Below are positions 1 through 64,000 of a DNA stretch of 64,000 nt, piece after piece. Source of the DNA: Rhodoplanes tepidamans (GTDB taxonomy: Bacteria > Pseudomonadota > Alphaproteobacteria > Rhizobiales > Xanthobacteraceae); assembly GCF_030813915.1 (NCBI RefSeq), contig NZ_JAUSUJ010000021.1, positions 62,001 through 126,000 of the forward strand. Direction: 5' to 3'. The translations under genes and the position numbers were made by a program. Under the pieces are notes generated by a model. It did not search any database. It was not told the DNA's origin and saw only the letters and a program-made list of their open reading frames with translations. How positions within the stretch are numbered: position 1 is the first letter of the stretch; the number at the start of each line of letters is the position of its first letter.

Positions 1-387
1 TCCGGCACCACCGTCACCTGGGCCCATCACGCCCTGCTGCACGGCGATCGCGAGGGCCTGAAGTGGGGCCTGATCTGCACGATCGCGCTCGGCCTCACCT
101 TCTCGATGGTCCAGGGCTTCGAGTATGCCCATGCCCATTTCGCCTTCTCGGGCAACATCTACGGTGCCACCTTCTTCATGGCGACCGGGTTCCACGGCGC
201 CCACGTCATCATCGGCACCATATTCCTGATCGTCTGCCTCGGCCGGACCTATGCCGGTCACTTCACCCCCACCCAGCATCTCGGCTTCGAGTTCGCGGCG
301 TGGTACTGGCATTTCGTCGACGTCGTGTGGCTGTTCCTGTTCGCCTGCATCTATGTGTGGGGATCGGGCGGCGCCGGCGCGCATTGA
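1..387 (+). CDS. coxC: Cytochrome c oxidase subunit III, C-terminal part (cut by window start)
   Basis: The reading frame is open from base 1 to a TGA at 385-387, so the 5' part lies outside the window. Seen: the hallmark subunit III stretches [13 protein letters not shown], a GFHGAHV helix with its conserved His residues, and a C-terminal [13 protein letters not shown] segment. It is an integral membrane subunit of the aa3-type terminal oxidase that reduces oxygen and pumps protons. The two following genes (DUF983, surf1) belong to the same oxidase cluster in many alphaproteobacteria, which supports the call. About four membrane helices remain in the 128 visible residues. Confidence 0.96.
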
Positions 388-392
388 TCCGC

Positions 393-794
393 ATGGACGA
401 GCGCACCGACCATCCGGCCCACCCGGCCGTGTCGAATCCGCTGGCGGCGGGCCTTCGGGGCCGCTGCCCGCGATGCGGACAGGGGCGACTGTTCTCCGGA
501 TTCCTGACGGTGCGGCCCACATGCGAGGTCTGCGGGCTCGACTTCGCCTTCATCGATTCCGGTGACGGGCCGGCCTTCTTCGTGATGTCCTTCTCGGGCT
601 TCGTCGTGGTCGCCGCGGCGCTGATCACCGAGATCATGGTTCAGCCGCCGTTCTGGGTTCACGCGGCGCTGTGGCTGCCGCTGATCCTGATCACCACGCT
701 GGCGCCGTTGCGGCCGTCGAAGGGCCTGATGATCGCGCTGCAGTACCGCCACAAGGCGGAGGAGGGCCGCTTCGGCCCCGGGGACATGCCGTGA
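393..794 (+). CDS. DUF983 family membrane protein of the cytochrome oxidase operon
   Basis: 133 residues. Begins 5 bp after the coxC stop and ends in a 4-bp overlap with surf1, so it is almost certainly co-transcribed. The N-terminus carries a treble-clef-like zinc site, CPRCG (about residues 25-29) and CEVCGLDF (about 44-51), followed by two hydrophobic segments (about 65-85 and 92-110). These features match the DUF983 family, commonly found between coxC and surf1 in alphaproteobacteria. A role in oxidase assembly is inferred from this context only; no biochemical activity can be read from the sequence. Confidence 0.85.
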   Translation: MDERTDHPAHPAVSNPLAAGLRGRCPRCGQGRLFSGFLTVRPTCEVCGLDFAFIDSGDGPAFFVMSFSGFVVVAAALITEIMVQPPFWVHAALWLPLILITTLAPLRPSKGLMIALQYRHKAEEGRFGPGDMP

Positions 795-1555
795 CGGTCC
801 GCTCCGCGTCGCTCGCCGCGCCATCCCCGCTGCGCCGCCTGGTCGTGCCGGCGCTCGTCTCGCTGGTCGGCGTCGCCATCCTGATCGGGCTCGGCGTCTG
901 GCAGCTCGAGCGCATGGCCTGGAAGCGCGCCCTGATCGCCACCCTGACCGAGCGCCTGGCGGCCGAGCCGGTGGCATTGCCCCCCGCCGCAGCCTGGCCG
1001 GGGCTGTCGCGCGAGGCGAACGAGTTCCGCCGCATCCGGGTCAGCGGCGATTTCCTCCACGACAAGGAGGCGCTGGTCTACGCGATCGGCTCGGGCTCTC
1101 GCACCGCGCCGAGCGGACTCGGCTACCGGGTGTTCACCCCGCTGCGGCTCGCCGGCGGCGCCACCGTGCTGGTCGACCGCGGCTTCGTGCCGGACGCCGA
1201 CAAGGCGCCCGAGGCCCGCGCCGCCGGTCAGGTGAGCGGGCCGGTCGAGATCGTCGCCCTGATGCGCTGGCCGGAAAGCCGGCCGATGTTCGCGCCCGCC
1301 GACGATCCCGACCGCAATGTCTGGTTCGCCCGCGATCCGGCCGCCATCGCCGTGACCAAGGGGCTGACCATCCCGGCCTTCTATCTCGATCTCGAGCAGC
1401 CGGCGCCGCCGGGGGGCCTGCCGCGCCCGGTGCTGCTGCGGCCGAACCTGCCGGACAACCACCTGCAGTACGCGATCACCTGGTTCAGCCTCGCGCTGGC
1501 GCTCGCCGCCATCTTCGTGGTGTGGGCGTTCGGCCGACGGAAGGACACCGCGTAG
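791..1555 (+). CDS. surf1: SURF1 family cytochrome c oxidase assembly protein
   Basis: 254 residues from a GTG start that overlaps the DUF983 stop (GTGA), indicating translational coupling. SURF1 topology is visible: an N-terminal helix (about residues 18-36) ending in GLGVWQLER, a periplasmic domain with RIRVSG and a VLVDRGFVP stretch, and a C-terminal helix after the conserved NNHLQY-like segment (here DNHLQYAITWF). SURF1 proteins help insert heme a into subunit I of aa3 oxidases. The stop codon lies inside the first copy of a 17-bp tandem repeat, so the extreme C-terminus may be variable. Confidence 0.95.
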   Translation: MTVRSASLAAPSPLRRLVVPALVSLVGVAILIGLGVWQLERMAWKRALIATLTERLAAEPVALPPAAAWPGLSREANEFRRIRVSGDFLHDKEALVYAIGSGSRTAPSGLGYRVFTPLRLAGGATVLVDRGFVPDADKAPEARAAGQVSGPVEIVALMRWPESRPMFAPADDPDRNVWFARDPAAIAVTKGLTIPAFYLDLEQPAPPGGLPRPVLLRPNLPDNHLQYAITWFSLALALAAIFVVWAFGRRKDTA

Positions 1556-1580
1556 GTCGCGGAACCGCGTAGGTCGCGGA
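1547..1580. repeat. Two perfect tandem copies of a 17-bp unit at the surf1 stop
   Basis: Positions 1547-1563 and 1564-1580 are identical (unit begins ACCGCGTAGG). The surf1 TAG at 1553-1555 is in the first copy. This looks like a simple slippage duplication just past the reading frame; no function is proposed. Confidence 0.8.
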
Positions 1581-1611
1581 AGCGGGGCAGGGGTTCGGAA
1601 GTGCATGCTTC

Positions 1612-1623
1612 ATTGCGCGCAAT
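1612..1623. promoter_or_regulatory. Perfect 12-bp palindrome in the AT-richer leader of the Flp pilin gene
   Basis: ATTGCGCGCAAT is its own reverse complement and lies 74 bp before the pilin ATG, in the only AT-rich stretch nearby (about 1605-1650). It could be an operator for the pilin gene. No consensus sigma-70 boxes are obvious, and chance occurrence cannot be excluded. Confidence 0.3.
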
Positions 1624-1696
1624 TATTTGCGTTTTATCCGTCTGGTTGTGAGTCGCCTAATGCCTTGGGGCGATACTGCGCGCCGAGAGGTGCCGC

Positions 1697-1873
1697 ATGT
1701 CCGGACTGTTCATCCGATTTCTCGACGATCTTCGGGCCGCGACGGCGATCGAGTACGGCCTGATGGCCGGCCTGATCGCCCTCGCCATCATCGCAGCCGT
1801 CGGCACCACGGGCGAGCAGCTGCTGGCCGCCCTGCACGTGCTTCTGGACTATTTCGTCAGCCTGGGATTCTGA
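1697..1873 (+). CDS. Flp/Fap-type pilin (orphan)
   Basis: 58 residues. The segment after an 11-13 residue leader, with ATAIEYGLMAGLIALAI, is the classic Flp pilin signature: the E-Y pair (residues 18-19) followed by a hydrophobic helix. In tad systems the prepilin peptidase CpaA/TadV cleaves upstream of this motif, and the mature pilin is assembled by the Tad machinery at the inner membrane. No cpa/tad genes are within view, so this is an orphan pilin that would need machinery encoded elsewhere. A GAGAGG-like ribosome site sits about 8 bp before the ATG. Monocistronic, between surf1 and a reductase gene. Confidence 0.88.
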   Translation: MSGLFIRFLDDLRAATAIEYGLMAGLIALAIIAAVGTTGEQLLAALHVLLDYFVSLGF

Positions 1874-1985
1874 CGCCGCCGAGCGCCGCCGGGGCGATCG
1901 TCCATCCTCCGCCCGACCGAGTTGCATTATGTTGACTGAGTCACGTATGTTGAGGCTGTCGGCATCGATATGCGGGCGTTGAGAC

Positions 1986-2930
1986 ATGAGCACCACGGGC
2001 CCCGGGGATGAACGAGCCAATGTCGCGGTGGTCGGACTCGGCGGAATCGGCGGGGTGGTGGCCGGCCTGCTCGGCCGGGCGGGGCGGCACGACATCGTTG
2101 CTTGCGTACGCCGGCCGTTGGACCGCCTCACCGTCGAGCACCCGGACGGAGCCTTCGACGTCGCGCTGCGTGGTCTCGTCGAGCCTGCAGCGGCGAACCC
2201 GGTCGACTGGGTGATCTTGTGCACGAAGGCGCACGAGACTGCTTCGGCCGCGCCGTGGCTCGCCCGCCTCTGCGCCACGCGGACCCGAATCGCCGTCCTC
2301 CAGAACGGCATCCATCCGGTCCGCCGGGTGGGACCGTTCGCCGGACCCGCCCGGGTGGTGCCCACCGTCGTTTATTACAACGGCGAGCGCCTGGCGTCCG
2401 CCGGGGTGCGGATGCGTCGCGCCGGCCCGTGGGACCTCGCGATCGGCGACGACGGCGACGGTCGTGCGCTGGCGGCACTGCTCGACGGCACGGGGCTGCG
2501 GCTGCTGATCACGCCCGACCTCGCGACGCTGGCCTGGAAGAAGCTTCTCCTCAACGTGACGGCCAACCCGATCACGGCCCTGACGATGCAACGTCAGTCG
2601 GTGTTGCGGCGGGACGATGTCCGGGCGCTGTGTCTGGCCGTGCTCGAGGAGGCCGCCGCGGTCGGCCGCGCCGACGGCGCCGATCTCGCCGCCGACGAGC
2701 CGGTGCGCGCCTTCGCGTATCTGATGAACTATCCGCCCGAAGCGGGAACCTCGATGTACTACGACCGATTGGCCGGGCGCGGTTTCGAGGTCGACGCGCT
2801 CACCGGCGCGGTGGTCGCCGCGGGCGAACGCCATGGAGTCCCGACGCCGCTCAACCGGGCCTTCCTCGCCCTGCTGCGGGCGATCAGCGACGCGGCTTCG
2901 AACGCCGGCGTGACGCGGGCGGCGGGGTGA
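1986..2930 (+). CDS. 2-dehydropantoate 2-reductase family protein (PanE/ApbA-like)
   Basis: 314 residues. N-terminal Rossmann motif GLGGIGG (about residues 18-24) for NADPH, the family's CTKAHET-like segment (about 79-85), and the catalytic-lysine region LAWKKLLLNVTANP (about 181-194) typical of ketopantoate reductases. PanE reduces 2-dehydropantoate to pantoate in CoA synthesis. Bacteria often carry several PanE-like paralogues of other specificity, and no pantothenate genes are adjacent, so the exact substrate is uncertain. It is convergent with the DUF4175 gene. Confidence 0.8.
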   Translation: MSTTGPGDERANVAVVGLGGIGGVVAGLLGRAGRHDIVACVRRPLDRLTVEHPDGAFDVALRGLVEPAAANPVDWVILCTKAHETASAAPWLARLCATRTRIAVLQNGIHPVRRVGPFAGPARVVPTVVYYNGERLASAGVRMRRAGPWDLAIGDDGDGRALAALLDGTGLRLLITPDLATLAWKKLLLNVTANPITALTMQRQSVLRRDDVRALCLAVLEEAAAVGRADGADLAADEPVRAFAYLMNYPPEAGTSMYYDRLAGRGFEVDALTGAVVAAGERHGVPTPLNRAFLALLRAISDAASNAGVTRAAG

Positions 2931-2961
2931 GCTCGGTGCGTTCGGCTTAGATCCGCGTGCC

Positions 2962-5529
2962 TCAGAAATCCTTCAGCAGGCGCTCGATGTAGTCGAGCTC
3001 GAGCTGCGGGCGCAGCGGGTCGGCGAAGCGGCGGCGCAGCTCCTCGAGGATTCTCCGGGCCCGCTGGACGTCGATCTCGCCCGGCACCTTGACGGTGGTG
3101 TCGTCGCCGTAGTCGCGGCCGCGCAACGGGCGGCCGAGGGGATCGGTGTCTTGCTGGGCGCGCATCTGGCCGCGCCCCGGCCGGCCCGGGCCGGGGCCCT
3201 GGCCCATCTGCTGCTGGAGCTGCTGGGCGAGGCCCTGGGCGCCCTTGCGGAGCGCGTCGAGCGCCCGGCCCTGGCTGTCGACCGCGCCGTCCGAATTGCC
3301 CTGGCCGAGCTCGCCGGCGGCGTCGCCCATCGATTCCTCGGCGCGGCCGAACTGGTCGCCGCCCGGCTGCTCGCCCTGGCCGTCCTGCGGCTGGCCGAGG
3401 CCCTTCTGGCGAAGCTGCTCCATCAGCTTCTTGAGCTGGTCGCGGAGCGCCTGCTGGTTCTGCTGGAGCTGGCTGTAGTCGCCCGGGTCGCCCGGCTGCT
3501 CGCCCTCCGGCGGCTGGCCGCGGCGGCCGCGCTGGCCCCGCTGCCCGCGCTGGTCCTGCCCCTGCTGGAAGGTGCGGTCGCGGAGCTGCTGCTGCTTGCG
3601 GATCATGTCGCCGAGCTCGTCGAGCGCCGACATCATGTCGTCGTCCATGTCGCCCTGCTGGCCGGGACGGGCCATCTGCAGGTTCTCCATCATGGACTGG
3701 AGCTGGTCGAGGAGGGCGCGGGCGGCGTCGCGGGCGCCGGAGCGGGCGAGCTGCTCCAGCCGGTCCAGCATGCTCTGCAGATCCTGCGAACGCAGCTCCC
3801 GCGCGTTGCGGTCGAGCGGCCGCGCCATCTGCGGGTTCTTGCGGAGTTCCTCGGCGAGCGCCTGCATGAACTGCTGCATGGCGGCCCGCAGTTCCTCCAT
3901 CAGCTTCTTGAGCTCCTCGTCGCTGGCGCCGCGCTCCAGCGCCTGGCGCAGCGCCTCCTGGGCATTGCGCAGACGCTGCTCGGCGTCGGCGACGTTGCCG
4001 TCCTCGAGCTGGACCGCCATCGCCCACAGCTCGTTGACCACCTCGCGCAGGTCGTCGTCGGTCTTCGCGCGGGCGAGCGTGTAGAAGATCGAGCGCAGGC
4101 CGACATAGGTGCCGGCCTCGGGAGTGAAGCGGTCGGGCGCGATGGCCAGGGCATCGAGCGCCACCGCGACGGTGTCGCGGCTGTCGGCGTCGAGCGCCAG
4201 ATTGCGGCGCTGCTCGATCAGGGCGCGGGCCAGCGGCTTGACGAACAGGCGCTCGGGCAGGCGCAGCTCGACGGGCTCGCTGCGGCCTTCGTTGCCGCCC
4301 TCGTCCTTGCCGGTCAGCGTCAGGGTGACCTCGGCACCGGCCCAGGGGTTCTCGGTGAGATCCTTGGTGGTCTGGCCGACGCCGTTGCGGGTGCGGGCCT
4401 GCGGCAGCGTCAGGGCGAAGTCGGGCGGATCGAACAACGGCCGTGCGGCAGCGCCCGGCTTGGCGGTGACGGCGGCCCGCGCCTCGACCACCCCGTAGTC
4501 GTCTTCGAGTCTATAGCTGAGCTGGAGCGACCCCCGCGCCTGCGGCTCGGGATCCTTGGTGAGCGCGATCGTCGGGGCCCGGTCCGGGGTGGCGACGAAG
4601 CTCCAGGCGAGGTCGTGGCCGGTGCCGCGCACCGTCGCGGTGCCGCGCTCCTTGATGGTGAAGCGGCGCTCCTCGGCGCCGGCGGGCGCCTTGGTGGCGG
4701 GGTCGGGGGCAGCCTCGACGAGGCCACCCGTGGTCGAGACGTCGAGGCCCGCCTGGCCGCTCGCCCGGATCACCAGCACGCTGCCGGCCGGCACGGTCAC
4801 GGAGGCCGGAATGCCGGCCTGGGCGGTTTCGCCGGGGCGGACGCCGGGCAGGATCACGGGCGGACGGCCCGTGTAAACGGGGGGCGACACCCAGGCGTCG
4901 AGCCGGAAGTTGCTGGGCACCACGGCGCTCTGCCAGTCGAACGCCGCGGCGAACCGCCGCGTGCGGTCGCCGCCGGCCGAGACGAAGGATACGGCGACCA
5001 GCAGCAGCACCAGCATGCGGACCGCGAAGGGGTCGCGGCCCATCAGCCGCGGCGCCGGCACGCCGACCTTGAAGGCCCGGGCGGCGGCGAGCGAACGCTC
5101 CACATGGGCGCGCCAGAGAGCGAGTGCCCACGGGTCCTCGGCCGGGGTGGCGATGGTATCGGCGGCGGCCGTCGCCGGCCGGTGGGCGAGGCCCGATTCT
5201 CGGTCGAGGCGGGCGAGGCCGACGGTCCGATCCGGAAACCGCAGCCGCGCCAGCGGCACCAGCGCCGCGATCAGCAGCCCCACGAAGCCGAGCAGGCCGA
5301 TCGCCCGGCCGACCGGCGGCAGCCACAGCCACAGCCCGAGCCAGGAGGCGGCCAGGAAGGCGCCGACCACGGTGGCGAGCAGCGCGACCGCGGGCCACAG
5401 CCGCTCCCACAGCAACGCCCAGCGGGCGCGGGCCAGCGCCGCGCCGAGCGTGTCGGCGGTGCGGTCGGGCGTGGACGCGGCGGGCGTGTCGGCGGCTTGC
5501 TTGTCGGGGGCTGGGGTCTGATCGCTCAA
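2962..5529 (-). CDS. DUF4175 / TIGR02302-type large membrane protein with Gln-rich coiled-coil tail
   Basis: 855 residues from a TTG preceded by GGAGAG; an upstream in-frame ATG at 5586 lacks such a site. Seen: two closely spaced N-terminal membrane helices (about residues 35-80), a third near residue 165, an extracytoplasmic region with beta-rich stretches (e.g. LSYRLEDDYGV), then a long Gln/Met-rich helical region with many QQ and LEQL repeats (about 520-800). This architecture matches a family widespread in Rhizobiales and commonly sited near lysA. Function is unknown; an envelope-associated scaffold is only a guess. It faces lysA with a small toxin-antitoxin-like pair between. Confidence 0.85.
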   Translation of the reverse strand: MSDQTPAPDKQAADTPAASTPDRTADTLGAALARARWALLWERLWPAVALLATVVGAFLAASWLGLWLWLPPVGRAIGLLGFVGLLIAALVPLARLRFPDRTVGLARLDRESGLAHRPATAAADTIATPAEDPWALALWRAHVERSLAAARAFKVGVPAPRLMGRDPFAVRMLVLLLVAVSFVSAGGDRTRRFAAAFDWQSAVVPSNFRLDAWVSPPVYTGRPPVILPGVRPGETAQAGIPASVTVPAGSVLVIRASGQAGLDVSTTGGLVEAAPDPATKAPAGAEERRFTIKERGTATVRGTGHDLAWSFVATPDRAPTIALTKDPEPQARGSLQLSYRLEDDYGVVEARAAVTAKPGAAARPLFDPPDFALTLPQARTRNGVGQTTKDLTENPWAGAEVTLTLTGKDEGGNEGRSEPVELRLPERLFVKPLARALIEQRRNLALDADSRDTVAVALDALAIAPDRFTPEAGTYVGLRSIFYTLARAKTDDDLREVVNELWAMAVQLEDGNVADAEQRLRNAQEALRQALERGASDEELKKLMEELRAAMQQFMQALAEELRKNPQMARPLDRNARELRSQDLQSMLDRLEQLARSGARDAARALLDQLQSMMENLQMARPGQQGDMDDDMMSALDELGDMIRKQQQLRDRTFQQGQDQRGQRGQRGRRGQPPEGEQPGDPGDYSQLQQNQQALRDQLKKLMEQLRQKGLGQPQDGQGEQPGGDQFGRAEESMGDAAGELGQGNSDGAVDSQGRALDALRKGAQGLAQQLQQQMGQGPGPGRPGRGQMRAQQDTDPLGRPLRGRDYGDDTTVKVPGEIDVQRARRILEELRRRFADPLRPQLELDYIERLLKDF

Positions 5530-5653
5530 ACGGCTCTCCGGGGGTGTCGCCTCTCGGCTATAACACGCGACAATCCAGGCTGGCATGCGGGCGCGGCCGA
5601 AATGCGTCGGATCACGGCATTGTCAGGCCTTGCCCAGCGAGTGGTCAGGCAAG

Positions 5654-6025
5654 TTACGGGCCGGGCAGAGGCAGCACCCGCATCCGTGCTCTCGCCGGGT
5701 CGATGGACGGGAGCGCGCCGCGCACGAGATCGGGCTCGGCTTTTCGGAGCGCTGCCAGGATCATTGCACCGATGGCACCCGGCGTGAGCAGGTCGCTGCG
5801 GACCTGGACGACGCTGGGACGTCGTCGCCCAGATCCGGCCAGCACGGCTCCGAAATCCAGATCGCTGGTCAGCAGGACGTGGTCGTGATCGGCCGCCCAT
5901 TGCAGCACCTCCTCGTCCGGTGCCTTCCCGGGCCCGATCTCGGACCAGTGCTGCGCTGGATACCCGGCCTTCTGGAGGAACCGCGTCCAGGCCGGCGAGA
6001 GATTCATGTCGACCAGGAATCTCAT
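5654..6025 (-). CDS. DUF5615 PIN-like protein, putative toxin
   Basis: 123 residues. The N-terminus MRFLVDMNLSP, the central LTSDLDFG and acidic residues spaced as in Mut7-C/PIN-like domains indicate the DUF5615 family, predicted ribonuclease toxins. The start ATG overlaps the stop of the upstream DUF433 gene by 4 bp (6022-6025), the standard arrangement of DUF433-DUF5615 modules. Nuclease activity is inferred from the fold, not shown. The candidate acidic residues D6, D56 and D58 are present, so it may be intact. Confidence 0.82.
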   Translation of the reverse strand: MRFLVDMNLSPAWTRFLQKAGYPAQHWSEIGPGKAPDEEVLQWAADHDHVLLTSDLDFGAVLAGSGRRRPSVVQVRSDLLTPGAIGAMILAALRKAEPDLVRGALPSIDPARARMRVLPLPGP

Positions 6026-6255
6026 CGGCTGGCGGTCAGGTCGACCTCGCGCTCCTCGGCCCGCCACGCGGCATAACGAAGCGCTTCGAGTACGTCCTCG
6101 CGCTGGAGATACGGATAATCCGTGAGGATCTGATCGATGCTCTGGCCGGCAGCGATCTGCCCGACGATCGTGCCGACCGTGACCCGGAGGCCGCGGATGC
6201 AGGGCTTGCCGCCCATGACGGCGGGATCGCGCGTGATGCGGGTGAGCTGATCCAT
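6022..6255 (-). CDS. DUF433 family protein, putative antitoxin
   Basis: 77 residues. The motif I-T-R-DP-x-V-MGGKPCIRGLRV (residues 7-25) is diagnostic of DUF433, a small MerR-like helix-turn-helix family; the following GQSIDQILTDYP (about 38-49) fits its recognition region. Overlapping the downstream DUF5615 gene by 4 bp, it probably neutralises the toxin and autoregulates the pair. The cassette sits between DUF4175 and lysA, a typical place for a small mobile module. Confidence 0.85.
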   Translation of the reverse strand: MDQLTRITRDPAVMGGKPCIRGLRVTVGTIVGQIAAGQSIDQILTDYPYLQREDVLEALRYAAWRAEEREVDLTASR

Positions 6256-6335
6256 CGTGGGTTCCGTGCGCTCGCCGGACCTGCCGCGAAGATTAGCTCA
6301 AACCCTCGTCCGCCGCATCCCGCTCGCGAAATCCT

Positions 6336-7601
6336 CTACAGCCAACCCGGCAGCGTGTCGCGGGCGATGATCTCCTCGACCGCGAGGCGCGGGCGGACGA
6401 CGGCCCAGTCGGCCTCGTTCACCAGCACCTCGGGGACGAGCGGGCGGGTGTTGTAGGTGCCGGCCTGCACGGCCCCGTAGGCGCCGGCCGTCATCACGGC
6501 GATCAGGTCGCCCGGCTTCGGCTCCGGCATGTCGCGGTCGAGCGCCAGGAAGTCGCCCGACTCGCAGACCGGGCCGACCACGTCGGCGACGAGGCTCGGC
6601 GTGCCGGCTGCAGGCGCGACCACCGGCCGCAGGGCGTGAAAGGCGTCGTAGAGGGTCGGGCGGACGAGGTCGTTCATGGCGGCGTCGACGATCACGAAGG
6701 TCTTGGCCTCGCCGCGCTTCACGTAGATCACCCGGGTCACCAGGATGCCGGCATTGCCGACCAGCAGCCGGCCCGGCTCGAACAGCAGCCGGCAGCCGAG
6801 ATCGCGCGTCGCCTCCTTGACCACGGCCGCGTAGGCCTCCGGGTGCGGCGGCTCGTCCTCGCTCTCGTCGTAGGGAATGCCCAGACCGCCCCCGAAATCG
6901 ATGTGCGAGATGGCGTGGCCGTCGGCCCGCAGGGTGCGGACGAAGTCGGCCAGCAGCGCGAAGGCGTCGCGGAACGGGCCGAGCGCCGTGATCTGGCTTC
7001 CGATATGCATGTCGACGCCCTCGACCCGTACGCCGGGGAGGCGGGCCGCCCGGGCGTAGACGTCGCGGGCGCGAGAAATCGGGATGCCGAACTTGTTCTC
7101 GGCCTTGCCGGTCGAGATCTTCTCGTGGGTGCCGGCATCGACGTCCGGGTTGACCCGCAGCGAGATGCCGGCGCGCCGGTCCTTCTGCGCCGCGATCGCG
7201 GACAGCAGGTCCAGCTCCGGCTCGGACTCGACGTTCACGCACAGAATGCCGGTGTCGACCGCGAGCGCCAGCTCGTCGGCGGTCTTGCCGACGCCGGAGA
7301 ACATGATCCGCTCGGGCGGGATGCCGGCCGCGAGCGCCCGCTTCAGCTCGCCGCCCGACACCACGTCGGCGCCGGCGCCGAGCTTTGCGAGCGTGCGGAT
7401 CACGGCCTGGTTGGAGTTCGCCTTCATGGCGTAGCAGATCGTCGCCGGGACGTCGGCGAAGGCCTCGGCGAACACCCGGTAGTGCCGGGTCAGGGTGGCG
7501 GTCGAGTAGCAGTAGAACGGTGTCCCGACCGCCTCGGCGATCCGGACGAGATCGACCGCCTCGGCGTGCAGCACGCCGTCGCGATACTGGAAATGGTGCA
7601 T
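6336..7601 (-). CDS. lysA: Diaminopimelate decarboxylase
   Basis: 421 residues, usual family length. Fold-type III PLP enzyme: the CYAMKANSN motif contains the PLP lysine (about residue 59), followed by the HIGSQI stretch, the glycine-rich GGGLGI loop and the C-terminal VCESGDFLA motif supplying the active-site Cys at the dimer interface. Converts meso-diaminopimelate to L-lysine, the last step of the pathway. Followed upstream (same strand) by a small lipoprotein and argH, the usual order in Rhizobiales. It ends 80 bp before the DUF433 start. Confidence 0.97.
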   Translation of the reverse strand: MHHFQYRDGVLHAEAVDLVRIAEAVGTPFYCYSTATLTRHYRVFAEAFADVPATICYAMKANSNQAVIRTLAKLGAGADVVSGGELKRALAAGIPPERIMFSGVGKTADELALAVDTGILCVNVESEPELDLLSAIAAQKDRRAGISLRVNPDVDAGTHEKISTGKAENKFGIPISRARDVYARAARLPGVRVEGVDMHIGSQITALGPFRDAFALLADFVRTLRADGHAISHIDFGGGLGIPYDESEDEPPHPEAYAAVVKEATRDLGCRLLFEPGRLLVGNAGILVTRVIYVKRGEAKTFVIVDAAMNDLVRPTLYDAFHALRPVVAPAAGTPSLVADVVGPVCESGDFLALDRDMPEPKPGDLIAVMTAGAYGAVQAGTYNTRPLVPEVLVNEADWAVVRPRLAVEEIIARDTLPGWL

Positions 7602-7715
7602 GGGCGCCTCGGGCGGGAGCGGTGTCGGCGCGGCATCATGGCGGGCGCGCCCCGGCCGGGGCCGGGACGGGTGTCGCGACGTGCAGGCGCGTGCCAGCGT
7701 TTAGTTCAAAGCCGC

Positions 7716-7952
7716 TCAGTTGAGAAGCGGATCGAGCGGGAAGCTGCGCTGACGGGCCGGCGGCAGGGTCATCTGCTGCTGTTGCGGCGTCATGTCGGGC
7801 ACCAGCGTCGGTGAGCGCCAGCCCTGCTGCTCGGCGGCCGGCGGCGGCGGGGCCGCCTGGGCGGAGGGCGGTGGGTCGAGCGAACTCTTGCGGCCGCAGC
7901 CGGCGAGACCGAGCGCGCCAGCCAAGGCGACGATCGTCAGCACCCTGATCAT
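7716..7952 (-). CDS. Small lipoprotein, LptM-like
   Basis: 78 residues using the ATG at 7952; an in-frame ATG at 7997 would add 15 residues. The N-terminus MIRVLTIVALAGALGLAGCG is a lipoprotein signal with lipobox LAGC, followed by GRKSSLDPPP, which resembles the CGxKGPLxxP start of LptM/YifL proteins that help mature the LPS translocon LptD. The same gene lies between argH and lysA in many alphaproteobacteria. The rest is Pro/Gln-rich. The LptM role is inferred from the N-terminal pattern and position. Confidence 0.75.
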   Translation of the reverse strand: MIRVLTIVALAGALGLAGCGRKSSLDPPPSAQAAPPPPAAEQQGWRSPTLVPDMTPQQQQMTLPPARQRSFPLDPLLN

Positions 7953-8249
7953 GTGCGTCCGGCTCACGACCCTGTCGCCCCCACCTGTCGCCCCCATGGG
8001 TCCCCACTCCGTGCGGCGAAACGCCCGCCGCCACGCAGGAGAAACTGCGGCGGTCGGTCACCATTGCCGACCCTACAGCATCTGGACGCGAAATTCGGGC
8101 CTTTTCAGGAGGCCGAGGGCGTTTTCGCCGCGACCGTGTGATCCGTGCATCAGCTCTCCCGACGCATCTGACGCCGGAACCGCATCTCCCGGGTGCGGTT
8201 GTCCCAGCGCAACCGCTTCGAAGCTGTAAGCCATTGAGGAGGCATCGGA

Positions 8250-8627
8250 ATGCCGTCGACCACCAACCTGATCCGCGCCGGGGTTCTGGCCCTGGGCGTG
8301 ACCGCTCTCGCCGCTCCCGCGCTCGCCCAGACCGGCAATCCCAACAATCCGACCGGCTCCGAGGTGCCGAACAACGTGCCGCCGAAGGGCAACATCGGCA
8401 CCAGCGGCTCGACCGGCGGCGTCGGCCAGCCGGGGGTGGCCCCCCGTGCCCCGATGGGCACCACCGGGGCAGGGTCGGGGACCAATTCGCTCGGCGATTC
8501 GCAGCGTCCGAGCACGATGCCGCCGGCGGCGACCGGTGCTCCGGCCGAGAACCTCGGTGCGCGCGGTTCGAACGCTCCGAGCAACGTGCCGAACCCCGGC
8601 CCGAAGGGCAATATCGGCGGCAACTGA
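8250..8627 (+). CDS. Secreted Gly/Asn/Pro-rich small protein, unknown
   Basis: 125 residues with a clean Sec signal peptide (cleavage near ALA-QTG, residues 25-27) and a strong GAGGAGG ribosome site. The mature part has no Cys, is low-complexity and carries a repeated phrase near both ends: NNVPPKGNIG and SNVPNPGPKGNIGG. I do not recognise a characterised family; similar short secreted repeats occur in Bradyrhizobium relatives. Likely an intrinsically disordered periplasmic protein. Convergent with argH; the gap to argH holds a GGCCCCGG/CCGGGGCC inverted pair that could form a terminator. Confidence 0.7.
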   Translation: MPSTTNLIRAGVLALGVTALAAPALAQTGNPNNPTGSEVPNNVPPKGNIGTSGSTGGVGQPGVAPRAPMGTTGAGSGTNSLGDSQRPSTMPPAATGAPAENLGARGSNAPSNVPNPGPKGNIGGN

Positions 8628-8712
8628 TCGACTTCGCCGCTGTTCGAGCGCGAGCCGAACGGCAGGGCCGGCCCCGGGCAACCGGGCGTCGGCCTTGGCG
8701 TGTCCGGGGCCC

Positions 8713-10101
8713 TCAGGTCTCGGCGGCGAGCCGGTCGAGCCAGCCTTGCGCCTGCGCCCGGACATTGTCGGGGGCGGTGCCGCCATAGCTGGCGCGGCTC
8801 TTCACGGCGCTGTCGACGGTCAGCACATCGAATACCGCGGCCGTGATGCGCGGCTCCACGGCCTGCATGGCGTCGAGCGGAAGCTCCGCGATGTCGAGGC
8901 CGGCCTTCTCGGCGGCCTGGACGATGCGGCCCGTGACGTGGTGGGCGTCGCGGAACGGCATGCCGAGCACCCGAACGAGCCAGTCGGCCAGGTCCGTCGC
9001 GGTGGCGTAGCCGGCCCCGGCGGCGGCGCGCATGCGCGCGGCGTCGGGCGTCATGTCGCGCACCATCCCGGCCATGGCGACGAGCGACAGTTCGAGCGCC
9101 GCGAGGGCGTCCATGGCGCCTTCCTTGTCCTCCTGCATGTCCTTCTGGTAGGCGAGCGGCAGCCCCTTCATCACCATCAGCAGCGCGGTCAGCGACCCGC
9201 AGATGCGGCCGGTCTTGGCCCGCACCAGCTCGGCCGCGTCCGGATTGCGCTTCTGGGGCATGATCGACGAGCCGGTCGTGAACGCGTCGGTCAGCTTCAG
9301 GAAGCCGACCAGCGGCGACGTCCAGATCACGATCTCTTCGGCGAAGCGCGACAGGTGAACCGAGGCGATCGCCGCGGCCGCGAGCGTCTCGAGGACGAAG
9401 TCGCGATCCGAGACGGCATCGAGCGAGTTCGCGGTGGGACGAGAAAAGCCGAGCGCCGCCGCGGTCTTGTGGCGGTCGAGCGGGAACGAGGTGCCGGCCA
9501 GCGCGGCCGAGCCGAGCGGGCACTCGTTGAGCCGCGCCCGAGCGTCGGCGAAGCGGCCGCGGTCGCGGCCCGCCATCTCGACATAGGCGAGCAGGTGGTG
9601 GCCGAACGTCACCGGCTGGGCGGTCTGCAGATGCGTGAAGCCCGGCATCACGGTGTCGGCGTTCGCCAGCGCCTTCTCGGCGAGGGCCTGCTGGTAGTCG
9701 GCCAAGAGCGCGTCGATGCCGTCGATGGCGTCGCGCACGAACAGCTTGAAGTCGGTCGCCACCTGGTCGTTGCGCGACCTGGCCGTGTGCAGCCGGCCGG
9801 CCGGCTCGCCGATCAGCGTCTTGAGCCGCGATTCCACGTTCATGTGGATGTCTTCGAGGGCGCGGCTGAATTCGAAGCTGCCGGCCTCGATCTCGGCCAG
9901 GACGGCGTCGAGCCCCTTGGCGATCGCCTCCGCGTCGGCCGCCGAAATGATGCCCTGATCGGCGAGCATGCCGGCATGCGCCTTGCTCGCAGCGATGTCC
10001 TGCCTGTACAGCTTGCGGTCGAAATCGATCGAGGCATTGATCTCGGCCATGATCGCGGCGGGCTCGCTTTCGAACCGGCCGCCCCACATCTTGTTGCTCA
10101 T
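8713..10101 (-). CDS. argH: Argininosuccinate lyase
   Basis: 462 residues, normal length. Fumarase/aspartase superfamily: the MWGGRF start, [10 protein letters not shown] motif and the signature loop [12 protein letters not shown] with the catalytic Ser are all present, as is THLQTAQPV with the catalytic His. Cleaves argininosuccinate to arginine and fumarate. Divergent from tlpA with only 25 bp between the two starts, so the promoters must overlap the coding starts or each other. Confidence 0.98.
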
Positions 10102-10126
10102 TCCGCGTTCCTAGCAGTGTCCGCCC

Positions 10127-10804
10127 ATGGCCGATGATCCCGTGACGACGTCCGAGACCCCGGAGACCGCGCCGCCGCCGCCGCGCCGGCCGCGAAAAGC
10201 CCTGCTGGTCGGGCTCGCGCTCGGCGTCGCCGTCGCGGTCGGCGCCGGGGCGGTATACGGCCTGTCGGGTTTCGGGCGCAATCCGCAGCCTGTCGCCTGC
10301 GCCCCCGCGCTCGATCTCGCCAAGCGCGTCGCGCCGCTCGCCCGCGGCGAGGTGGCGGCCGTGGCCGTCGCCGACACGCCGAGATCCCTGCAGCACCTCG
10401 CCTTTGTGGACGGGACCGGGACCCCGCGGACGCTCGCCGACTGGAAGGGGCGCACCGTGCTCCTCAACCTGTGGGCGACGTGGTGCGTGCCGTGCCGCAA
10501 GGAGATGCCGGCGCTCGACGCCCTCCAACGCCAGGCGGGAAGCGAGCGGTTCGAGGTGGTCGCCGTGAACGTGGACACCCGCAATCCCGACAAGCCGCGG
10601 GTGTGGCTGAAGGAGGTCGGGATCGACGGGCTCGCCTACTACGCGGATCCGAGCGGCAAGGTCCTGCGCGAGCTCGGCGCCTTCGGGTTGCCGACCACCG
10701 TGCTGGTCGACCCGTCGGGCTGCACGGTGGCGACGCTGGCCGGGCCGGCCGAATGGGCGAGCCCGGATGCGCTCGCTCTGGTGAGGGCGGCGCTGGCCCG
10801 CTGA
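10127..10804 (+). CDS. tlpA: Membrane-anchored thiol:disulfide interchange protein TlpA
   Basis: 225 residues. A cytoplasmic Pro-rich start is followed by one membrane helix (about residues 24-48) and a periplasmic thioredoxin-like domain with WATWCVPC (Cys120 and Cys123). A cis-Pro loop is visible at GLPTTVLVD. In Bradyrhizobium TlpA is a periplasmic reductant needed for cytochrome oxidase CuA-site assembly, which fits the aa3 genes at the start of this window. Divergent from argH, the usual arrangement in Rhizobiales. Confidence 0.93.
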   Translation: MADDPVTTSETPETAPPPPRRPRKALLVGLALGVAVAVGAGAVYGLSGFGRNPQPVACAPALDLAKRVAPLARGEVAAVAVADTPRSLQHLAFVDGTGTPRTLADWKGRTVLLNLWATWCVPCRKEMPALDALQRQAGSERFEVVAVNVDTRNPDKPRVWLKEVGIDGLAYYADPSGKVLRELGAFGLPTTVLVDPSGCTVATLAGPAEWASPDALALVRAALAR

Positions 10805-10827
10805 CGGGCCCGTGGCGTCGCCCGTGG

Positions 10828-11460
10828 TCAGTAGACCAGGACGGGCGCCTTCCCGATCAGCGACCGGTCGCCGATCTGGCCGACGAGGAAATCGGCCACG
10901 TCCTCCCGCGAGACGAGCCCGTTGCGCCACTGCTTCTTCTCGACCAGGACGCGGTACTCCCGCGTTCGATGGCCGTTGGTCAGCACCCCGGGGCGGGCGA
11001 TCGTCCAGTCCAGCCCGCTCTCCTTGATCAGCCTCTCCTGGCGGCTCTTGTCGTCGTAGGCGCGGCCGAAGACCAGGACGAACGGCCCGTACTGGATCAG
11101 GTTGATGCTGCTGCGGCTTTCTCCCGCCCCGAACCCGGTGACGCTGATCAGGCGCCGGACGCGATGCGTCTCCATCGCGGCGATCAGGTGCTTCGTCGAT
11201 TCGGAGAAGAGGCGGACCGGCCCGATCATGTCCGCGAGGCCGATGCCCAGCGCCTGGATCACGACGTCCATGCCCTGGACCGCCGCCGCCACGTCGTCGC
11301 GCTTCAACGCATTGCCCCGCACGATCTCCAGCCCGGGGGCGGGCTTGATTCTCGGCGCCGACCGGGCGAAGGCGCGGACCTCGTGCCCGGCAGCCAGCGC
11401 CTGAATCATGGTTTCGAATCCGATGCCCTTGGACGCACCGACGATCAGGACACGGGCCAT
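10828..11460 (-). CDS. NAD(P)-binding Rossmann protein, atypical SDR / NmrA-like
   Basis: 210 residues. N-terminal dinucleotide-binding motif GASKGIG (about residues 8-14) in MARVLIVGASKGIGFE, then alternating beta-alpha segments with DVVIQALG and an LISVTGFGAG stretch, as in NAD(P)H-binding atypical short-chain dehydrogenases that sense or reduce. No classical YxxxK catalytic pair is evident. Substrate unknown. Convergent with tlpA, 23 bp apart. Confidence 0.75.
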   Translation of the reverse strand: MARVLIVGASKGIGFETMIQALAAGHEVRAFARSAPRIKPAPGLEIVRGNALKRDDVAAAVQGMDVVIQALGIGLADMIGPVRLFSESTKHLIAAMETHRVRRLISVTGFGAGESRSSINLIQYGPFVLVFGRAYDDKSRQERLIKESGLDWTIARPGVLTNGHRTREYRVLVEKKQWRNGLVSREDVADFLVGQIGDRSLIGKAPVLVY

Positions 11461-11801
11461 TCCGGGATCCTTCGACTGGACGCAGCGGATCGTGCCGGAC
11501 GCCGCGAGGCGGCGCCTACGGACACCCTGCTGTAATGACGTAGGCGGCCGGTCGGATCACCGCCTGCGCGCCGGACTCCGATCAATTTCACCCGATGCCG
11601 GAACCGGCCGAGGACGTTCCTCCGGCATGCCGGCGGCCTGTGTGCTTCACCGCCTTCGAGAACAAGCGATCCGGTGCGAGCGCACGTCATGCATCGCTCG
11701 GGTCCGTTCGAACACGATGCGTTCTCGAAGAGCCTGACCGCTCCACCGCGGCCAGCGGCGAGCCGGACGCAAGCGCCGGCGGCCGGCCGTCGGCATGGAC
11801 G
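11461..11801. other. 341-bp gap without a supported gene
   Basis: I see no reading frame with believable composition or ribosome site, no tRNA-like fold and no member of the palindrome families found elsewhere. It probably contains the promoter of the Rossmann-protein gene that starts at 11460 and the 3' end region of the small gene at 11802. Confidence 0.5.
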
Positions 11802-12002
11802 CTAGACGGTAATGTCGAGCGCGCGGCCGACGCCGGCGGCGACGTTGGCGAGCCGCTGCCCGTTCTCGGCGGCGGCCTCGACCAGCTTGGCGATGTCGGC
11901 TTCCTGCTGGGCGTTCATCTTCATCATCTTGGCCGCGACGCCGATCTGGGCCTCGCCGGTCCTGGCGCCGATCGCCGCTCCCGCAACTGCCGTGGTGTCC
12001 AT
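11802..12002 (-). CDS. Small alpha-helical protein, possibly YjfB-like putative motility protein
   Basis: 66 residues: MDTTAVAGAAIGARTGEAQ then KMMKMNAQQEADIAKLVEAA. The short N-terminal Met-Asp start, an Ala-rich helix with one AQ, and a central M/K-rich helix recall the YjfB family (small proteins tentatively linked to motility), but the match is by eye only. It lies 70 bp downstream of another small helical protein on the same strand, so the two are likely one operon. No signal peptide or membrane segment. Confidence 0.55.
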   Translation of the reverse strand: MDTTAVAGAAIGARTGEAQIGVAAKMMKMNAQQEADIAKLVEAAAENGQRLANVAAGVGRALDITV

Positions 12003-12072
12003 CGCGTCCCTGCCTTGTTCTGGGCGGCGGCGGCGGCGAGGCCGCGCCGGAGAATGAGAATCGTCGCGACCG

Positions 12073-12330
12073 TCAGGCCGACATGTCGAGCTGCGTCTTG
12101 GCGATCTTGGCCTGCAGCTCCGCCTGGACGCGCACCGCGGCGCGCTTCGCCGCGATCTCGCCCATGCCCGTGCCGAGCGTGGTCGCCGTGTCGGCGAACG
12201 TGTAGCTGACCGCAGCCAGGTTGGCCGCGACGTTGCTGTTGAACGCCTTCTGCTTGGCGCGCCAGTTCGTCACCTGCGAATACGCGGTCGGCGTCGACAC
12301 CCAGTTGAACTGTGACGAGACGATTCCCAT
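12073..12330 (-). CDS. Small helical hypothetical protein
   Basis: 85 residues from the ATG at 12330. After MGIVSSQFNWVSTPTAYSQV the chain is predicted helical and Ala/Gln/Lys-rich, ending KIAKTQLDMSA. Unknown family. A TTAACG-containing stretch lies about 35 bp upstream. Its length, composition and position next to a possible YjfB-like gene suggest a shared, perhaps motility-related, role, but nothing in the sequence proves it. Confidence 0.6.
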   Translation of the reverse strand: MGIVSSQFNWVSTPTAYSQVTNWRAKQKAFNSNVAANLAAVSYTFADTATTLGTGMGEIAAKRAAVRVQAELQAKIAKTQLDMSA

Positions 12331-12413
12331 CGGTCCGCTCCTCGGCCGGAATCCTAGGCGTCCGGCCGTTAACGAACCGTCACCAGGCGCGAGAAGACCG
12401 CGGGGCAGCCCTG

Positions 12414-13001
12414 CTATTTCACCACGCCCGAAACGCAGCACGGGCGCTTGCGGGGCGCCGGAATGCGGCTCTTGAGGTAGCAGCGCGGGGCCGGGCCGAC
12501 ATAGCCGGCGCGCAGGAATGTCCACGCCCGGCAGCGGCTCTCGCCCTCGCAGGCGGCCTTGCAGGTCTGCCAGGAGGCGTCGGCGGTGAGGTCGAGGGTC
12601 TGGTAGTCGCCGCCGGCCCGGTCGATGCCGATCTCGGCGCCGCCGTCGTTCGATTCGATCACTCCGGCGCCCTTGACGCCGGAGGCGCAGCAGGGGTCGG
12701 CGACCCGGGGCTGCACCTGGGCCTTGAGCCGGCAGACGGCGCCGTGCTCGGCGGTCGGATAGGCGAAGCTCCAGGCCCGGCAGCGGCCGTCGCGCTCGCA
12801 GCGGGCGGCGCAGACGGCCGGATCGGCGTTGCGGACTGCGAAGGTCGAATAGTCGCTGCCCGGCCGGTCCCAGCCGACCTGGGCGCCGGCGGGACGGTCG
12901 GCCCACGCCAGCAGGGCGAGAGCGACGGCGGCGGCGAGACCGAGAAGACCGCAGCGGCGGGCGGACAGACGGGAAACGGCCGACACTGTGCCTCGCGTCA
13001 T
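12414..13001 (-). CDS. Secreted protein with two tandem PAN/Apple-like domains
   Basis: 195 residues. A signal/anchor helix (about 19-36) is followed by two homologous Cys-rich modules: residues about 43-110 (WDRPGSDY, CAARCERDGRCRAWSF, DPCCASGV) and about 125-193 (IDRAGGDY, CKAACEGESRCRAWTF, RPCCVSGV). The Cys pattern and the C-RAW-(S/T)F core are those of PAN domains, which bind proteins or carbohydrates outside the cytoplasm. The internal duplication is obvious. Function unknown; probably a periplasmic or surface binding protein. Single gene with no evident partner. Confidence 0.8.
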   Translation of the reverse strand: MTRGTVSAVSRLSARRCGLLGLAAAVALALLAWADRPAGAQVGWDRPGSDYSTFAVRNADPAVCAARCERDGRCRAWSFAYPTAEHGAVCRLKAQVQPRVADPCCASGVKGAGVIESNDGGAEIGIDRAGGDYQTLDLTADASWQTCKAACEGESRCRAWTFLRAGYVGPAPRCYLKSRIPAPRKRPCCVSGVVK

Positions 13002-13120
13002 CGTCGGTCGCCCCGCTCGAAGGCCATGACTCGCCCGGCTGCTCCGGGTCGAGATCTAGCGCAAATGCCGTCGGCCGAACAGGCGGCCCGGCCGCGGGAG
13101 GCGGGGCGCCGCCGTGCCGC

Positions 13121-13594
13121 TCAGGCGGTCAGCGGCACCACCGTGGCGCCGAGCGCGCCGACGAGATCGGCCGGCTTCATCTCGACCTGCAGGCCGCGGC
13201 GGCCCCCGTTCAGCACCACGGTCGGATGTTCGAGGGCCGTCTGCTCGACGAAAACGCGAACACGTTTCTTCTGGCCGAAGGGCGAGATGCCGCCGACGTG
13301 GTAGCCGGTGATCCGCTCGGCCTCGGCGGGCGGCAGCATGTCGGCGTGCTTCGCCCCGGCCGCGGCCGCGAGCTTCTTGAGGCTGACCTCGTGGTCGGAC
13401 GGCAGGACGACGCAGACCGGCTCGCGATCGGCCCGCGCCATCAGCGTCTTGAGGACCCGGGCCGGATCCAGGCCGAGCGCCTCGGCCGCCTGCAGACCGA
13501 TGCGCGGGGCGTCCGGATCGTAGTCGTACTCGCGCAGCGAGAAGGCGATTCCCGCTTTCTCCAGGGCCTGGGTGGCCGGCGTTCCCTTCGCCAT
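13121..13594 (-). CDS. ybaK: YbaK/EbsC-type Cys-tRNA(Pro) deacylase
   Basis: 157 residues from the ATG at 13594 (MAKGTPATQAL). The family core is visible: LREYDYDP, the LKTLMARADREPVCVVLP strand-helix, the HEVSLKKLAAAAG segment with the conserved lysine, and the GYHVGGISPFGQKKR motif. YbaK hydrolyses Cys-tRNA(Pro) misacylated by prolyl-tRNA synthetase. Starts 25 bp past the gshA stop on the same strand, so likely cotranscribed with gshA. Confidence 0.93.
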   Translation of the reverse strand: MAKGTPATQALEKAGIAFSLREYDYDPDAPRIGLQAAEALGLDPARVLKTLMARADREPVCVVLPSDHEVSLKKLAAAAGAKHADMLPPAEAERITGYHVGGISPFGQKKRVRVFVEQTALEHPTVVLNGGRRGLQVEMKPADLVGALGATVVPLTA

Positions 13595-13619
13595 GCTGTC
13601 CCCCGACGAGATGCGTGCG

Positions 13620-14990
13620 TCAGTAGGCGTACTCGTTGAACACCGGGTCGACCGAGCCGCCCCAGGCGCCGTGGAACTTGTCCAGCAGTTCCTCGGCCGG
13701 GGTGCGGCCGCGCTCGGCGATCTGCTCGAGCGGCGCCAGGTAGCGTGTCTCGTCGCGCCCCATCCAGTCCTGCCGGTTCCGCCGCGCCAGACCGGCACGG
13801 GCGAGCGCCAGGGCTTCGCGTGCCAGCGCGAGCACGCTGCGGCCGGCGATCGTCGCGGCGAAGCCGAGCCGCGGCACCTCGTCGCGAAGCATCTGGCGCT
13901 CCTCGGCGGTCCAGCCCTTCACGATCTCCCAGGCTGCGTCCAGATTGGCGTCGTCGTAGAGCAGGCCGACCCAGAAGGCCGGCAGCGACGGTAGGCTCCG
14001 CCACGGCACCGCGTCGGATCCGCGCATCTCGAGGTATCGCTTGAGCCGCACCTCGGGAAAGATCGTCGAGATATGGTTCGCCCAGTCCGACAGGGTGGGG
14101 CGCTCGCCCGGCAGCTCGGCCAGCTTGCCGTCCAGGAGGTCACGGAAGGAGCGTCCCGCGACGTCGATGTAGCGGTCGCCGCGCTTGACGAAGTACATCG
14201 GCACGTCGAGCGCGTAGTCGACCCAGCGCTCGTAGCCCATGCCGGGTTCGAACGCCCAGGGCAGCATGCCGGAGCGGTCGGCGTCGGTGTCGCGCCAGAT
14301 CTCGGAGCGGAACGAGAGAAAGCCGTTCGGCTTGCCCTCGGTGAACGGCGAGTTGGCGAACAGGGCGGTCGCTATCGGCTGCAGCGCCAGAGAGACGCGC
14401 AGCTTCTTCACCATGTCGGCTTCCGACGAGAAGTCGAGATTGGTCTGCACCGTGCACGTCCGGTACATCATGTCGAGGCCGAGCCTGCCGACCTTCGGCA
14501 TGTAGCTCGTCATGATGCGGTAGCGGCCCTTCGGCATCACCGCCATCTCGGTGCGGGTCCAGGTCGGCGCCATGCCGAGGCCGAGGAACCCGATGCCGAG
14601 CGGCGCCGCCACCTCGCGCAGCTGGGCGAGATGCGCCTGCAGCTCCGAGCAGGTCTGGTGGATGGTCTCCTCGGGCGCGCCGGAGAGCTCGAACTGGCCG
14701 CCGGGCTCGAGCGAGATCGCGCCGCCCTTGGTGACGTCGACGAGCCCGATGATGTGGCCCGCCTCCATGATCGGCTCCCAGCCGAGAATCATCTGCATGC
14801 CCTCGAGCAGGGCACGGATGCCGCGCGGGCCCTCGTAGGGCAGCGGCTCGTGGCGGGCGATCGTGAACGGGAACTTTTCGTGCTCGGTGCCGATCCGGAA
14901 CCGGTCCTTCGGCTTCTCGCCGGCTGCGAACCACGCGACCAGCTCGTCACGCGACTGGAGCGGCGTCATATCGATCACGTCACGAGCCAT
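13620..14990 (-). CDS. gshA: Glutamate-cysteine ligase (plant/alphaproteobacterial type)
   Basis: 456 residues from the ATG at 14990. The N-terminal FRIGTEHEKF signature, SLEPGGQFELSG and the TCTVQTNLDF stretch identify the glutamate-cysteine ligase class found in plants and alphaproteobacteria. Makes gamma-glutamylcysteine, the first step of glutathione synthesis in the cytoplasm. Followed 25 bp later by ybaK. A ChaC-like glutathione-degrading enzyme is encoded further along in this window (42664-43278). Confidence 0.96.
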   Translation of the reverse strand: MARDVIDMTPLQSRDELVAWFAAGEKPKDRFRIGTEHEKFPFTIARHEPLPYEGPRGIRALLEGMQMILGWEPIMEAGHIIGLVDVTKGGAISLEPGGQFELSGAPEETIHQTCSELQAHLAQLREVAAPLGIGFLGLGMAPTWTRTEMAVMPKGRYRIMTSYMPKVGRLGLDMMYRTCTVQTNLDFSSEADMVKKLRVSLALQPIATALFANSPFTEGKPNGFLSFRSEIWRDTDADRSGMLPWAFEPGMGYERWVDYALDVPMYFVKRGDRYIDVAGRSFRDLLDGKLAELPGERPTLSDWANHISTIFPEVRLKRYLEMRGSDAVPWRSLPSLPAFWVGLLYDDANLDAAWEIVKGWTAEERQMLRDEVPRLGFAATIAGRSVLALAREALALARAGLARRNRQDWMGRDETRYLAPLEQIAERGRTPAEELLDKFHGAWGGSVDPVFNEYAY

Positions 14991-15145
14991 GGAACGTCCC
15001 GGTGGGCAGAGGCGCGGCGACCTTACACACCCCGGACGAAAGAGCAACGTGCCGGAGCTGCACCCTTTTTCGGGGTTGCATGCCGGCCGGACCGCCCACC
15101 TCGCGGCGCGGCCCGGCCGGGCGCCGCAAGGTAACCGCATTTCCG

Positions 15146-15159
15146 GGAAAAATTTTTCC
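15146..15159. promoter_or_regulatory. Perfect 14-bp palindrome between gshA and a lipoprotein gene
   Basis: GGAAAAATTTTTCC, flanked by CCG/CGG, is an A/T island in very GC-rich DNA between two divergent genes. It could be a regulator site or an upstream promoter element for the lipoprotein at 15199; a TGTGCTAGAC stretch (15171-15180) downstream of it looks like an extended -10 box. Evidence is pattern only. Confidence 0.35.
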
Positions 15160-15198
15160 GGCCCGAAACTTGTGCTAGACGGGACCGATCGAGACCGG

Positions 15199-15663
15199 AT
15201 GAAGCGGAGCAGCGAGCCGATCGTGACGCGTGCGAGACAGGACCGGCCTGTGTCCCGCCCGGCGGCGGCGCGCCGCCGTGCGCCGTGCGTATCGGCGGTC
15301 GTTCTGCTGGCCGGCGCCCTGCTCGGCGGATGCGCCCAGAATCTCGACCTCGGCATCCTCTACGCGGCACCCGGCAAGTACGACTATCTCCGCTGCCAGG
15401 ATCTGCCCGCCCGGCTCGCCGGCGCGGTCGCCCGCGAGAAGCAGCTCAACGACCTCATCGCCCGCGCCAACCAGGAGCCGGGCGGCCAGGTGGTCAGCAC
15501 CGCCGCCTACTCGGCCGACCTCGCCCAGGCCCGCGCCGAGCAGAAGATGCTGCGCCAGACCGCCGTGGACAAGAACTGCGGCTCGATCGAGCCCGGCGCC
15601 CCGGCGCCGGCGGGAGCAGCGGCACCGGCACCCGCGCCTGCCGCCGTGCAGCAGCGGCGGTGA
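15199..15663 (+). CDS. Lipoprotein of unknown function
   Basis: 154 residues. The N-terminus has an Arg-rich start and a hydrophobic stretch ending in lipobox LLGGC (Cys at about residue 46); the twin Arg cluster RRR precedes it. The mature part has a conserved-looking Y-L-x-C-Q-D-L segment, a charged helical region (AREKQLNDLIARA) and an Ala/Pro-rich tail. A second Cys pair, in YLRCQD and KNCGS, may form a disulfide. Not assignable to a known family by eye; similar lipoproteins occur in Bradyrhizobium relatives. Divergent from gshA and convergent with metW. Confidence 0.7.
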   Translation: MKRSSEPIVTRARQDRPVSRPAAARRRAPCVSAVVLLAGALLGGCAQNLDLGILYAAPGKYDYLRCQDLPARLAGAVAREKQLNDLIARANQEPGGQVVSTAAYSADLAQARAEQKMLRQTAVDKNCGSIEPGAPAPAGAAAPAPAPAAVQQRR

Positions 15664-15718
15664 GATCGAGGCCCGTCTTCCGGGCTCGCCGCTGCGCGGC
15701 ACCCCGGAAGGGCCGCGG

Positions 15719-16378
15719 TCAGGGCTTGCGGCTCAGCAGGAACACCGCCTGCTCGCCGAACAGGTTCCAGAACCACCAGGGGGCGTCGATCTTCAGGGCC
15801 GTGCCCCACGGGTCGAGCGCGACGGCGCGCTCCATGCGGGCGCCGACCAGCGCGCACATGTCGTTGAAGTCCTTGATGGTGCAGAAGTGGATGTTGGGCG
15901 TGTCGTACCACGTCTCGGGCAGGTTCGCGGTGCGCGGCATGCGGCCGTAGAACAGGAGCTGCAGGCGGATGCGCCAGTGGCCGAAGTTCGGGAACGACAC
16001 GATGGCGTGCCGGCCGATCCGCAGCATGTGCTCGATCACGTCACGCGGCCGCCGCGTCGCCTGCAGGGTCTGTGACAGGATCACATAGTCGAAGGCGTCG
16101 TCCGGATAGCTGGCGAGATCGGTGTCGGCGTCGCCCTGCACGACGGCGAGACCCTTGGCGACGCACTCGTTGACGCCCTCGCGCGACAATTCGATGCCCC
16201 GCCCGTCGACCCCACGCGCCTCCAGGAGGCGCAGGAGCTCGCCGTCGCCACAGCCGACGTCGAGGACGCGGGAGCCCGGCTCGACCATCTCCGACACCTG
16301 GAGCAGGTCGACGCGGGCGCCGCCCGGGCCGCGGACGGTCTCGGCCATGGTGAGGTCGCGCGGCGCGCGGGACAGCAT
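15719..16378 (-). CDS. metW: Methionine biosynthesis protein MetW
   Basis: 219 residues; the frame could start at the adjacent GTG 16381 or the ATG 16348. SAM-methyltransferase-like fold with VLDVGCGDGELL (motif I) and the MetW-typical LSQTLQATRRP and FPNFGHWRIR segments. MetW works with MetX in acetyl-/succinyl-homoserine synthesis in proteobacteria that lack MetA. It starts about 40 bp after the metX stop and is surely in the metXW operon. Confidence 0.95.
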   Translation of the reverse strand: MLSRAPRDLTMAETVRGPGGARVDLLQVSEMVEPGSRVLDVGCGDGELLRLLEARGVDGRGIELSREGVNECVAKGLAVVQGDADTDLASYPDDAFDYVILSQTLQATRRPRDVIEHMLRIGRHAIVSFPNFGHWRIRLQLLFYGRMPRTANLPETWYDTPNIHFCTIKDFNDMCALVGARMERAVALDPWGTALKIDAPWWFWNLFGEQAVFLLSRKP

Positions 16379-16421
16379 CACGGCGACATCCTCACGATAC
16401 GATCCTCACAGCGATCTCTCC

Positions 16422-17624
16422 TCACCTGACGATGCCCCGGGCGCGGCCGGCCGAATCGAGGAAGCCGCGCACGATCCCGAGCAGCTCCGGCTCGTCGAGC
16501 AGGAAGGCGTCGTGGCCCTTGTCGGTCTCGATCTCGGCGAACGAGACACGGGCCCCACCGGCGTTCAGCGCGTGCACCACGGCGCGCGACTCCGAGGTCG
16601 GGAACAGCCAGTCGCTGGTGAAGGAGATCACGCAGAAGCGCGTGCGGGTGCCCTTGAAGGCCTTGGCCAGCACGCCGCCGTGATCGGCGGCGAGATCGAA
16701 GTAGTCCATGGCCCGGGTGAGATAGAGATAGCTGTTGGCGTCGAAGCGCTCGACGAAGGTCGAGCCCTGGTGGCGGAGATAGCTCTCCACCTCGAAATCG
16801 GCCTCGAACGAGAAGGTCGGGTTCTCGCGGTCCTGGAACCGGCGGCCGAACTTCCGGTGCAGCGCCGTGTCGGACAGATAGGTGATGTGGGCGCCCATGC
16901 GGGCCACCGAAAGGCCGCGCCGCGGGCTGGTGCCTTCGACGAAATAACGGCCGTTCCGCCATTCCGGGTCGGCCATCACGGCCTGCCGGCCGACCTCGTG
17001 GAAGGCGATGTTCTGGGCCGAATGGCGCGTCGCGGTGGCGATCGGCAGCGCCGAGAAGACACGCTCCGGATAGCTCGAGCACCATTCGAGAACCTGCATG
17101 CCGCCCATCGACCCGCCGACCACGGCGAACAGCGAGTCGATGCCGAGATGGTCGAGCAGCATGGTCTGGGCCCGCACCATGTCCTTGATGGTGATGACCG
17201 GGAAGTCGAGCCCGTAGGGTTCGCCGGTCAGCGGGTTGGTCGAGGAGGGCCCCGACGTGCCCATGCAGCCGCCGACCACGTTCGAGCAGATGACGAAGTA
17301 GCGGTCGGTGTCGATCGGCCGCCCGGGGCCGACCATGATGTCCCACCAGCCGCCCTTGCCGGTCACCGGATGAACGTTGGCGACGTGCTGGTCGCCGGTC
17401 AGCGCGTGGCAGATCAGGACGGCGTTGCTCTTCTCGGCGTCGAGGCTGCCATAGGTCTGGTAGGCGATCTGGAACGGCGAGAACGCCACGCCGCAATCGA
17501 GCTGCAGCGGCTTGCGATGGTCGAACACGGCGAGCTGCGAGCGCGGATGGTCGGCTTCGCGCACGAGAACCGGCAGCTTGGTCTCGGCCTTCTTCGTCTC
17601 GGCCTTGGCGGGGGTCGTGCTCAT
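16422..17624 (-). CDS. metX: Homoserine O-acyltransferase (MetX family)
   Basis: 400 residues. Alpha/beta hydrolase with CHALTGDQH, the nucleophile elbow GGSMGGMQ (Ser172), and C-terminal Asp/His of the triad in SDWLFPT and [10 protein letters not shown]. Acylates homoserine for methionine synthesis; the acyl donor (acetyl- or succinyl-CoA) cannot be read from the motifs I can see. First gene of metXW, preceded by a consensus sigma-70 promoter and an approximately 147-nt GC-rich leader likely to be structured. Confidence 0.96.
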
Positions 17625-17771
17625 CGCGGTGGGGACGGGCCTCCCGAGGATGTCGCACCCGAGGGGTGCCCGCCCGGGTGTCGCAACTGGTCGAGCCGGC
17701 CATGGTCGGCGGAAACCGGGGTTTCGGCAACCGGATTCCGCCGCCGCGCGGCGCCCGGACGCGACACGGGC
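17625..17771 (-). promoter_or_regulatory. Structured 5' leader of metXW, candidate cis-regulatory RNA
   Basis: Read on the minus strand from the predicted start site, the leader opens with CCCGG-CCC-GTGTCGC. These pair with GCGACAC-CCGGG further down, closing a roughly 100-nt domain. Inside is a GGCGGAA/TTCCGCC hairpin. Just before the coding region a GCACCCCTCGGGTGC hairpin and a second GCGACA copy could compete with the closing stem. I could not match it to SAM-II, SAM-I or SAH riboswitch consensus sequences. Because the gene is methionine-related, ligand control is a reasonable but unproven idea. Confidence 0.4.
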
Positions 17772-17777
17772 CGGGCT

Positions 17778-17805
17778 TAAATAGGGCGGAGCGGCGTCCT
17801 GTCAA
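17778..17805 (-). promoter_or_regulatory. Sigma-70 type promoter for metXW
   Basis: On the minus strand a perfect TTGACA (17805-17800) is followed after 16 bp by TATTTA (17783-17778). This is the best consensus promoter noticed in the window and places the start of transcription near 17771. Confidence 0.65.
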
Positions 17806-17886
17806 TGTTTTCTTTGCGTTCGCACCGGCAGCAAATTATCAACCACCTCCGTGAGATGGGCGGAAAGCCCGCGCCCGGAGACCGCC

Positions 17887-18747
17887 ATGGAAGCGAAAGC
17901 CCCCGTCCCCTCGCTCGCCGCCCTGCGGGCCGAGATCGACCGCATCGACGAGGCCATGCACCGCCTGCTGATGGAGCGCGGCGACATCATCGCCCGGCTG
18001 ATCGAGGTGAAGCGCACGGCCGAGACCGGCTCGGCGTTCCGGCCGGCCCGCGAGGCCGAGATGATGCGCCGCCTGGTCGAGCGCCACCGCGGAATTCTGC
18101 CGCTCGACACGGCCGAGAGCATCCTTCGCGTGATCATCGCGACGTTCACCTACGTGCAGGCGCCGTACCGCGTGCACGCCGACCTCTCGACCGGCGAGGC
18201 GGCGATGCGCGACAGCGCCCGCTTCCATTTCGGCTTCACGGTGCCGTTCGAGGGGCATCTCGGCGCCGCCGGCGTGATCCGGGCGCTCGACGGCGCCCAT
18301 GGCGACCTCGGCCTGGTGCCGGCGGCCGGAACGGCAGCCGGGGCCTGGTGGGCCGCCCTGGAGGCGGCGGACGCTCCGAAGATCATCGCCCGGCTGCCGT
18401 TCGTCGAGCGCGCCGACCACCCGGCCGGCCTGCCGGTCTTCGCCATCGCGCGGCCGCACCCGGACGCGCTGGTCACCGAGGTGCGGCTGCACAGCGTCCG
18501 CGTCTCGGGCTGGAGCCTGAAGGCTGCGCAGGCGGCCGGAATGCTCGCAGAGGTTGTTTCTGCGCCGGACGGCGCCTTCGATGGGGCAGCGCTCCTCGTA
18601 TCGGTCCCGGCCGGCCGCACCATCGACGAGGTCGTGGCGGCCCTGATCGGGGCGGGGGCCTCGGTACGCTCGCAGACCCTCGTCGGCGGCCACGCGACCC
18701 GCTATACCGTCTCGGCGGAAGGCGCCCTGGTTCCGACCGGGCACTGA
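17887..18747 (+). CDS. Chorismate mutase fused to a C-terminal periplasmic-binding-like domain
   Basis: 286 residues from the ATG at 17887. Residues about 8-95 are an AroQ-type chorismate mutase (LRAEIDRIDEAMHRLL, RLIEVKR, the REAEMMRRL helix). Residues about 100-280 form an alpha/beta region with FHFGFTVPFEGHLGAAGV and LGLVPAAG reminiscent of a prephenate-dehydratase or solute-binding fold, but I do not see the prephenate dehydratase T-R-F catalytic motif. Makes prephenate for phenylalanine/tyrosine; the second domain may be regulatory or a degenerate enzyme. Followed by hisC and tyrC, an aromatic amino-acid cluster conserved in this group. Confidence 0.85.
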   Translation: MEAKAPVPSLAALRAEIDRIDEAMHRLLMERGDIIARLIEVKRTAETGSAFRPAREAEMMRRLVERHRGILPLDTAESILRVIIATFTYVQAPYRVHADLSTGEAAMRDSARFHFGFTVPFEGHLGAAGVIRALDGAHGDLGLVPAAGTAAGAWWAALEAADAPKIIARLPFVERADHPAGLPVFAIARPHPDALVTEVRLHSVRVSGWSLKAAQAAGMLAEVVSAPDGAFDGAALLVSVPAGRTIDEVVAALIGAGASVRSQTLVGGHATRYTVSAEGALVPTGH

Positions 18748-18790
18748 CCGACCGCGCCATCCGAGTCGCCGTGCCCGCCTGGGCGGGCAT

Positions 18791-18855
18791 CCACGCGCCT
18801 TCCTCCTCCGCGGGACCGAAGTCGTGGATGGCCGGGACGAGCCCGGCCATGACGG
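18791..18855. repeat. Intergenic palindrome, family A
   Basis: Between the chorismate mutase gene and hisC: GTCGTGGATGGCCGGGACGAG then CCCGGCCATGAC. The core GTGGATGGCCGGG...CCCGGCCATGAC is shared with copies near 20.1, 52.2 and 59.0 kb. It can form a hairpin in RNA and may act as an attenuator or mRNA-stability element. Confidence 0.7.
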
Positions 18856-18893
18856 CCGCCAGAACGACCGCATTCTGCTGAAGGTCCTTTGTG

Positions 18894-19991
18894 ATGTCCC
18901 TGTCCCGTCCGCAGCCGCGTCCCGGCGTCCTGTCGATTTCCGCCTACGTGCCCGGCAAGAGCGGCGCCCCCGGCGTCGCCAAGGTGTTCAAGCTGTCGTC
19001 GAACGAGTCGCCGATCGGCCCCAGCCCGCGCGCCCTCGAGGCCTACAAGGGCGTCGCCGCGCATCTCGAGGACTATCCGGACGGAGCGGCGACCCGGCTG
19101 CGCGAGGCGATCGCCGGCGTGTACGGGCTCGATCCCGACCGCATCGTCTGCGGGGCCGGCTCCGACGACCTCCTCAACCTGATCGCCCGGGCCTATCTGG
19201 CCGACGGCGACGAGGCGATCCACTCGCAATACGGCTTCCTGGTCTATCCGATCGCCACGATGGGGACCGGCGCCAAGCCGGTCTCGGTGCCCGAGAAGGA
19301 CCTCACCACGGACGTGGACGGCATCCTCGCCGCCGTCACGCCGCGCACCAAGGTCATCTTCCTCGCCAACCCCAACAACCCGACCGGCACCTACATCCCA
19401 TACGACGAGGTGAAGCGGCTGCATCGCGGCCTGCGCCCGGACATCCTCCTGGTGCTCGACGCCGCCTATGCGGAATATGTCGGCCGCAACGACTACTCGA
19501 CCGGGCTCGAGCTCGTCGCCGAGAGCGAGAACGTCGTGATGTGCCGGACCTTCTCGAAGATCCACGCGCTCGCGGCGCTGCGGCTCGGCTGGATGGTCGG
19601 CCCGGCCCACGTGGTCGACGCCGTCAACCGGGTGCGCGGGCCGTTCAACGTCAATGCCCCGGCGATCGAGGCCGGGATCGCCGCCGTCCAGGACGCCGAG
19701 CACATCGAGCGCTCGCGCGCCCACAACGATCGATGGCTGCCCTGGCTGACCGAGGAGATCGGCAAGCTCGGCCTGACCGTCACGCCGAGCGTCGCCAACT
19801 TCCTGCTGATCCACTTCCCGGGCACCAACGGCAAGACTGCGCAGGCCGCCGATGCGTTCCTCACCACGCGCGGCTTGGTCCTGCGCGCGGTGGCGAGCTA
19901 CGGGCTGCCCGGGGCGCTGCGCATGAGCATCGGCACCGAGGAGGCCAACCGCCTCGTGGTGCAGGCGCTCGGCGAGTTCATGGCCGCATGA
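18894..19991 (+). CDS. hisC: Histidinol-phosphate / aromatic aminotransferase
   Basis: 365 residues from the ATG at 18894 (a GTG lies one codon earlier). Fold-type I aminotransferase with the KLSSNESP start, NPNNPTGTY, the D-A-AY-Y stretch and [14 protein letters not shown] containing the PLP lysine. HisC converts imidazole acetol phosphate; enzymes of this group also transaminate prephenate or 4-hydroxyphenylpyruvate, and its place between chorismate mutase and tyrC argues for an aromatic role. Confidence 0.94.
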
Positions 19992-20034
19992 GGCTTCGGC
20001 TGGATCGGACACGCGGCCGCTGAAACAGCTCCGT

Positions 20035-20122
20035 CGTGCCCGGCCTCGTGCCGGGCACCCACGTCTTTCGGACGTGGTTTCGACAAGATCGTGGATGGCC
20101 GGGACGAGCCCGGCCATGACGA
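20035..20122. repeat. Intergenic palindrome, family A (double copy)
   Basis: Two nested hairpins: GTGCCCGGCCTCGTGCCGGGCAC followed by GTGGATGGCCGGG and CCCGGCCATGAC. It fills nearly all of the hisC-tyrC gap and matches the family at 18.8, 52.2 and 59.0 kb. Confidence 0.7.
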
Positions 20123-20135
20123 AGGTTGAGCGAGA

Positions 20136-21098
20136 ATGACCACACCCCTCTTCAATCGCATGGCGCTGATCGGCGTCGGGCTGATCGGCTCCTCGATCGC
20201 GCGGGCGGCGCGCGCCCAGGGGGTCGTGCGCAGCATCGTCGCGACGGCCCGTTCCGGGCCGACGCGCGCCCGTGTCGCCGAGCTCGGCATCGCCGACCGG
20301 GTGGTCGACACCAACGCCGCCGCCGTCGACGGCGCCGACCTCGTCATCCTGTGCATTCCGGTCGGCCAGTGCGGCGCCGTCGCCGCCGAGATCGCGCCGC
20401 GCCTCGCGCCGGGCGCGATCGTCTCGGACGTCGGCTCGGTGAAGGCGGCGGTCGTGAAGGACGTGGCGCCGCATATCCCGGCCGGGGTCCATTTCGTGCC
20501 GGCCCATCCGGTCGCCGGCACCGAGAACTCGGGGCCCGACGCCGGCTTTCCCGAACTGTTCATCGACCGCTGGTGCATCCTCACGCCGCCCGAGGGCACC
20601 GATCCGGCCGCGACCGACAAGCTCGCCACCTTCTGGAGCGCCATCGGCGCCAATGTCGAGACGATGACGCCCGAGCACCACGACCTGGTGCTCGCCATCA
20701 CCAGCCACCTGCCGCACCTGATCGCCTACACGATCGTCGGCACGGCCGACGAGCTCGGCCGCGTCACCCGCTCCGAGGTGCTCAAGTTCTCGGCTGGCGG
20801 CTTCCGCGATTTCACCCGCATCGCGGCGTCCGACCCGACCATGTGGCGCGACATCTTCCTCGCCAACCGCGACGCCGTGCTGGAGATGCTCGGCACCTTC
20901 GGCGAGGATCTCTCGAAGCTCACCCGCGCGATCCGGCGCGGCGACGGCGACACGCTGTTCGACCTGTTCACCCGCACGCGGGCGATCCGCCGCGGCATCG
21001 TCCAGATCGGCCAGGACTCCGATGCGCCCGACTTCGGCCGTCCGCATCAGCGGAAGCTGCCGCCGCTGCCGCGGCCCTACATGGCGGAAGGGGAGTAG
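20136..21098 (+). CDS. tyrC: Prephenate/arogenate dehydrogenase
   Basis: 320 residues. Rossmann NAD site at ALIGVGLIGSS (about residues 10-20), the SDVGSVKAAV and HPVAGTENSGP motifs with the conserved His, and a helical C-terminus. Oxidatively decarboxylates prephenate or arogenate to give tyrosine precursors. Third gene of the chorismate mutase-hisC-tyrC cluster. Convergent with the autotransporter gene, separated by 37 bp. Confidence 0.95.
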   Translation: MTTPLFNRMALIGVGLIGSSIARAARAQGVVRSIVATARSGPTRARVAELGIADRVVDTNAAAVDGADLVILCIPVGQCGAVAAEIAPRLAPGAIVSDVGSVKAAVVKDVAPHIPAGVHFVPAHPVAGTENSGPDAGFPELFIDRWCILTPPEGTDPAATDKLATFWSAIGANVETMTPEHHDLVLAITSHLPHLIAYTIVGTADELGRVTRSEVLKFSAGGFRDFTRIAASDPTMWRDIFLANRDAVLEMLGTFGEDLSKLTRAIRRGDGDTLFDLFTRTRAIRRGIVQIGQDSDAPDFGRPHQRKLPPLPRPYMAEGE

Positions 21099-21135
21099 CC
21101 GCTGTCGTCGAGCTTGGCCGTTCGCGGTCCGGCCG

Positions 21136-24100
21136 TCACCAGGAGTATCGGAGGCCGGCCGTGCCCGCGAAGGTGCGGCTGTGGCCGGCGACCTCGCCGT
21201 CGAACTTCGCCATGAGCGCGAAGCCGTTGGCGAAGCGCATCTCGGCGCCGGCCGAGACCAGGGCGAGGTCGCGCGCCGGCGTGGCGCCTTCAACCACGAA
21301 GCCGGCGCCGGGGAGCGCCTGGAACGCGACCGCGAGGGTGGGATCGCTCACCCGGTCGTGCGCCCAGGCGAGCTTGCCGCGCAGCGCCAGCGCGGCGTCG
21401 GGCGTCACCGCCACCACGGTCTCCAGCCGCGCGCCGGCCTCGGTGCGCAGCGCCGTCGCGGTGCGGTCCGCGTAAGCGAGGCCGAAGCCGTCGCCGCTCG
21501 GATCGCTCTCGCCGACGCCGGGCATCACGAAGGCCTGGGCCTGCACGGCCGCGTAGGGGGTGACGCCGGCGCCGAGCCATCCGAGCCGCCAGCCGGCCTC
21601 GGCGCGGCCGCCCCAGCTCTGCGCCTCGTAGCGGCCGGTGAGCCGGCTGCCGCCGAACGTCGTGCGGTCGGTCGACACCCAGTGCTCCGCGAAGGCCAGC
21701 GAGGTCGCCAGATAGGCGGGACCGGACGTGGAGGTGCCGTAGACGCCGGCCTGGACCGCATCGCTGCTGCCGCCGCCGAGCCCCTGGGCGAGGCTCCAGC
21801 TCGTGCCGCCGCCGCCGAGCGCGAAGCCCAGCGTGGTGAACGGCGTCACCCGGTAGTCGCCGCCCGCCGCGAAGCCGGCGGCGCGGGCCGACAGGTCGTG
21901 GCTGCCGACCATCGCGTCGCCCTCGATCCGGCCGGAGCCGCCATAGGCCGAGCCCCAGACGCTCCAGCGCGGTCCGCTCGAACCCGCGGCCGGCGCCTTC
22001 GCCAGCGCCGCGAAGGCCGCCGTGGCGGGCGAGCGCGGCGCGTCGGCGGCGGCGTAGCCGAGCGCGCCGCCCTGGCTCGCGCCGATGCCGGTCCCGGCCC
22101 GGCCGTCGACGAACGGGTCGGTCATCAGGCCCAGGAAGGCCGTCATCATCTGGAACGCGCCCTGCGGCGCGCCGGTCGCGGCCTCGCCGGAGAGCTGGGT
22201 CAGAGCCTGGGCGAGAGGCTGACCGGTGAGGCCGACCACGGAGACGAAGCCGGGCGGCAGCGCGCCGCCGGAGTTGAAGTACCGGCTGAGCGATGCTGCG
22301 ACGGCCGCCTGGTTGCGCGACAGGCCGGTGGCGCTGTCGAGCCCGAGCATGAGATCGAGCGACACGCTGTTCGGCGCCGAATAGTCCAGCGCGGCGATGA
22401 AGCCTGCCGGAAGATTGCTGGTCACCAGACTGTCGAACGTGCCGCTGCGGCTGCCGGCGGTGAGGATCGTGTAGCTCTTCGTCACGTAGCTGCCGGCGGC
22501 GAAATAGGCCTGCACGGTGCCGGCCAGCGTCGCCGCGCCGCTGACCACGGCCTGCGACGCCGAGGTCGGGTCGAGCGCGACCTGATAGATCGCGCCCGCC
22601 GTGAAGCCGAGATTGCCGGCGACCGTCATGGTGGTGCCGGCGGTTCCGGTGCCGGGCGCGAAGACGCCGCCGCTGTTCACCGTGACACTGCCGGCCGTGC
22701 CGGTGCCGGCCAGCGTGCCGCCGGCGTTCACGCTGGTGGCCGAGCCCGTGATGACGCCGCCGGATCCGAGGTACAACACGCCGCCGTCGATCGTGGTGGC
22801 ACCCGTGTAGGTGCTGGCGCCGGTCAGCATCTCGACGCCGGCCGCGAGCGTCAGGCCACCCGAGCCGGTGAGATCGCCGGCGAACGTGGAGGACGCGTTC
22901 GACAGCGTCAGAGTCTTGCCGCCGAGATCGACGGTGCTGCCGGCGACGCCGGCCAGCGTCGTGATGGTGGCGCCGGCCGTGGTGGCGGAGATGTCGAAGG
23001 TGGCGCCGGCGGCGATGCCGACGCCGCTCGACGCCGCGATGCTGCCGGCCCCGCTCAGCGCCAGCGTGCCGGCGTTGATGACGGTCGCGCCCGTGTAGCC
23101 GTTGACGGCGGCGAGCGTCAGCGTGCCGGCGCCGGCCTTGGTGACGCTGCCGGTGCCGGTCAGGCCGGTCGCGAACGTGACGGTGTTGCTGTTGGTGTCG
23201 AAGGTGCCGCCGTTGGCGCCGATGGCAGCGAGGCGCGCCGAGATGTCGGTCGAGGTGCCGGTCGCCCATTGCAGGCCGCCACCGTCGAGCGTGATCGGGC
23301 CGGTGCCGAAATTGTTCGCGGCGCTGAAGTTGATCAGGCCGCCGAGGACCAGGGTGCCGCCCGTGTAGGTGTTGGTGCCGGTCAACGTCAGCGTGCCCAG
23401 CCCCGCCTTGGTCAGCATGCCGTTGTTGATGATCGTGCCGGACAGCGTCAGGTCGAAGCCGTTGGTGTCGACGACGCCGCCGAGCGCCAGCAGCGAGATC
23501 GTCTTCGCGGTGCTGAAAGAACCGTCGAGCTTGAGGGTGCCGCCGTTGAAGATGACGTACTGGTCGAGGCCGAGCGCCGTCAGCGCCGCGTCGCTGCCGG
23601 CCGACACGGCGCCGCCGGTCGCGACGATGATGTTGGGACCGATCCAGCCGGTGCCGACGTTGAGACCGGAGGTGATCGGCGTGCTCACTGTGCCGACGAT
23701 GGTGTTGGTCACCGTGTCGAACACATAGGCACCGTTGCCGTTCGACACATAGATCCGCGAGCCGTCCGGCGCCGCCGTGACGCCGGTTGCGTTGGGAGCC
23801 GACACCGTGGCGACGATGGCATTGGTCGCCGTGTCGATGACAAAGAGCTGGTCTAACTGGTTGTTGACGTAGACGCGGGTGCCATCACGGGAGATGGTGA
23901 CGCCCAAGGGTGCACCGCTGAGCGGGATGATGGCGACTACCGACTGAGTTGCGACGTCGATGACCGAGACAGAGCCGCCTTGGCTCGCGACGTAGATTTT
24001 GGTGCCGTCCGGCGACGACGCGATGCCGCTCGGGCTGCTGCCCACGGCAATCGTGGCGACGACGGTCCGGGTCGTCGTATCGACGACCGACACGCTGTTT

Positions 24101-24693
24101 GAGTTCAGGTTTGCCACATAAAGGCGGTTGCCACCCGACGAGACGGTGACGCCGTACGGGCCCGAGCCGACCGGGATCGGGGAGCCGACGACCTGGTTGG
24201 AGGCCGTGGAGATCACCGAGACCGAGTTGCTGTCCACGGCGGAGGCGTAGACATATTGTCCGTCGGGGCTGATTGCGATCCCATAGGGTCGAAGGCCCAC
24301 CGATATCGTCGTGACGATCGCTCCCGCCGCCACGTCCAGGACCGTGACCGTGTTGGTCCCGGCGCTCACCAGATAGGCGTATCGGCCGTCCGGCGAGAAC
24401 ACGGCATTCTGCGGATAGCGTCCGACCGTGATGACCGAGCCGATGGTCGTGTTGGTCAGGGTGGAGAACGCGATGATTGCGCCAGGGTCGGTATTTATGC
24501 CGGTGAGCAGGCCGTAGGCGTCGATCCCGGCGCGGGCTGGGCTCGCCAGGATCAGACAGCCAAGCGGCACAAGAACGACCCCCAGCCGCCGGTGCGCGCG
24601 GCGCCGCGATCGTCCCGGGCTGCCGGCCGCGCGGGAGAGGCGGCGGTCGGCGAGGCCGAGACAGGCGGGACGTCGCGGGAGTCGGGGGGCCAC
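21136..24693 (-). CDS. Autotransporter with an N-terminal YVTN beta-propeller and beta-helical passenger
   Basis: 1185 residues from a GTG at 24693 with GAGG just upstream. Order: long Arg-rich signal peptide ending SPARA (residue 55); about six YVTN-type blades (residues 57-335) with repeated SPDG, YV and VxDTxT elements; then Gly/Thr/Asn-rich passenger repeats with NTYTGGT, STYTGAT and similar PATR-type turns (about 345-680); then a C-terminal 12-strand barrel domain (about 910-1185) ending RYSW. A type Va autotransporter: the passenger is exported to the cell surface. The propeller probably binds a partner. It is divergent from an AraC-family regulator that may control it. Confidence 0.92.
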   Translation of the reverse strand: MAPRLPRRPACLGLADRRLSRAAGSPGRSRRRAHRRLGVVLVPLGCLILASPARAGIDAYGLLTGINTDPGAIIAFSTLTNTTIGSVITVGRYPQNAVFSPDGRYAYLVSAGTNTVTVLDVAAGAIVTTISVGLRPYGIAISPDGQYVYASAVDSNSVSVISTASNQVVGSPIPVGSGPYGVTVSSGGNRLYVANLNSNSVSVVDTTTRTVVATIAVGSSPSGIASSPDGTKIYVASQGGSVSVIDVATQSVVAIIPLSGAPLGVTISRDGTRVYVNNQLDQLFVIDTATNAIVATVSAPNATGVTAAPDGSRIYVSNGNGAYVFDTVTNTIVGTVSTPITSGLNVGTGWIGPNIIVATGGAVSAGSDAALTALGLDQYVIFNGGTLKLDGSFSTAKTISLLALGGVVDTNGFDLTLSGTIINNGMLTKAGLGTLTLTGTNTYTGGTLVLGGLINFSAANNFGTGPITLDGGGLQWATGTSTDISARLAAIGANGGTFDTNSNTVTFATGLTGTGSVTKAGAGTLTLAAVNGYTGATVINAGTLALSGAGSIAASSGVGIAAGATFDISATTAGATITTLAGVAGSTVDLGGKTLTLSNASSTFAGDLTGSGGLTLAAGVEMLTGASTYTGATTIDGGVLYLGSGGVITGSATSVNAGGTLAGTGTAGSVTVNSGGVFAPGTGTAGTTMTVAGNLGFTAGAIYQVALDPTSASQAVVSGAATLAGTVQAYFAAGSYVTKSYTILTAGSRSGTFDSLVTSNLPAGFIAALDYSAPNSVSLDLMLGLDSATGLSRNQAAVAASLSRYFNSGGALPPGFVSVVGLTGQPLAQALTQLSGEAATGAPQGAFQMMTAFLGLMTDPFVDGRAGTGIGASQGGALGYAAADAPRSPATAAFAALAKAPAAGSSGPRWSVWGSAYGGSGRIEGDAMVGSHDLSARAAGFAAGGDYRVTPFTTLGFALGGGGTSWSLAQGLGGGSSDAVQAGVYGTSTSGPAYLATSLAFAEHWVSTDRTTFGGSRLTGRYEAQSWGGRAEAGWRLGWLGAGVTPYAAVQAQAFVMPGVGESDPSGDGFGLAYADRTATALRTEAGARLETVVAVTPDAALALRGKLAWAHDRVSDPTLAVAFQALPGAGFVVEGATPARDLALVSAGAEMRFANGFALMAKFDGEVAGHSRTFAGTAGLRYSW

Positions 24694-24903
24694 GGTGCGG
24701 TCCTCTGCGGATGATCGAGCAACACAGCGTAACGAACCGGCGGAGGCGCGATGTGCCGAGCGTCTCAGCGACGGATTTGGTTTCCGCTTGTTGCCGGTCC
24801 GCCACAGCGGTCGGACGCGCGGTTCGATCCGGCGGCGTGACGATGCCGGCTCCACGATGCGGCTGCCGGCGCGGTCAAATTTCCGGACTGTTTCGCGCGT
24901 GAT

Positions 24904-25995
24904 ATGATGACGACACGAGTTGAAGTGCGACGAGGCCACGCGCCCCGGAACATGCCCGCGACCCAGACGAGAGTCCGCTTGGAAGAACCCCCGAAGAGCG
25001 AGTGCTTCCGTGGCGCTTCGGCGCTCGCCGCGATGCGCGATGCGACCGTCGAGCTGTGCGATGTCACGACCCTGACGGACCCGGAGGTCTTTCGGTTCTC
25101 TTCGCGGGCGATAGCGATCGGCCAAGCGCTGCTTCTCGACTCGGTCTCGACCGGCCTCCGCTATGTCCGCACGCCCGCCCACATCGCCCGCGGCGACATG
25201 GATCACTATCTCGTCTCCCTCTGCCTCGCGGGCGAGATGCAGTTCGCCTCCGGGCGCCGCCACGTCACGGTGCGGCCGGGCGACATCTGCCTCGTCGACA
25301 TGGCCCAGCCGAACCGGACCTGGCTGACGGAGGCGGACCATGCGGGATCCCGGATCGCCACCGTCGTGCTGCCGCGCGCCGTGCTGGCGCCGCGGCTCGC
25401 GCATCCGGATTCGGCGACCGCGTCGGTGCTGCGGCACGACGACCGCCGGGCGCAGCTTCTGGCCGGCCAGATCGCGGCTCTGCGGCAGCACCCCGCGCCG
25501 CCGGCGGGCGACGTCTCGGACGCGGTCGAGGCGATGGCCGAGATGGTCGCGGCCGCGGTCGGCAGGGCCGCCGACACGGCCGAGGCGGCCGCGCGGGCCG
25601 ACCGCCATCTGCTGCTCGCGGCGATCAAGCGCCGCATCGAGGCGCATCTCGAGACCGACGACCTGACCGCCGGGACGCTCGGTCGACAGTTCGGGCTATC
25701 CCGCGCCAGCCTCTACCGCCTGTTCGAAGGCGACGGCGGGCTGACCCGGTACGTGCAGGACCGGCGCCTCGCGCGCGCCTTGAAGCTCCTGGTCGCGCCG
25801 GACATGCGCCACGAGCGCCTGATCGATCTCGCCATCGATCTCCGGTTCAGCAGCGACACCACCTTCGTGCGGGCGTTCCGCCGGCAATTCGGCGTGACGC
25901 CGGGCGAGATCCGAGAGATCTCGCGCGCCTGGCTTCGCGACGCCGGCAGGGCGCCCAAGCCCGCCGAGGTGCTCCGCAAGCTGGGCCGGGCCTGA
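24904..25995 (+). CDS. AraC-family transcriptional regulator
   Basis: 363 residues; the start is uncertain because the ATG pair at 24904/24907 lacks a good ribosome site. An ATG at 24952 is an alternative. N-terminal cupin-like AraC_binding_2 domain (about 60-200) and C-terminal double helix-turn-helix with LGRQFGLSRASLYRLF and FSSDTTFVRAFRRQFGVTPGEIRE. Such proteins activate a neighbouring promoter on ligand or stress. The 210-bp intergenic region with the autotransporter gene is the obvious target, though no operator can be named. Confidence 0.9.
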   Translation: MMTTRVEVRRGHAPRNMPATQTRVRLEEPPKSECFRGASALAAMRDATVELCDVTTLTDPEVFRFSSRAIAIGQALLLDSVSTGLRYVRTPAHIARGDMDHYLVSLCLAGEMQFASGRRHVTVRPGDICLVDMAQPNRTWLTEADHAGSRIATVVLPRAVLAPRLAHPDSATASVLRHDDRRAQLLAGQIAALRQHPAPPAGDVSDAVEAMAEMVAAAVGRAADTAEAAARADRHLLLAAIKRRIEAHLETDDLTAGTLGRQFGLSRASLYRLFEGDGGLTRYVQDRRLARALKLLVAPDMRHERLIDLAIDLRFSSDTTFVRAFRRQFGVTPGEIREISRAWLRDAGRAPKPAEVLRKLGRA

Positions 25996-26150
25996 GCCCG
26001 GCCGCGACCCGCGGGCCGACCACTCTCGAGCCGGCCACGCCGATGCCGCAACCCTGACCAAAGAAGCCGGGAAACCGGGCGGGACTCATGCTACAGCGCG
26101 GGCGACGGGTCGCGCCGGGCGAGCGTGGCGACGATCGGGAGAGAGGCGAC

Positions 26151-27110
26151 ATGACAGACGGCGGCTCGGCCCTGGAAACCCTCCGCCGCACCGACTTCGA
26201 TGATCTCGGCGAGCGCATCGAGGGCAAGGTGCGCGACATCTACGTGCAGCCGGACCGCCTGGTGCTGGTCACCACCGATCGCCATTCCTCGTTCGACCGC
26301 ATCGTCGCCCACATCCCGGGCAAGGGCGAGGTGCTGAACCGCACCGCCGCCTTCTGGTGCGAGGAGACGCGTGACATCCTGCCGAACCACGTGATCGCGC
26401 TGCCCGATCCCAACGTCACGGTGGCGCGCCGCTGCACGCCGCTGAGGATCGAGATCGTCATGCGCGGCTACCTGACCGGGGTCACGTCGACGTCGATCTG
26501 GACCCACTACCAGGCCGGCCGGCGCGATTTCGGCTCCTTCGTGCTGCCCGACGGCATGCGCAAGAACGAGCGGCTGCCCGTGCCGGTCTTCACGCCCTCC
26601 ACCAAGGAGGCGACGCACGACGAGACAATCACGCCGGCGCAGGTGCTGGAGCGCGGCCTGCTGTCGAAGGACCTGCTCGAGCAGGTCGAGGACGCGGCCC
26701 AGAAGCTGTTCCGCCGCGGCCAGGAGATCGCGCTGTCCCGCGGCCTGATCCTGGTCGACACGAAGTACGAGATGGGGCTCGACGCCGACAGCCGCCTCAT
26801 TTTGATCGACGAGATCCACACGCCGGATTCGTCGCGCTGGTGGATGGCCGACAGCTACGAGGCGCGCTTCGCGGCGGGGCAGGAGCCCGAATACTTCGAC
26901 AAGGAGTTTTTGAGGCGCTGGTTCGTCGACCACTGCGATCCTTACAAGGACGCCGTGATCCCCGCGGCGCCGGCCGAGCTCGTCGCCGAGCTGTCGGCCC
27001 GCTATCAGCAGATCTTCCACCGCCTCACCGGCCAGACGCTGACGCCGCGTGAAAGTGGACGCCCGCTCGCGGAGCGCATCGCCGACAATCTGGCGGCCTA
27101 TCGGATCTGA
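26151..27110 (+). CDS. purC: Phosphoribosylaminoimidazole-succinocarboxamide synthase
   Basis: 319 residues from an ATG preceded by GAGAGG. SAICAR synthase signatures: GKVRDIY near the start, the MRGYLTGVTSTSIW segment, LPVPVFTPSTK, and the LILVDTKYEMG and LIDEIHTPDSSR motifs binding ATP and substrate. Catalyses the aspartate-adding step of purine synthesis. The ORF frame continues upstream to 26088, but the chosen ATG gives the usual length. Confidence 0.97.
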   Translation: MTDGGSALETLRRTDFDDLGERIEGKVRDIYVQPDRLVLVTTDRHSSFDRIVAHIPGKGEVLNRTAAFWCEETRDILPNHVIALPDPNVTVARRCTPLRIEIVMRGYLTGVTSTSIWTHYQAGRRDFGSFVLPDGMRKNERLPVPVFTPSTKEATHDETITPAQVLERGLLSKDLLEQVEDAAQKLFRRGQEIALSRGLILVDTKYEMGLDADSRLILIDEIHTPDSSRWWMADSYEARFAAGQEPEYFDKEFLRRWFVDHCDPYKDAVIPAAPAELVAELSARYQQIFHRLTGQTLTPRESGRPLAERIADNLAAYRI

Positions 27111-27129
27111 TCCGCGCGGGGCTTGCTCT

Positions 27130-27235
27130 TTGGTCGTTCCGGGGCGCACCGAAGCTGCGAACCCGGAATCCAGCGGCAAACTCTGTGTCCTCGGCTGGAT
27201 TCCGGGTTCGGCGCTGCGCGCCGCCCCGGAATGAC
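27130..27235. repeat. Intergenic palindrome, family B
   Basis: TTCCGGGGCGCACCGAAGCTG, then GAACCCGGAATCCAG and, inverted, CTGGATTCCGGGTTCGG and GCCGCCCCGGAATGAC. The same family occurs at 56.14-56.25 kb after mutM. It can fold into a long hairpin and is a common Rhizobiales intergenic repeat type. Confidence 0.75.
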
Positions 27236-27288
27236 TCAGACGAGAGAAGGCGATGCCGTATGACGGCGCGGTGCTTCTTTACGCTTCG

Positions 27289-27296
27289 TTAACCAT
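27289..27296 (+). promoter_or_regulatory. CtrA half-site-like TTAACCAT
   Basis: The octamer TTAACCAT lies 45 bp before the ATG of the unknown protein at 27341. TTAACCAT is a known CtrA half-site variant in alphaproteobacteria, often at flagellar and cell-cycle genes. The window also encodes DivL- and CpdR-like proteins that act on CtrA. An octamer alone is weak evidence. Confidence 0.35.
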
Positions 27297-27298
27297 GT

Positions 27299-27332
27299 CG
27301 GCTTGATTATTTCTTTAGAAACAATCAAGCCG
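27299..27332 (+). promoter_or_regulatory. 10-bp inverted repeat overlapping the ribosome site
   Basis: CGGCTTGATT (27299-27308) and AATCAAGCCG (27323-27332) are perfectly complementary, with a 14-nt AT-rich loop. The right arm runs into the GAGG (27332-27335) that precedes the ATG at 27341. In RNA it would form a stem touching the Shine-Dalgarno, or in DNA a dyad operator. Confidence 0.55.
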
Positions 27333-27340
27333 AGGCTCCC

Positions 27341-28504
27341 ATGTCGGCCTTGACCGGTCTGACGGGCGCGTTGTCGAGCTACACGACGGGCTCCTACGGA
27401 CAGAAGGCCGGCACCGCGCCGACCCAATCCACCGCATCGAGCGGCACCGGAACGACCTCCACCTCGACCCGGTCCGGCGACTCGGCCACCGTGCTGACGC
27501 TGTCGGAGGAGGCCAAGGCCTATCTGGCGGCCATGACGGCGGCCGGCAAGGGCGCGGCGTCGGGCTCGGCGATGGCGCGCGCCCAGGCGGCGCGGGCCTG
27601 GCTCGATCAGGAGTACAAGTCGCTCGGCATCGGCTCGGCCCTGGTCGACGGCCAGGTGGCGGTCGATTTCACGGCACAGGACCGGGCGACGCTCGCGGTC
27701 GTCGCCGCCGGCACCGGCGATCTCTTCACGGCCGACGAGAAGACGGCCGCGGCGTCCGTGCTGCAGGCGCGTTTCGAGGATGCGCTCACCCCGCATGCGG
27801 TGATCGCCCGCCACACCGGCGACTATGCGGGTCTCTACGCCGCGGCCGCCGACTATCTGGACGCCGCGAGCCCGGAAGAGCGGGCGACGGCGGGCTGGGC
27901 GGCACGGCGCGAGGCGGTCACGCAGGGGCTCGCCGCGGCGCGCGCGGATTTCGGCAAGGCGCCCGACACCGGCGACGAGAACGATCCCGTCCGCGCCATG
28001 CTGGACGCGCCGGCGCCCGGCACGAGCTCGGGCGGCAAGACCGCGACGGCCGACACGCTCGCGGCCCGCGCCCGCGCCGCGCTCGACGCCCAGGCCGGCC
28101 GCGCCCGCGACGACGGCACCGAGCTGGTGTTCGACGGCACCCGCACCGGCCGGATGGTCGACTTCGAAGCCTTCGACAACCGCACGCTCGCGGTCGTCTC
28201 CCAGAACGCCGACGGCCAGTTCTCGGTCTCCGAGGCGCGCGCGGCCCGCAAGGCGCTCGAGCAGCGCACGCGGACGACGCTCCTCTCCGCCTTCACCGGT
28301 TCGGGCAGCGATCCGGCGGCCCGCAGCGTCGCCCTGATCCGGCAGTACTCGTCGATGAGCGCCGAGGAGCGGGCCGTGCTCGGCTTCGGCGAGAGCTTCA
28401 CCGACAACGTCCTGAAGAACTACCGCACCGTGACCAGCATCCAGAACATGGTCGATGCGATGAACGCCTCGACCGGCTCGCTGCTCGGCGGGGGAAGCCT
28501 CTGA
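27341..28504 (+). CDS. Unknown protein with a duplicated module and a degenerate EF-hand-like loop
   Basis: 387 residues, no signal peptide. A Ser/Thr/Gly-rich start (1-50) and TLSEEAKAYL (53-62) precede two homologous modules: about 108-166 (VDFTAQDRATLAVV, YLDAASPEERATAGW) and about 263-329 (VDFEAFDNRTLAVV, SSMSAEERAVLGF). In the second, SQNADGQFSVSE (277-288) fits an EF-hand loop except for Ser at position 1; the first copy is more degenerate. Family not recognised. The style of the N-terminus, with a CtrA-like octamer upstream, hints at a flagellum- or cell-cycle-linked role; this is a guess. Confidence 0.72.
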   Translation: MSALTGLTGALSSYTTGSYGQKAGTAPTQSTASSGTGTTSTSTRSGDSATVLTLSEEAKAYLAAMTAAGKGAASGSAMARAQAARAWLDQEYKSLGIGSALVDGQVAVDFTAQDRATLAVVAAGTGDLFTADEKTAAASVLQARFEDALTPHAVIARHTGDYAGLYAAAADYLDAASPEERATAGWAARREAVTQGLAAARADFGKAPDTGDENDPVRAMLDAPAPGTSSGGKTATADTLAARARAALDAQAGRARDDGTELVFDGTRTGRMVDFEAFDNRTLAVVSQNADGQFSVSEARAARKALEQRTRTTLLSAFTGSGSDPAARSVALIRQYSSMSAEERAVLGFGESFTDNVLKNYRTVTSIQNMVDAMNASTGSLLGGGSL

Positions 28505-28713
28505 GGCGCGCCGGCTGACGTTTGACGTGCACGCTTTGCGTGTGCCGCGCCGGCTTGCGCGGCAGTCCGGGGCTGGCTAGAAGCAGCGGCAGCATCATGC
28601 CACCGCCGAGGGCCCCCGCCTCATGCCGTGACTGACCTTCGCCTATCTGCACCGTGGATGCCGCATCGCGCGTCCGCACATCCCCGACTTTCCCTCGAGC
28701 GTCCCACCCATCG

Positions 28714-29751
28714 ATGTCCTCTGAAATTTCTGCTCCGCCGGTCGCGGAGGCCGTCGCGCCGTCGCGCGGGCGGACCTCGCGTGCCGTCCGCCTCGTCGCG
28801 CCCGCCGTCGCGCTCGTGATCGCGATCGTGCTCGTCGGCATGGTGCTGCTGCAGCTGCGCGCCCAGGACGCTGCCGACGCGCGCGACCGCGACATCCGCA
28901 TGCGGCTCGTCGCCGCCACGCTGACCGGCGCCTTCGACAATGCCGGCAAGTTCGCGCTGTCGCTCGCCGAGGCGACGGCGCGGCGCCCCGATGTGACCGA
29001 CGCGCTGGCGGTGCTCGACCGCTCCCGCCTGCAGGTGCTGTCGCAGGGGCCGTACGACTACCTGAATCGCCAGGCCGGCGTTCAGATCTACGGCTATCAC
29101 ACGATGGATCTCCGCTACCTGCTGCGCATGCACCGGCCGGATACGTTCGGCGACGACATCTCGGGCTTCCGGCCGATGATCGTCGCCGCCAACCGCAGCC
29201 GCCGTGCCCAGACCGGCGTGGAGCTTGGAATCGCCGGCCTCGGCATCCGCGGCGTCGCGCTGGTGGAGCGCACCGCGACCGGGGAGAGCGGCAAGCAGCC
29301 GGTCGGCACCATGGAGGTCGGGCTCGACATGCGGCCGATCCTCGATCTCGTGAAGGCGTCGACCAATGCCGACGTCGCCGTGGTGATCGCGCCGGCCATG
29401 GTCGGGGTCGCGCTTGATCCCAAGCTGCCGCGCTTCGGCGACCTCGTGCTGGCGCTGTCGACCGACGACGACCGCTTCGCCGCGTTGCTCAAGAGCACCC
29501 GCATGCGGGCGCTGCGCGACGTGCAGGTGGAGACGCGGGACATCGAGGGCCGGCCGTTCAGCGTGGTGTCGCAGCCGCTGGTCGACTTCTCGGGCCGGCT
29601 GGTCGGCATGACCATCGCGATCGAGGAGATTCCGAACGACCGCGGTCGCCTGCGCACCGAGCTCGTTGTCGCGGCGGTGTGCGGCGGCATTCTCGCCTGG
29701 ATCGTCTTCGCGGTGCTGTTGCGCGCCGTGCTCGGGCGGGGGCGCCCGTGA
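28714..29751 (+). CDS. Membrane-anchored double-Cache sensor protein without an output domain
   Basis: 345 residues. Two membrane helices (about 26-47 and 316-339) bracket a periplasmic domain. Its IYGYHTMDLRYLLRMHRPD (125-143), GFRPMIVAANRS (151-162) and VELGIAGLGIRG (169-180) segments match the dCache_3 family found on chemoreceptors and histidine kinases. Here the chain stops five residues after TM2, with no HAMP, kinase or methyl-accepting part. Its TGA overlaps the GTG of a pentameric ligand-gated channel gene. I infer that it senses a small ligand and passes the signal to that channel. Confidence 0.85.
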   Translation: MSSEISAPPVAEAVAPSRGRTSRAVRLVAPAVALVIAIVLVGMVLLQLRAQDAADARDRDIRMRLVAATLTGAFDNAGKFALSLAEATARRPDVTDALAVLDRSRLQVLSQGPYDYLNRQAGVQIYGYHTMDLRYLLRMHRPDTFGDDISGFRPMIVAANRSRRAQTGVELGIAGLGIRGVALVERTATGESGKQPVGTMEVGLDMRPILDLVKASTNADVAVVIAPAMVGVALDPKLPRFGDLVLALSTDDDRFAALLKSTRMRALRDVQVETRDIEGRPFSVVSQPLVDFSGRLVGMTIAIEEIPNDRGRLRTELVVAAVCGGILAWIVFAVLLRAVLGRGRP

Positions 29752-30806
29752 GGCTGCTCCTGGCCGGCCTCGCGCTCGCGGTCCTGCTGATCGGCGCGGC
29801 CGCCGCGGACGAGCCCCGCACCGGCCTGCCGGCCGGGGTCGAGCTGCCGGTGCGGGTGCGGGTGGCGCTGCGCGTCCTCGACGTGCTCGACGTCAAGGAG
29901 ACGGCCGGGGAGGGGCGCTTCTTCGTCGAGATCACCCAGCGCTGGCGCGACCCGCGGCTCGCCTTCGACGCGGTCGCGGTCGGCAGTGCGCGCGTCGACC
30001 GTGTCGCCGGCGAGGCGGACGCCTTCCTCGCCTCGATCTGGACGCCCGGTCTCGTCATCGACAACCAGGTCGGCGGGCGGGAGTCGCGCACCGTCGCGGT
30101 CGCCACCTACGCCAACGGCGAGGTGGTGTTGATCGAGCGGTTCGAGAGCGATTTCCGGTTCCGCATGAACATGGACGCGTTCCCGTTCGACCGACAGAAC
30201 CTCGTGCTGTCGCTGTCGCTGCCGCGCTACGCCAAGCAGGAGGCGATCCTGATCACCACCGAGACGGACCGACTGCTGTCCGGCGTCGAGGAGTCCTCGC
30301 CGGTGGTCTGGCGGCCGGTGCGGCTGCGCTTCGCCAACGACGAGGTCATGGGCTGGAACGCGCGCAGCTACTCGCGGCTCGCCGCGACGGTCGAGCTGGC
30401 GCGCAAGTCGGACCGCTACATCCTGCGCATCTTCGTGCCGCTGTTCGCGGTGCTGTCGGTGTCGCTGTTCGTGCTCTGGTCGCCGGCGCTGCGCGAGCAG
30501 GAGAAGGACAAGGGCACCATGATCTTCTCCTCGCTGCTCGGCCTCGCGGCGCTGAGCTTCACGTTCGAGTCGAGCTTCCCGGGCGCGATCTCGCTCAACA
30601 CGCCGGTCGCCCAGATGATCTCGCTCGGCTACCTGTACCTGGTGCTGGTGCTGATGATCGAGGTCGGGCTCACCGCCGCCTGCGCCGATCCGACCCGCCG
30701 CTTCCACGCCGCCTGCCTCGAGCTCCGCCGCCAGATCCGCTGGGGCCTGCCGGTGATGATGCTGGTCGTGTGCGTCGGCATCGCGGTGCGTGCCCTGCCG
30801 GGGTGA
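29748..30806 (+). CDS. Prokaryotic pentameric ligand-gated ion channel (Cys-loop/Pro-loop family)
   Basis: 352 residues from a GTG overlapping the previous stop by 4 bp. Signal peptide (1-20). Extracellular beta-sandwich (about 30-222) with WRDPR (66-70), WTP (98-100), Asn106 and the Pro-loop FPFDRQ (145-150) that lacks the flanking Cys pair, as in other bacterial members. Four helices follow: M1 about 224-244, M2 about 256-276, M3 about 288-309 (ending IEV, as in GLIC), M4 about 331-349. M2 reads Asp254(-1'), Lys255(0'), Thr257(2'), Ser261(6'), Leu264(9'), the pattern of cation channels. Forms a homopentameric inner-membrane channel; ligand unknown. Confidence 0.93.
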   Translation: MRLLLAGLALAVLLIGAAAADEPRTGLPAGVELPVRVRVALRVLDVLDVKETAGEGRFFVEITQRWRDPRLAFDAVAVGSARVDRVAGEADAFLASIWTPGLVIDNQVGGRESRTVAVATYANGEVVLIERFESDFRFRMNMDAFPFDRQNLVLSLSLPRYAKQEAILITTETDRLLSGVEESSPVVWRPVRLRFANDEVMGWNARSYSRLAATVELARKSDRYILRIFVPLFAVLSVSLFVLWSPALREQEKDKGTMIFSSLLGLAALSFTFESSFPGAISLNTPVAQMISLGYLYLVLVLMIEVGLTAACADPTRRFHAACLELRRQIRWGLPVMMLVVCVGIAVRALPG

Positions 30807-30911
30807 CGACGGGGTGAGGCGGAGCGTCGCAGAAATACCTCCGGAGGTGCGGGAACGCCTCGCGGCCGGCCGCGGTTGACCCCGCGTGGCATCGAACCCC
30901 GGAGACAGATA

Positions 30912-30986
30912 ATGCCGATCCTTTTGTGGTGGCTGGGCGTCCCGCTCAGCGTCGTTCTCGTGCTGTGGCTGGTGGGAGTGATCTGA
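30912..30986 (+). CDS. 24-residue single-helix membrane peptide
   Basis: MPILLWWLGVPLSVVLVLWL plus VGVI. Preceded by CCGGAGAC at a proper distance (a good ribosome site). The Pro-Ile-Leu-x-W-x-L-GVP pattern recalls tiny hydrophobic proteins recurrent in Bradyrhizobiaceae genomes, recognised only by eye. It is too short for most gene finders. A TTGACC about 35 bp upstream of the ATG may be part of its promoter. Function unknown. Confidence 0.6.
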   Translation: MPILLWWLGVPLSVVLVLWLVGVI

Positions 30987-31190
30987 CGCCCGTCCTTGCC
31001 CTGTGCCGTGCAGCGGAGGGCATTGAACACGGTGGATTGCACAGTCCGCGGGACTGATGAACAAGTCCGCCGGGCCGACCGCGCCCGCCCGTATAAAGGG
31101 CAGCCGCTCCGCGACGGCGTCGGTGGGCCGCTGGTGTCCGCACGGCACGATCGTCGACCACCTGGGCGGCCGTTGGTCGAGGGGCGCAGC

Positions 31191-31712
31191 GTGGACGGGG
31201 TGACGAAGTACAATTTCGGGTGCGGGAACTCGCGCAAGGCGGGCTTCGTCAACGTCGACGTACGCGCCGACTCCGCCGCCGACGTGGTCGCCAATGCCTG
31301 GGAGACCGAGCGCTTTCCTCAGGGTACCGCCGCGCTCGTGTATTCGCGCCACATGCTCGAGCATCTCGATCCGGATGATGCACGCCTCGCGCTATGCGCT
31401 TGGCTGCGGCTGCTCCGACCTGGCGGACTCGTCAACGTGATCGTGCCGGACATCGCCTTTCATGCCCGCCAGGTGCTCGGGCTCTCCTCCAGCGTCTTCC
31501 CGAACCAGTACGACCATGCCTGCGCCGGCTTCTGGGGCTGGCGCGACGAGGTGCGCGGCGGCAGTCGCGAGGATGCCCACCGCTGGGGTTATGTCGAATC
31601 GTCACTGGCGCACGAGATGGCCGAGGCCGGGTTCGTCGACATCCAGCGCGTGAACGAGGGGCCCGACGTCGAGCCTTGGCACCTCAATATGCTGGCGCGC
31701 CGGCCGCTCTGA
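31191..31712 (+). CDS. SAM-dependent methyltransferase-like protein
   Basis: 173 residues from the GTG at 31191 (another GTG at 31200), after GAGGGG. Short class I methyltransferase: [17 protein letters not shown] (SAM motif I with VNVDV), [13 protein letters not shown] (motif with HxLEH), [16 protein letters not shown] (post-motif). Related to small methyltransferases in polysaccharide clusters, but no sugar genes are adjacent. Substrate unknown. Confidence 0.75.
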
Positions 31713-31828
31713 CGGCGTCGACCGCACCGCATAAAGGTACCGTTCCGCGTCGGGGTGCGGCATCCGCGCCGGTCGACACAGCGCGGCCGCGGTTGAACTC
31801 GCCGGGGCGGCCCTATAAGCCTCCGGGC

Positions 31829-33868
31829 ATGACCATCCCCGTCACCATCGCAGCCGCAGCCGCGAAGCCGCTCTTTTCCTGGCCCCGTCATCGTGCGTCC
31901 GGGAAGCCGGCGCCGTTCCTGCCGACCAGCCGCGCCGAGATGGATCGGCTCGGTTGGGACTCGTGCGACGTCGTGCTGGTGACCGGCGACGCCTATGTCG
32001 ACCATCCGAGCTTCGGGATGGCGATCATCGGGCGGCTCCTGGAGGCGCAGGGATTCCGGGTGGGCATCATCGCCCAGCCGGACTGGCACTCGGCCGAGCC
32101 GTTCAAGGTGCTGGGGCGCCCCAACGTGTTCTTCGGCGTCACCGGCGGCAACATGGACTCGATGGTCAACCGCTACACGGCGGACCGCCGGCTGCGCCAT
32201 GACGACGCCTACACGCCGGGCGGCGAGGGCGGCCGGCGGCCGGATCGCTGCACGCTGGTCTACGCCCAGCGCTGCCGCGAGGCGTTCAAGGACGTAGCCG
32301 TCGTGCTCGGCGGCATCGAGGCGTCGCTGCGCCGTATCGCCCATTACGACTACTGGTCCGACAAGGTGCGCCGCTCGGTGCTGGCCGACGCCAAGGCGGA
32401 TCTGCTGCTCTACGGCAATGCCGAGCGCGCCGTCGTCGAGGTCGCGCATCGACTCGCCGCCGGCGAGGCGCCGCGCGATCTCGCCGATGTCCGCGGCGTC
32501 GCGCTGTTTCGCCGGGTCCCCGAACACTACACCGAGCTGCACGCCGACGATCTCGACTCGGCCGAGGAGGGCGCGAGCCGCCGGCCCGGCGACACCGTGA
32601 TCCGGCTGCCGAGCTTCGAGCAGGTCGAGCAGGACAAGGACGCCTATGCCCGCGCCTCGCGGGTGCTGCACCGGGAGAGCAATCCGGGCAATGCGCGTCC
32701 GCTCGTCCAGCGGCACGGCGACCGCGACCTGTGGCTCAACCCGCCGCCGATTCCGCTGACCACCGAGGAGATGGACGCGGTCTACGATCTTCCCTACGCC
32801 CGGGCGCCGCATCCGATGTATGGAGAGGCGAAGATCCCGGCCTGGGACATGATCAAGTTCTCGGTGACGATCATGCGCGGCTGCTTCGGCGGCTGCACGT
32901 TTTGCTCGATCACCGAGCACGAGGGGCGGATCATCCAGAACCGCTCCGAGGGCTCGATCCTGCGCGAGATCGAGCGGATCCGCGACCGGACCCCGGGTTT
33001 CACCGGCGTCATCTCCGACATCGGCGGGCCGACCGCCAACATGTACCGGATGGCCTGCAAGGATCCGAAGATCGAGGCGGCGTGCCGGCGGCCGTCCTGC
33101 GTGTTCCCCGACATCTGCCCGAACCTGAACACCTCGCACGACGACCTGATCAGGCTGTATCGCAAGGTCCGCGAGACCAAGGGCGTCAAGAAGGTGATGG
33201 TCGCCTCGGGCGTGCGCTACGACCTCGCCGTGAAGAGCCCGGAATACGTCGAGGAGCTCGTCACGCACCACGTCGGCGGCTATCTCAAGATCGCGCCGGA
33301 GCATACCGAGCGCGGCCCGCTCGACAAGATGATGAAGCCGGGCATCGGCGCCTACGACCGCTTCAAGGCGATGTTCGAGGCGGCGGCGAAACAGGCTGGC
33401 AAGCAGTACTTCCTCATCCCGTACTTCATCGCGGCGCATCCAGGCACCACCGACGAGGACATGATGAACCTCGCGCTGTGGCTCAAGAAGAACCGCTATC
33501 GCGCCGACCAGGTACAGACTTTCCTGCCGTCGCCGATGGCCACCGCCACGGCCATGTACCACACCGGCGTCAATCCGCTGCGCGGTGTCCGGCACGGCGC
33601 GAGCGACAAGGTCGAGGCGATCAAGGGCCTGCGCCAGCGCCGCCTGCACAAGGCGTTCCTGCGCTATCACGACCCCGACAACTGGCCGCTTCTGCGCGAC
33701 GCCCTGAAGGAGATGGGCCGCGCCGACCTGATCGGCTCGCGCCCCGATCAGCTGGTGCCGGCCCACCAGCCGCCCGGAACCGGAAAAGCCGCCGGCACCC
33801 GCCGCCCGGTCCGCGCCGGCACGCCGAAGACGCAGCGTTTCACCACCAAGGGCGTGCGGATGCGGTAG
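31829..33868 (+). CDS. ygiQ: YgiQ family radical SAM protein
   Basis: 679 residues. N-terminal region with [23 protein letters not shown], typical of YgiQ, then the radical SAM cluster motif CFGGCTFC (Cys352, 356, 359). The UPF0313 signatures GVRYDLA and LKIAPEHTE are present, and the C-terminus is basic. Binds a 4Fe-4S cluster and SAM; physiological substrate unknown. The start ATG gives an N-terminus of expected length. Confidence 0.93.
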
Positions 33869-33981
33869 GCAGGCGATCGCCACCGACCAGTCGAAGACAG
33901 TCCGGCGCAGTTTTCGCCATCGTTCAGCCATAGCTTTCACAGTATTCTGTCGCCGCGCTTTCATGGAAACAGGGGGATTCC

Positions 33982-36012
33982 ATGGTTCCGGCACGTCGGC
34001 TCGCTGCCGCCGCGACGGCCGCCTCGGTGGTCGCTGTCGCCTGTTCGGGACTGGCCGTCTCCGGCACAGGCGTAAGCGCCCAGGGCGCGCCCGCCTGCGA
34101 GGAGGCCGCCGGCATCGCGGTCCTGCCGTCCCCGGTGACGCCCTGGAAGGGCGCACCGCTGCGCGTGCTGTTCACGGCGGAGAAGCCGCTGCAGGGCGAG
34201 CTGACGCTCGTCGCGCCGAACGGCGCCGTCGCCGCCAGGACCCGCGCCCGGATGGGAGGCCCGCCGTATTTCTGGCTCGCCGAGGTGACGCAGCCGGCCG
34301 CCGGTACCTGGCGGGCGACGCTGGTGCGCGACGACGCGTCCTCCGAATGCGCGACCGTCACGCGCGAGATCGCCGTCAAGGCGACCCAGCCGCCGCGGCC
34401 GAAGACGCAGGCGGGCAGTGTCTGGCCGGTGCGGGCGAGCTGGAGCCGCGCCAACGAGAATTTCTACGCCGCCTGGGTGGAGAAGCTGTTCGACTCGCCG
34501 CTCGACGCGCCGCCGCCGTCGTGGAAGGCGCTGCACGAGGTGCTGCGCGATCGCTCGCGCAATCTGCTGTTCGATCACCTCGGCCTCGCCGAGGACCAGG
34601 CCGGGCTCGTGATCAGGCCCGACTGCGCCGATCTTCCGTATTTCCTGCGCGCCTATTTCGCCTTCAAGATGGGGCTTCCCTACGGCTATGCGAAGTGCAC
34701 GCGCGGCGGCGGCGGGCAGCCGCCCCGGTGTCCGGCCTGGTGGAACATCCAGAAGGAGGAGCCGCGCGCGGCACCACCCCCGGAGGAGCTCGTCGCCTCG
34801 GCCGATCCCGCGGTGCCGCCGTCGTCGCCCGGGCTGTTCGGGTTCCTGGGCCAGCAGCAGCGGACCGCCGCTCCCGAGCCGCCGGTGCCGGCGGCCGCGG
34901 CCGCCAAGCCCGCGGCAAAGCCATGGTCGCCACCGCCCCGTCCGGCCGGTCTCGTCCCCGGCTTCGGCCACTATCTCAAGTGGTCGATCGGCGACGGCGT
35001 CCATTCCGGCTCGGGCCGCACGGCGCTCGCCGACGACAACACCGACTATTACCCGGTGGCGCTCTCCCAGGAGACGCTGCGGCCCGGCACCCTCTATGCC
35101 GATCCCTACGGCCATCTCCTGGTGATCGCCAAGCGCGTGCCGCAGACCGCCGACAGCGCCGGCATTCTGCTCGCCGTCGACGCGCAGCCGGACGGCACGG
35201 TGGCGATCAAGCGCTTCTGGCGCGGCAACTTCCTGTTCGCCGACGATCCGGCCCTCGGCGGCCCCGGCTTCAAGCGCTTCCGCCCGGTCGTGGCCGAGAA
35301 TGGCGGGATGCGGCGGCTGACCAACCGGGAGATCGCCCGCAACCCGAACTATGGCGACGTCTCGCTCGACCAGGCGAAGATGTCGGTCGAGGCCTTCTAC
35401 GATCGCATGGAGGACGTGATCTCGCCGTCGCAGCTCGATCCGATGCGGGCCATGAAGGAGGTGATCCAGGCGCTCGACGAGCAGGTGCGGGCCCGCATCA
35501 CCTCGGTCGAGAATGGTCGCAAGTATCAAATCACCGGCCGCACCGCCGAGATGCCGGACGGTGCCGCGATCTTCGAGACGACGGGGGCGTGGGAGGACTT
35601 CGCGACCCCGTCGCGCGACCTTCGCCTGCTGATCGCCATCGACGTCGTGCGCGGCTTCCCGGACCGGGTGGAACGACGGCCCGAGCGCTACGCCATGCCG
35701 GCGGGCCAGAGCGTCGCCGCCGTGAAGGCCGAGCTCGAGAGCGTGCTGGCGGCGGAGCTGTCGTCGCGCAAGTTCAGCTATCCACGCACCGACGGCTCGC
35801 CCTGGACGCTCACGGTCAAGGACGTGGTCGATCGCGTCAAGGCGCTGGAGATGGCCTACAACGTCAACGACTGCGTCGAGCTGCGCTGGGGCGCCCCGGA
35901 CGGCAGCGCGGAGGCCGCCACCTGCAAGGGCAGGGCGTCGTCGTCACAGCGTTCCAAGATGGCCGACTACCGCGCCTGGTTCGCCGAGCGCCGCCGCCCG
36001 CCGCGGGGATAG
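33982..36012 (+). CDS. Large secreted protein with papain-like Cys/His motifs, unknown
   Basis: 676 residues with a Sec signal (about 1-34). A beta-rich N-terminal part (about 40-135) is followed by a region containing DCADLPYFLRAYF (Cys215) and DPYGHLLVIAKR (His378), spaced as nucleophile and base of a papain-like/NlpC fold; a Gly/Pro-rich linker (about 245-315) sits between. The C-terminal part (about 450-676) is helical. Conserved hypothetical in Rhizobiales. It is 5 bp upstream of an NlpC/P60 gene, so cell-wall or peptide hydrolysis is inferred; the catalytic assignment is mine and unverified. Confidence 0.75.
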   Translation: MVPARRLAAAATAASVVAVACSGLAVSGTGVSAQGAPACEEAAGIAVLPSPVTPWKGAPLRVLFTAEKPLQGELTLVAPNGAVAARTRARMGGPPYFWLAEVTQPAAGTWRATLVRDDASSECATVTREIAVKATQPPRPKTQAGSVWPVRASWSRANENFYAAWVEKLFDSPLDAPPPSWKALHEVLRDRSRNLLFDHLGLAEDQAGLVIRPDCADLPYFLRAYFAFKMGLPYGYAKCTRGGGGQPPRCPAWWNIQKEEPRAAPPPEELVASADPAVPPSSPGLFGFLGQQQRTAAPEPPVPAAAAAKPAAKPWSPPPRPAGLVPGFGHYLKWSIGDGVHSGSGRTALADDNTDYYPVALSQETLRPGTLYADPYGHLLVIAKRVPQTADSAGILLAVDAQPDGTVAIKRFWRGNFLFADDPALGGPGFKRFRPVVAENGGMRRLTNREIARNPNYGDVSLDQAKMSVEAFYDRMEDVISPSQLDPMRAMKEVIQALDEQVRARITSVENGRKYQITGRTAEMPDGAAIFETTGAWEDFATPSRDLRLLIAIDVVRGFPDRVERRPERYAMPAGQSVAAVKAELESVLAAELSSRKFSYPRTDGSPWTLTVKDVVDRVKALEMAYNVNDCVELRWGAPDGSAEAATCKGRASSSQRSKMADYRAWFAERRRPPRG

Positions 36013-36017
36013 GGCGC

Positions 36018-36944
36018 ATGCGTCGGCGCGACGTCCTCGCCCTGCTGTCGGGCGCCGCGCTGCTGCCGTTCGCTGCGCGGGCACAGTCGTCCGGTCTCGA
36101 TCCGCGGCTCACGCCGGCGCGACCCGACCTCGCGGCGAAGTCGCTGGAAGGCCGCGTTCCGGTGGCACGATACGTCGAGGGACGGCTGCAGGAGATCGTC
36201 GTCGGTCAGGCGGGCGTGCGGAAGGCGCCGGCCGGCGATGCCGAGCTCCTCACCGAGGCGCTCGCCGGCGAGCGCGTCACCGTCTACGAGCTCGGCGAGG
36301 AGGGCTTCGCCTGGGGCCAGCTCGAGACCGACGGGTATGTCGGCTACGTCCCTGTCGGGGCGCTCGGACCGCCGGGACCGCCGTCGACCCACCGCGTGAC
36401 GGCGCTGCGCACTCATATGCTGCCGGCGCCGTCGGTGCGGCGGCCGCCGGTCGCCTCGCTGCCGTTCGGCAGCCGCGTCGCGATCGCCCGCACCGAGGGC
36501 GACTTCGCCGTCACGACCTCCGGCGGCTACGTGCCGGTGGCCCATCTGGCGCCCGTGGAGACGATCGAGAGCGACCCGGTCGCGGTCGCCGAGAGATTTC
36601 TCGGAGCACCTTATCTGTGGGGCGGCAAGACCGGCGCCGGGTTCGACTGCTCGGGTCTCGTCCAGGTCGTGCTGAACGCCTGCGGCATCGCGTGTCCGCG
36701 CGACACCGACATGCAGGAGAAGGCGCTCGGCGCGCCACGCGAGGCTCCCTCCGATCCGGCGGCGCTCCGGCGCGGCGACTTGGTGTTCTGGAGGGGCCAT
36801 GTCGCCCTCGTGCGCGATGCGGCGACGCTCCTGCACGCCAATGCCCATGCGATGGCGGTGGTGGTCGAGCCCATCGCCGCGGCCGTCGGCCGCATCGCCG
36901 AGACGGGCGGCGGCGCGGTCACCGGCGTGGGCCGTCCCGGATGA
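36018..36944 (+). CDS. NlpC/P60 family peptidase with SH3-like domains
   Basis: 308 residues. N-terminus MRRRDVLALLSGAALLPFAA looks like a Tat-type signal. Two SH3-like stretches (about 60-180, with VGYVPVGAL and GGYVPVAHL) precede the NlpC/P60 domain: FDCSGLVQ (Cys211), GHVALV (His261) and LLHANAH. Cleaves D-gamma-Glu-diamino acid bonds in peptidoglycan peptides or related substrates in the periplasm. Starts 5 bp after the preceding gene, so the two are co-transcribed and probably act together. Confidence 0.9.
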   Translation: MRRRDVLALLSGAALLPFAARAQSSGLDPRLTPARPDLAAKSLEGRVPVARYVEGRLQEIVVGQAGVRKAPAGDAELLTEALAGERVTVYELGEEGFAWGQLETDGYVGYVPVGALGPPGPPSTHRVTALRTHMLPAPSVRRPPVASLPFGSRVAIARTEGDFAVTTSGGYVPVAHLAPVETIESDPVAVAERFLGAPYLWGGKTGAGFDCSGLVQVVLNACGIACPRDTDMQEKALGAPREAPSDPAALRRGDLVFWRGHVALVRDAATLLHANAHAMAVVVEPIAAAVGRIAETGGGAVTGVGRPG

Positions 36945-37369
36945 GGCGATCGGCATTGCCACGTAGGGGAATCGCCCGACAGACGATAGTCTTAGGGGCA
37001 TGATCCGCGGCGTGCGCCGCAGGGCGCAGACGGCCCGGAACCGCCGGCAGTTCAAGGCTTTTTCCGGTGTCCGGATCTGATCACGACGGCGCGCATCCCG
37101 GGGGCTCGCCCAGGACGTGTCCGTAGTTGTGCTGGCTTCTGGCGGCTTTGGAGATCAAGTTAGCATTCTTGCGTCGCGTGCCCGAGGGGAGCGCGCGGCG
37201 TCAGGCCCGCACCCGTGTTCGTGTCGCGGCCGCCGTCCTATTTTTGGACCGCGACCACGCTGCTCGTGTGGTCGTCACGGAACTGTCGAGTGAGTGCGCG
37301 ATAGCACGACGAATCTCGTCGTCGATCGTCGGTTGGTCGTTTTTCTATTCGAACCGGAGAGGAGGTCAG
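36945..37369. other. 425-bp region without a supported gene
   Basis: A reading frame runs through the second half and into the gene at 37370, but its codon use is unlike the neighbours and no ribosome site occurs before 37360. A GTCGTGGT-like and AT-richer stretch at 37300-37360 may be the promoter of the gene at 37370. No repeat family or RNA gene seen. Confidence 0.45.
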
Positions 37370-37762
37370 GTGGATATTTTCTCGCTTATGATGTCGCCGC
37401 TGCGCGATGGTCACGCGGTCGTGGGAAGCACCGAAACGGAGGCCGGCACCGTGTTGCTCGCGGTGACGCCGGCGGGCGACGGCCGCTTCTGGGTCACGGT
37501 CGGTGTTCCGACAGCCGGCCACGGCACCGTCTGGCGTGGACCGACCACCGCAGTGCCCCGTTCCATGGTCGCCTCCGTCGTGGTGCAGTGCGCGCCCGGG
37601 ACGGACTGGGGCCAGGCCAGGTGGAGTGCCGAGCCGTGCCCCCCGAAGGCCGAGCCGGGCCCTCTCTGGCACGCGGATCCGCGCGCCCTGGCGGATTTCT
37701 GGAAGGCGATCGCCAGGCTCCTGAACGGCGACGAGCGCCTGCGCGTCGCCTCGGCTGCGTAA
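37370..37762 (+). CDS. Small hypothetical protein
   Basis: 130 residues from a GTG preceded by AGGAGGTC, the strongest ribosome site in this region. Upstream in-frame ATGs lack one. Sequence has several beta-type segments (TVLLAVTPAGDGRFWVTVGV), a Cys in VVQCAPG and another in EPCPPK, and a Trp-rich C-terminus. No signal peptide. Unknown family and function; composition from 37370 on is like the rest of the genome. Confidence 0.6.
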   Translation: MDIFSLMMSPLRDGHAVVGSTETEAGTVLLAVTPAGDGRFWVTVGVPTAGHGTVWRGPTTAVPRSMVASVVVQCAPGTDWGQARWSAEPCPPKAEPGPLWHADPRALADFWKAIARLLNGDERLRVASAA

Positions 37763-37815
37763 GGCGCCGCGTCCGAGAGACCGATGCAGGAGGGCGGCGC
37801 GATCTCGCGCCGTTC

Positions 37816-38193
37816 TCACGCCTTGCCGCGTGATGCCAGGGCCTCGCCGACCGCGACCTTCAGCTCGGACAGCGTGAACGGCTTGGTGATCACGTCGTGG
37901 ATCAGCGCCTCGAGCCCGTGGGCGCGCTCGCGCTGGTCCGCATAGGCGGTCATCAGCAGAATGATCAGATCCGGCCAGTCGCGCGCCGCCGACAGGGCCA
38001 GACCGATGCCGTCCATCAGCGGCATGCGGATGTCGGTGAGCAGGAGGTCGAAACGCCCCTGCTCGCGGCCCAGGATCTCGAGCGCCTCGGCGCCGTCGGC
38101 GGCGGCCATCACGTCGTGTCCGTCCTGGGTGAGGCCGCGCACCACCAGGGTGCGCAGCGTGTCCTCGTCTTCGGCGATCAGGATGCGGGCCAC
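37816..38193 (-). CDS. cpdR: Single-domain response regulator, CpdR-like
   Basis: 125 residues comprising a bare receiver domain. Start MARILIAEDEDTLRTLVVRG, phosphoacceptor Asp54 in LLTDIRMP, switch Thr82 and Lys104. Length and N-terminus match CpdR, the ClpXP adaptor that in Caulobacter, when unphosphorylated, drives CtrA and other proteolysis at the cell pole, under control of the CckA-ChpT phosphorelay. Assigned on similarity; a stand-alone receiver of other function is possible. Convergent with the unknown gene at 37370. Confidence 0.82.
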   Translation of the reverse strand: MARILIAEDEDTLRTLVVRGLTQDGHDVMAAADGAEALEILGREQGRFDLLLTDIRMPLMDGIGLALSAARDWPDLIILLMTAYADQRERAHGLEALIHDVITKPFTLSELKVAVGEALASRGKA

Positions 38194-38233
38194 CGGGTCC
38201 TCGTCGACAGAAACGCGAAACAGCAGGAATAGA

Positions 38234-39208
38234 TCAACGATCGCGCCGGGTGAAGAACCGGACGAACACCTCGCGGCTCTCGGATGGCGGCGACGCGAGC
38301 CGGGTGCGGAACGGCTGCGCTTCGCCCGGGGCGAGGCTCGGCCGCGTGGGCATCGCCGTCCAGGTGTGGATCTCGGCGCCGCTCGCGTCGCGCATCGAGA
38401 AGCGCAGCCGCGGCACGTCGATGCGCACCTTGGAGACGTTGAGGACGACGCCCTCGACCACCAGGACCGGCACGTTGTCGGACATGTCGGTCTCCACCTT
38501 CACGGCGTCGAAGGCGAGTCCGCGCAGGTTGACGGGCAGGCCGATCTTGGCGAACAGCGCGCCGGTCTGCGGCAGCGCCCGCACCACGTCGACCCGCCAG
38601 GCGAGCACGACTCCGATCACCACCATCAGCGAGAGCGCGACCGTCGCCCAGCTCGGCTTCGGCAGGGCGAGCCCGCGGCGCGTCTTCGGTCCGGCCTGCT
38701 CGCGGGCGAGGCGGCGCGCCTCGGCGGCTTCGAACTCGGCGTCCCAGTCGCGGGTCGGCCCGTCCGGCAGGGCGAAGGCATCGTGCTCCGGCACCACGGA
38801 GGGGGCGTCGGCGACGGCCGTGGTCGCGTCGGCTTCCGCGGTCGCGTCGGCGTCCGGCGGCGGATCCTTGGGGGGCGACAGGTCGTCGGGCCAGCCGTCG
38901 TCGTCGCCGGCCGCGCCCGCCGGCGCCGGGCCTGGACCAGGACCGCCGGCGCTTCCGGCATCGGCGGCCGCGAAGGCCGGCTCCGGCTCGGCCGCGAGCC
39001 GGGCGGCCTGCTCGCGGGCGGCCTCCTGCCGGGCCGCCTCCTGCCGGGCTGCGGCACGGCGGCGGGCGGCCTCCTCGGCCCGGATTGCGTCCTCGGCGGT
39101 CGCGGTCCACACGGTCCGGCATTCGACGCAACGCACCGTCCGGCCGCGTCCGACGGACGCCTCCGGCACCTCGTACCAAGCCTCGCACTGGGGACAGACG
39201 ATCTTCAT
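38234..39208 (-). CDS. MJ0042 zinc-ribbon membrane protein (DUF3426-like)
   Basis: 324 residues. N-terminal zinc ribbon C-x2-C-E-A-WYEVPE and C-x2-C (residues 5-31), then an Ala/Glu/Arg-rich helix (about 40-75), a low-complexity Pro/Ala/Asp stretch, one membrane helix (about 185-205), and a C-terminal periplasmic domain with LVVEGVVLNVS and FSMRDASGAEIHTW, as in DUF3426. Such proteins occur beside ftsE in alphaproteobacteria. Function unknown. Divergent from ftsE, 233 bp apart. Confidence 0.85.
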   Translation of the reverse strand: MKIVCPQCEAWYEVPEASVGRGRTVRCVECRTVWTATAEDAIRAEEAARRRAAARQEAARQEAAREQAARLAAEPEPAFAAADAGSAGGPGPGPAPAGAAGDDDGWPDDLSPPKDPPPDADATAEADATTAVADAPSVVPEHDAFALPDGPTRDWDAEFEAAEARRLAREQAGPKTRRGLALPKPSWATVALSLMVVIGVVLAWRVDVVRALPQTGALFAKIGLPVNLRGLAFDAVKVETDMSDNVPVLVVEGVVLNVSKVRIDVPRLRFSMRDASGAEIHTWTAMPTRPSLAPGEAQPFRTRLASPPSESREVFVRFFTRRDR

Positions 39209-39441
39209 GACGTCGACACTGCATTCCCGAACCGCCCCCATTCTAACCCGCGTTTCGTTAATGACCCGGAAACCAAAGTGGTGGCGTTCTCCGATGGTGA
39301 CCATGGTGCGTCGGCAACGGTGCGGACGTGCCGCCGGCCACGGCTTCGAGTAAAAGGGGACGAATCGCCTCCGGCCGGCGAAATTGTGCCGGGCGGACGG
39401 CGCGGAGGGCCCGGTCGAAAGGGGCGGCATCGGAGAACGGC

Positions 39442-40101
39442 TTGGTTCGGTTCGAGAACGTGGGTCTGCGATACGGTCTGGGTCCGGAGGTCCTTCGCGA
39501 CCTCACCTTCCGCATCGAGCCGCATTCGTTTCAGTTCCTCACCGGCCCGTCCGGCGCCGGCAAGACGTCGCTGCTGCGGCTTCTGTTCCTCTCGCTCCGG
39601 CCGACCCGTGGCCTGATCACGCTGTTCGACCACGACGTCGCGACGCTCGACAAGGACTCGCTGGCGGTGCTGCGCCGGCGCATCGGCATCGTGTTCCAGG
39701 ATTTCCGCCTGCTCGACCACATGACGACCTACGAGAACGTGGCGCTGCCGCTGCGGGTGCTCGGCCGCGAGGAGGAGACCTACCGGGACGAGGTGGAGGA
39801 GCTCCTGCACTGGGTCGGGCTCGGCGAGCGCATGGCGGCGCTGCCGCCGGTGCTGTCGGGCGGCGAGAAGCAGCGCGCCGCCATTGCCCGCGCCGTGATC
39901 GCTCGCCCGCAGCTGCTGCTCGCCGACGAGCCGACCGGCAACGTCGACCCCAATCTCGCCAAGCGCCTGCTGCGGCTGTTCATCGAGCTCAACAAGTCGG
40001 GGACCTCGGTGGTCATCGCCACCCACGATATCGGGCTGATGGACCAGTACGACGCGCGCCGGCTGGTGCTGCACGAGGGGCGGATCCATGTCTATGACTG
40101 A
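39442..40101 (+). CDS. ftsE: Cell division ATP-binding protein FtsE
   Basis: 219 residues, the usual FtsE length, from a TTG six bases after GGAG (39432-39435); upstream in-frame codons lack a site. ABC ATPase with Walker A GPSGAGKTS (residues 35-43), IVFQDFRLL Q-loop, LSGGEKQRAAIAR signature and LLLADEPTGN Walker B. Pairs with FtsX in the inner membrane at the division septum to activate peptidoglycan hydrolases. Overlaps ftsX by 14 bp. Confidence 0.96.
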   Translation: MVRFENVGLRYGLGPEVLRDLTFRIEPHSFQFLTGPSGAGKTSLLRLLFLSLRPTRGLITLFDHDVATLDKDSLAVLRRRIGIVFQDFRLLDHMTTYENVALPLRVLGREEETYRDEVEELLHWVGLGERMAALPPVLSGGEKQRAAIARAVIARPQLLLADEPTGNVDPNLAKRLLRLFIELNKSGTSVVIATHDIGLMDQYDARRLVLHEGRIHVYD

Positions 40102-41056
40102 CCCCGGCCCGGCCGCCGGGACGTCCCGGCTGGCCTCCCTCTTCGCGCTCGTCCGCCGCCGGCCGCGCGAAACGCCCATCGTGCCGCGCACCTCGATCGC
40201 GGCGAGCGCCCTGATCGCCGTCGTGGCGATCATGACGTTCCTGGCTTCGCTCACCACCGGGGCCGTGGTGCTGGTGCGCGGGGCGGCGTCGGACTGGCAG
40301 TCCGACGTCTCCCGCGAGGTGACGATCCAGGTCCGGCCGATGGCGGGGCGCGACCTCGAGGTCGACGTGGTGCGGGCGGTCGAGATCGCCCGGTCCGCCC
40401 CCGGGGTCACCGCGGTGCGGGCCCAGGACAAGGCCGAGTCGGCGCGGCTGCTGGAGCCGTGGCTCGGCTCCGGCCTGTCGCTCGACAGCCTGCCGGTCCC
40501 CCGCCTGATCGTCATCCAGGTGACGCCGGGCCGGCCGCCCGACTTCGCCGCCCTGAGGGCCCGGCTCGCCGCCGAGGTGCCGAGCGCGAGCCTCGACGAT
40601 CACCGGGGATTCTCGCGCCGGCTGCGCGCGATGGCCGACACGGTGGTCGGGATCGGCCTCGCCATCCTGGCTCTGGTGATGGCCGCGACCGTGCTGTCGG
40701 TCGTCTTCGCGACCCGCGGCGCCATGGCGACCAACCGGCCGACCGTCGAGGTGCTGCACTTCATCGGTGCCAAGGACGCCTACGTGGCCGGCCAGTTCAT
40801 GCGGCATTTCCTGTTCCTCGGCCTGCAGGGCGGGGCCATCGGCGGCGGCGCCGCCGTGCTGATGTTCCTGGTCCTCGGCCTGATCGGCGGCCGTCTGTTC
40901 GGCCTCGGCGGTTCCGATGCGGCAGCCCTGTTCGGCGGCGTCTCGCTGGGGATCGGCGGCTACATGATCCTGCTCCTCCAGGTCGCCCTGGTCGGTGCCG
41001 TCACGGCGTTCACGTCGCGGCGGGTCGTCGCCGCGACCCTGAAGGCGGTGAGCTGA
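40088..41056 (+). CDS. ftsX: Cell division membrane protein FtsX
   Basis: 322 residues, four membrane helices (about residues 38-60, 188-212, 238-265 and 285-310), with a periplasmic domain after the first. The conserved EVLHFIGAKDAYVAGQF segment between TM2 and TM3 identifies FtsX of the MacB-like fold. Forms a complex with FtsE. It begins inside the ftsE coding end; an alternative ATG is at 40094. Confidence 0.95.
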   Translation: MSMTDPGPAAGTSRLASLFALVRRRPRETPIVPRTSIAASALIAVVAIMTFLASLTTGAVVLVRGAASDWQSDVSREVTIQVRPMAGRDLEVDVVRAVEIARSAPGVTAVRAQDKAESARLLEPWLGSGLSLDSLPVPRLIVIQVTPGRPPDFAALRARLAAEVPSASLDDHRGFSRRLRAMADTVVGIGLAILALVMAATVLSVVFATRGAMATNRPTVEVLHFIGAKDAYVAGQFMRHFLFLGLQGGAIGGGAAVLMFLVLGLIGGRLFGLGGSDAAALFGGVSLGIGGYMILLLQVALVGAVTAFTSRRVVAATLKAVS

Positions 41057-41141
41057 GGCGATCCGCCCGGTGCGGCGGGGACCGGGCGACGCCTTCCCCG
41101 CGCCGAATTTCCCGATATTCTCGACCGCGGGACGTGAGCAG

Positions 41142-41918
41142 ATGGCAGTCGAGGACGGACGAACCACGCGTGACGTCGCGGGCGGCGCCCCGCCGGGGCC
41201 GTCCGCGTCCGGGCGCGCGTCCGCGCCGGCGCCCGCGCTCCGGCGACCGACGACGCTCCGCCGGTCGGTGCGGCGCCTGTTCCTCCTGGGGATCGGCCTC
41301 GGCGTCGTCGGCACGGCCGCCTTCCTGGCCGGCTTCGTGGTGTTCGCCTGGCGGGTGCCGCGCGAGGAGGTGGTGCTGAGCGGCACCGCCGACGGCATCG
41401 TGGCGCTGACCGGCGGCGCCTCCCGGGTCGTCGATGCCGTCGAGCTGCTGGCGTCCGGTCGCGGGCGCCGCCTGCTGATCACCGGGGTTCACCGCTCCAC
41501 AAGCTCGAGCGAGCTCGCCCGCGGCGTGCCCGACTTCGAGCAGCTGTTCGACTGCTGCATCGACCTCGACCACGAGGCCCGAAATACCATCGGCAATGCC
41601 GTCGAGACCCGCCGCTGGACGCTGGGGCGCGGCTTTCGTTCGCTGGTCGTCGTCACCTCGAGCTACCACATGCCGCGCGCCATGGCCGAGCTCGGCCACC
41701 GCCTGCCCGGCGTCGCCCTGATCCCGTATCCGGTGGTCACCCGGGCGCGCGCCGAGCCGTGGTGGTCGAACGGCGCCAACGCCCGGCTTCTCATGACCGA
41801 ATACGTGAAGTACATCGTCGCGCTGGCGCGCATCCGGATCGAGCCCGTGGTCGATCTCACCGAAGCCGCCCAACGCCGGCGTTCGCCGCCGGCCGTTCCG
41901 CCGGGACCCGCAACGTGA
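41142..41918 (+). CDS. YdcF family membrane protein
   Basis: 258 residues. One membrane helix (about 45-70), then a periplasmic DUF218-type domain: IVALTGGASRV, RRLLITGVHR, the SSYHMPRAM motif and an EYVKYIVAL end. In E. coli the related SanA/YdcF proteins are linked to envelope integrity and cell-wall metabolism. Linked by short gaps with ftsX and overlapping the following plsC by 4 bp. Confidence 0.9.
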   Translation: MAVEDGRTTRDVAGGAPPGPSASGRASAPAPALRRPTTLRRSVRRLFLLGIGLGVVGTAAFLAGFVVFAWRVPREEVVLSGTADGIVALTGGASRVVDAVELLASGRGRRLLITGVHRSTSSSELARGVPDFEQLFDCCIDLDHEARNTIGNAVETRRWTLGRGFRSLVVVTSSYHMPRAMAELGHRLPGVALIPYPVVTRARAEPWWSNGANARLLMTEYVKYIVALARIRIEPVVDLTEAAQRRRSPPAVPPGPAT

Positions 41919-42694
41919 TCGCCGTCCGTTCCCTTCTGTTCACCATCGCCTTCTACGCCACCACGGTCGTCTTCCTGCTCGCAGCGCTGCCGGCGCTGGC
42001 GCTGCCGCACCGCGCCATGATCGGGATGGCGAAGGCCTGGGGCCGCACCAGCGGTTGGCTCCTGCGAGTCATCTGCGACGTCTCGGTCGAGTGGCGCGGC
42101 CTCGACAAGCTGCCGCGCGGCGCCCTGCTGGTCGCCGCCAAACACCAGTCGGCCTGGGAAACCTTCGCCCTGCTCTCGCTGTTCGAGGACCCGAGCTTCA
42201 TCATCAAGCGCGAGCTGACCTGGATCCCGCTCTACGGCTGGTACGCCCGGAAGGCCGGCATGATCCCGGTCGATCGCACCGCCGGCCGGGGGGCGCTCGT
42301 CAGGATGGCCCGGTCCGCCCGGTCGCTGCTCGACGCCGGTCGGCAGATCCTCATCTTCCCGGAGGGGACCCGCAGCCCCCCGGGCGCCGCCGCCGACTAC
42401 AAGCCGGGCATCGCGCTGCTCTACGCCGAGCTCGGCGTGCCCTGCCTGCCGATCGCCCTCAACTCCGGACTGCACTGGCCGCGCCGCAGCTTTCTGCGGC
42501 CGCCCGGAACCATCCTGGTCGAGGTGCTCGATCCGATTCCGCCGGGTCTCGCCCGCCGCGCCTTCCTGCGGCACCTGCAGGAGGCCATCGAGGCGGCGAC
42601 GGCCCGGCTGGTCGCCGAAGGGCAGGGGCGCCGCGCAGGCCCGGGTCCCGCCGCGGCGACCGCTCAGGTCGACGGGGCGTCGGCCGGGCCGTGA
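41915..42694 (+). CDS. plsC: 1-acyl-sn-glycerol-3-phosphate acyltransferase
   Basis: 259 residues from a GTG overlapping the ydcF-like stop (GTGA). N-terminal helix (about 5-28). PlsC motifs: KHQSAWE (a His-x4-Glu in place of His-x4-Asp), IKRELTWIPLYG, FPEGTRS and the C-terminal LNSGLHW stretch. Transfers an acyl chain to lysophosphatidic acid in the inner membrane. The C-terminus overlaps the convergent ChaC-like gene by 31 bp, a sign of tight packing. Confidence 0.92.
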   Translation: MIAVRSLLFTIAFYATTVVFLLAALPALALPHRAMIGMAKAWGRTSGWLLRVICDVSVEWRGLDKLPRGALLVAAKHQSAWETFALLSLFEDPSFIIKRELTWIPLYGWYARKAGMIPVDRTAGRGALVRMARSARSLLDAGRQILIFPEGTRSPPGAAADYKPGIALLYAELGVPCLPIALNSGLHWPRRSFLRPPGTILVEVLDPIPPGLARRAFLRHLQEAIEAATARLVAEGQGRRAGPGPAAATAQVDGASAGP

Positions 42695-43278
42695 GGGGCG
42701 CGCGCCTCGGGCGCCGCCAGCCTGCGGGCGATGGCGTGGAGCTGCGCGTCGCGGCACCCCTGGGCCTCCAGCTCCCGCACCGTCGCGACGACATAGTCGC
42801 GATTCGGCCCCGACTGGCCGTGCCCCTGGCGGACCAGACGGAGCTGCTGCTCGAGGTCGAGGCGGCCGGCATACTGCGGATGGGAGCGGTCGACGACGTA
42901 GACCAGCGCCCGCACCCGGCGCTGCGCCGCCGCCGGACCGCCGCCGTCGAGCAGGACGATCGGGCGCAGCGTCTCCAGATAGACGTGGGTCACCTGTTCG
43001 CGGGCGCGCAGATAGGCGAGCGTCGCCGCCCGCTCCGCCCTCGCGACCCGGAAGGCGATGCCCCGGCAGGTGCCGCCGCGGTCGAGCCCGAGCACCAGTC
43101 CCGGCTTCTCCGGAGTGCCGCGATGCACGAACGAGAAGACACACAGGGCCCGGTGCAGCCCGACCAGTCGGGCCGGCACGCGCTCGACGAAGGCGAACCC
43201 CGGCCGCCACATCAGCGAGCCGTATCCAAATACCCACAGATCCTCGTCGGCGTGGTCTATCTCGGAGGTCGTCACCAT
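42664..43278 (-). CDS. Gamma-glutamylcyclotransferase, ChaC-like
   Basis: 204 residues from the ATG at 43278. The first strand WVFGYGSLMWRPGF is the ChaC signature; FSFVHRGTPEKPGLVLGL and YVVDRSHPQYAG fit the family, which degrades glutathione to 5-oxoproline and Cys-Gly. The expected catalytic Glu is likely in the REQVTHVYLE region (about 115-125); I am not sure of its identity. Convergent with plsC. Confidence 0.88.
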   Translation of the reverse strand: MVTTSEIDHADEDLWVFGYGSLMWRPGFAFVERVPARLVGLHRALCVFSFVHRGTPEKPGLVLGLDRGGTCRGIAFRVARAERAATLAYLRAREQVTHVYLETLRPIVLLDGGGPAAAQRRVRALVYVVDRSHPQYAGRLDLEQQLRLVRQGHGQSGPNRDYVVATVRELEAQGCRDAQLHAIARRLAAPEARAPHGPADAPST

Positions 43279-43454
43279 TGTGTTCCGGGCGGCTGGAGGC
43301 CGGCGGTTCCGGCGGGTCGTCGCGCCGGGAGCCGGCGCTTCGGACGGGTTGACACCAGACTGCCACAAGGGTCGCCTAACAGCCGCCCCCGGCCCGCGGC
43401 AAGTCCGTCCGGGTCGGACGCCGGACGAAACCCGGACAACCGAAAGGATCAGCC

Positions 43455-44603
43455 GTGAGGTCGGTCGGACACGAGGCTCTGCCGGTGCGCCGTAAGCGCC
43501 GGCCCTGGCTGGTCGCGCTGCCGCTCGCCCTGGTGGTGGTCCTCGGGCTGGCCTGGACGGCCTTCTGGTTCCAGGCCGCCTCGGTCACCCGCACCGTGCT
43601 GGCCGGCTGGCAGGAGAACGAGGCCGCCCTCGGACGCACCTACAAATGCGCCGAACAGGATGTCGGCGGTTTCCCGTTCCGGTTCGAGCTCCGCTGCACC
43701 GATCCGATCGCCGAGCTGCGTTCCGCGACGCCGCCGGCGACACTCGCGGCCCGGGCCGCCGTGGTGGTCGCCCAGATCTGGCAGCCGACCCTGATCATCG
43801 CCGAGGCGACCGGTCCGCTGCAGATCGGCGACGTCGGCGCCGCCCCGGTCCTGTCGGTCAACTGGTCGCTCGCCCAGGCGAGCCTGCGCGGCCTGCCGAC
43901 CGATCCGGAGCGGCTGTCCGTGGTGCTCGACCGGCCGATGGCGACCTCGCTCGACGGGTCGACGGCGGGCCTCCTCGGCCAGGCCGGCCGGGCCGAGTTC
44001 CACGCCCGCATCGCCGCCGGCTCGGCGCGCCAGAACCCGGTGCTCGACCTCGCCTTGTCGCTCGACGAGGCGATCGCGCCGGCGCTCGGTCGCTTCGGAG
44101 CGGTGCCCGTCGACCTCGACGCCGTCGGCGTGCTCCGCGGACTGCCGTCGCTCAGGCCGCGCTCGCTGAAGGAGACGCTGCGTGCCCTGCAGGCGGCCGG
44201 CGGCCGGCTGGAGGTCACCCGGGCTCGCCTGCAGCAGGGAGACGTGATCGCCACCGGCACCGGCACGCTCGGCCTGTCGCCGCGCGGGGCGCTGGACGGC
44301 GAGCTCCAGCTCGTCGTCGTCAATGCCGACAAGCTGCTGCCGCTGCTCGGCATCGACCAGCTCGTCAACCAGCTCCTCCCGCAGGCGACGCGCGAGCGGC
44401 TGGCGCCCGGCCTCGACCGGCTGCTTCCCGGCCTCGGCAATGTCCTGCGCGGCGGCGGAGGCGGCGGCGGGGTTGCGGCCGACGCACTGGGACCGGCGAC
44501 CGAGCTCGAAGGCAAGCGCGCCGTGAGGGTGCCGCTGCGCTTCGCCGACGGCGCCGTGATGCTCGGTCCGTTCAAGGTCGGCCAGCTGGCGCCGCTGTAT
44601 TGA
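43455..44603 (+). CDS. DUF2125 domain protein
   Basis: 382 residues. Basic N-terminus, one membrane helix (about 18-40), then a periplasmic beta-rich domain with QDVGGFPFRFELRC, typical of DUF2125, a family seen in alphaproteobacteria and of unknown function. Starts near the divergent ChaC gene and is followed by the convergent MurU-like gene. Envelope location is inferred from the anchor. Confidence 0.88.
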   Translation: MRSVGHEALPVRRKRRPWLVALPLALVVVLGLAWTAFWFQAASVTRTVLAGWQENEAALGRTYKCAEQDVGGFPFRFELRCTDPIAELRSATPPATLAARAAVVVAQIWQPTLIIAEATGPLQIGDVGAAPVLSVNWSLAQASLRGLPTDPERLSVVLDRPMATSLDGSTAGLLGQAGRAEFHARIAAGSARQNPVLDLALSLDEAIAPALGRFGAVPVDLDAVGVLRGLPSLRPRSLKETLRALQAAGGRLEVTRARLQQGDVIATGTGTLGLSPRGALDGELQLVVVNADKLLPLLGIDQLVNQLLPQATRERLAPGLDRLLPGLGNVLRGGGGGGGVAADALGPATELEGKRAVRVPLRFADGAVMLGPFKVGQLAPLY

Positions 44604-44656
44604 CACCCGTCGTTCCGGGGCACCTCGAAAGGCGCCAACCGGCTTCTTGACGGCCT

Positions 44657-45394
44657 CTACGCAGCGCTCGCCATGATGGCCTTCTCGGCGGCGGCGATCG
44701 CCTCCGGGGTGCCGACATGCATCCACACCCCCTCGAGCCGCAGGCCGTGAAGGCGGCCGGCCTCCTCGGCACGGTCGAACAGGGTGGTGAGGGCGAACGG
44801 TCCCGCCGGCGCATCGGCGAACAGGGCCGGCGACAGGACGGCGACGCCGGAATAGACGAACGGCACCACCTCGCGCTCGGCCCGGCGCTTGAGCCGGCCG
44901 TCCGGGGTCATGAGGTAGTCGCCGCGGCCGCTGTAGCCGACGCTGGTCGAGGTGGCGGCGAGCAGCAGCAGCGCGTCCATCCGGGCCGAGTCGAACATGT
45001 CGGCGAGGCGGACCAGATTGGTCTTCACCCCGTCGATCCAGAGCGTGTCGGCATTGACCAGGTAGAACGGCGCGTCGCCGAGGGTCGGCAGCGCCTTGAC
45101 GATGCCGCCGCCGGTGCCGAGCAGCGCGGTCCGCTCGTCCGAGACGACGATGCGCGGCCTCGTCCGCCCGGCGAGGTGCTCCTCGATCTTGTTGGCGAAG
45201 AAATGCACGTTGACCACCACGGTCTCGGCGCCGGCAGCCCCGAGCCGGTCGAGCACGTGGTCGAGCAGCGGCTTGCCCCCGACCGGAACCAGCGGTTTCG
45301 GCAGGGTGTCGGTGAGCGGGCGCATGCGGGTGCCGAGGCCCGCGGCAAGGACCATGGCGGTGCGGGGGCGAACGGAAGCGACAGGCACGGACAT
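44657..45394 (-). CDS. Sugar-phosphate nucleotidyltransferase, MurU-like
   Basis: 245 residues from the ATG at 45394. NTP-transferase signature LAAGLGTRMRPLTDTLPKPLVPVGGKPL, then the LVNADTLW metal motif and a C-terminal WMHVGTPEAI segment. Length and signatures match the MurU family (MurNAc-1-phosphate uridylyltransferase), which with the kinase AmgK recycles MurNAc to UDP-MurNAc. An AmgK-like kinase is encoded two genes upstream (45961-47508) on the same strand, so a recycling pathway is inferred. Confidence 0.85.
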   Translation of the reverse strand: MSVPVASVRPRTAMVLAAGLGTRMRPLTDTLPKPLVPVGGKPLLDHVLDRLGAAGAETVVVNVHFFANKIEEHLAGRTRPRIVVSDERTALLGTGGGIVKALPTLGDAPFYLVNADTLWIDGVKTNLVRLADMFDSARMDALLLLAATSTSVGYSGRGDYLMTPDGRLKRRAEREVVPFVYSGVAVLSPALFADAPAGPFALTTLFDRAEEAGRLHGLRLEGVWMHVGTPEAIAAAEKAIMASAA

Positions 45395-45554
45395 CGGCGA
45401 CCTCTCGGGGGCCCCCTCTTGCACACGATTCTGCGGCCGGGCTCAACAGCAACCGAATCGGTGCGACCGCATGCCCCCGGCGCCCGCACCGGAGGGTTGC
45501 GGCATCGCCCGTCGACGACCGGAACCCGTTTGGTGTCCGGTGCCGGCGCCCGGT

Positions 45555-45872
45555 TCACATCTCGAATTTCGGGCGCTTGCGCTCGCGGCGCACCTTCTGC
45601 TGCACGTTCTTGAGGAAACGCACGCCGATCTGGTCGCCGTTCAGCCACACCCGCTCGCAGCGTCGGTGGGCATGGCCCCAGTTGGAGAGGACCAGGAAGA
45701 ACTCGTCCAGGTTGATCTCCTCGGTCGAGCCGAAAACGGTCAGCTTCGCCTCGCTGTCGGAGACATCCTCGAGCAGCACCTCGCGCTGCCAAGTGCCGTC
45801 GATGCCCATGATGCGGGCGGCGTAGCCGTGCTCGAATTCGACGCGGTCGCCCGCCTTGCGCTCGGTGTTCAT
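45555..45872 (-). CDS. PilZ domain protein
   Basis: 105 residues; the start TTG at 45875 or the ATG at 45872. Central VLLEDVSDSEAKL (D-x-S-x-S type) and an N-terminal RKAGDRVEF place it in the PilZ group that binds cyclic-di-GMP. The canonical RxxxR and (D/N)xSxxG are not perfect: the Gly is replaced by Ala here. Binding is therefore uncertain. It sits between the AmgK-like kinase fusion and the MurU-like gene. Confidence 0.7.
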   Translation of the reverse strand: MNTERKAGDRVEFEHGYAARIMGIDGTWQREVLLEDVSDSEAKLTVFGSTEEINLDEFFLVLSNWGHAHRRCERVWLNGDQIGVRFLKNVQQKVRRERKRPKFEM

Positions 45873-45960
45873 CAACCCTGGTCCCGTTCCGGTGGCCAGG
45901 ACCGACCTTAACCCGCCAAGCTTTCCAAGGCCTTACCACGCGCCGACCCGGTTCGGGGGC

Positions 45961-47508
45961 TCAACCGGGTCCGGCCGGCGGCGGCGGGACGTAGGCCGCG
46001 TACCAAGCGCGCAGCGGCGCCAGCGACGGATGCGCCAGGGCCCGCTGCAGGTAGGTCATCACCCGCGGCATGTGGCGGAGATACTGGGGCTTGCCGTCGC
46101 GCTTCTCCAGCCGGGCGAAGATGCCGAGGATCTTGGTGGCGCGCTGGGCCGCGACGGTCGCGTAGATCTGGGCGAACTGGCCGACGTCGAAGGCCGGCTC
46201 GTTGGCGCGGCGTGCCTTGGCGTAACGGCCCAGAAGCTCGATCTCCAGCTCCTCCGGCACGGTGACGCGGGCGTCCTGCAGCAGCGAGGCGAGATCGTAG
46301 GCGGCCGGCCCCATCACGGCGTCCTGGAAGTCGATCACGCCGACCCGCTCGATGCCGCGCCGCTCCGGCAGCCAGATCAGGTTGGGGGAGTGGAAGTCGC
46401 GCAGCACCCAGGTCGGCGGCTGGGCCAGCACCGGCTTCAGCGCGTCTCGCCAGAACGACAGGAAGGCGCTGCGCGCCGGCGTCGACGGCACGGCGGCGAG
46501 CCGCGGCAGGTACCAGTCGAGCAGCAGCTCGATCTCGATCAGGAACGCGTCGAGGTCGTAGTCGGGCAGACGCCAGGTCAGCTGCGGCGTCACCGGCAGC
46601 TCGCTCGGCAGGAGCATGTGGCCGTGCAGGGCGACCAGGAGGTCGACGGCCGCGCGGTAGCGCTCGGCGATGGGGGTGGGCGGGTCGCCCTCGACCACCC
46701 GGCCGTCGCCGAGATCCTCGAGGAGCACGAAACCCTCGGCCAGGTCCGCGCCGTAGATTTCCGGGGCCGAGAAGCCGAGCGTACGCAACGCGTCGGCCAC
46801 CGCGACGAAGGCCCTCACGTCCTCGGCGAGATGCGCGATGGCGCTGTAGCTGCGGCCGTGGCGGACCGGCGGGCCGTCCGGCCGGCGCGGCGCGTTCATC
46901 AGCAGGATGGTCCGGTCGGCGAGCAGCACGCGCTCATAGGAGCGCGACGAAGCGTCGCCGGTGACGCGTTCGCGGCGCGCCTCGGCGACGCCGGCCTTCT
47001 CCAGGAACCGTCGCAGATGCAGCATCCGCTGAATGCGGGTCGCGAAGCTGCCGTGACCGGTGAGATGGACGATTCGGGCGTCCGGCCCCTCCTCGGGCGC
47101 GAGGCGGAGATCGATCGCCAGCCGCTCCGGGGCCGCGAGCCCGGGGGCGCGGTCCGGCCACTCGATCAGCACCACGGCGCCGGCCGGGATCTCGTCCAGC
47201 CCGAGCTCGGCAAGCTCGTCCTCGCCCTGCAGCCGGTAGAAGTCGGCGTGCATGAGCGTGAAGCGCGGCAGGTCGTAGCTCTGGACCAGGGTGAAGGTCG
47301 GGCTCGGGACGTCGAGCGTCGGGTCGTTGGCGAGATGGCGGATCAGGGCGCGGGCGAGCGTCGTCTTGCCGGCGCCGAGGTCGCCGGAGAGCATCACCAC
47401 GTCGCCGGGATCGAGGGTGGCGGCGAGATCCACGGCGAGCCGCCGCGTCGCCTGCTCGTCGGCCAGCGTCAGCGTGATCGGCGTTCCGCCGGACCGGACG
47501 GGTTCCAT
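45961..47508 (-). CDS. Fusion of TsaE (tRNA t6A ATPase) and an AmgK-like phosphotransferase
   Basis: 515 residues. Residues about 10-150 are TsaE: Walker A GDLGAGKTT (42-50), SPTFTLVQSY and HADFYRL. TsaE is the ATPase of the t6A tRNA-modification complex. Residues about 170-515 form an aminoglycoside-phosphotransferase-like kinase with VLRDFHSPNLIW and GVIDFQDAVMGP, as in AmgK (anomeric MurNAc/GlcNAc kinase). The fusion is known in alphaproteobacteria. Start chosen at the ATG 47508; an ATG at 47556 is possible. Together with MurU-like and DivL-like neighbours it links tRNA, cell wall and cell cycle genes. Confidence 0.88.
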   Translation of the reverse strand: MEPVRSGGTPITLTLADEQATRRLAVDLAATLDPGDVVMLSGDLGAGKTTLARALIRHLANDPTLDVPSPTFTLVQSYDLPRFTLMHADFYRLQGEDELAELGLDEIPAGAVVLIEWPDRAPGLAAPERLAIDLRLAPEEGPDARIVHLTGHGSFATRIQRMLHLRRFLEKAGVAEARRERVTGDASSRSYERVLLADRTILLMNAPRRPDGPPVRHGRSYSAIAHLAEDVRAFVAVADALRTLGFSAPEIYGADLAEGFVLLEDLGDGRVVEGDPPTPIAERYRAAVDLLVALHGHMLLPSELPVTPQLTWRLPDYDLDAFLIEIELLLDWYLPRLAAVPSTPARSAFLSFWRDALKPVLAQPPTWVLRDFHSPNLIWLPERRGIERVGVIDFQDAVMGPAAYDLASLLQDARVTVPEELEIELLGRYAKARRANEPAFDVGQFAQIYATVAAQRATKILGIFARLEKRDGKPQYLRHMPRVMTYLQRALAHPSLAPLRAWYAAYVPPPPAGPG

Positions 47509-47607
47509 GGGGACGGGGCAGTCTCTCGCGGTTCGGTCTCGCGGGCGGTCGTGCACCGGGTCGTCACGTACCGGGTCGTCACGTAACGGGTGGCACGCGC
47601 CGAGCGG

Positions 47608-50118
47608 TCACTCGGCGGCCGTGCGGGCGGCCGCCGTCACGAGAGGGAAAATACACACCACCGTGGTGCCCTGTCCAATCGTGCTCTCGATCCGCACCGT
47701 GCCGCCGTGCAGCTCGACGAAGGAGCGCACGATCGAGAGGCCGAGACCGGCTCCGCGATGGCCGGAGCCGCGCGGATCGCTCTCGAACCAGTCGAACACC
47801 TTGTCGGTCAGCTCCGGCGGGATGCCGGGGCCCTGGTCGCTGACCGAGAACACCACCGCCTCGGGGCTGCGCTCGACCGCCAGAACCACCCGGCCGCCGG
47901 GCGGCGAGAAGCCGATCGCGTTGGACAGCAGGTTGAAGAGGATCTGGCGCAGCCGCCGGCCGTCCGCCGTGAAGGCGCCGATGCCGGGCGCGGCGCGCAG
48001 CTCCAGCATCAGGTCGTTCTGCACGATCCGGTCCTGCACGCCCTCGGCCGCCGCCTCCATGGTGGCGCGGATGTCGACCGCGCCGAGATTGAGCGTCATG
48101 GCGCCGGCGTCGATGGTCGCGAGGTCTAGGATGTTGTTGATGATGGCGAGCAGCGCGTTGGTGGAGACCGTGATGTAGCCGAGATACTCGGCCTGCTTGT
48201 CGTTGAGCGGGCCGGTCGACTGGTCGCCGAGGAAGTGCGCGAAGCCGATGATGTTGGTGAGCGGCGAGCGCAGCTCGTAGGAGACGTGGTGGACGAAGTC
48301 GAGCTTCAGCTCGTCGGCGGCGATCAGCGCCTCGTTGCGCTCGAGCAGGGCCCGCTCGACGTTCACCGAGTCGGTCACGTCGTGGAAGGTGACGAGCGTC
48401 GCACCGTCCGGAAGCGGCACGGTGGCGAAGTCCATGACGCAGCCGTCGCTGCGCTCGATGCGGCCGCTGCCGGCGTCGCGCTTGTCGAGCCCGGTGACGG
48501 CGGCGCGCAGCGCCTGCCAGGTCGCCTCGTCGCGATAGAGCGGCCGGCACAGGTCGATCACCTGCTCGATGTGGGGACGGCCGGACAGCACGTCGGGCGC
48601 GAGCTTCCAGCTCTTGGCGAAGGCCGGGTTGAACAGGCGCAGCCGGCCGTCGCTGCCGTACACCGAGACGGCCTCGGCGAGATTGTCGAGTGTCTCGCCC
48701 TGCACCCGGGTCAGCGCGTCGGCCCGGCGCTCGAGCTCCAGCCGCTCGGTGATGTCGGTGAACAGATAGGTGACGCCGCCCTCCGGGTTCGGCGTGGTGA
48801 CCACCCGCATGGTGCGGCGGTCGGGCAGATGCCACTCGTAGGTCTCGCTCTCGGTCGAGACGTAGGCCCGGTGCAGGTTGGTCTTCCACTGGCGGAAGTC
48901 CTGCTGCTCGGGCAGCCGGCGGGCGGCGCGCAGGCGGTCGAGCACGGCCGAGTCGCTCGGCGCCTCGGCCAGGAACTCGGGATCGAGATCCCACAGCGTG
49001 CGGTAGGCCGTGTTGTAGAAGGACAGGCGCCGGTCGGCGCCGAACACCGCGACGCCGGTGGCGAGGTGGTCGAGAGTGCGGCGGTGCGCCGCCCGGATGT
49101 GATCGAGCTCGGTGCGCAGGCGCTCCGCCTCGGTGACGTCGATGGCGACGCCGACCCGGCCTTGGGCGACCGGCAGCTCGAGCACGTCGAGGCTGCGGCG
49201 GGCGCCGGCCATGATGGCGGTCAGGCGGCCGGCATAGCCGCTGCCGGTGTCGAGCGTGCGGGCGATCGCCTCGCGCTCGCCGCGGCCGAGCAGCTCGATG
49301 CGCTTGGCAACCGCGGTGGTCGGATCGGCGGCCTCGACGGCGCGGGCATAGGCCGGATTGACGAGGGCGAGCTGGCCCGTCGGATCGCGCATCCACACCG
49401 GGGCGGGCAGCATCTCGACGAGGCTCTTCAGCGCGTCGGCGTCGCTCTGCAGCCTCTGGCAACGCACGCTCGACTCCGCGAGGTCGCGCTTGATGCCGGT
49501 GACGTTGCGCAGCTTCATCACGGCGAACCCGCCGATCGGGCGTCCCTCCGCCTCGACGTGCCGGCCCTGGATGGTGGTGAGCAGCAGCGCGAAAGCCTCG
49601 CCCTTGACGCGCAGCCGCTCGATCGCGTCGCCGAGCGCGCGGCCGAGCTCCGGGCTCAGCCACTGCTCGCAGGTGAGGATGTCGTGCGGCGCGAGCGTCG
49701 GGGCGATGAACGACACCTCGCCGATCACCTCGGGCTCGCCGAAGCCGGCCGTCCACACGACCAGCACCTGCGGCTCCGACATCAGCAGCGCGGCGAGGCG
49801 GTCGACGTCGGAGTGGAGCGACGCGATGGTGGCGTCCGCCCGCTGGCGGTCGACGGCGGCACGGTTGCGGGTGCGCACCAGGGCGATCGCCGTGACCACC
49901 GCGAAGGCGAGAACGCCGATCAGCACCACGAGCGTGGTCAGCTCCTGGGTGCCGAGCCGGGTGACGGCGTCGATATAGGGCGTGCCGAACGGGACCTCGG
50001 CGGCGGCCGGCGACGCCGCGCCGAAGCTGGCCACCGAGACCAGGAGGAGCGGGCGCTCCCGTCCGAGGTGTCGCGGCGGACGACGGTCTCCGCTTCTCGT
50101 CGCGCCCTCGTCCCGCAT
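47608..50118 (-). CDS. divL: DivL-like PAS sensor kinase with Tyr replacing the phospho-accepting His
   Basis: 836 residues from the ATG at 50118. One membrane helix (about 60-82), then a helical linker and several PAS modules (about 110-570), then the H-box region: FVHHVSYELRSPLT, in which the usual SHELR His is Tyr614 (TAC codon at 48279-48277). The ATP-binding domain is intact: LFNLLSNAIGF, DQGPGIPP, GAGLGLSIV. Caulobacter DivL shows the same Tyr substitution and regulates the CckA-CtrA relay. I therefore call it DivL-like; it may signal without autophosphorylation. Confidence 0.88.
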   Translation of the reverse strand: MRDEGATRSGDRRPPRHLGRERPLLLVSVASFGAASPAAAEVPFGTPYIDAVTRLGTQELTTLVVLIGVLAFAVVTAIALVRTRNRAAVDRQRADATIASLHSDVDRLAALLMSEPQVLVVWTAGFGEPEVIGEVSFIAPTLAPHDILTCEQWLSPELGRALGDAIERLRVKGEAFALLLTTIQGRHVEAEGRPIGGFAVMKLRNVTGIKRDLAESSVRCQRLQSDADALKSLVEMLPAPVWMRDPTGQLALVNPAYARAVEAADPTTAVAKRIELLGRGEREAIARTLDTGSGYAGRLTAIMAGARRSLDVLELPVAQGRVGVAIDVTEAERLRTELDHIRAAHRRTLDHLATGVAVFGADRRLSFYNTAYRTLWDLDPEFLAEAPSDSAVLDRLRAARRLPEQQDFRQWKTNLHRAYVSTESETYEWHLPDRRTMRVVTTPNPEGGVTYLFTDITERLELERRADALTRVQGETLDNLAEAVSVYGSDGRLRLFNPAFAKSWKLAPDVLSGRPHIEQVIDLCRPLYRDEATWQALRAAVTGLDKRDAGSGRIERSDGCVMDFATVPLPDGATLVTFHDVTDSVNVERALLERNEALIAADELKLDFVHHVSYELRSPLTNIIGFAHFLGDQSTGPLNDKQAEYLGYITVSTNALLAIINNILDLATIDAGAMTLNLGAVDIRATMEAAAEGVQDRIVQNDLMLELRAAPGIGAFTADGRRLRQILFNLLSNAIGFSPPGGRVVLAVERSPEAVVFSVSDQGPGIPPELTDKVFDWFESDPRGSGHRGAGLGLSIVRSFVELHGGTVRIESTIGQGTTVVCIFPLVTAAARTAAE

Positions 50119-50478
50119 CGTGCTCTCACCTCTTCGTTCCGGTCCGGAATCGGCCGGCCCGGCCCGATCGAACTCGTGAATGCTCGGCGCACGCCCGAGC
50201 GGACGTGCTGCCAGATCGAATCTAGACGCGGAAAACTTCACCCCCCGGCGCCGGGCGATACGCCCCGCCGCCGTCCCCGCGATTCGCCACTCGTGGAGCA
50301 GCGTCGCGAATCGCCAGTCAATGTGCCTCAAGCCGAGTCGCGCCGGAAGAGTCCAGAGAGTGAACGTGGAGTCGGCGTACTGAAAATCCGCCATGCCGGA
50401 ACGGCGGGAGTGGAGAAAACTGTACACACGGCCGTCGCGTCCTGCGGACAGGCTAAGCCGGTGCCGGGCGCACCGCTG
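50119..50478. other. 360-bp gap between divL-like gene and dut
   Basis: The divL-like frame is open upstream to 50427, but the added residues have no recognisable domain and there is no ribosome site, so I treat it as non-coding. It should hold the divL-like promoter. The AT-richer stretch near 50330-50430 is the best promoter candidate. Confidence 0.4.
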
Positions 50479-50946
50479 TCAGCGCGTGCCGGCGAGCCCG
50501 GTCGAGCCGAAGCCGCCGGCGCCGCGCAGCGTCTCGTCGAGCGTTTCGGACTCGCGGACCGAGACCTGGAGGACCGGTGCGATCACCAGCTGCGCGATGC
50601 GGGTGCCGCGTGTCACGGCGAACGCTGCGTCGCCGAAGTTCGCGAGCACGACCTGCACCTCGCCGCGATAGTCGGCGTCGATCGTGCCGGGCGTATTGAG
50701 CACCGTGACGCCGTGCCGCGCCGCGAGTCCCGAGCGCGGCCGCACCTGGCCTTCGGTGCCGGGCGGCAGCGCGAGGACGAGGCCGGTCGGGACGAGGGCG
50801 CGACCGCCGGGCGCGATCGTCACGGGCGCGTCGGCGGGCACGGCGGCGAGAAGATCGAGCCCGGCCGCGGCGTCGCTCTGATAGGCCGGCAGCGGCAGGC
50901 CGGCGCCGTGCGGCAGCCGCATCACGCGGAGTTCGGGGATGCTCAT
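50479..50946 (-). CDS. dut: dUTP diphosphatase
   Basis: 155 residues. All five dUTPase motifs can be found: DAAAGLDL (1), RPRSGLA (2), [10 protein letters not shown] (3), RIAQLVI (4) and GAGGFGSTG (5, C-terminal arm). Hydrolyses dUTP to dUMP, keeping uracil out of DNA. Its start overlaps the stop of coaBC by 4 bp, the conserved alphaproteobacterial pair. Confidence 0.97.
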
Positions 50947-52178
50947 GTCCGCTCCTTCAGGGCCGCGGCGATGCGGGCGACGAGCGCGCGGGCGACCTCT
51001 TCCTTGGACTGGGCCGGCCAGGAGTCGACGCCGTCCGCCGTCACCACGTGGACGCTGTTGCTGTCGCCGCCCATCACGCCGCCGGCGATTCCGCTGTCGG
51101 CCGAGACGTCGTTGGCGACGATCCAGTCGCAGCCCTTCCGCGCCAGTTTTTCACGCGCGTTGGTGACGACGTTCTGGGTCTCGGCCGCGAAGCCGACGAC
51201 GAGGGGCGGGCGGCCCGCGGTGCGTTTGGACACCGTCGCCAGGATGTCCGGATTCTCGACCAGGGCGAGCTGCGGCGCGCCGGCGGCGCCCTTCTTGATC
51301 TTCTGGTCGCCGGCGCTGGCGACCCGCCAGTCGGCGACGGCGGCCGCGAACACCGCGACGTCCACGGGCAGCGCCGCCTCGACGGCGGCCAGCATCTCGC
51401 GGGCGCTCTCCACGTGCACGACCGACACACCGGGCGGATCGGGCAGCGTCACCGGGCCGGAGACCAGGGTGACGGCGGCACCCGCCGCGGCGGCGGCGCG
51501 GGCGATGGCGTGCCCCTGCTTGCCGGACGAGCGGTTGGCGATGTAGCGCACCGGATCGATCGGCTCGTGGGTCGGGCCCGAGGTGACCAGCATCGTGCGG
51601 CCGGCGAGGGGCCGGCCGGCCGGATCGCGGGTGGCGAGCAGCGCCTCGGCGGCGGCGACGATCTCCAGCGGCTCGGCCATGCGGCCGACGCCCGCCTCGT
51701 TCCGCTCCGCCATCTCGCCCGCGTTCGGCCCGACCATGGTGACGCCGTCCGCGGCGAGGCGGGCGACGTTGCGCTGCGTCGCCGGCGCGGCCCACATCAC
51801 CGGGTTCATGGCCGGCGCGACCAGGACCGGCCTGTCGGTGGCGAGCAGCACCGTGGAGGCGAGGTCGTCGGCGTGGCCGCCCGCCATCCTGGCCATCAGG
51901 TTGGCGGTCGCCGGCGCGACGACGACGAGGTCGCACTCGCGCGCGAGCCGGATGTGGCCGACGTCGAACTCGGTCTTGGCGTCGAACAGGTCCGTATAGG
52001 CCGGCTCGCCGGCGAGCGCGCCGGCCGACAGCGGCGTCACGAACTCGGTCGCCGACCGGGTCATCACCACCCGCACGGAGGCGCCGCGCTCGCGGAAGCG
52101 GCGGATCAGGTCGAGCGCCTTGTAGGCGGCGATGCCGCCGCTGATCACCAGGAGGAGTCGCTTGGAGGAGAGGGTCAT
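50943..52178 (-). CDS. coaBC: Bifunctional phosphopantothenoylcysteine decarboxylase/ligase
   Basis: 411 residues. N-terminal flavoprotein decarboxylase (CoaC): [15 protein letters not shown] with the active-site region, the substrate clamp PAMNPVMW, and DDLASTV. C-terminal ligase (CoaB): [25 protein letters not shown] and the KIKKG motif. Converts phosphopantothenate to phosphopantetheine via the cysteine adduct in CoA synthesis. Overlaps dut. Confidence 0.97.
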
Positions 52179-52216
52179 GTCGGCCGGGACTTCGCCGGTT
52201 GAGAGGTGCTGTCCGC

Positions 52217-52306
52217 CGTCATGGCCGGGCGCGTCCCGGCCATCGACGCGGCTCGCGGCCTGCGGCCGCGCCGTGGAGGCCCGGCACGGAGCCGGGCATG
52301 ACGACG
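52217..52306. repeat. Intergenic palindrome, family A
   Basis: GTCATGGCCGGGCGCGTCCCGGCCATCGACG and GAGGCCCGGCACGGAGCCGGGCATGAC, between coaBC and ubiB. Same core as at 18.8, 20.1 and 59.0 kb. Confidence 0.7.
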
Positions 52307-52357
52307 GAGAGGCCTGGGCGGTTCCATACCATCCCCCCGGATGACCTCAAAACGGCG

Positions 52358-53923
52358 TCATCGGACGAGGTTCAGCAGCAGCAGGACGGCGATCACCCAC
52401 AGGGCGACGGTGGTGCCGCGGTTGCGGCGGGCCTCGGCCTCGCCGATGCCGGCGACCGTCTCGGGGGCGAGCAGGATGCCGTCGCGGGTGGCGCGGTCGA
52501 TCTGCTCGGAGAGGCGGGCGGCGCGCGACAGGAGCCCCGGCATGCCGCCGAGGAAGCGGCCGACCTCGCCGACCCCCTCCACGGCGCCCTCGACCCGGCC
52601 GGCCGGGCCGAGATGGCGCTCGAGCCAGGCCCGCACCACCGGCTCGGCCGTGGTCCACATGTCGAGCCTCGGGTCGAGCATGCGGCCGACGCCCTCGACC
52701 ACCACCATGGTCTTCTGCAGCAGCAGGAGCTCCGGCCGGGTCTTCATGTCGAACAGCGCCGTCACCTCGAACAGCAGGGTGAGCAGCTTCGCCATCGAGA
52801 TGTCCTCGGCGCTGCGGTTGTGGATCGGCTCGCCGATCGCCCGGATCGCCTGGGTGAACTCGTCGATCGACTGGGTCGCCGGGACGTAGCCGGCCTCGAA
52901 ATGCACCTCGGCGGCGCGCCGGTAGTTGCGGCTGATGAAGCCGTAGAGGATCTCGGCCAGGAACCGCCGCTCCTTTTCGGTCAGCCGGCCCATGATGCCG
53001 AAGTCGACCGCCACCAGCCGTCCGGCGTCGTCGACGAAGAGATTCCCGGGATGCATGTCGGCATGGAAGAAGCCGTCGCGCACCGCATGGCGCAGGAAGC
53101 TCTGGATCACGGTGCGGCCGAGCGCTGGCAGGTCGAGGCCGCGGCGCTCCAGCGCGGCGCGGTCGGACAACGGCGTGCCGTCGATCCACTCGGTGGTCAG
53201 CACGTTGTGGGCGGTCAGATCCCACTCGACCCGGGGGACCCGGAAGTCGGGGTCGTCGGCGACGTTGTCGGCCATCTCCGAAGCCGCCGCTGCCTCGAGC
53301 CGGAGGTCGAGCTCGACCGTGACCGAGCGGGCCAGCGTCGCCACCACCTGCTCCAGCCGCAGGCGCCGGGCCTCGGCCGAGAAGCGCTCGGCCAGCCGGG
53401 CCGCGAAGAAGAAGGCCTGGATGTCGGCGCGGAGGTCCTTCTCGATTCCGGGCCGCAGCACCTTGACCGCGACCGACCGGGGGCCGGTCGGCGTGGCGAT
53501 CTCCGCCCGGTGCACCTGGGCGACCGAGGCGGCCGCGAGCGGCGGGCCGAACGCCGTGAACATGCCGTGCACCGGCCGGCCGAGCGCCCGCTCGATCGCC
53601 GCCTCCGCCTGGTCCTGCGGGAACGGCGGCATCTTGTCCTGGAGGTTTTCCAGATCCGAGGCGATCGCCTGGCCGACCACGTCGGGCCGGGTCGCGAGGA
53701 ACTGGCCGAGCTTGACGTAGCTGGGCCCGAGCCGGCCGAGCGCCGACGAAAGCCGGGTGGCGCCCGATGCGCTGGTCGGCCGCTCCAGCAGGCGGGCGAG
53801 CTTGAGGCCGATCTGGGCGGCGGCCGGCAGCGGCTCGGGATCGACCAGGGCGAACACGCCTTCGCGCGCCAGCACGAAGCCGGCGCGGGCGAGGCGGACG
53901 AGGTGGGAGAAGGGAGGGATCAT
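52358..53923 (-). CDS. ubiB: ABC1/UbiB-type ubiquinone biosynthesis kinase-like protein
   Basis: 521 residues from the ATG at 53923. UbiB signatures: KLGQFLATRPD (the KxGQ extension), AAASVAQVHRA (Ala-rich nucleotide loop), HADMHPGNLF and VDFGIMGR, plus a C-terminal membrane helix (about 500-518). Atypical protein-kinase-like ATPase needed for coenzyme Q synthesis, often beside ubiE. The 391-bp gap to the convergently placed start of ubiE holds repeats and a G/C homopolymer block. Confidence 0.95.
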   Translation of the reverse strand: MIPPFSHLVRLARAGFVLAREGVFALVDPEPLPAAAQIGLKLARLLERPTSASGATRLSSALGRLGPSYVKLGQFLATRPDVVGQAIASDLENLQDKMPPFPQDQAEAAIERALGRPVHGMFTAFGPPLAAASVAQVHRAEIATPTGPRSVAVKVLRPGIEKDLRADIQAFFFAARLAERFSAEARRLRLEQVVATLARSVTVELDLRLEAAAASEMADNVADDPDFRVPRVEWDLTAHNVLTTEWIDGTPLSDRAALERRGLDLPALGRTVIQSFLRHAVRDGFFHADMHPGNLFVDDAGRLVAVDFGIMGRLTEKERRFLAEILYGFISRNYRRAAEVHFEAGYVPATQSIDEFTQAIRAIGEPIHNRSAEDISMAKLLTLLFEVTALFDMKTRPELLLLQKTMVVVEGVGRMLDPRLDMWTTAEPVVRAWLERHLGPAGRVEGAVEGVGEVGRFLGGMPGLLSRAARLSEQIDRATRDGILLAPETVAGIGEAEARRNRGTTVALWVIAVLLLLNLVR

Positions 53924-53970
53924 GAGACGTCCGAAAATGAACCGGCGCGAAGGGCCGAGGCGTTGCCGCC

Positions 53971-54294
53971 TTACCCTCTCCCCTCGCGGGAGAGGGTGGC
54001 CGCGCGAAGCGCGGCCGGGTGAGGGGGCGTGCCACAGGCTCGGAGTTTGCGGAGGCGGGGGGCGCCCCCCCCCCCCGCCCCCCCGGCCCCCCCCCCCCCC
54101 CCCCGCCGGGGGGGGGGGGGGGGGGGCGCGCCCCGCCCCCCCCCCCCCCCCCCCCCCGGGGGGGGGGGGGGGCCCCCCCCCCCCCGGGGGGGGGGGGGGC
54201 CCCGTGCCACAGGCTCGGAGTTTGCGGAGGCCCCCCTCACCCGTCTCGCCGCTGCGCGGCGATCCACCCTCTCCCGCGAGGGGAGAGGGGAAGG
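53971..54294. repeat. Intergenic palindrome, family C, with internal direct repeats
   Basis: An outer hairpin: CCTCTCCCCTCGCGGGAGAGGGTG on the left and CACCCTCTCCCGCGAGGGGAGAGG on the right, with an inner GGGTGAGGGGG/CCCCCTCACCC pair. Inside, a 28-bp unit starting GTGCCACAGGCTCGGAG occurs twice as a direct repeat (54029-54056 and 54204-54231), separated by a homopolymeric block. The same palindrome type lies at 57.2 and 60.5 kb. It fills the ubiB-ubiE gap. Confidence 0.75.
54059..54203. other. Homopolymeric C/G block, probable assembly or sequencing artefact
   Basis: About 145 bases composed almost only of long C runs and G runs with a few GCGC junctions, lying exactly between two copies of the 28-bp repeat. 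Such alternation is unlike any gene or repeat here and resembles base-calling or assembly failure in a hairpin. Several frames appear open through it only because it lacks A and T. Confidence 0.8.
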
Positions 54295-54315
54295 ACGACG
54301 CGAGCCCCTCCCGCC

Positions 54316-55095
54316 TCACAGCCGCCAGCCGGAATGCAGCGCCACGATGCCGCCGGACATCATCCGCACGTCGACGCGGCGGAACCCGGCCGCTTCGATC
54401 ATCCGGGCGAACGCCTGGGGTTTCGGGAACTTGCGGATCGACTCCACCAGGTATCGATACGCCTCGGCGTCGCCCGCCACCATGCTGCCGATGCGCGGGA
54501 TGACGTTGAACGAGTAGAGGTCGTACAGCCGGTCGAGGCCGGGAATGTCGACGGTCGAGAACTCCAGGCACAGGAAGCGGCTGCCCGGCCTGAGCACCCG
54601 GTACGCCTGTTCCAGGGCCAGCTCGATGCGCGGCACGTTGCGGATACCGAAGGCGATCGTATAGGCGTCGAAGCTCCGGTCCGGGAACGGCAGGGTCTCG
54701 GCATTGCCCTCGACGAAGTCGACCACGTCGTCGACGCCGCGCTCGTAGGCGCGCTCGCGGCCGACCTCCAGCATGTCCGTGTTGATGTCGCAGACGGTCG
54801 CGCGGGTGCCGGCGCCGCCGGCCGCGACGGTGCGGAACGAGATGTCGCCGGTGCCGCCGGCGACGTCGAGCAGGTGGAACGGCCGGTCGCTCTTGGGCGG
54901 GTTGACGGCGGTGACCAGCACGTCCTTCCAGGCGCGGTGCAGGCCGCCCGACATCAGGTCGTTCATCAGGTCGTAGCGGCGCGCCACGGTGTGGAACACG
55001 TCGTCCACCAGGGCCTGCTTCTCGGCCAGCGGAACGGTGCGGAATCCGAAATGGGTTTCTGGCGAAGTGCTGTTTTGCGAATGATCGGTCGGCAT
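54316..55095 (-). CDS. ubiE: Demethylmenaquinone/ubiquinone C-methyltransferase
   Basis: 259 residues from the ATG at 55095 (MPTDHSQ); an upstream ATG at 55137 adds 14 residues. UbiE motifs: [31 protein letters not shown] (SAM motif I), AFGIRNVP and LEFSTV. Methylates a ubiquinone precursor at the membrane. Forms a convergent-divergent block with ubiB and mutM, conserved in alphaproteobacteria. Confidence 0.96.
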
Positions 55096-55218
55096 GGGAT
55101 GTCGGTTGCGGCTCTGCCTCTGTGCGGGCCGGACCATAGCGCGCGCCGCCCGGGGGCGCTATCTCCTATGCCATGGCCGTCCGTCCCCCGTCTGTTCCCC
55201 CCGTGCCCGAGCCACCCC

Positions 55219-56103
55219 ATGCCTGAGCTGCCCGAGGTCGAGACTGTCCGGCGCGGCCTCGCGCCGGCCATGGAGGGGGCCCGGTTCGTCGCCGTCGAGG
55301 TTCGCCGGCCGGATCTCCGCCGGCCGTTCCCCAACGATTTTCGCGGGCGGCTGGAAGGCGCCACCGTCATGGCGCTGCGCCGGCGGGCCAAGTACCTGCT
55401 CGCCGACCTCTCCACCGGGGAGGTGCTCCTGATGCATCTCGGCATGTCCGGATCGTTCCGGGTAGAGCTCGGACCCGGGGCGAGCCTGACGCCCGGCGCC
55501 TACTATCACGCGCGCTCCGAGACGAGGGCGCACGACCACGTGGTGTTCGCCATGTCGTCGGGCGCGAGGCTCATCTTCAACGATCCGCGCCGCTTCGGCC
55601 TGATGCTGCTGGTGCCGGCGGCAGAGCTTCACGAGCATCCGCTGATGCGCGAGGTCGGCCCGGAGCCGCTCGACCCCGGCTTCGACGCCGCCCGCCTCGC
55701 GCTGGCGTTGGCCGGCAAGGCGGCCCCCCTCAAGGCGGCGCTGCTCGACCAGACCGTGGTGGCCGGGCTCGGCAACATCTACGTGTGCGAGGCGCTGCAC
55801 CTCTCGCACCTCTCGCCGCGCCGGAAGGCCGGGACCCTCGTCGCGCGCGGCGGGGTGCCGACGCCGCGTCTGGTGGCCCTCGTCGAGGCGGTCAAGGCGG
55901 TGCTGGCCGACGCCATCGCGGCCGGCGGCTCGTCGCTGCGCGACCACCGCCAGACCGACGGTACCCTCGGCCTGTTCCAGCACCGGTTCCGGGTCTACGA
56001 CCGCGAGGGGGAACCGTGCGCCACGCCCGGCTGCGCCGGAACGATCCGCCGCATCGTCCAGTCGGGACGCTCGACCTTCTTCTGTCCGGTGTGCCAGAAG
56101 TAG
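55219..56103 (+). CDS. mutM: Formamidopyrimidine-DNA glycosylase
   Basis: 294 residues from the ATG at 55219. Pro2 and Glu3 (MPELPEVETVRRGL) are the catalytic residues; MHLGMSGS, GGSSLRDH and the C-terminal zinc finger (C-x4-C, then C-x2-C near the end) complete the family. Excises oxidised purines such as 8-oxoguanine. In many relatives mutM is followed by rpsT and dnaA, but here an EamA transporter follows. Confidence 0.97.
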   Translation: MPELPEVETVRRGLAPAMEGARFVAVEVRRPDLRRPFPNDFRGRLEGATVMALRRRAKYLLADLSTGEVLLMHLGMSGSFRVELGPGASLTPGAYYHARSETRAHDHVVFAMSSGARLIFNDPRRFGLMLLVPAAELHEHPLMREVGPEPLDPGFDAARLALALAGKAAPLKAALLDQTVVAGLGNIYVCEALHLSHLSPRRKAGTLVARGGVPTPRLVALVEAVKAVLADAIAAGGSSLRDHRQTDGTLGLFQHRFRVYDREGEPCATPGCAGTIRRIVQSGRSTFFCPVCQK

Positions 56104-56138
56104 CCGTCCTCGCCTGCCAGGGGAGGGCGATGCGCAAT

Positions 56139-56248
56139 CCGGTGATTCCGAGCGGCGCGCAGCGCCGAACCCGGAATCCAGCCCGGCACGCCGAGTTCCG
56201 TCACTGGATTCCGGGGTCGCGCCTTCCGCGCGCCCCCGGGATGACGGA
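56139..56248. repeat. Intergenic palindrome, family B
   Basis: GGTGATTCCGAGCGGCGCGCAG, GAACCCGGAATCCAG and, inverted, CTGGATTCCGGGGTCGCG and CCCCCGGGATGAC, after mutM. Second copy of the family at 27.1 kb, with diverged loop. Confidence 0.7.
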
Positions 56249-56294
56249 TCACGCAAGAAGCCCCTCCAGGGGTGGGTGAAAGTTGCGAGGTTCC

Positions 56295-57173
56295 GTGAAT
56301 TCCTCCCCTTCCGCGATCGGCCGCAGGCTCTTCGACTACGGCCCGGGCCTCACCGGTGCCGTCGCCTTCGCAGGCGCCGACGTGCTCACCAAGGTGGCGC
56401 TCGGTACCGGTACCGACGTCGTCACCATGGCGACGGCGCGCTCGCTGCTCGGCATCGGCCTCACCGCGCTGTGGATCGCCGTCGGGCCGACGCCGATCCC
56501 GCTGACCACCGACGAGCGCCGCACCGCCTACGGCATGGGCGTCCTCTACGCCGGCATCATCTTCTTCATCTTCAAGGCCATCGAGCTGCTGACCGTGCCG
56601 ATGGCGATCCTGGTCTACTTCACCTATCCGATGATCACCGGCATGGTCGGCGCCGCGATGGGCATCGAGAAGCTGAGCTGGCGCGGGCTTCTGGCCGCCG
56701 CCGCGGCGTTCGGCGGCCTCGCCTTGATGATCGGCGCCTCGCCGTCCGAGCTCTCGGTGCCGGGTCTCCTGTGCATCGTGGTGGCGATCGTCTGCCGGGT
56801 CGCCGTGCTGGTGATCAGCCGCATGCGCCTGATGAAGGCCGATGCGCGGCTCTCCACCTGGTACTCCAACATCGCCACCGCCACGCTGTTCGGCGTCGGC
56901 TCGCTCGTCACGCTGCACTTCGTGCCGCCCGTGGTGCCGATCGGCTGGCTGTGGATTCTCCTGCTCGGGGTGACGACGACCACGGGAGTCGCCGTGCTGT
57001 TCATCTCGACGACGCGCATCGGCCCGTTCCGCACCGCGCTCACCATGAACCTCGAGCCGCTGCTGGCCACGCTTTTGAGCGCGCTCTTCCTGGGCGAGGT
57101 CTTCGCCCCCGTGCAGGCCCTCGGCGCCGCCGTGATGATAGCGGCACTGTTCGCGTTCCAGCTGCGGCGGTAG
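56295..57173 (+). CDS. EamA/DMT-family transporter
   Basis: 292 residues; the start is uncertain between the GTG 56295 (after GAGG) and a TTG 56283. About ten hydrophobic helices in two five-helix halves, ending with the EamA-typical MNLEPLLATLLSALFLGE motif. Probably exports or imports a small metabolite across the inner membrane; substrate unknown. Confidence 0.88.
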   Translation: MNSSPSAIGRRLFDYGPGLTGAVAFAGADVLTKVALGTGTDVVTMATARSLLGIGLTALWIAVGPTPIPLTTDERRTAYGMGVLYAGIIFFIFKAIELLTVPMAILVYFTYPMITGMVGAAMGIEKLSWRGLLAAAAAFGGLALMIGASPSELSVPGLLCIVVAIVCRVAVLVISRMRLMKADARLSTWYSNIATATLFGVGSLVTLHFVPPVVPIGWLWILLLGVTTTTGVAVLFISTTRIGPFRTALTMNLEPLLATLLSALFLGEVFAPVQALGAAVMIAALFAFQLRR

Positions 57174-57190
57174 GGGGACGGCGCCGCCGC

Positions 57191-57337
57191 CCTTCCCCTC
57201 TCCCCTCGCGGGAGAGGGTGCCCTCGCGCAGCGAGGACGGGTGAGGGGGCCATCCGCGAATTCCGAGCGAGTGGCGCGCCCCCTCACCCGGCCGAGCTTC
57301 GCTCGTCCACCCTCTCCCGCGAGGGGAGAGGCTCGCG
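57191..57337. repeat. Intergenic palindrome, family C
   Basis: CTCTCCCCTCGCGGGAGAGGGTG at one end and CACCCTCTCCCGCGAGGGGAGAGG at the other, enclosing GGGTGAGGGGGC and CCCCTCACCC arms around a unique loop. Between the EamA gene and the hisS 3' end. Clean copy of the element at 54.0-54.3 kb, without the homopolymer block. Confidence 0.75.
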
Positions 57338-57362
57338 CTGCGGCCCGGGACCTCGGTCGTGC

Positions 57363-58847
57363 CTATCCCCACCGCACCCCGTGGCGCTGCAGCACCTTGC
57401 GCACCGCGGCGACGAGGTCGGGCTGCGGCACCAGGGCCTGGGCTTCGGCCTGGCGCTGCAGATAGTCCTCGCGGTCCTTGTCGAGCTTCGCCAGCTCGGC
57501 GCCGAGCAGAAGATCTTTTACGATCACGTGCGGGCCGGCCGCATGGTCCTTCTCGTCCGAGCCCTGGATCACCACGCACGGACTCTTCCGCCGATCCGCG
57601 TATTTGAGCTGGTTGCCCATGTTCTTCGGATTGCCGAGATAGAGCTCGGACCTGATCCCGGCGGCGCGCAGCGTCGCGACCATTTTCTGGTAGTCGGCGA
57701 GGCGGGTCCTGTCGAAGACGGTCACGACGACCGGCCCGGGCGCCGGTGTCGTGTCGATTTTGCCGATGAGCTGCAGCGCCGCCTGGAGGCGCGAGACGCC
57801 GATGGAGAAGCCGGTCGCCGGCACCGGCTCGCCGCGGAACCGCGACACCAGTCCGTCGTAGCGCCCGCCGCCGCCCACCGAGCCGAATCTGACGGGCCGC
57901 CCCTTCTCGTCCTTGGTGTCGAGCAGCAGCTCCACCTCGAACACGGGGCCGGTGTAGTATTCCAGACCGCGGACGACGGTGCGATCGATCGCGATCCGGC
58001 CGTCGCCGTATCCCGCCGCCTTGATCAGGGCCTCGATGGCCGCAAGTTCGTCGAGGCCGGCCTTGGCCGTAGCGTTCTCCTCCAGGCGCGGATCGCTTTC
58101 GCCCGGGACGATCGAGTTCACGACGGCCTCGATGGCGTTCGCGTCGAGCCCCGCACCTTTCGTGAAATCCCCGCTCTCGTCCTTGCGGCCTTCCCCAAGC
58201 AATTGGCGCACGCCCTCCACTCCGAGCCGGTCCAGCTTGTCGATCGCCCGTAGTACCGTCAGCCGCCGGCCGGCATTCTCGTCGCCGCCCAGCCCGATCG
58301 CCTCCAGCACGCCGTCCAGCACTTTTCGGTTGTTCACCTTCACCACGTAGGAGCCGCGTGGAATCCCCAGCGCCTCCATCGTGTCCGCCGCCATCATGCA
58401 GATCTCGGCGTCGGCGGCCGGCGAGGCGGAGCCCACCGTGTCGGCGTCGAACTGCATGAACTGGCGGAAGCGGCCGGGGCCGGGCTTTTCGTTCCTGAAC
58501 ACCCAGCCGAACCGGTAGGACCGGTAGGGCAGGGCGATGTTCTGAAAGTTCTCGGCGACGTGGCGGGCGAGCGGCGCGGTGAGGTCGTAGCGCAGGCTCA
58601 GCCACTGGTCGTCGTCGTCCTGGAACGAGAACACGCCCTCGTTCGGCCGGTCCTGATCGGGCAAAAACTTGCCCAGCGCGTCGGTGTACTCGATCGCCGG
58701 GGTCTCGACCGGCTCGAAGCCGTACAGCTCGTACACGGCCCGGATTTTCTCGATCATCGCCTGGGTGGTGGCGATCTCGCCCGGGCCGCGGTCCGCGAGG
58801 CCGCGCGGCAGCCGCGCCTTGAGCTTGCTCTTCTTGTCGGTGGCCAT
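57363..58847 (-). CDS. hisS: Histidyl-tRNA synthetase
   Basis: 494 residues from the ATG at 58847, behind GGGAAGG; an in-frame ATG at 58910 is less likely. Class II motifs: the [11 protein letters not shown] region, [10 protein letters not shown]-type motif 2 ([20 protein letters not shown]), and the HisA/C-terminal GGGGRYDGL with the ATP-binding GFSIGVSRL. Charges tRNA(His). The C-terminal anticodon domain is present (about 385-494). Confidence 0.97.
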
Positions 58848-58904
58848 GTCCAAACCTTCCCGCGATCGATCGCGCCGGCGGCGAGGCGATGCGCCGCCCC
58901 GATC

Positions 58905-58996
58905 CGTCATACGCGGGCTCGACCCGCGTATCCATCTTCGAAAAGACGCTTCTTTTCAGGGTGATGGATGGCCGGGTCAAGCCCGGCCATGACGCC
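58905..58996. repeat. Intergenic palindrome, family A
   Basis: GTCATACGCGGGCTCGACCCGCGTATCCATC, a short loop, then TGATGGATGGCCGGGTCAAG and CCCGGCCATGAC. Between hisS and an aminotransferase gene. Confidence 0.7.
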
Positions 58997-59128
58997 GTCG
59001 GGTGGTGGACCCGGGGCCGCACCCGCGAGGTCGGGCCGGCCGTCGATAGCCCACCGGGCCTCCCCCGGCAAGCCGTTCCGCTTGCGGAAAAATCCGGCTA
59101 GGGTCCGCCGCCTCTGAAGGAGTGTCCC

Positions 59129-60469
<1,341 letters not shown>

Positions 60470-60507
60470 GGAAGGCCCGTGACCAGATCGAAGACGGCGT
60501 TCGGGGC

Positions 60508-60660
60508 ACGTGACCCTCTCCCTGAGGGAGAGGGTCGGGCGCGAGCACAGCTCGCGACCGGGGTGAGGGTTTACGGACCTGATGGAGGCCTCGGCACCCC
60601 CTCACCCGGATCTCGCACTCTCGCGCGAGATCCGACCTCTCCCCGCTGGGGAGAGGTGAA
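60508..60660. repeat. Intergenic palindrome, family C variant
   Basis: GTGACCCTCTCCCTGAGGGAGAGGGTC and GGGTGAGGGTTTACG on the left, CCCCCTCACCC and CTCTCCCCGCTGGGGAGAGGTGAAG on the right, between the aminotransferase and glycosyltransferase genes. Third copy of the family; arm sequence diverged but layout kept. Confidence 0.65.
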
Positions 60661-60687
60661 GACGGGCGCCGCGACCAGGAGTTCCCC

Positions 60688-62304
60688 ATGAGCAAGCGCA
60701 GCGGCCTCGCGGGGCTCGTCGACTTCGCGCGGCGCGAGCCGTTCGACGTGCTGATCGTCGTGCTGGTGCTGCACGTCTTCGTGTGGACGCTGCTGCCGGC
60801 CTTCCTCAACGCCAACCTGCAGCTCGATCTCGCCGAGGATCTGGCGCTCGGCAAGGAGTGGCAGCTCGTCTACTGGAAGCATCCGCCGCTGCCGTGGTGG
60901 ATCGCGGCGGGCCTTTATCAGCTCACCGGCGACGTGCGGATGATCTATCTGCTCGGCCCGCTCGCCTCGGCGGTGGCGATGTGGGCGGTGTGGCGGCTCG
61001 GCAAGGACATCGTCGGCGGCTTTCCGGCCCTGCTCGCCGTGCTGGTGCTGGAAGGCCTGCACTTCTTCAACTTCTCGGTCATCAAGTTCGCGCACGACCA
61101 GTGCCAGCTCCCGTTCTGGGCGTTGACCGCGCTGTTCTTCCATCGCGCCCTCACCCGGGAAAGGATCATCGACTGGGCGCTCGCCGGCATCTTCCTGGCA
61201 CTGTCCTTCTGGTCGAAATACGCCGCCTTCGCGCTCGCCGCGACGCTCGGGCTGTTCCTGCTGGTCGATCGCGACGCGCGAAAGGCGTGGGCGACGCCGG
61301 GGCCGTACGTGATGGCGCTGGCCTTCGCGTTGGTCATCGCGCCGAACGCCTGGGCTCTGGTACAGAGCGATTTCCTGCCCTTCCGCTATGTCGACGCGCG
61401 CGCGAAAGCGGCCACCCACTGGTGGCAGTTCGCCTGGTTCCCGGTGCAGTGGACGCTCGGTCAGATCGGCTTCCTGCTGCCGACCCTGGGCCTGCTCGCA
61501 CTGCTCTGGCCGCTGCGCCGCGCCGGCGGTGCGCAGAGGCCCCTGACCGTCGGGAACGTCGACCCCAACGTGATCAGCCCCGGCGCCTTCGACCGGCGCT
61601 GTCTCGCCTGGATGGCGCTCGGGCCGTTCGCGGTCACGACGCTGGTCGCGGTGCTGCTCGGCCGGCTGCCGGTCGCCATGTGGGGCTATCCACTGTGGTC
61701 GATCCTGCCGCTCGCCATCGTCGCGTGGCGCGGCGCGCCGTTCGAGGACGTGCGGCTGATCCGCTTCGCGCTAGGCTTCGTCGCCGTCTTCGTGATCATG
61801 CCGCTCGTCTATGTGGTGGTCGAGGAGGTCGAGCCGATGGTGCGCGACCGGCCCAAGGCGACCCAGTTCCCCGGCCGGCGCCTCGCCGAGATCGTCACCC
61901 GCGACTTCTTCGAGAAGACCGGCCAGCCGCTCGCCTACGTCACCGGCACCGAGTTCGCCGCCAACAATGTCGCGGTCTACGGGCCGACCCGGCCGCACGT
62001 CATCGTCCACGGCGACCCGAAGCTCAGCCCGTGGATCGACATGGCCGACGTGAAGAAGCGCGGCCTGCTGATCGTCTGGGAGCCGCAGGGCGAGGCGCTG
62101 GTGGACGAGTGGATGAAGACCTTCCCGGGCGCTACGGTGCGGGGCCGCCTGATGCTGCCGCGTCAGGCGCACGGCAAGGTCGCCCCGGTCCGGCTGCAAT
62201 ACGCCATCGTGCCGCCGGAGGGCGCGCCGCTGATCATTCTGCCGCCCGGCGCCGGGCGGCCCGGCACGGTGCAGCCGCCCGGCACGGTGCAGCCGCCGAA
62301 GTGA
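60688..62304 (+). CDS. GT39-like membrane glycosyltransferase (PMT/ArnT-type)
   Basis: 538 residues with about 8-10 membrane helices. The first luminal/periplasmic loop has the LDLAEDLALGKEWQLVYWKHPPLPWW pattern, with conserved Asp/Glu and Lys-His-Pro as in dolichol-/polyprenyl-phosphate-mannose-type enzymes (here the first acid lies in the AED region). The C-terminal periplasmic part has AYVTGTEFAANNVAVYGP. Transfers a sugar from a lipid carrier to an envelope acceptor; the acceptor is unknown. The tail has a duplicated PGTVQPP unit. Confidence 0.85.
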   Translation: MSKRSGLAGLVDFARREPFDVLIVVLVLHVFVWTLLPAFLNANLQLDLAEDLALGKEWQLVYWKHPPLPWWIAAGLYQLTGDVRMIYLLGPLASAVAMWAVWRLGKDIVGGFPALLAVLVLEGLHFFNFSVIKFAHDQCQLPFWALTALFFHRALTRERIIDWALAGIFLALSFWSKYAAFALAATLGLFLLVDRDARKAWATPGPYVMALAFALVIAPNAWALVQSDFLPFRYVDARAKAATHWWQFAWFPVQWTLGQIGFLLPTLGLLALLWPLRRAGGAQRPLTVGNVDPNVISPGAFDRRCLAWMALGPFAVTTLVAVLLGRLPVAMWGYPLWSILPLAIVAWRGAPFEDVRLIRFALGFVAVFVIMPLVYVVVEEVEPMVRDRPKATQFPGRRLAEIVTRDFFEKTGQPLAYVTGTEFAANNVAVYGPTRPHVIVHGDPKLSPWIDMADVKKRGLLIVWEPQGEALVDEWMKTFPGATVRGRLMLPRQAHGKVAPVRLQYAIVPPEGAPLIILPPGAGRPGTVQPPGTVQPPK

Positions 62305-62484
62305 GGCGGACGCGCCGTCACGTCATTCGGCTGGTCAGTCCGTCGCCGGCCCGGGGCGCGGCCGCGCCGCCCGGCTTTGCTGCCGGCGGCGTGGCCCGCA
62401 CCCGGCGCGCCACGCGCGAGGCCGGCCACTCGTGCCGGCGGGGTACCGCCGATTCCGGGGCGTCCCGGCTCACCACGCCCCGGC

Positions 62485-63237
62485 TCACCACGCCTGGGTG
62501 CGCGGCATCACGAACAGCTCGGCCATGTCGACATTGGGCGGCGCCGAGACGGCGAACAGGATCGCATCGGCGATATCCGCGGCCTTCAGGAACTCCATCT
62601 CCTGCTTCAGGCTCTCCATCTGCCCGCGGTATCCGGGGTCGGAGATGCGCTCGTACAACTCCGTCTCGACCGCACCCGGCTGGATGCAGGTCACGCGGAT
62701 TCCGTGAGCGGCACCGAGCTCCATCCGGAGCCCCTCGGACAACGCCGCGACGGCGTGCTTTGTCGCGCAGTAGACGGCGAGCCCCTTGAAGACCTTGCGG
62801 CCTGCGATCGAGGAGACGTTGACGAGATGGCCGGTGGACCGCGCCATCATCTGCGGCAGCACCGCCGCGGTGACGTGGAGCACGCCCTTCAGGTTGACGT
62901 CGACCATCTCGTGCCACTCGTCGGTCTTCAAGGCCGCCACGTCGGACGCCGGCATCAGCCCGGCGTTGTTGACGACGATGTCGATCGGCCCGAACGTCCG
63001 GGTGAGACTGTCGACGCCGGCCTTCACCGAATCCTTCGCCGAGACGTCGAGGCCGATCGCCGTCGCCTCGCCGCCGGCCGCCCGAATCTCCTGCGCGATC
63101 GCGGCGAGCTTGTCGCGCCGGCGGGCGGCGAGCCCCACCCGGGCGCCGGCGGCGGCGAGCGCTTTCGCGGTCGCTGCGCCGATGCCGCTCGACGCGCCGG
63201 TGACGAGTGCCACGTGGCCTTCGATGCTTCGCTGCAT
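62485..63237 (-). CDS. Short-chain dehydrogenase/reductase
   Basis: 250 residues, classical [17 protein letters not shown] (NAD(P) motif), NNAGLMPAS, catalytic Ser in NVSSIAGR and YCATK (Tyr-x3-Lys). A DVS/NVNL segment is present. Substrate unknown. Divergent genes are absent nearby; the following gene is an AraC regulator on the same strand upstream. Confidence 0.92.
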
Positions 63238-63393
63238 GGTCGTGTTCCTGTCCTCTGGAGATCGCGACCCCGGCCGGCCGCGGATCGCGTCCGGGCCGGC
63301 GTCGCCTGTCCCCGATGTGGAGCGGAATGGCCGCGCGCGCTCTCGGGTCCTTGCGCGACCTGTCGCGGTCTTGCGCGAACCCGGACCGTCCGT

Positions 63394-64000
63394 TCAGCGG
63401 CGGTATTGTGTCGGGGGCACGCCGACCTCGCGCCTGAACACCTGCGCGAAACGGCTCGGGCTCGAATAGCCGACCGCCATGCCGATCTCGATCACGCTGT
63501 GATCGGTCTCGCGCAGCAGCCGCCGGGCCTCGGTCATCCGCAGGCGGATGAAGTGCTGCGACGGCGAGGTGCCGGTCGCCCGCCTGAACAGCCTGCTGAA
63601 GTGGAACGGACTGAGTCCAGCCTCGCGGGCGAGGCGTGCGAGGCTGAAGGGCTCCGCCAGTCCGGCATCCATTGCGGCGACGACCCGATGCAGCTTGAAG
63701 GCCGGAAGGGCGCTGGAGGTGCGGCCGCGCGGCGCATCCGCCGCCCGGTAGCGGCGCACGAGATGCACGGCGAGGCTCTGTCCGATCCCCTGCATGAAGA
63801 CGCGGCTCGGGGGCGAAGCGTCGGTCAGCTCGGTGCGCAGCCGCTCCAGGAGAGCCGACAGGACCGGATCGTGCTCGCCGGAGACGTCGCGAAGCAGCGG
63901 CGGGGCGTGTCGCGGGCCGAGCAGTTCCGTCGCGGCGCGATGGAGGAGCGACAGGCCCAGATAGAGATGCAGGACCTCGAACGGCTCGGAGCCGGTCGTC
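63394..64000 (-). CDS. AraC-family regulator, C-terminal part (5' end outside window)
   Basis: Reading frame is open to the window edge at 64000; 202 residues are visible. The visible N-terminal stretch has EPFEVLHLYLGLSLLHRAA; the C-terminal domain has two helix-turn-helix units, SLARLAREAGLSPFHFSRLFRR and VGYSSPSRFAQVFRREVGVPPTQYRR. It may control the adjacent SDR gene, which is on the same strand and starts 157 bp further on. Ligand unknown. Confidence 0.88.
   Translation of the reverse strand, partial: TTGSEPFEVLHLYLGLSLLHRAATELLGPRHAPPLLRDVSGEHDPVLSALLERLRTELTDASPPSRVFMQGIGQSLAVHLVRRYRAADAPRGRTSSALPAFKLHRVVAAMDAGLAEPFSLARLAREAGLSPFHFSRLFRRATGTSPSQHFIRLRMTEARRLLRETDHSVIEIGMAVGYSSPSRFAQVFRREVGVPPTQYRR

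Follow-up and report, generated by a model that had tools for sequence, protein, structure and literature searches.

Model bacterial pentameric ligand-gated ion channels (pLGICs) have been studied as lone homopentamers, and for the bacterial pLGICs as a whole little is known of which ligands they bind in nature or what they do. In the passages of their paper used here, Tasneem et al. 2005 (PMC549065) described a predicted Rhodopseudomonas operon of a stand-alone Cache gene and a pLGIC gene, proposed that the two products cooperate with a role in chemotaxis, and already noted the parallel with the calcium-channel subunit alpha2delta; they also reported pLGICs fused to PBP-I and to MCP-N plus Cache, and operons with PBP-II. 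An earlier note on the DNA analyzed here had presented a separate Cache subunit for a pLGIC as a new architecture, a claim that gives way to this 2005 proposal of both the operon and the cooperation. The proposal concerned one bacterium, with no test given in those passages, the main text of a 2016 pLGIC inventory (PMC4795631) contains neither "operon" nor "Cache", and no later paper pursuing the idea was found in the open-access literature; we therefore regard the present finding as a well-supported member, and a generalization, of a predicted arrangement. The basic idea is old, and what is new here is its breadth, the exclusive and reciprocal linkage with overlap statistics, the matching gene trees, the loss of output domains, a clade signature and a ligand prediction.

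Other described systems are similar in part. DeCLIC and the PBP-I fusions likewise are pLGICs with an additional periplasmic domain, as excerpts of PMC12664993 describe, but that domain is in cis, whereas the present sensor is a membrane protein in its own right and has a different fold. CaV alpha2delta, in the available sections of PMC9901441, is a dCache-domain protein acting as an auxiliary ion-channel subunit, like the role we propose for the sensor; it differs in having a dCache_1 domain with an amino-acid motif, a lipid anchor and a voltage-gated channel as partner, and we claim no common ancestry. GLIC, the nearest solved relative of the channel (82 bits by family profile across most of the chain), is named as a proton-gated channel, with no partner sensor mentioned in the source portions available, and its canonical agonist-box positions differ from those of the clade described below.

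The window, a 64,000-nucleotide stretch of the Rhodoplanes tepidamans genome, carries the two genes listed in Table 1, which lie on a 130.9-kb contig within the 6.86-Mb genome. The nearest named relative of the window is Rhodoplanes elegans (L031), with 92% channel identity, and dN/dS values between the two of 0.28 for the dCache gene and 0.20 for the pLGIC gene indicate purifying selection on both. The open reading frame list also offers GTG starts for a longer sensor (28654) and further upstream for the channel (29679), which are possible but less likely real starts because relatives align at 28714 and have the frame overlap in common. A promoter scan covering only the sigma-70 consensus found no promoter between the two genes. 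Elsewhere in the window, a long minus-strand frame (21136-25647) appears by eye to contain beta-propeller-like and passenger-like repeats and an autotransporter-like end.

Table 1. Coordinates of the sensor-channel gene pair and its features in the window
Feature	Position	Strand	Basis or remarks
dCache_3 sensor gene, presumed sensory partner	28714..29751	+	ATG at 28714, 345 codons, TGA 29749-29751
Sensor TM1 region, residues 21-54	28774..28875	+	hydropathy; model helix 20-89
Membrane-distal Cache lobe, residues 71-210, CitA/DcuS-like fold	28924..29343	+	fold match
Arg138 codon, invariant (69/69 linked, 14/14 chemoreceptors)	29125..29127	+	spacing match to CitA Arg66
Arg179 codon, 59/59 in main clade; Phe in 10/10 of sister clade	29248..29250	+	aligned with CitA Arg107, weak HMM match (E 0.93)
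Sensor TM2 region, residues 313-343	29650..29742	+	hydropathy; model helix 310-342
GTGA, pLGIC start overlapping sensor stop	29748..29751	+	overlap frequent among relatives
pLGIC subunit gene with signal peptide	29748..30806	+	GTG at 29748, 352 codons, TGA 30804-30806
Gly202-Trp203 at loop C tip, signature of dCache-linked channels	30351..30356	+	69/69 linked
Asp254, putative acidic pore ring	30507..30509	+	acidic in 62/69 linked; Asp in 8/20 unlinked

The basic description in the earlier note, a two-helix dCache protein lacking an output domain upstream of a bacterial pLGIC with a 4-bp GTGA overlap of their frames, was borne out in each part. The first protein matches Pfam dCache_3 at 56.4 bits (cut-off 25.7) and no output domain, and its AlphaFold2 model (pLDDT 91.7, pTM 0.83) shows in order a long TM1 helix running on into the periplasm, two Cache lobes, the TM2 helix and a few residues after it. 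With this match above the cut-off and two Cache lobes between two membrane helices, it belongs among the dCache_3 sensors. All 53 sensor family members match dCache_3, and none of the 53 has a Pfam output domain at E ≤ 0.001, MCPsignal included. This sets the sensor apart from the methyl-accepting chemotaxis proteins, since MCPsignal is present in 9 of the 9 scanned dCache_3 homologues outside the pair; the two groups nevertheless have the homologous dCache_3 domain and core residues (Arg138, Arg153 and Gly168, in 69/69 linked sensors and 14/14 chemoreceptors) in common, with HAMP a weak remnant or lost in the sensor. The tails after TM2 are bimodal in length: with L097 omitted, no more than 13 residues remain in 32 of 68 sensors, 51-66 in 35 and 21 in one. 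The longer tails have a start that is HAMP-like by eye, and among six tailed relatives scanned HAMP scored in L016 only, under the cut-off. The 32 short-tailed sensors, the window's among them, form one clade in both gene trees, and as judged from their sequences this clade has no cytoplasmic output module left; any signal would therefore have to exit through the membrane or the periplasm.

The second protein matches Neur_chan_LBD at 63.0 bits (cut-off 26), and Pfam finds this neurotransmitter-gated ion-channel ligand-binding domain in all 53 linked channels. PF02932 is not listed for the window's channel at E ≤ 10, and TIGR00860 (74.9 bits, cut-off 280.2) and NF033918 (59.3 bits, cut-off 500) are clear NCBIfam matches under their cut-offs; by these profiles the channel is a divergent pLGIC. 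Phe145, Pro146, Phe147, Asp148 and Arg219 are invariant over 53 rows, the FPFD motif being what we take to be the Pro-loop and Arg219 presumably the pre-M1 arginine. While hydropathy alone gives three helices plus a signal peptide for the window's channel, the model of a relative (L082) has four C-terminal helices, fitting M1-M4. The agonist-box positions are altered yet conserved, with an acidic residue at the loop D position and Gly-Trp in loop C in 69/69 linked channels each; in unlinked channels the loop C residues are nearly absent (Gly 1/25, Trp 0/25). Asp254 occupies what we take to be the -1' ring. The channel is presumably homopentameric and cation-selective, and ligand-gated ion flux as a pentamer is its predicted function.

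To see how general the pairing is, genome contigs were scanned with an alignment of linked channels only, a seed that therefore retrieves linked-type channels first, and a dCache gene (315-470 bits by profile) was found directly upstream on the same strand at 52 of 52 named loci. These span Rhodoplanes, Chelatococcus, Bosea, Bradyrhizobium, Rhodopseudomonas, Rhizobium, Shinella, Hoeflea, Reyranella, one Acidovorax and others. All are thus stand-alone Cache genes adjoining pLGIC genes, as in the operon of Tasneem et al., and include three from Rhodopseudomonas (L053, L054 and L056), the genus of the 2005 example. Choosing the overlapping start wherever a start codon permitted, a rule on which the 4-bp share hinges, the frames overlap in 44 of the 52 loci (31 by 4 bp, 5 by 1 bp, and 8 where either start is possible); the pLGIC start follows the dCache stop by 1-4 nt in 7 of the other 8 and by 34 nt in 1, so that 51 of 52 starts fall within 4 nt of the sensor stop. 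Judged from these counts, the frame overlap exceeds chance. Channels with as little as 38% identity to the window's retain the pair. A three-gene system was rejected, as no further neighbor is conserved (best neighbor cluster, 9 of 52 loci), and so was carriage by viruses or plasmids, with no match in viral contigs or, using the L067 channel as query, in 72,556 plasmid records.

Unlinked channels for comparison were taken from a Pfam search of the order, in which 24 of 397 genomes had a pLGIC, and from weaker class and phylum matches. When the Pfam loci of the order were counted together with two same-genus loci, all 13 distinct loci whose channel is close to the window's had the sensor, and none of the 16 with a distant channel did. 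Wider searches, with the same kind of seed and at most 5 candidates scored per genome, found pLGICs in 20 of 394 genomes from the family of a Rhizobium genome, 6 of 385 from the class and 10 of 398 from the phylum. At the resulting 35 loci, some of them repeats, the sensor accompanied 23 of 23 channels scoring at least 146 bits (one of them, L110, in another class of the phylum) and 0 of 12 scoring at most 101 bits, one of the latter being a helicase frame (L109). Two genomes have two sensor-channel pairs each, G489 (L085, L103), with one per deep clade, and G088 (L016, L029). At L097, sensor and channel occupy one 754-aa minus-strand frame; the joining stems from a one-nucleotide gap in comparison with L099 and L103, so it is either a recent event or a fault of the assembly, and we did not count it as a natural fusion.

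The reverse search, starting from the sensor, gave the same picture. In 120 relatives, with at most 17 candidates scored per genome, 6 of 6 sensor matches of at least 309 bits adjoin a pLGIC; their frames are 363-400 aa long (659 aa in G042), and two lie in genomes without a previously known pLGIC. The next 29 matches (87-185 bits) comprise 28 in chemoreceptor-sized frames of 611-828 aa plus one truncated by a contig end, and MCPsignal was found in 9 of the 9 of these that were scanned, along with HAMP in eight, in one of these eight just below the cut-off; 13 further matches below 31 bits are outside the size and neighbor counts. No orphan sensor was found in 28 pair-bearing genomes, where 30 of 30 matches of at least 276 bits were known pairs, and among 24 genus and family members (G000-G023) both genes are present in 3 and neither in 21. 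As far as these searches reach, the linkage is exclusive. Because dCache_3 occurs without an output domain in 53/53 family members and the homologues bear MCPsignal, the sensor is, by domain content, a chemoreceptor minus its cytoplasmic half, found within these searches solely beside the channel. The earlier note had looked to linkage across diverse taxa and to the same overlap in relatives as support for a partnership, and to sensor homologues standing apart from pLGIC genes as evidence against it; the 52 named loci, which extend to Acidovorax, the locus in another class and the 44 overlapping frames supply the former, and the latter were not seen in the 120 relatives at the search depth given above.

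Both gene trees separate the pair from its relatives. A branch supported at 100/99 divides the 69 linked channels from 20 unlinked channels, and the 69 linked sensors are likewise separated (100/99) from 14 chemoreceptors. The channel tree omits partial unlinked channels (L027, L108, L115, L116, L117), the chemoreceptor set is L124-L138 minus L127, which is cut at a contig end, with weak matches L139-L147 omitted, and the linked pairs L089 and L093 are absent from the trees; L109, L113 (which is the L010 channel gene again) and L114 (interrupted by an internal stop) did not enter any of these sets. A deep split of 10 versus 59 is common to both trees, which have 43 of 66 splits in common versus at most 2 across 500 label shuffles, and mirrortree gives r 0.93 between the two distance matrices for 53 pairs. 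Such a match is expected for any co-inherited operon and therefore indicates one old partnership with no deep partner swaps, not contact. The Acidovorax pair (L057) is nested in a mostly alphaproteobacterial clade in both trees, which suggests that it was transferred as a unit.

For the ligand, the outer Cache lobe offers a comparison with CitA and DcuS, in which a single sensor domain drives a histidine kinase. The fold match to CitA is strong, although sequence similarity to the sensor is not significant; alpha2delta was not among the fold matches listed. Arg66 and Arg107 are ligand arginines of the CitA Cache lobe in the part of PMC3229521 used here. The putative correspondence to a CitA/DcuS-type carboxylate site pairs Arg179 with Arg107 by a weak HMM alignment and Arg138 with Arg66 by the equal spacing of 41 residues in both proteins. 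By this correspondence, the sensor's ligand is probably a carboxylate.

Taken as sequence evidence, a partnership of sensor and channel is strongly supported, and on balance we think it probable that the two genes encode one two-part receptor in which a half-chemoreceptor is the trans sensory subunit of the channel; physical contact, gating, stoichiometry, ion selectivity and ligand class are what we infer beyond the partnership itself. The upstream protein would be a chemoreceptor of which only the periplasmic dCache part and the two membrane helices are left, and the downstream protein a channel of the Cys-loop (pLGIC) superfamily that presumably assembles as a homopentamer and selects for cations. 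The outer Cache lobe would bind a small ligand from the periplasm, which in the window's clade is probably a di- or tricarboxylate, and the resulting lobe change, via TM2 or periplasmic faces, would shift the channel's open probability. More tentatively, and with somewhat less than an even chance in our estimation, the half-chemoreceptor may be an obligate trans subunit gating the pLGIC on a periplasmic carboxylate, with the channel replacing the cytoplasmic output and the acidic loop D and loop C Gly-Trp forming a rebuilt docking or co-agonist site. A 1:1 co-fold of the L082 pair, read through its in-frame stop as one chain with one copy of each protein and three paired rows, gave a pTM of 0.52, with both halves folded and the junction disordered, a result that counts neither for nor against an interface.

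An assembly partner would account for the close linkage and the frame overlap equally well, and the dCache protein might be an assembly, stability or trafficking factor whose sensor domain serves folding or docking, not gating. In CaV alpha2delta, a ligand of the dCache site affects trafficking of subunit and channel (PMC9901441, in the sections cited). We nevertheless consider such a factor unlikely here, for the sensor core of Arg138, Arg153 and Gly168 is kept in linked sensors and chemoreceptors alike and the pocket arginine is fixed in the main clade, which argues for ligand binding. Less likely again is the version of Tasneem et al. 2005 in which ligand is concentrated for, or handed over to, the channel's orthosteric site by a dCache protein that does not gate directly: the channel's ligand-binding domain is indeed kept throughout (53/53), with its agonist-box positions changed yet conserved, but a sensor anchored by two membrane helices, not soluble, would be a costly concentrator.

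The chemotaxis role proposed in 2005 fits 33 of 34 pair-bearing genomes, which have MCPsignal proteins (15-58 matches in 32 of them), and with the HAMP-like tails on about half of the sensors this would also suit co-expressed parallel outputs, the dCache protein signaling to chemoreceptor arrays or a kinase and the channel acting alone. We rate this improbable: the short-tailed sensors have almost nothing past TM2, no strong sensor match was found away from a channel, and the pair occurs in G190 with one MCPsignal match and in G494 (L102; 99% complete) with none, so arrays are not required everywhere. Close relatives can retain gene order, but neutral adjacency of two unrelated genes is scarcely credible for a pair that persists at such low channel identity while no other neighbor is kept, and that turns up as far afield as Acidovorax and a genome from a different class.

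If the pair does form one receptor, work on the isolated channel would overlook the agonist that acts on it in the cell, and the receptor idea can be tested now that the pair is defined and has a residue signature and a predicted carboxylate ligand. It would also offer a simple model for control of a channel by a Cache subunit, as alpha2delta is for calcium channels. Should the sensor indeed gate the channel, we know of no earlier pLGIC controlled in this way by a separate subunit, and the resemblance to CaV with alpha2delta would be a case of convergence.

Among the unlinked channels, two distant pLGICs (L115 and L116) are fused in cis to Peripla_BP_6, as Tasneem et al. gave for PBP-I. In four genomes of one genus (L018, L021, L022, L023), the unlinked pLGIC starts 10-26 nt after the preceding gene. 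Where that gene was scanned (L018, L021, L023), it matches Pyridoxal_deC in all three, and decarboxylases of this family can form amines. Because ELIC is activated by primary amines (PMC3119659, in the passages used), this enzyme and the unlinked channel may, by analogy, have a common ligand.
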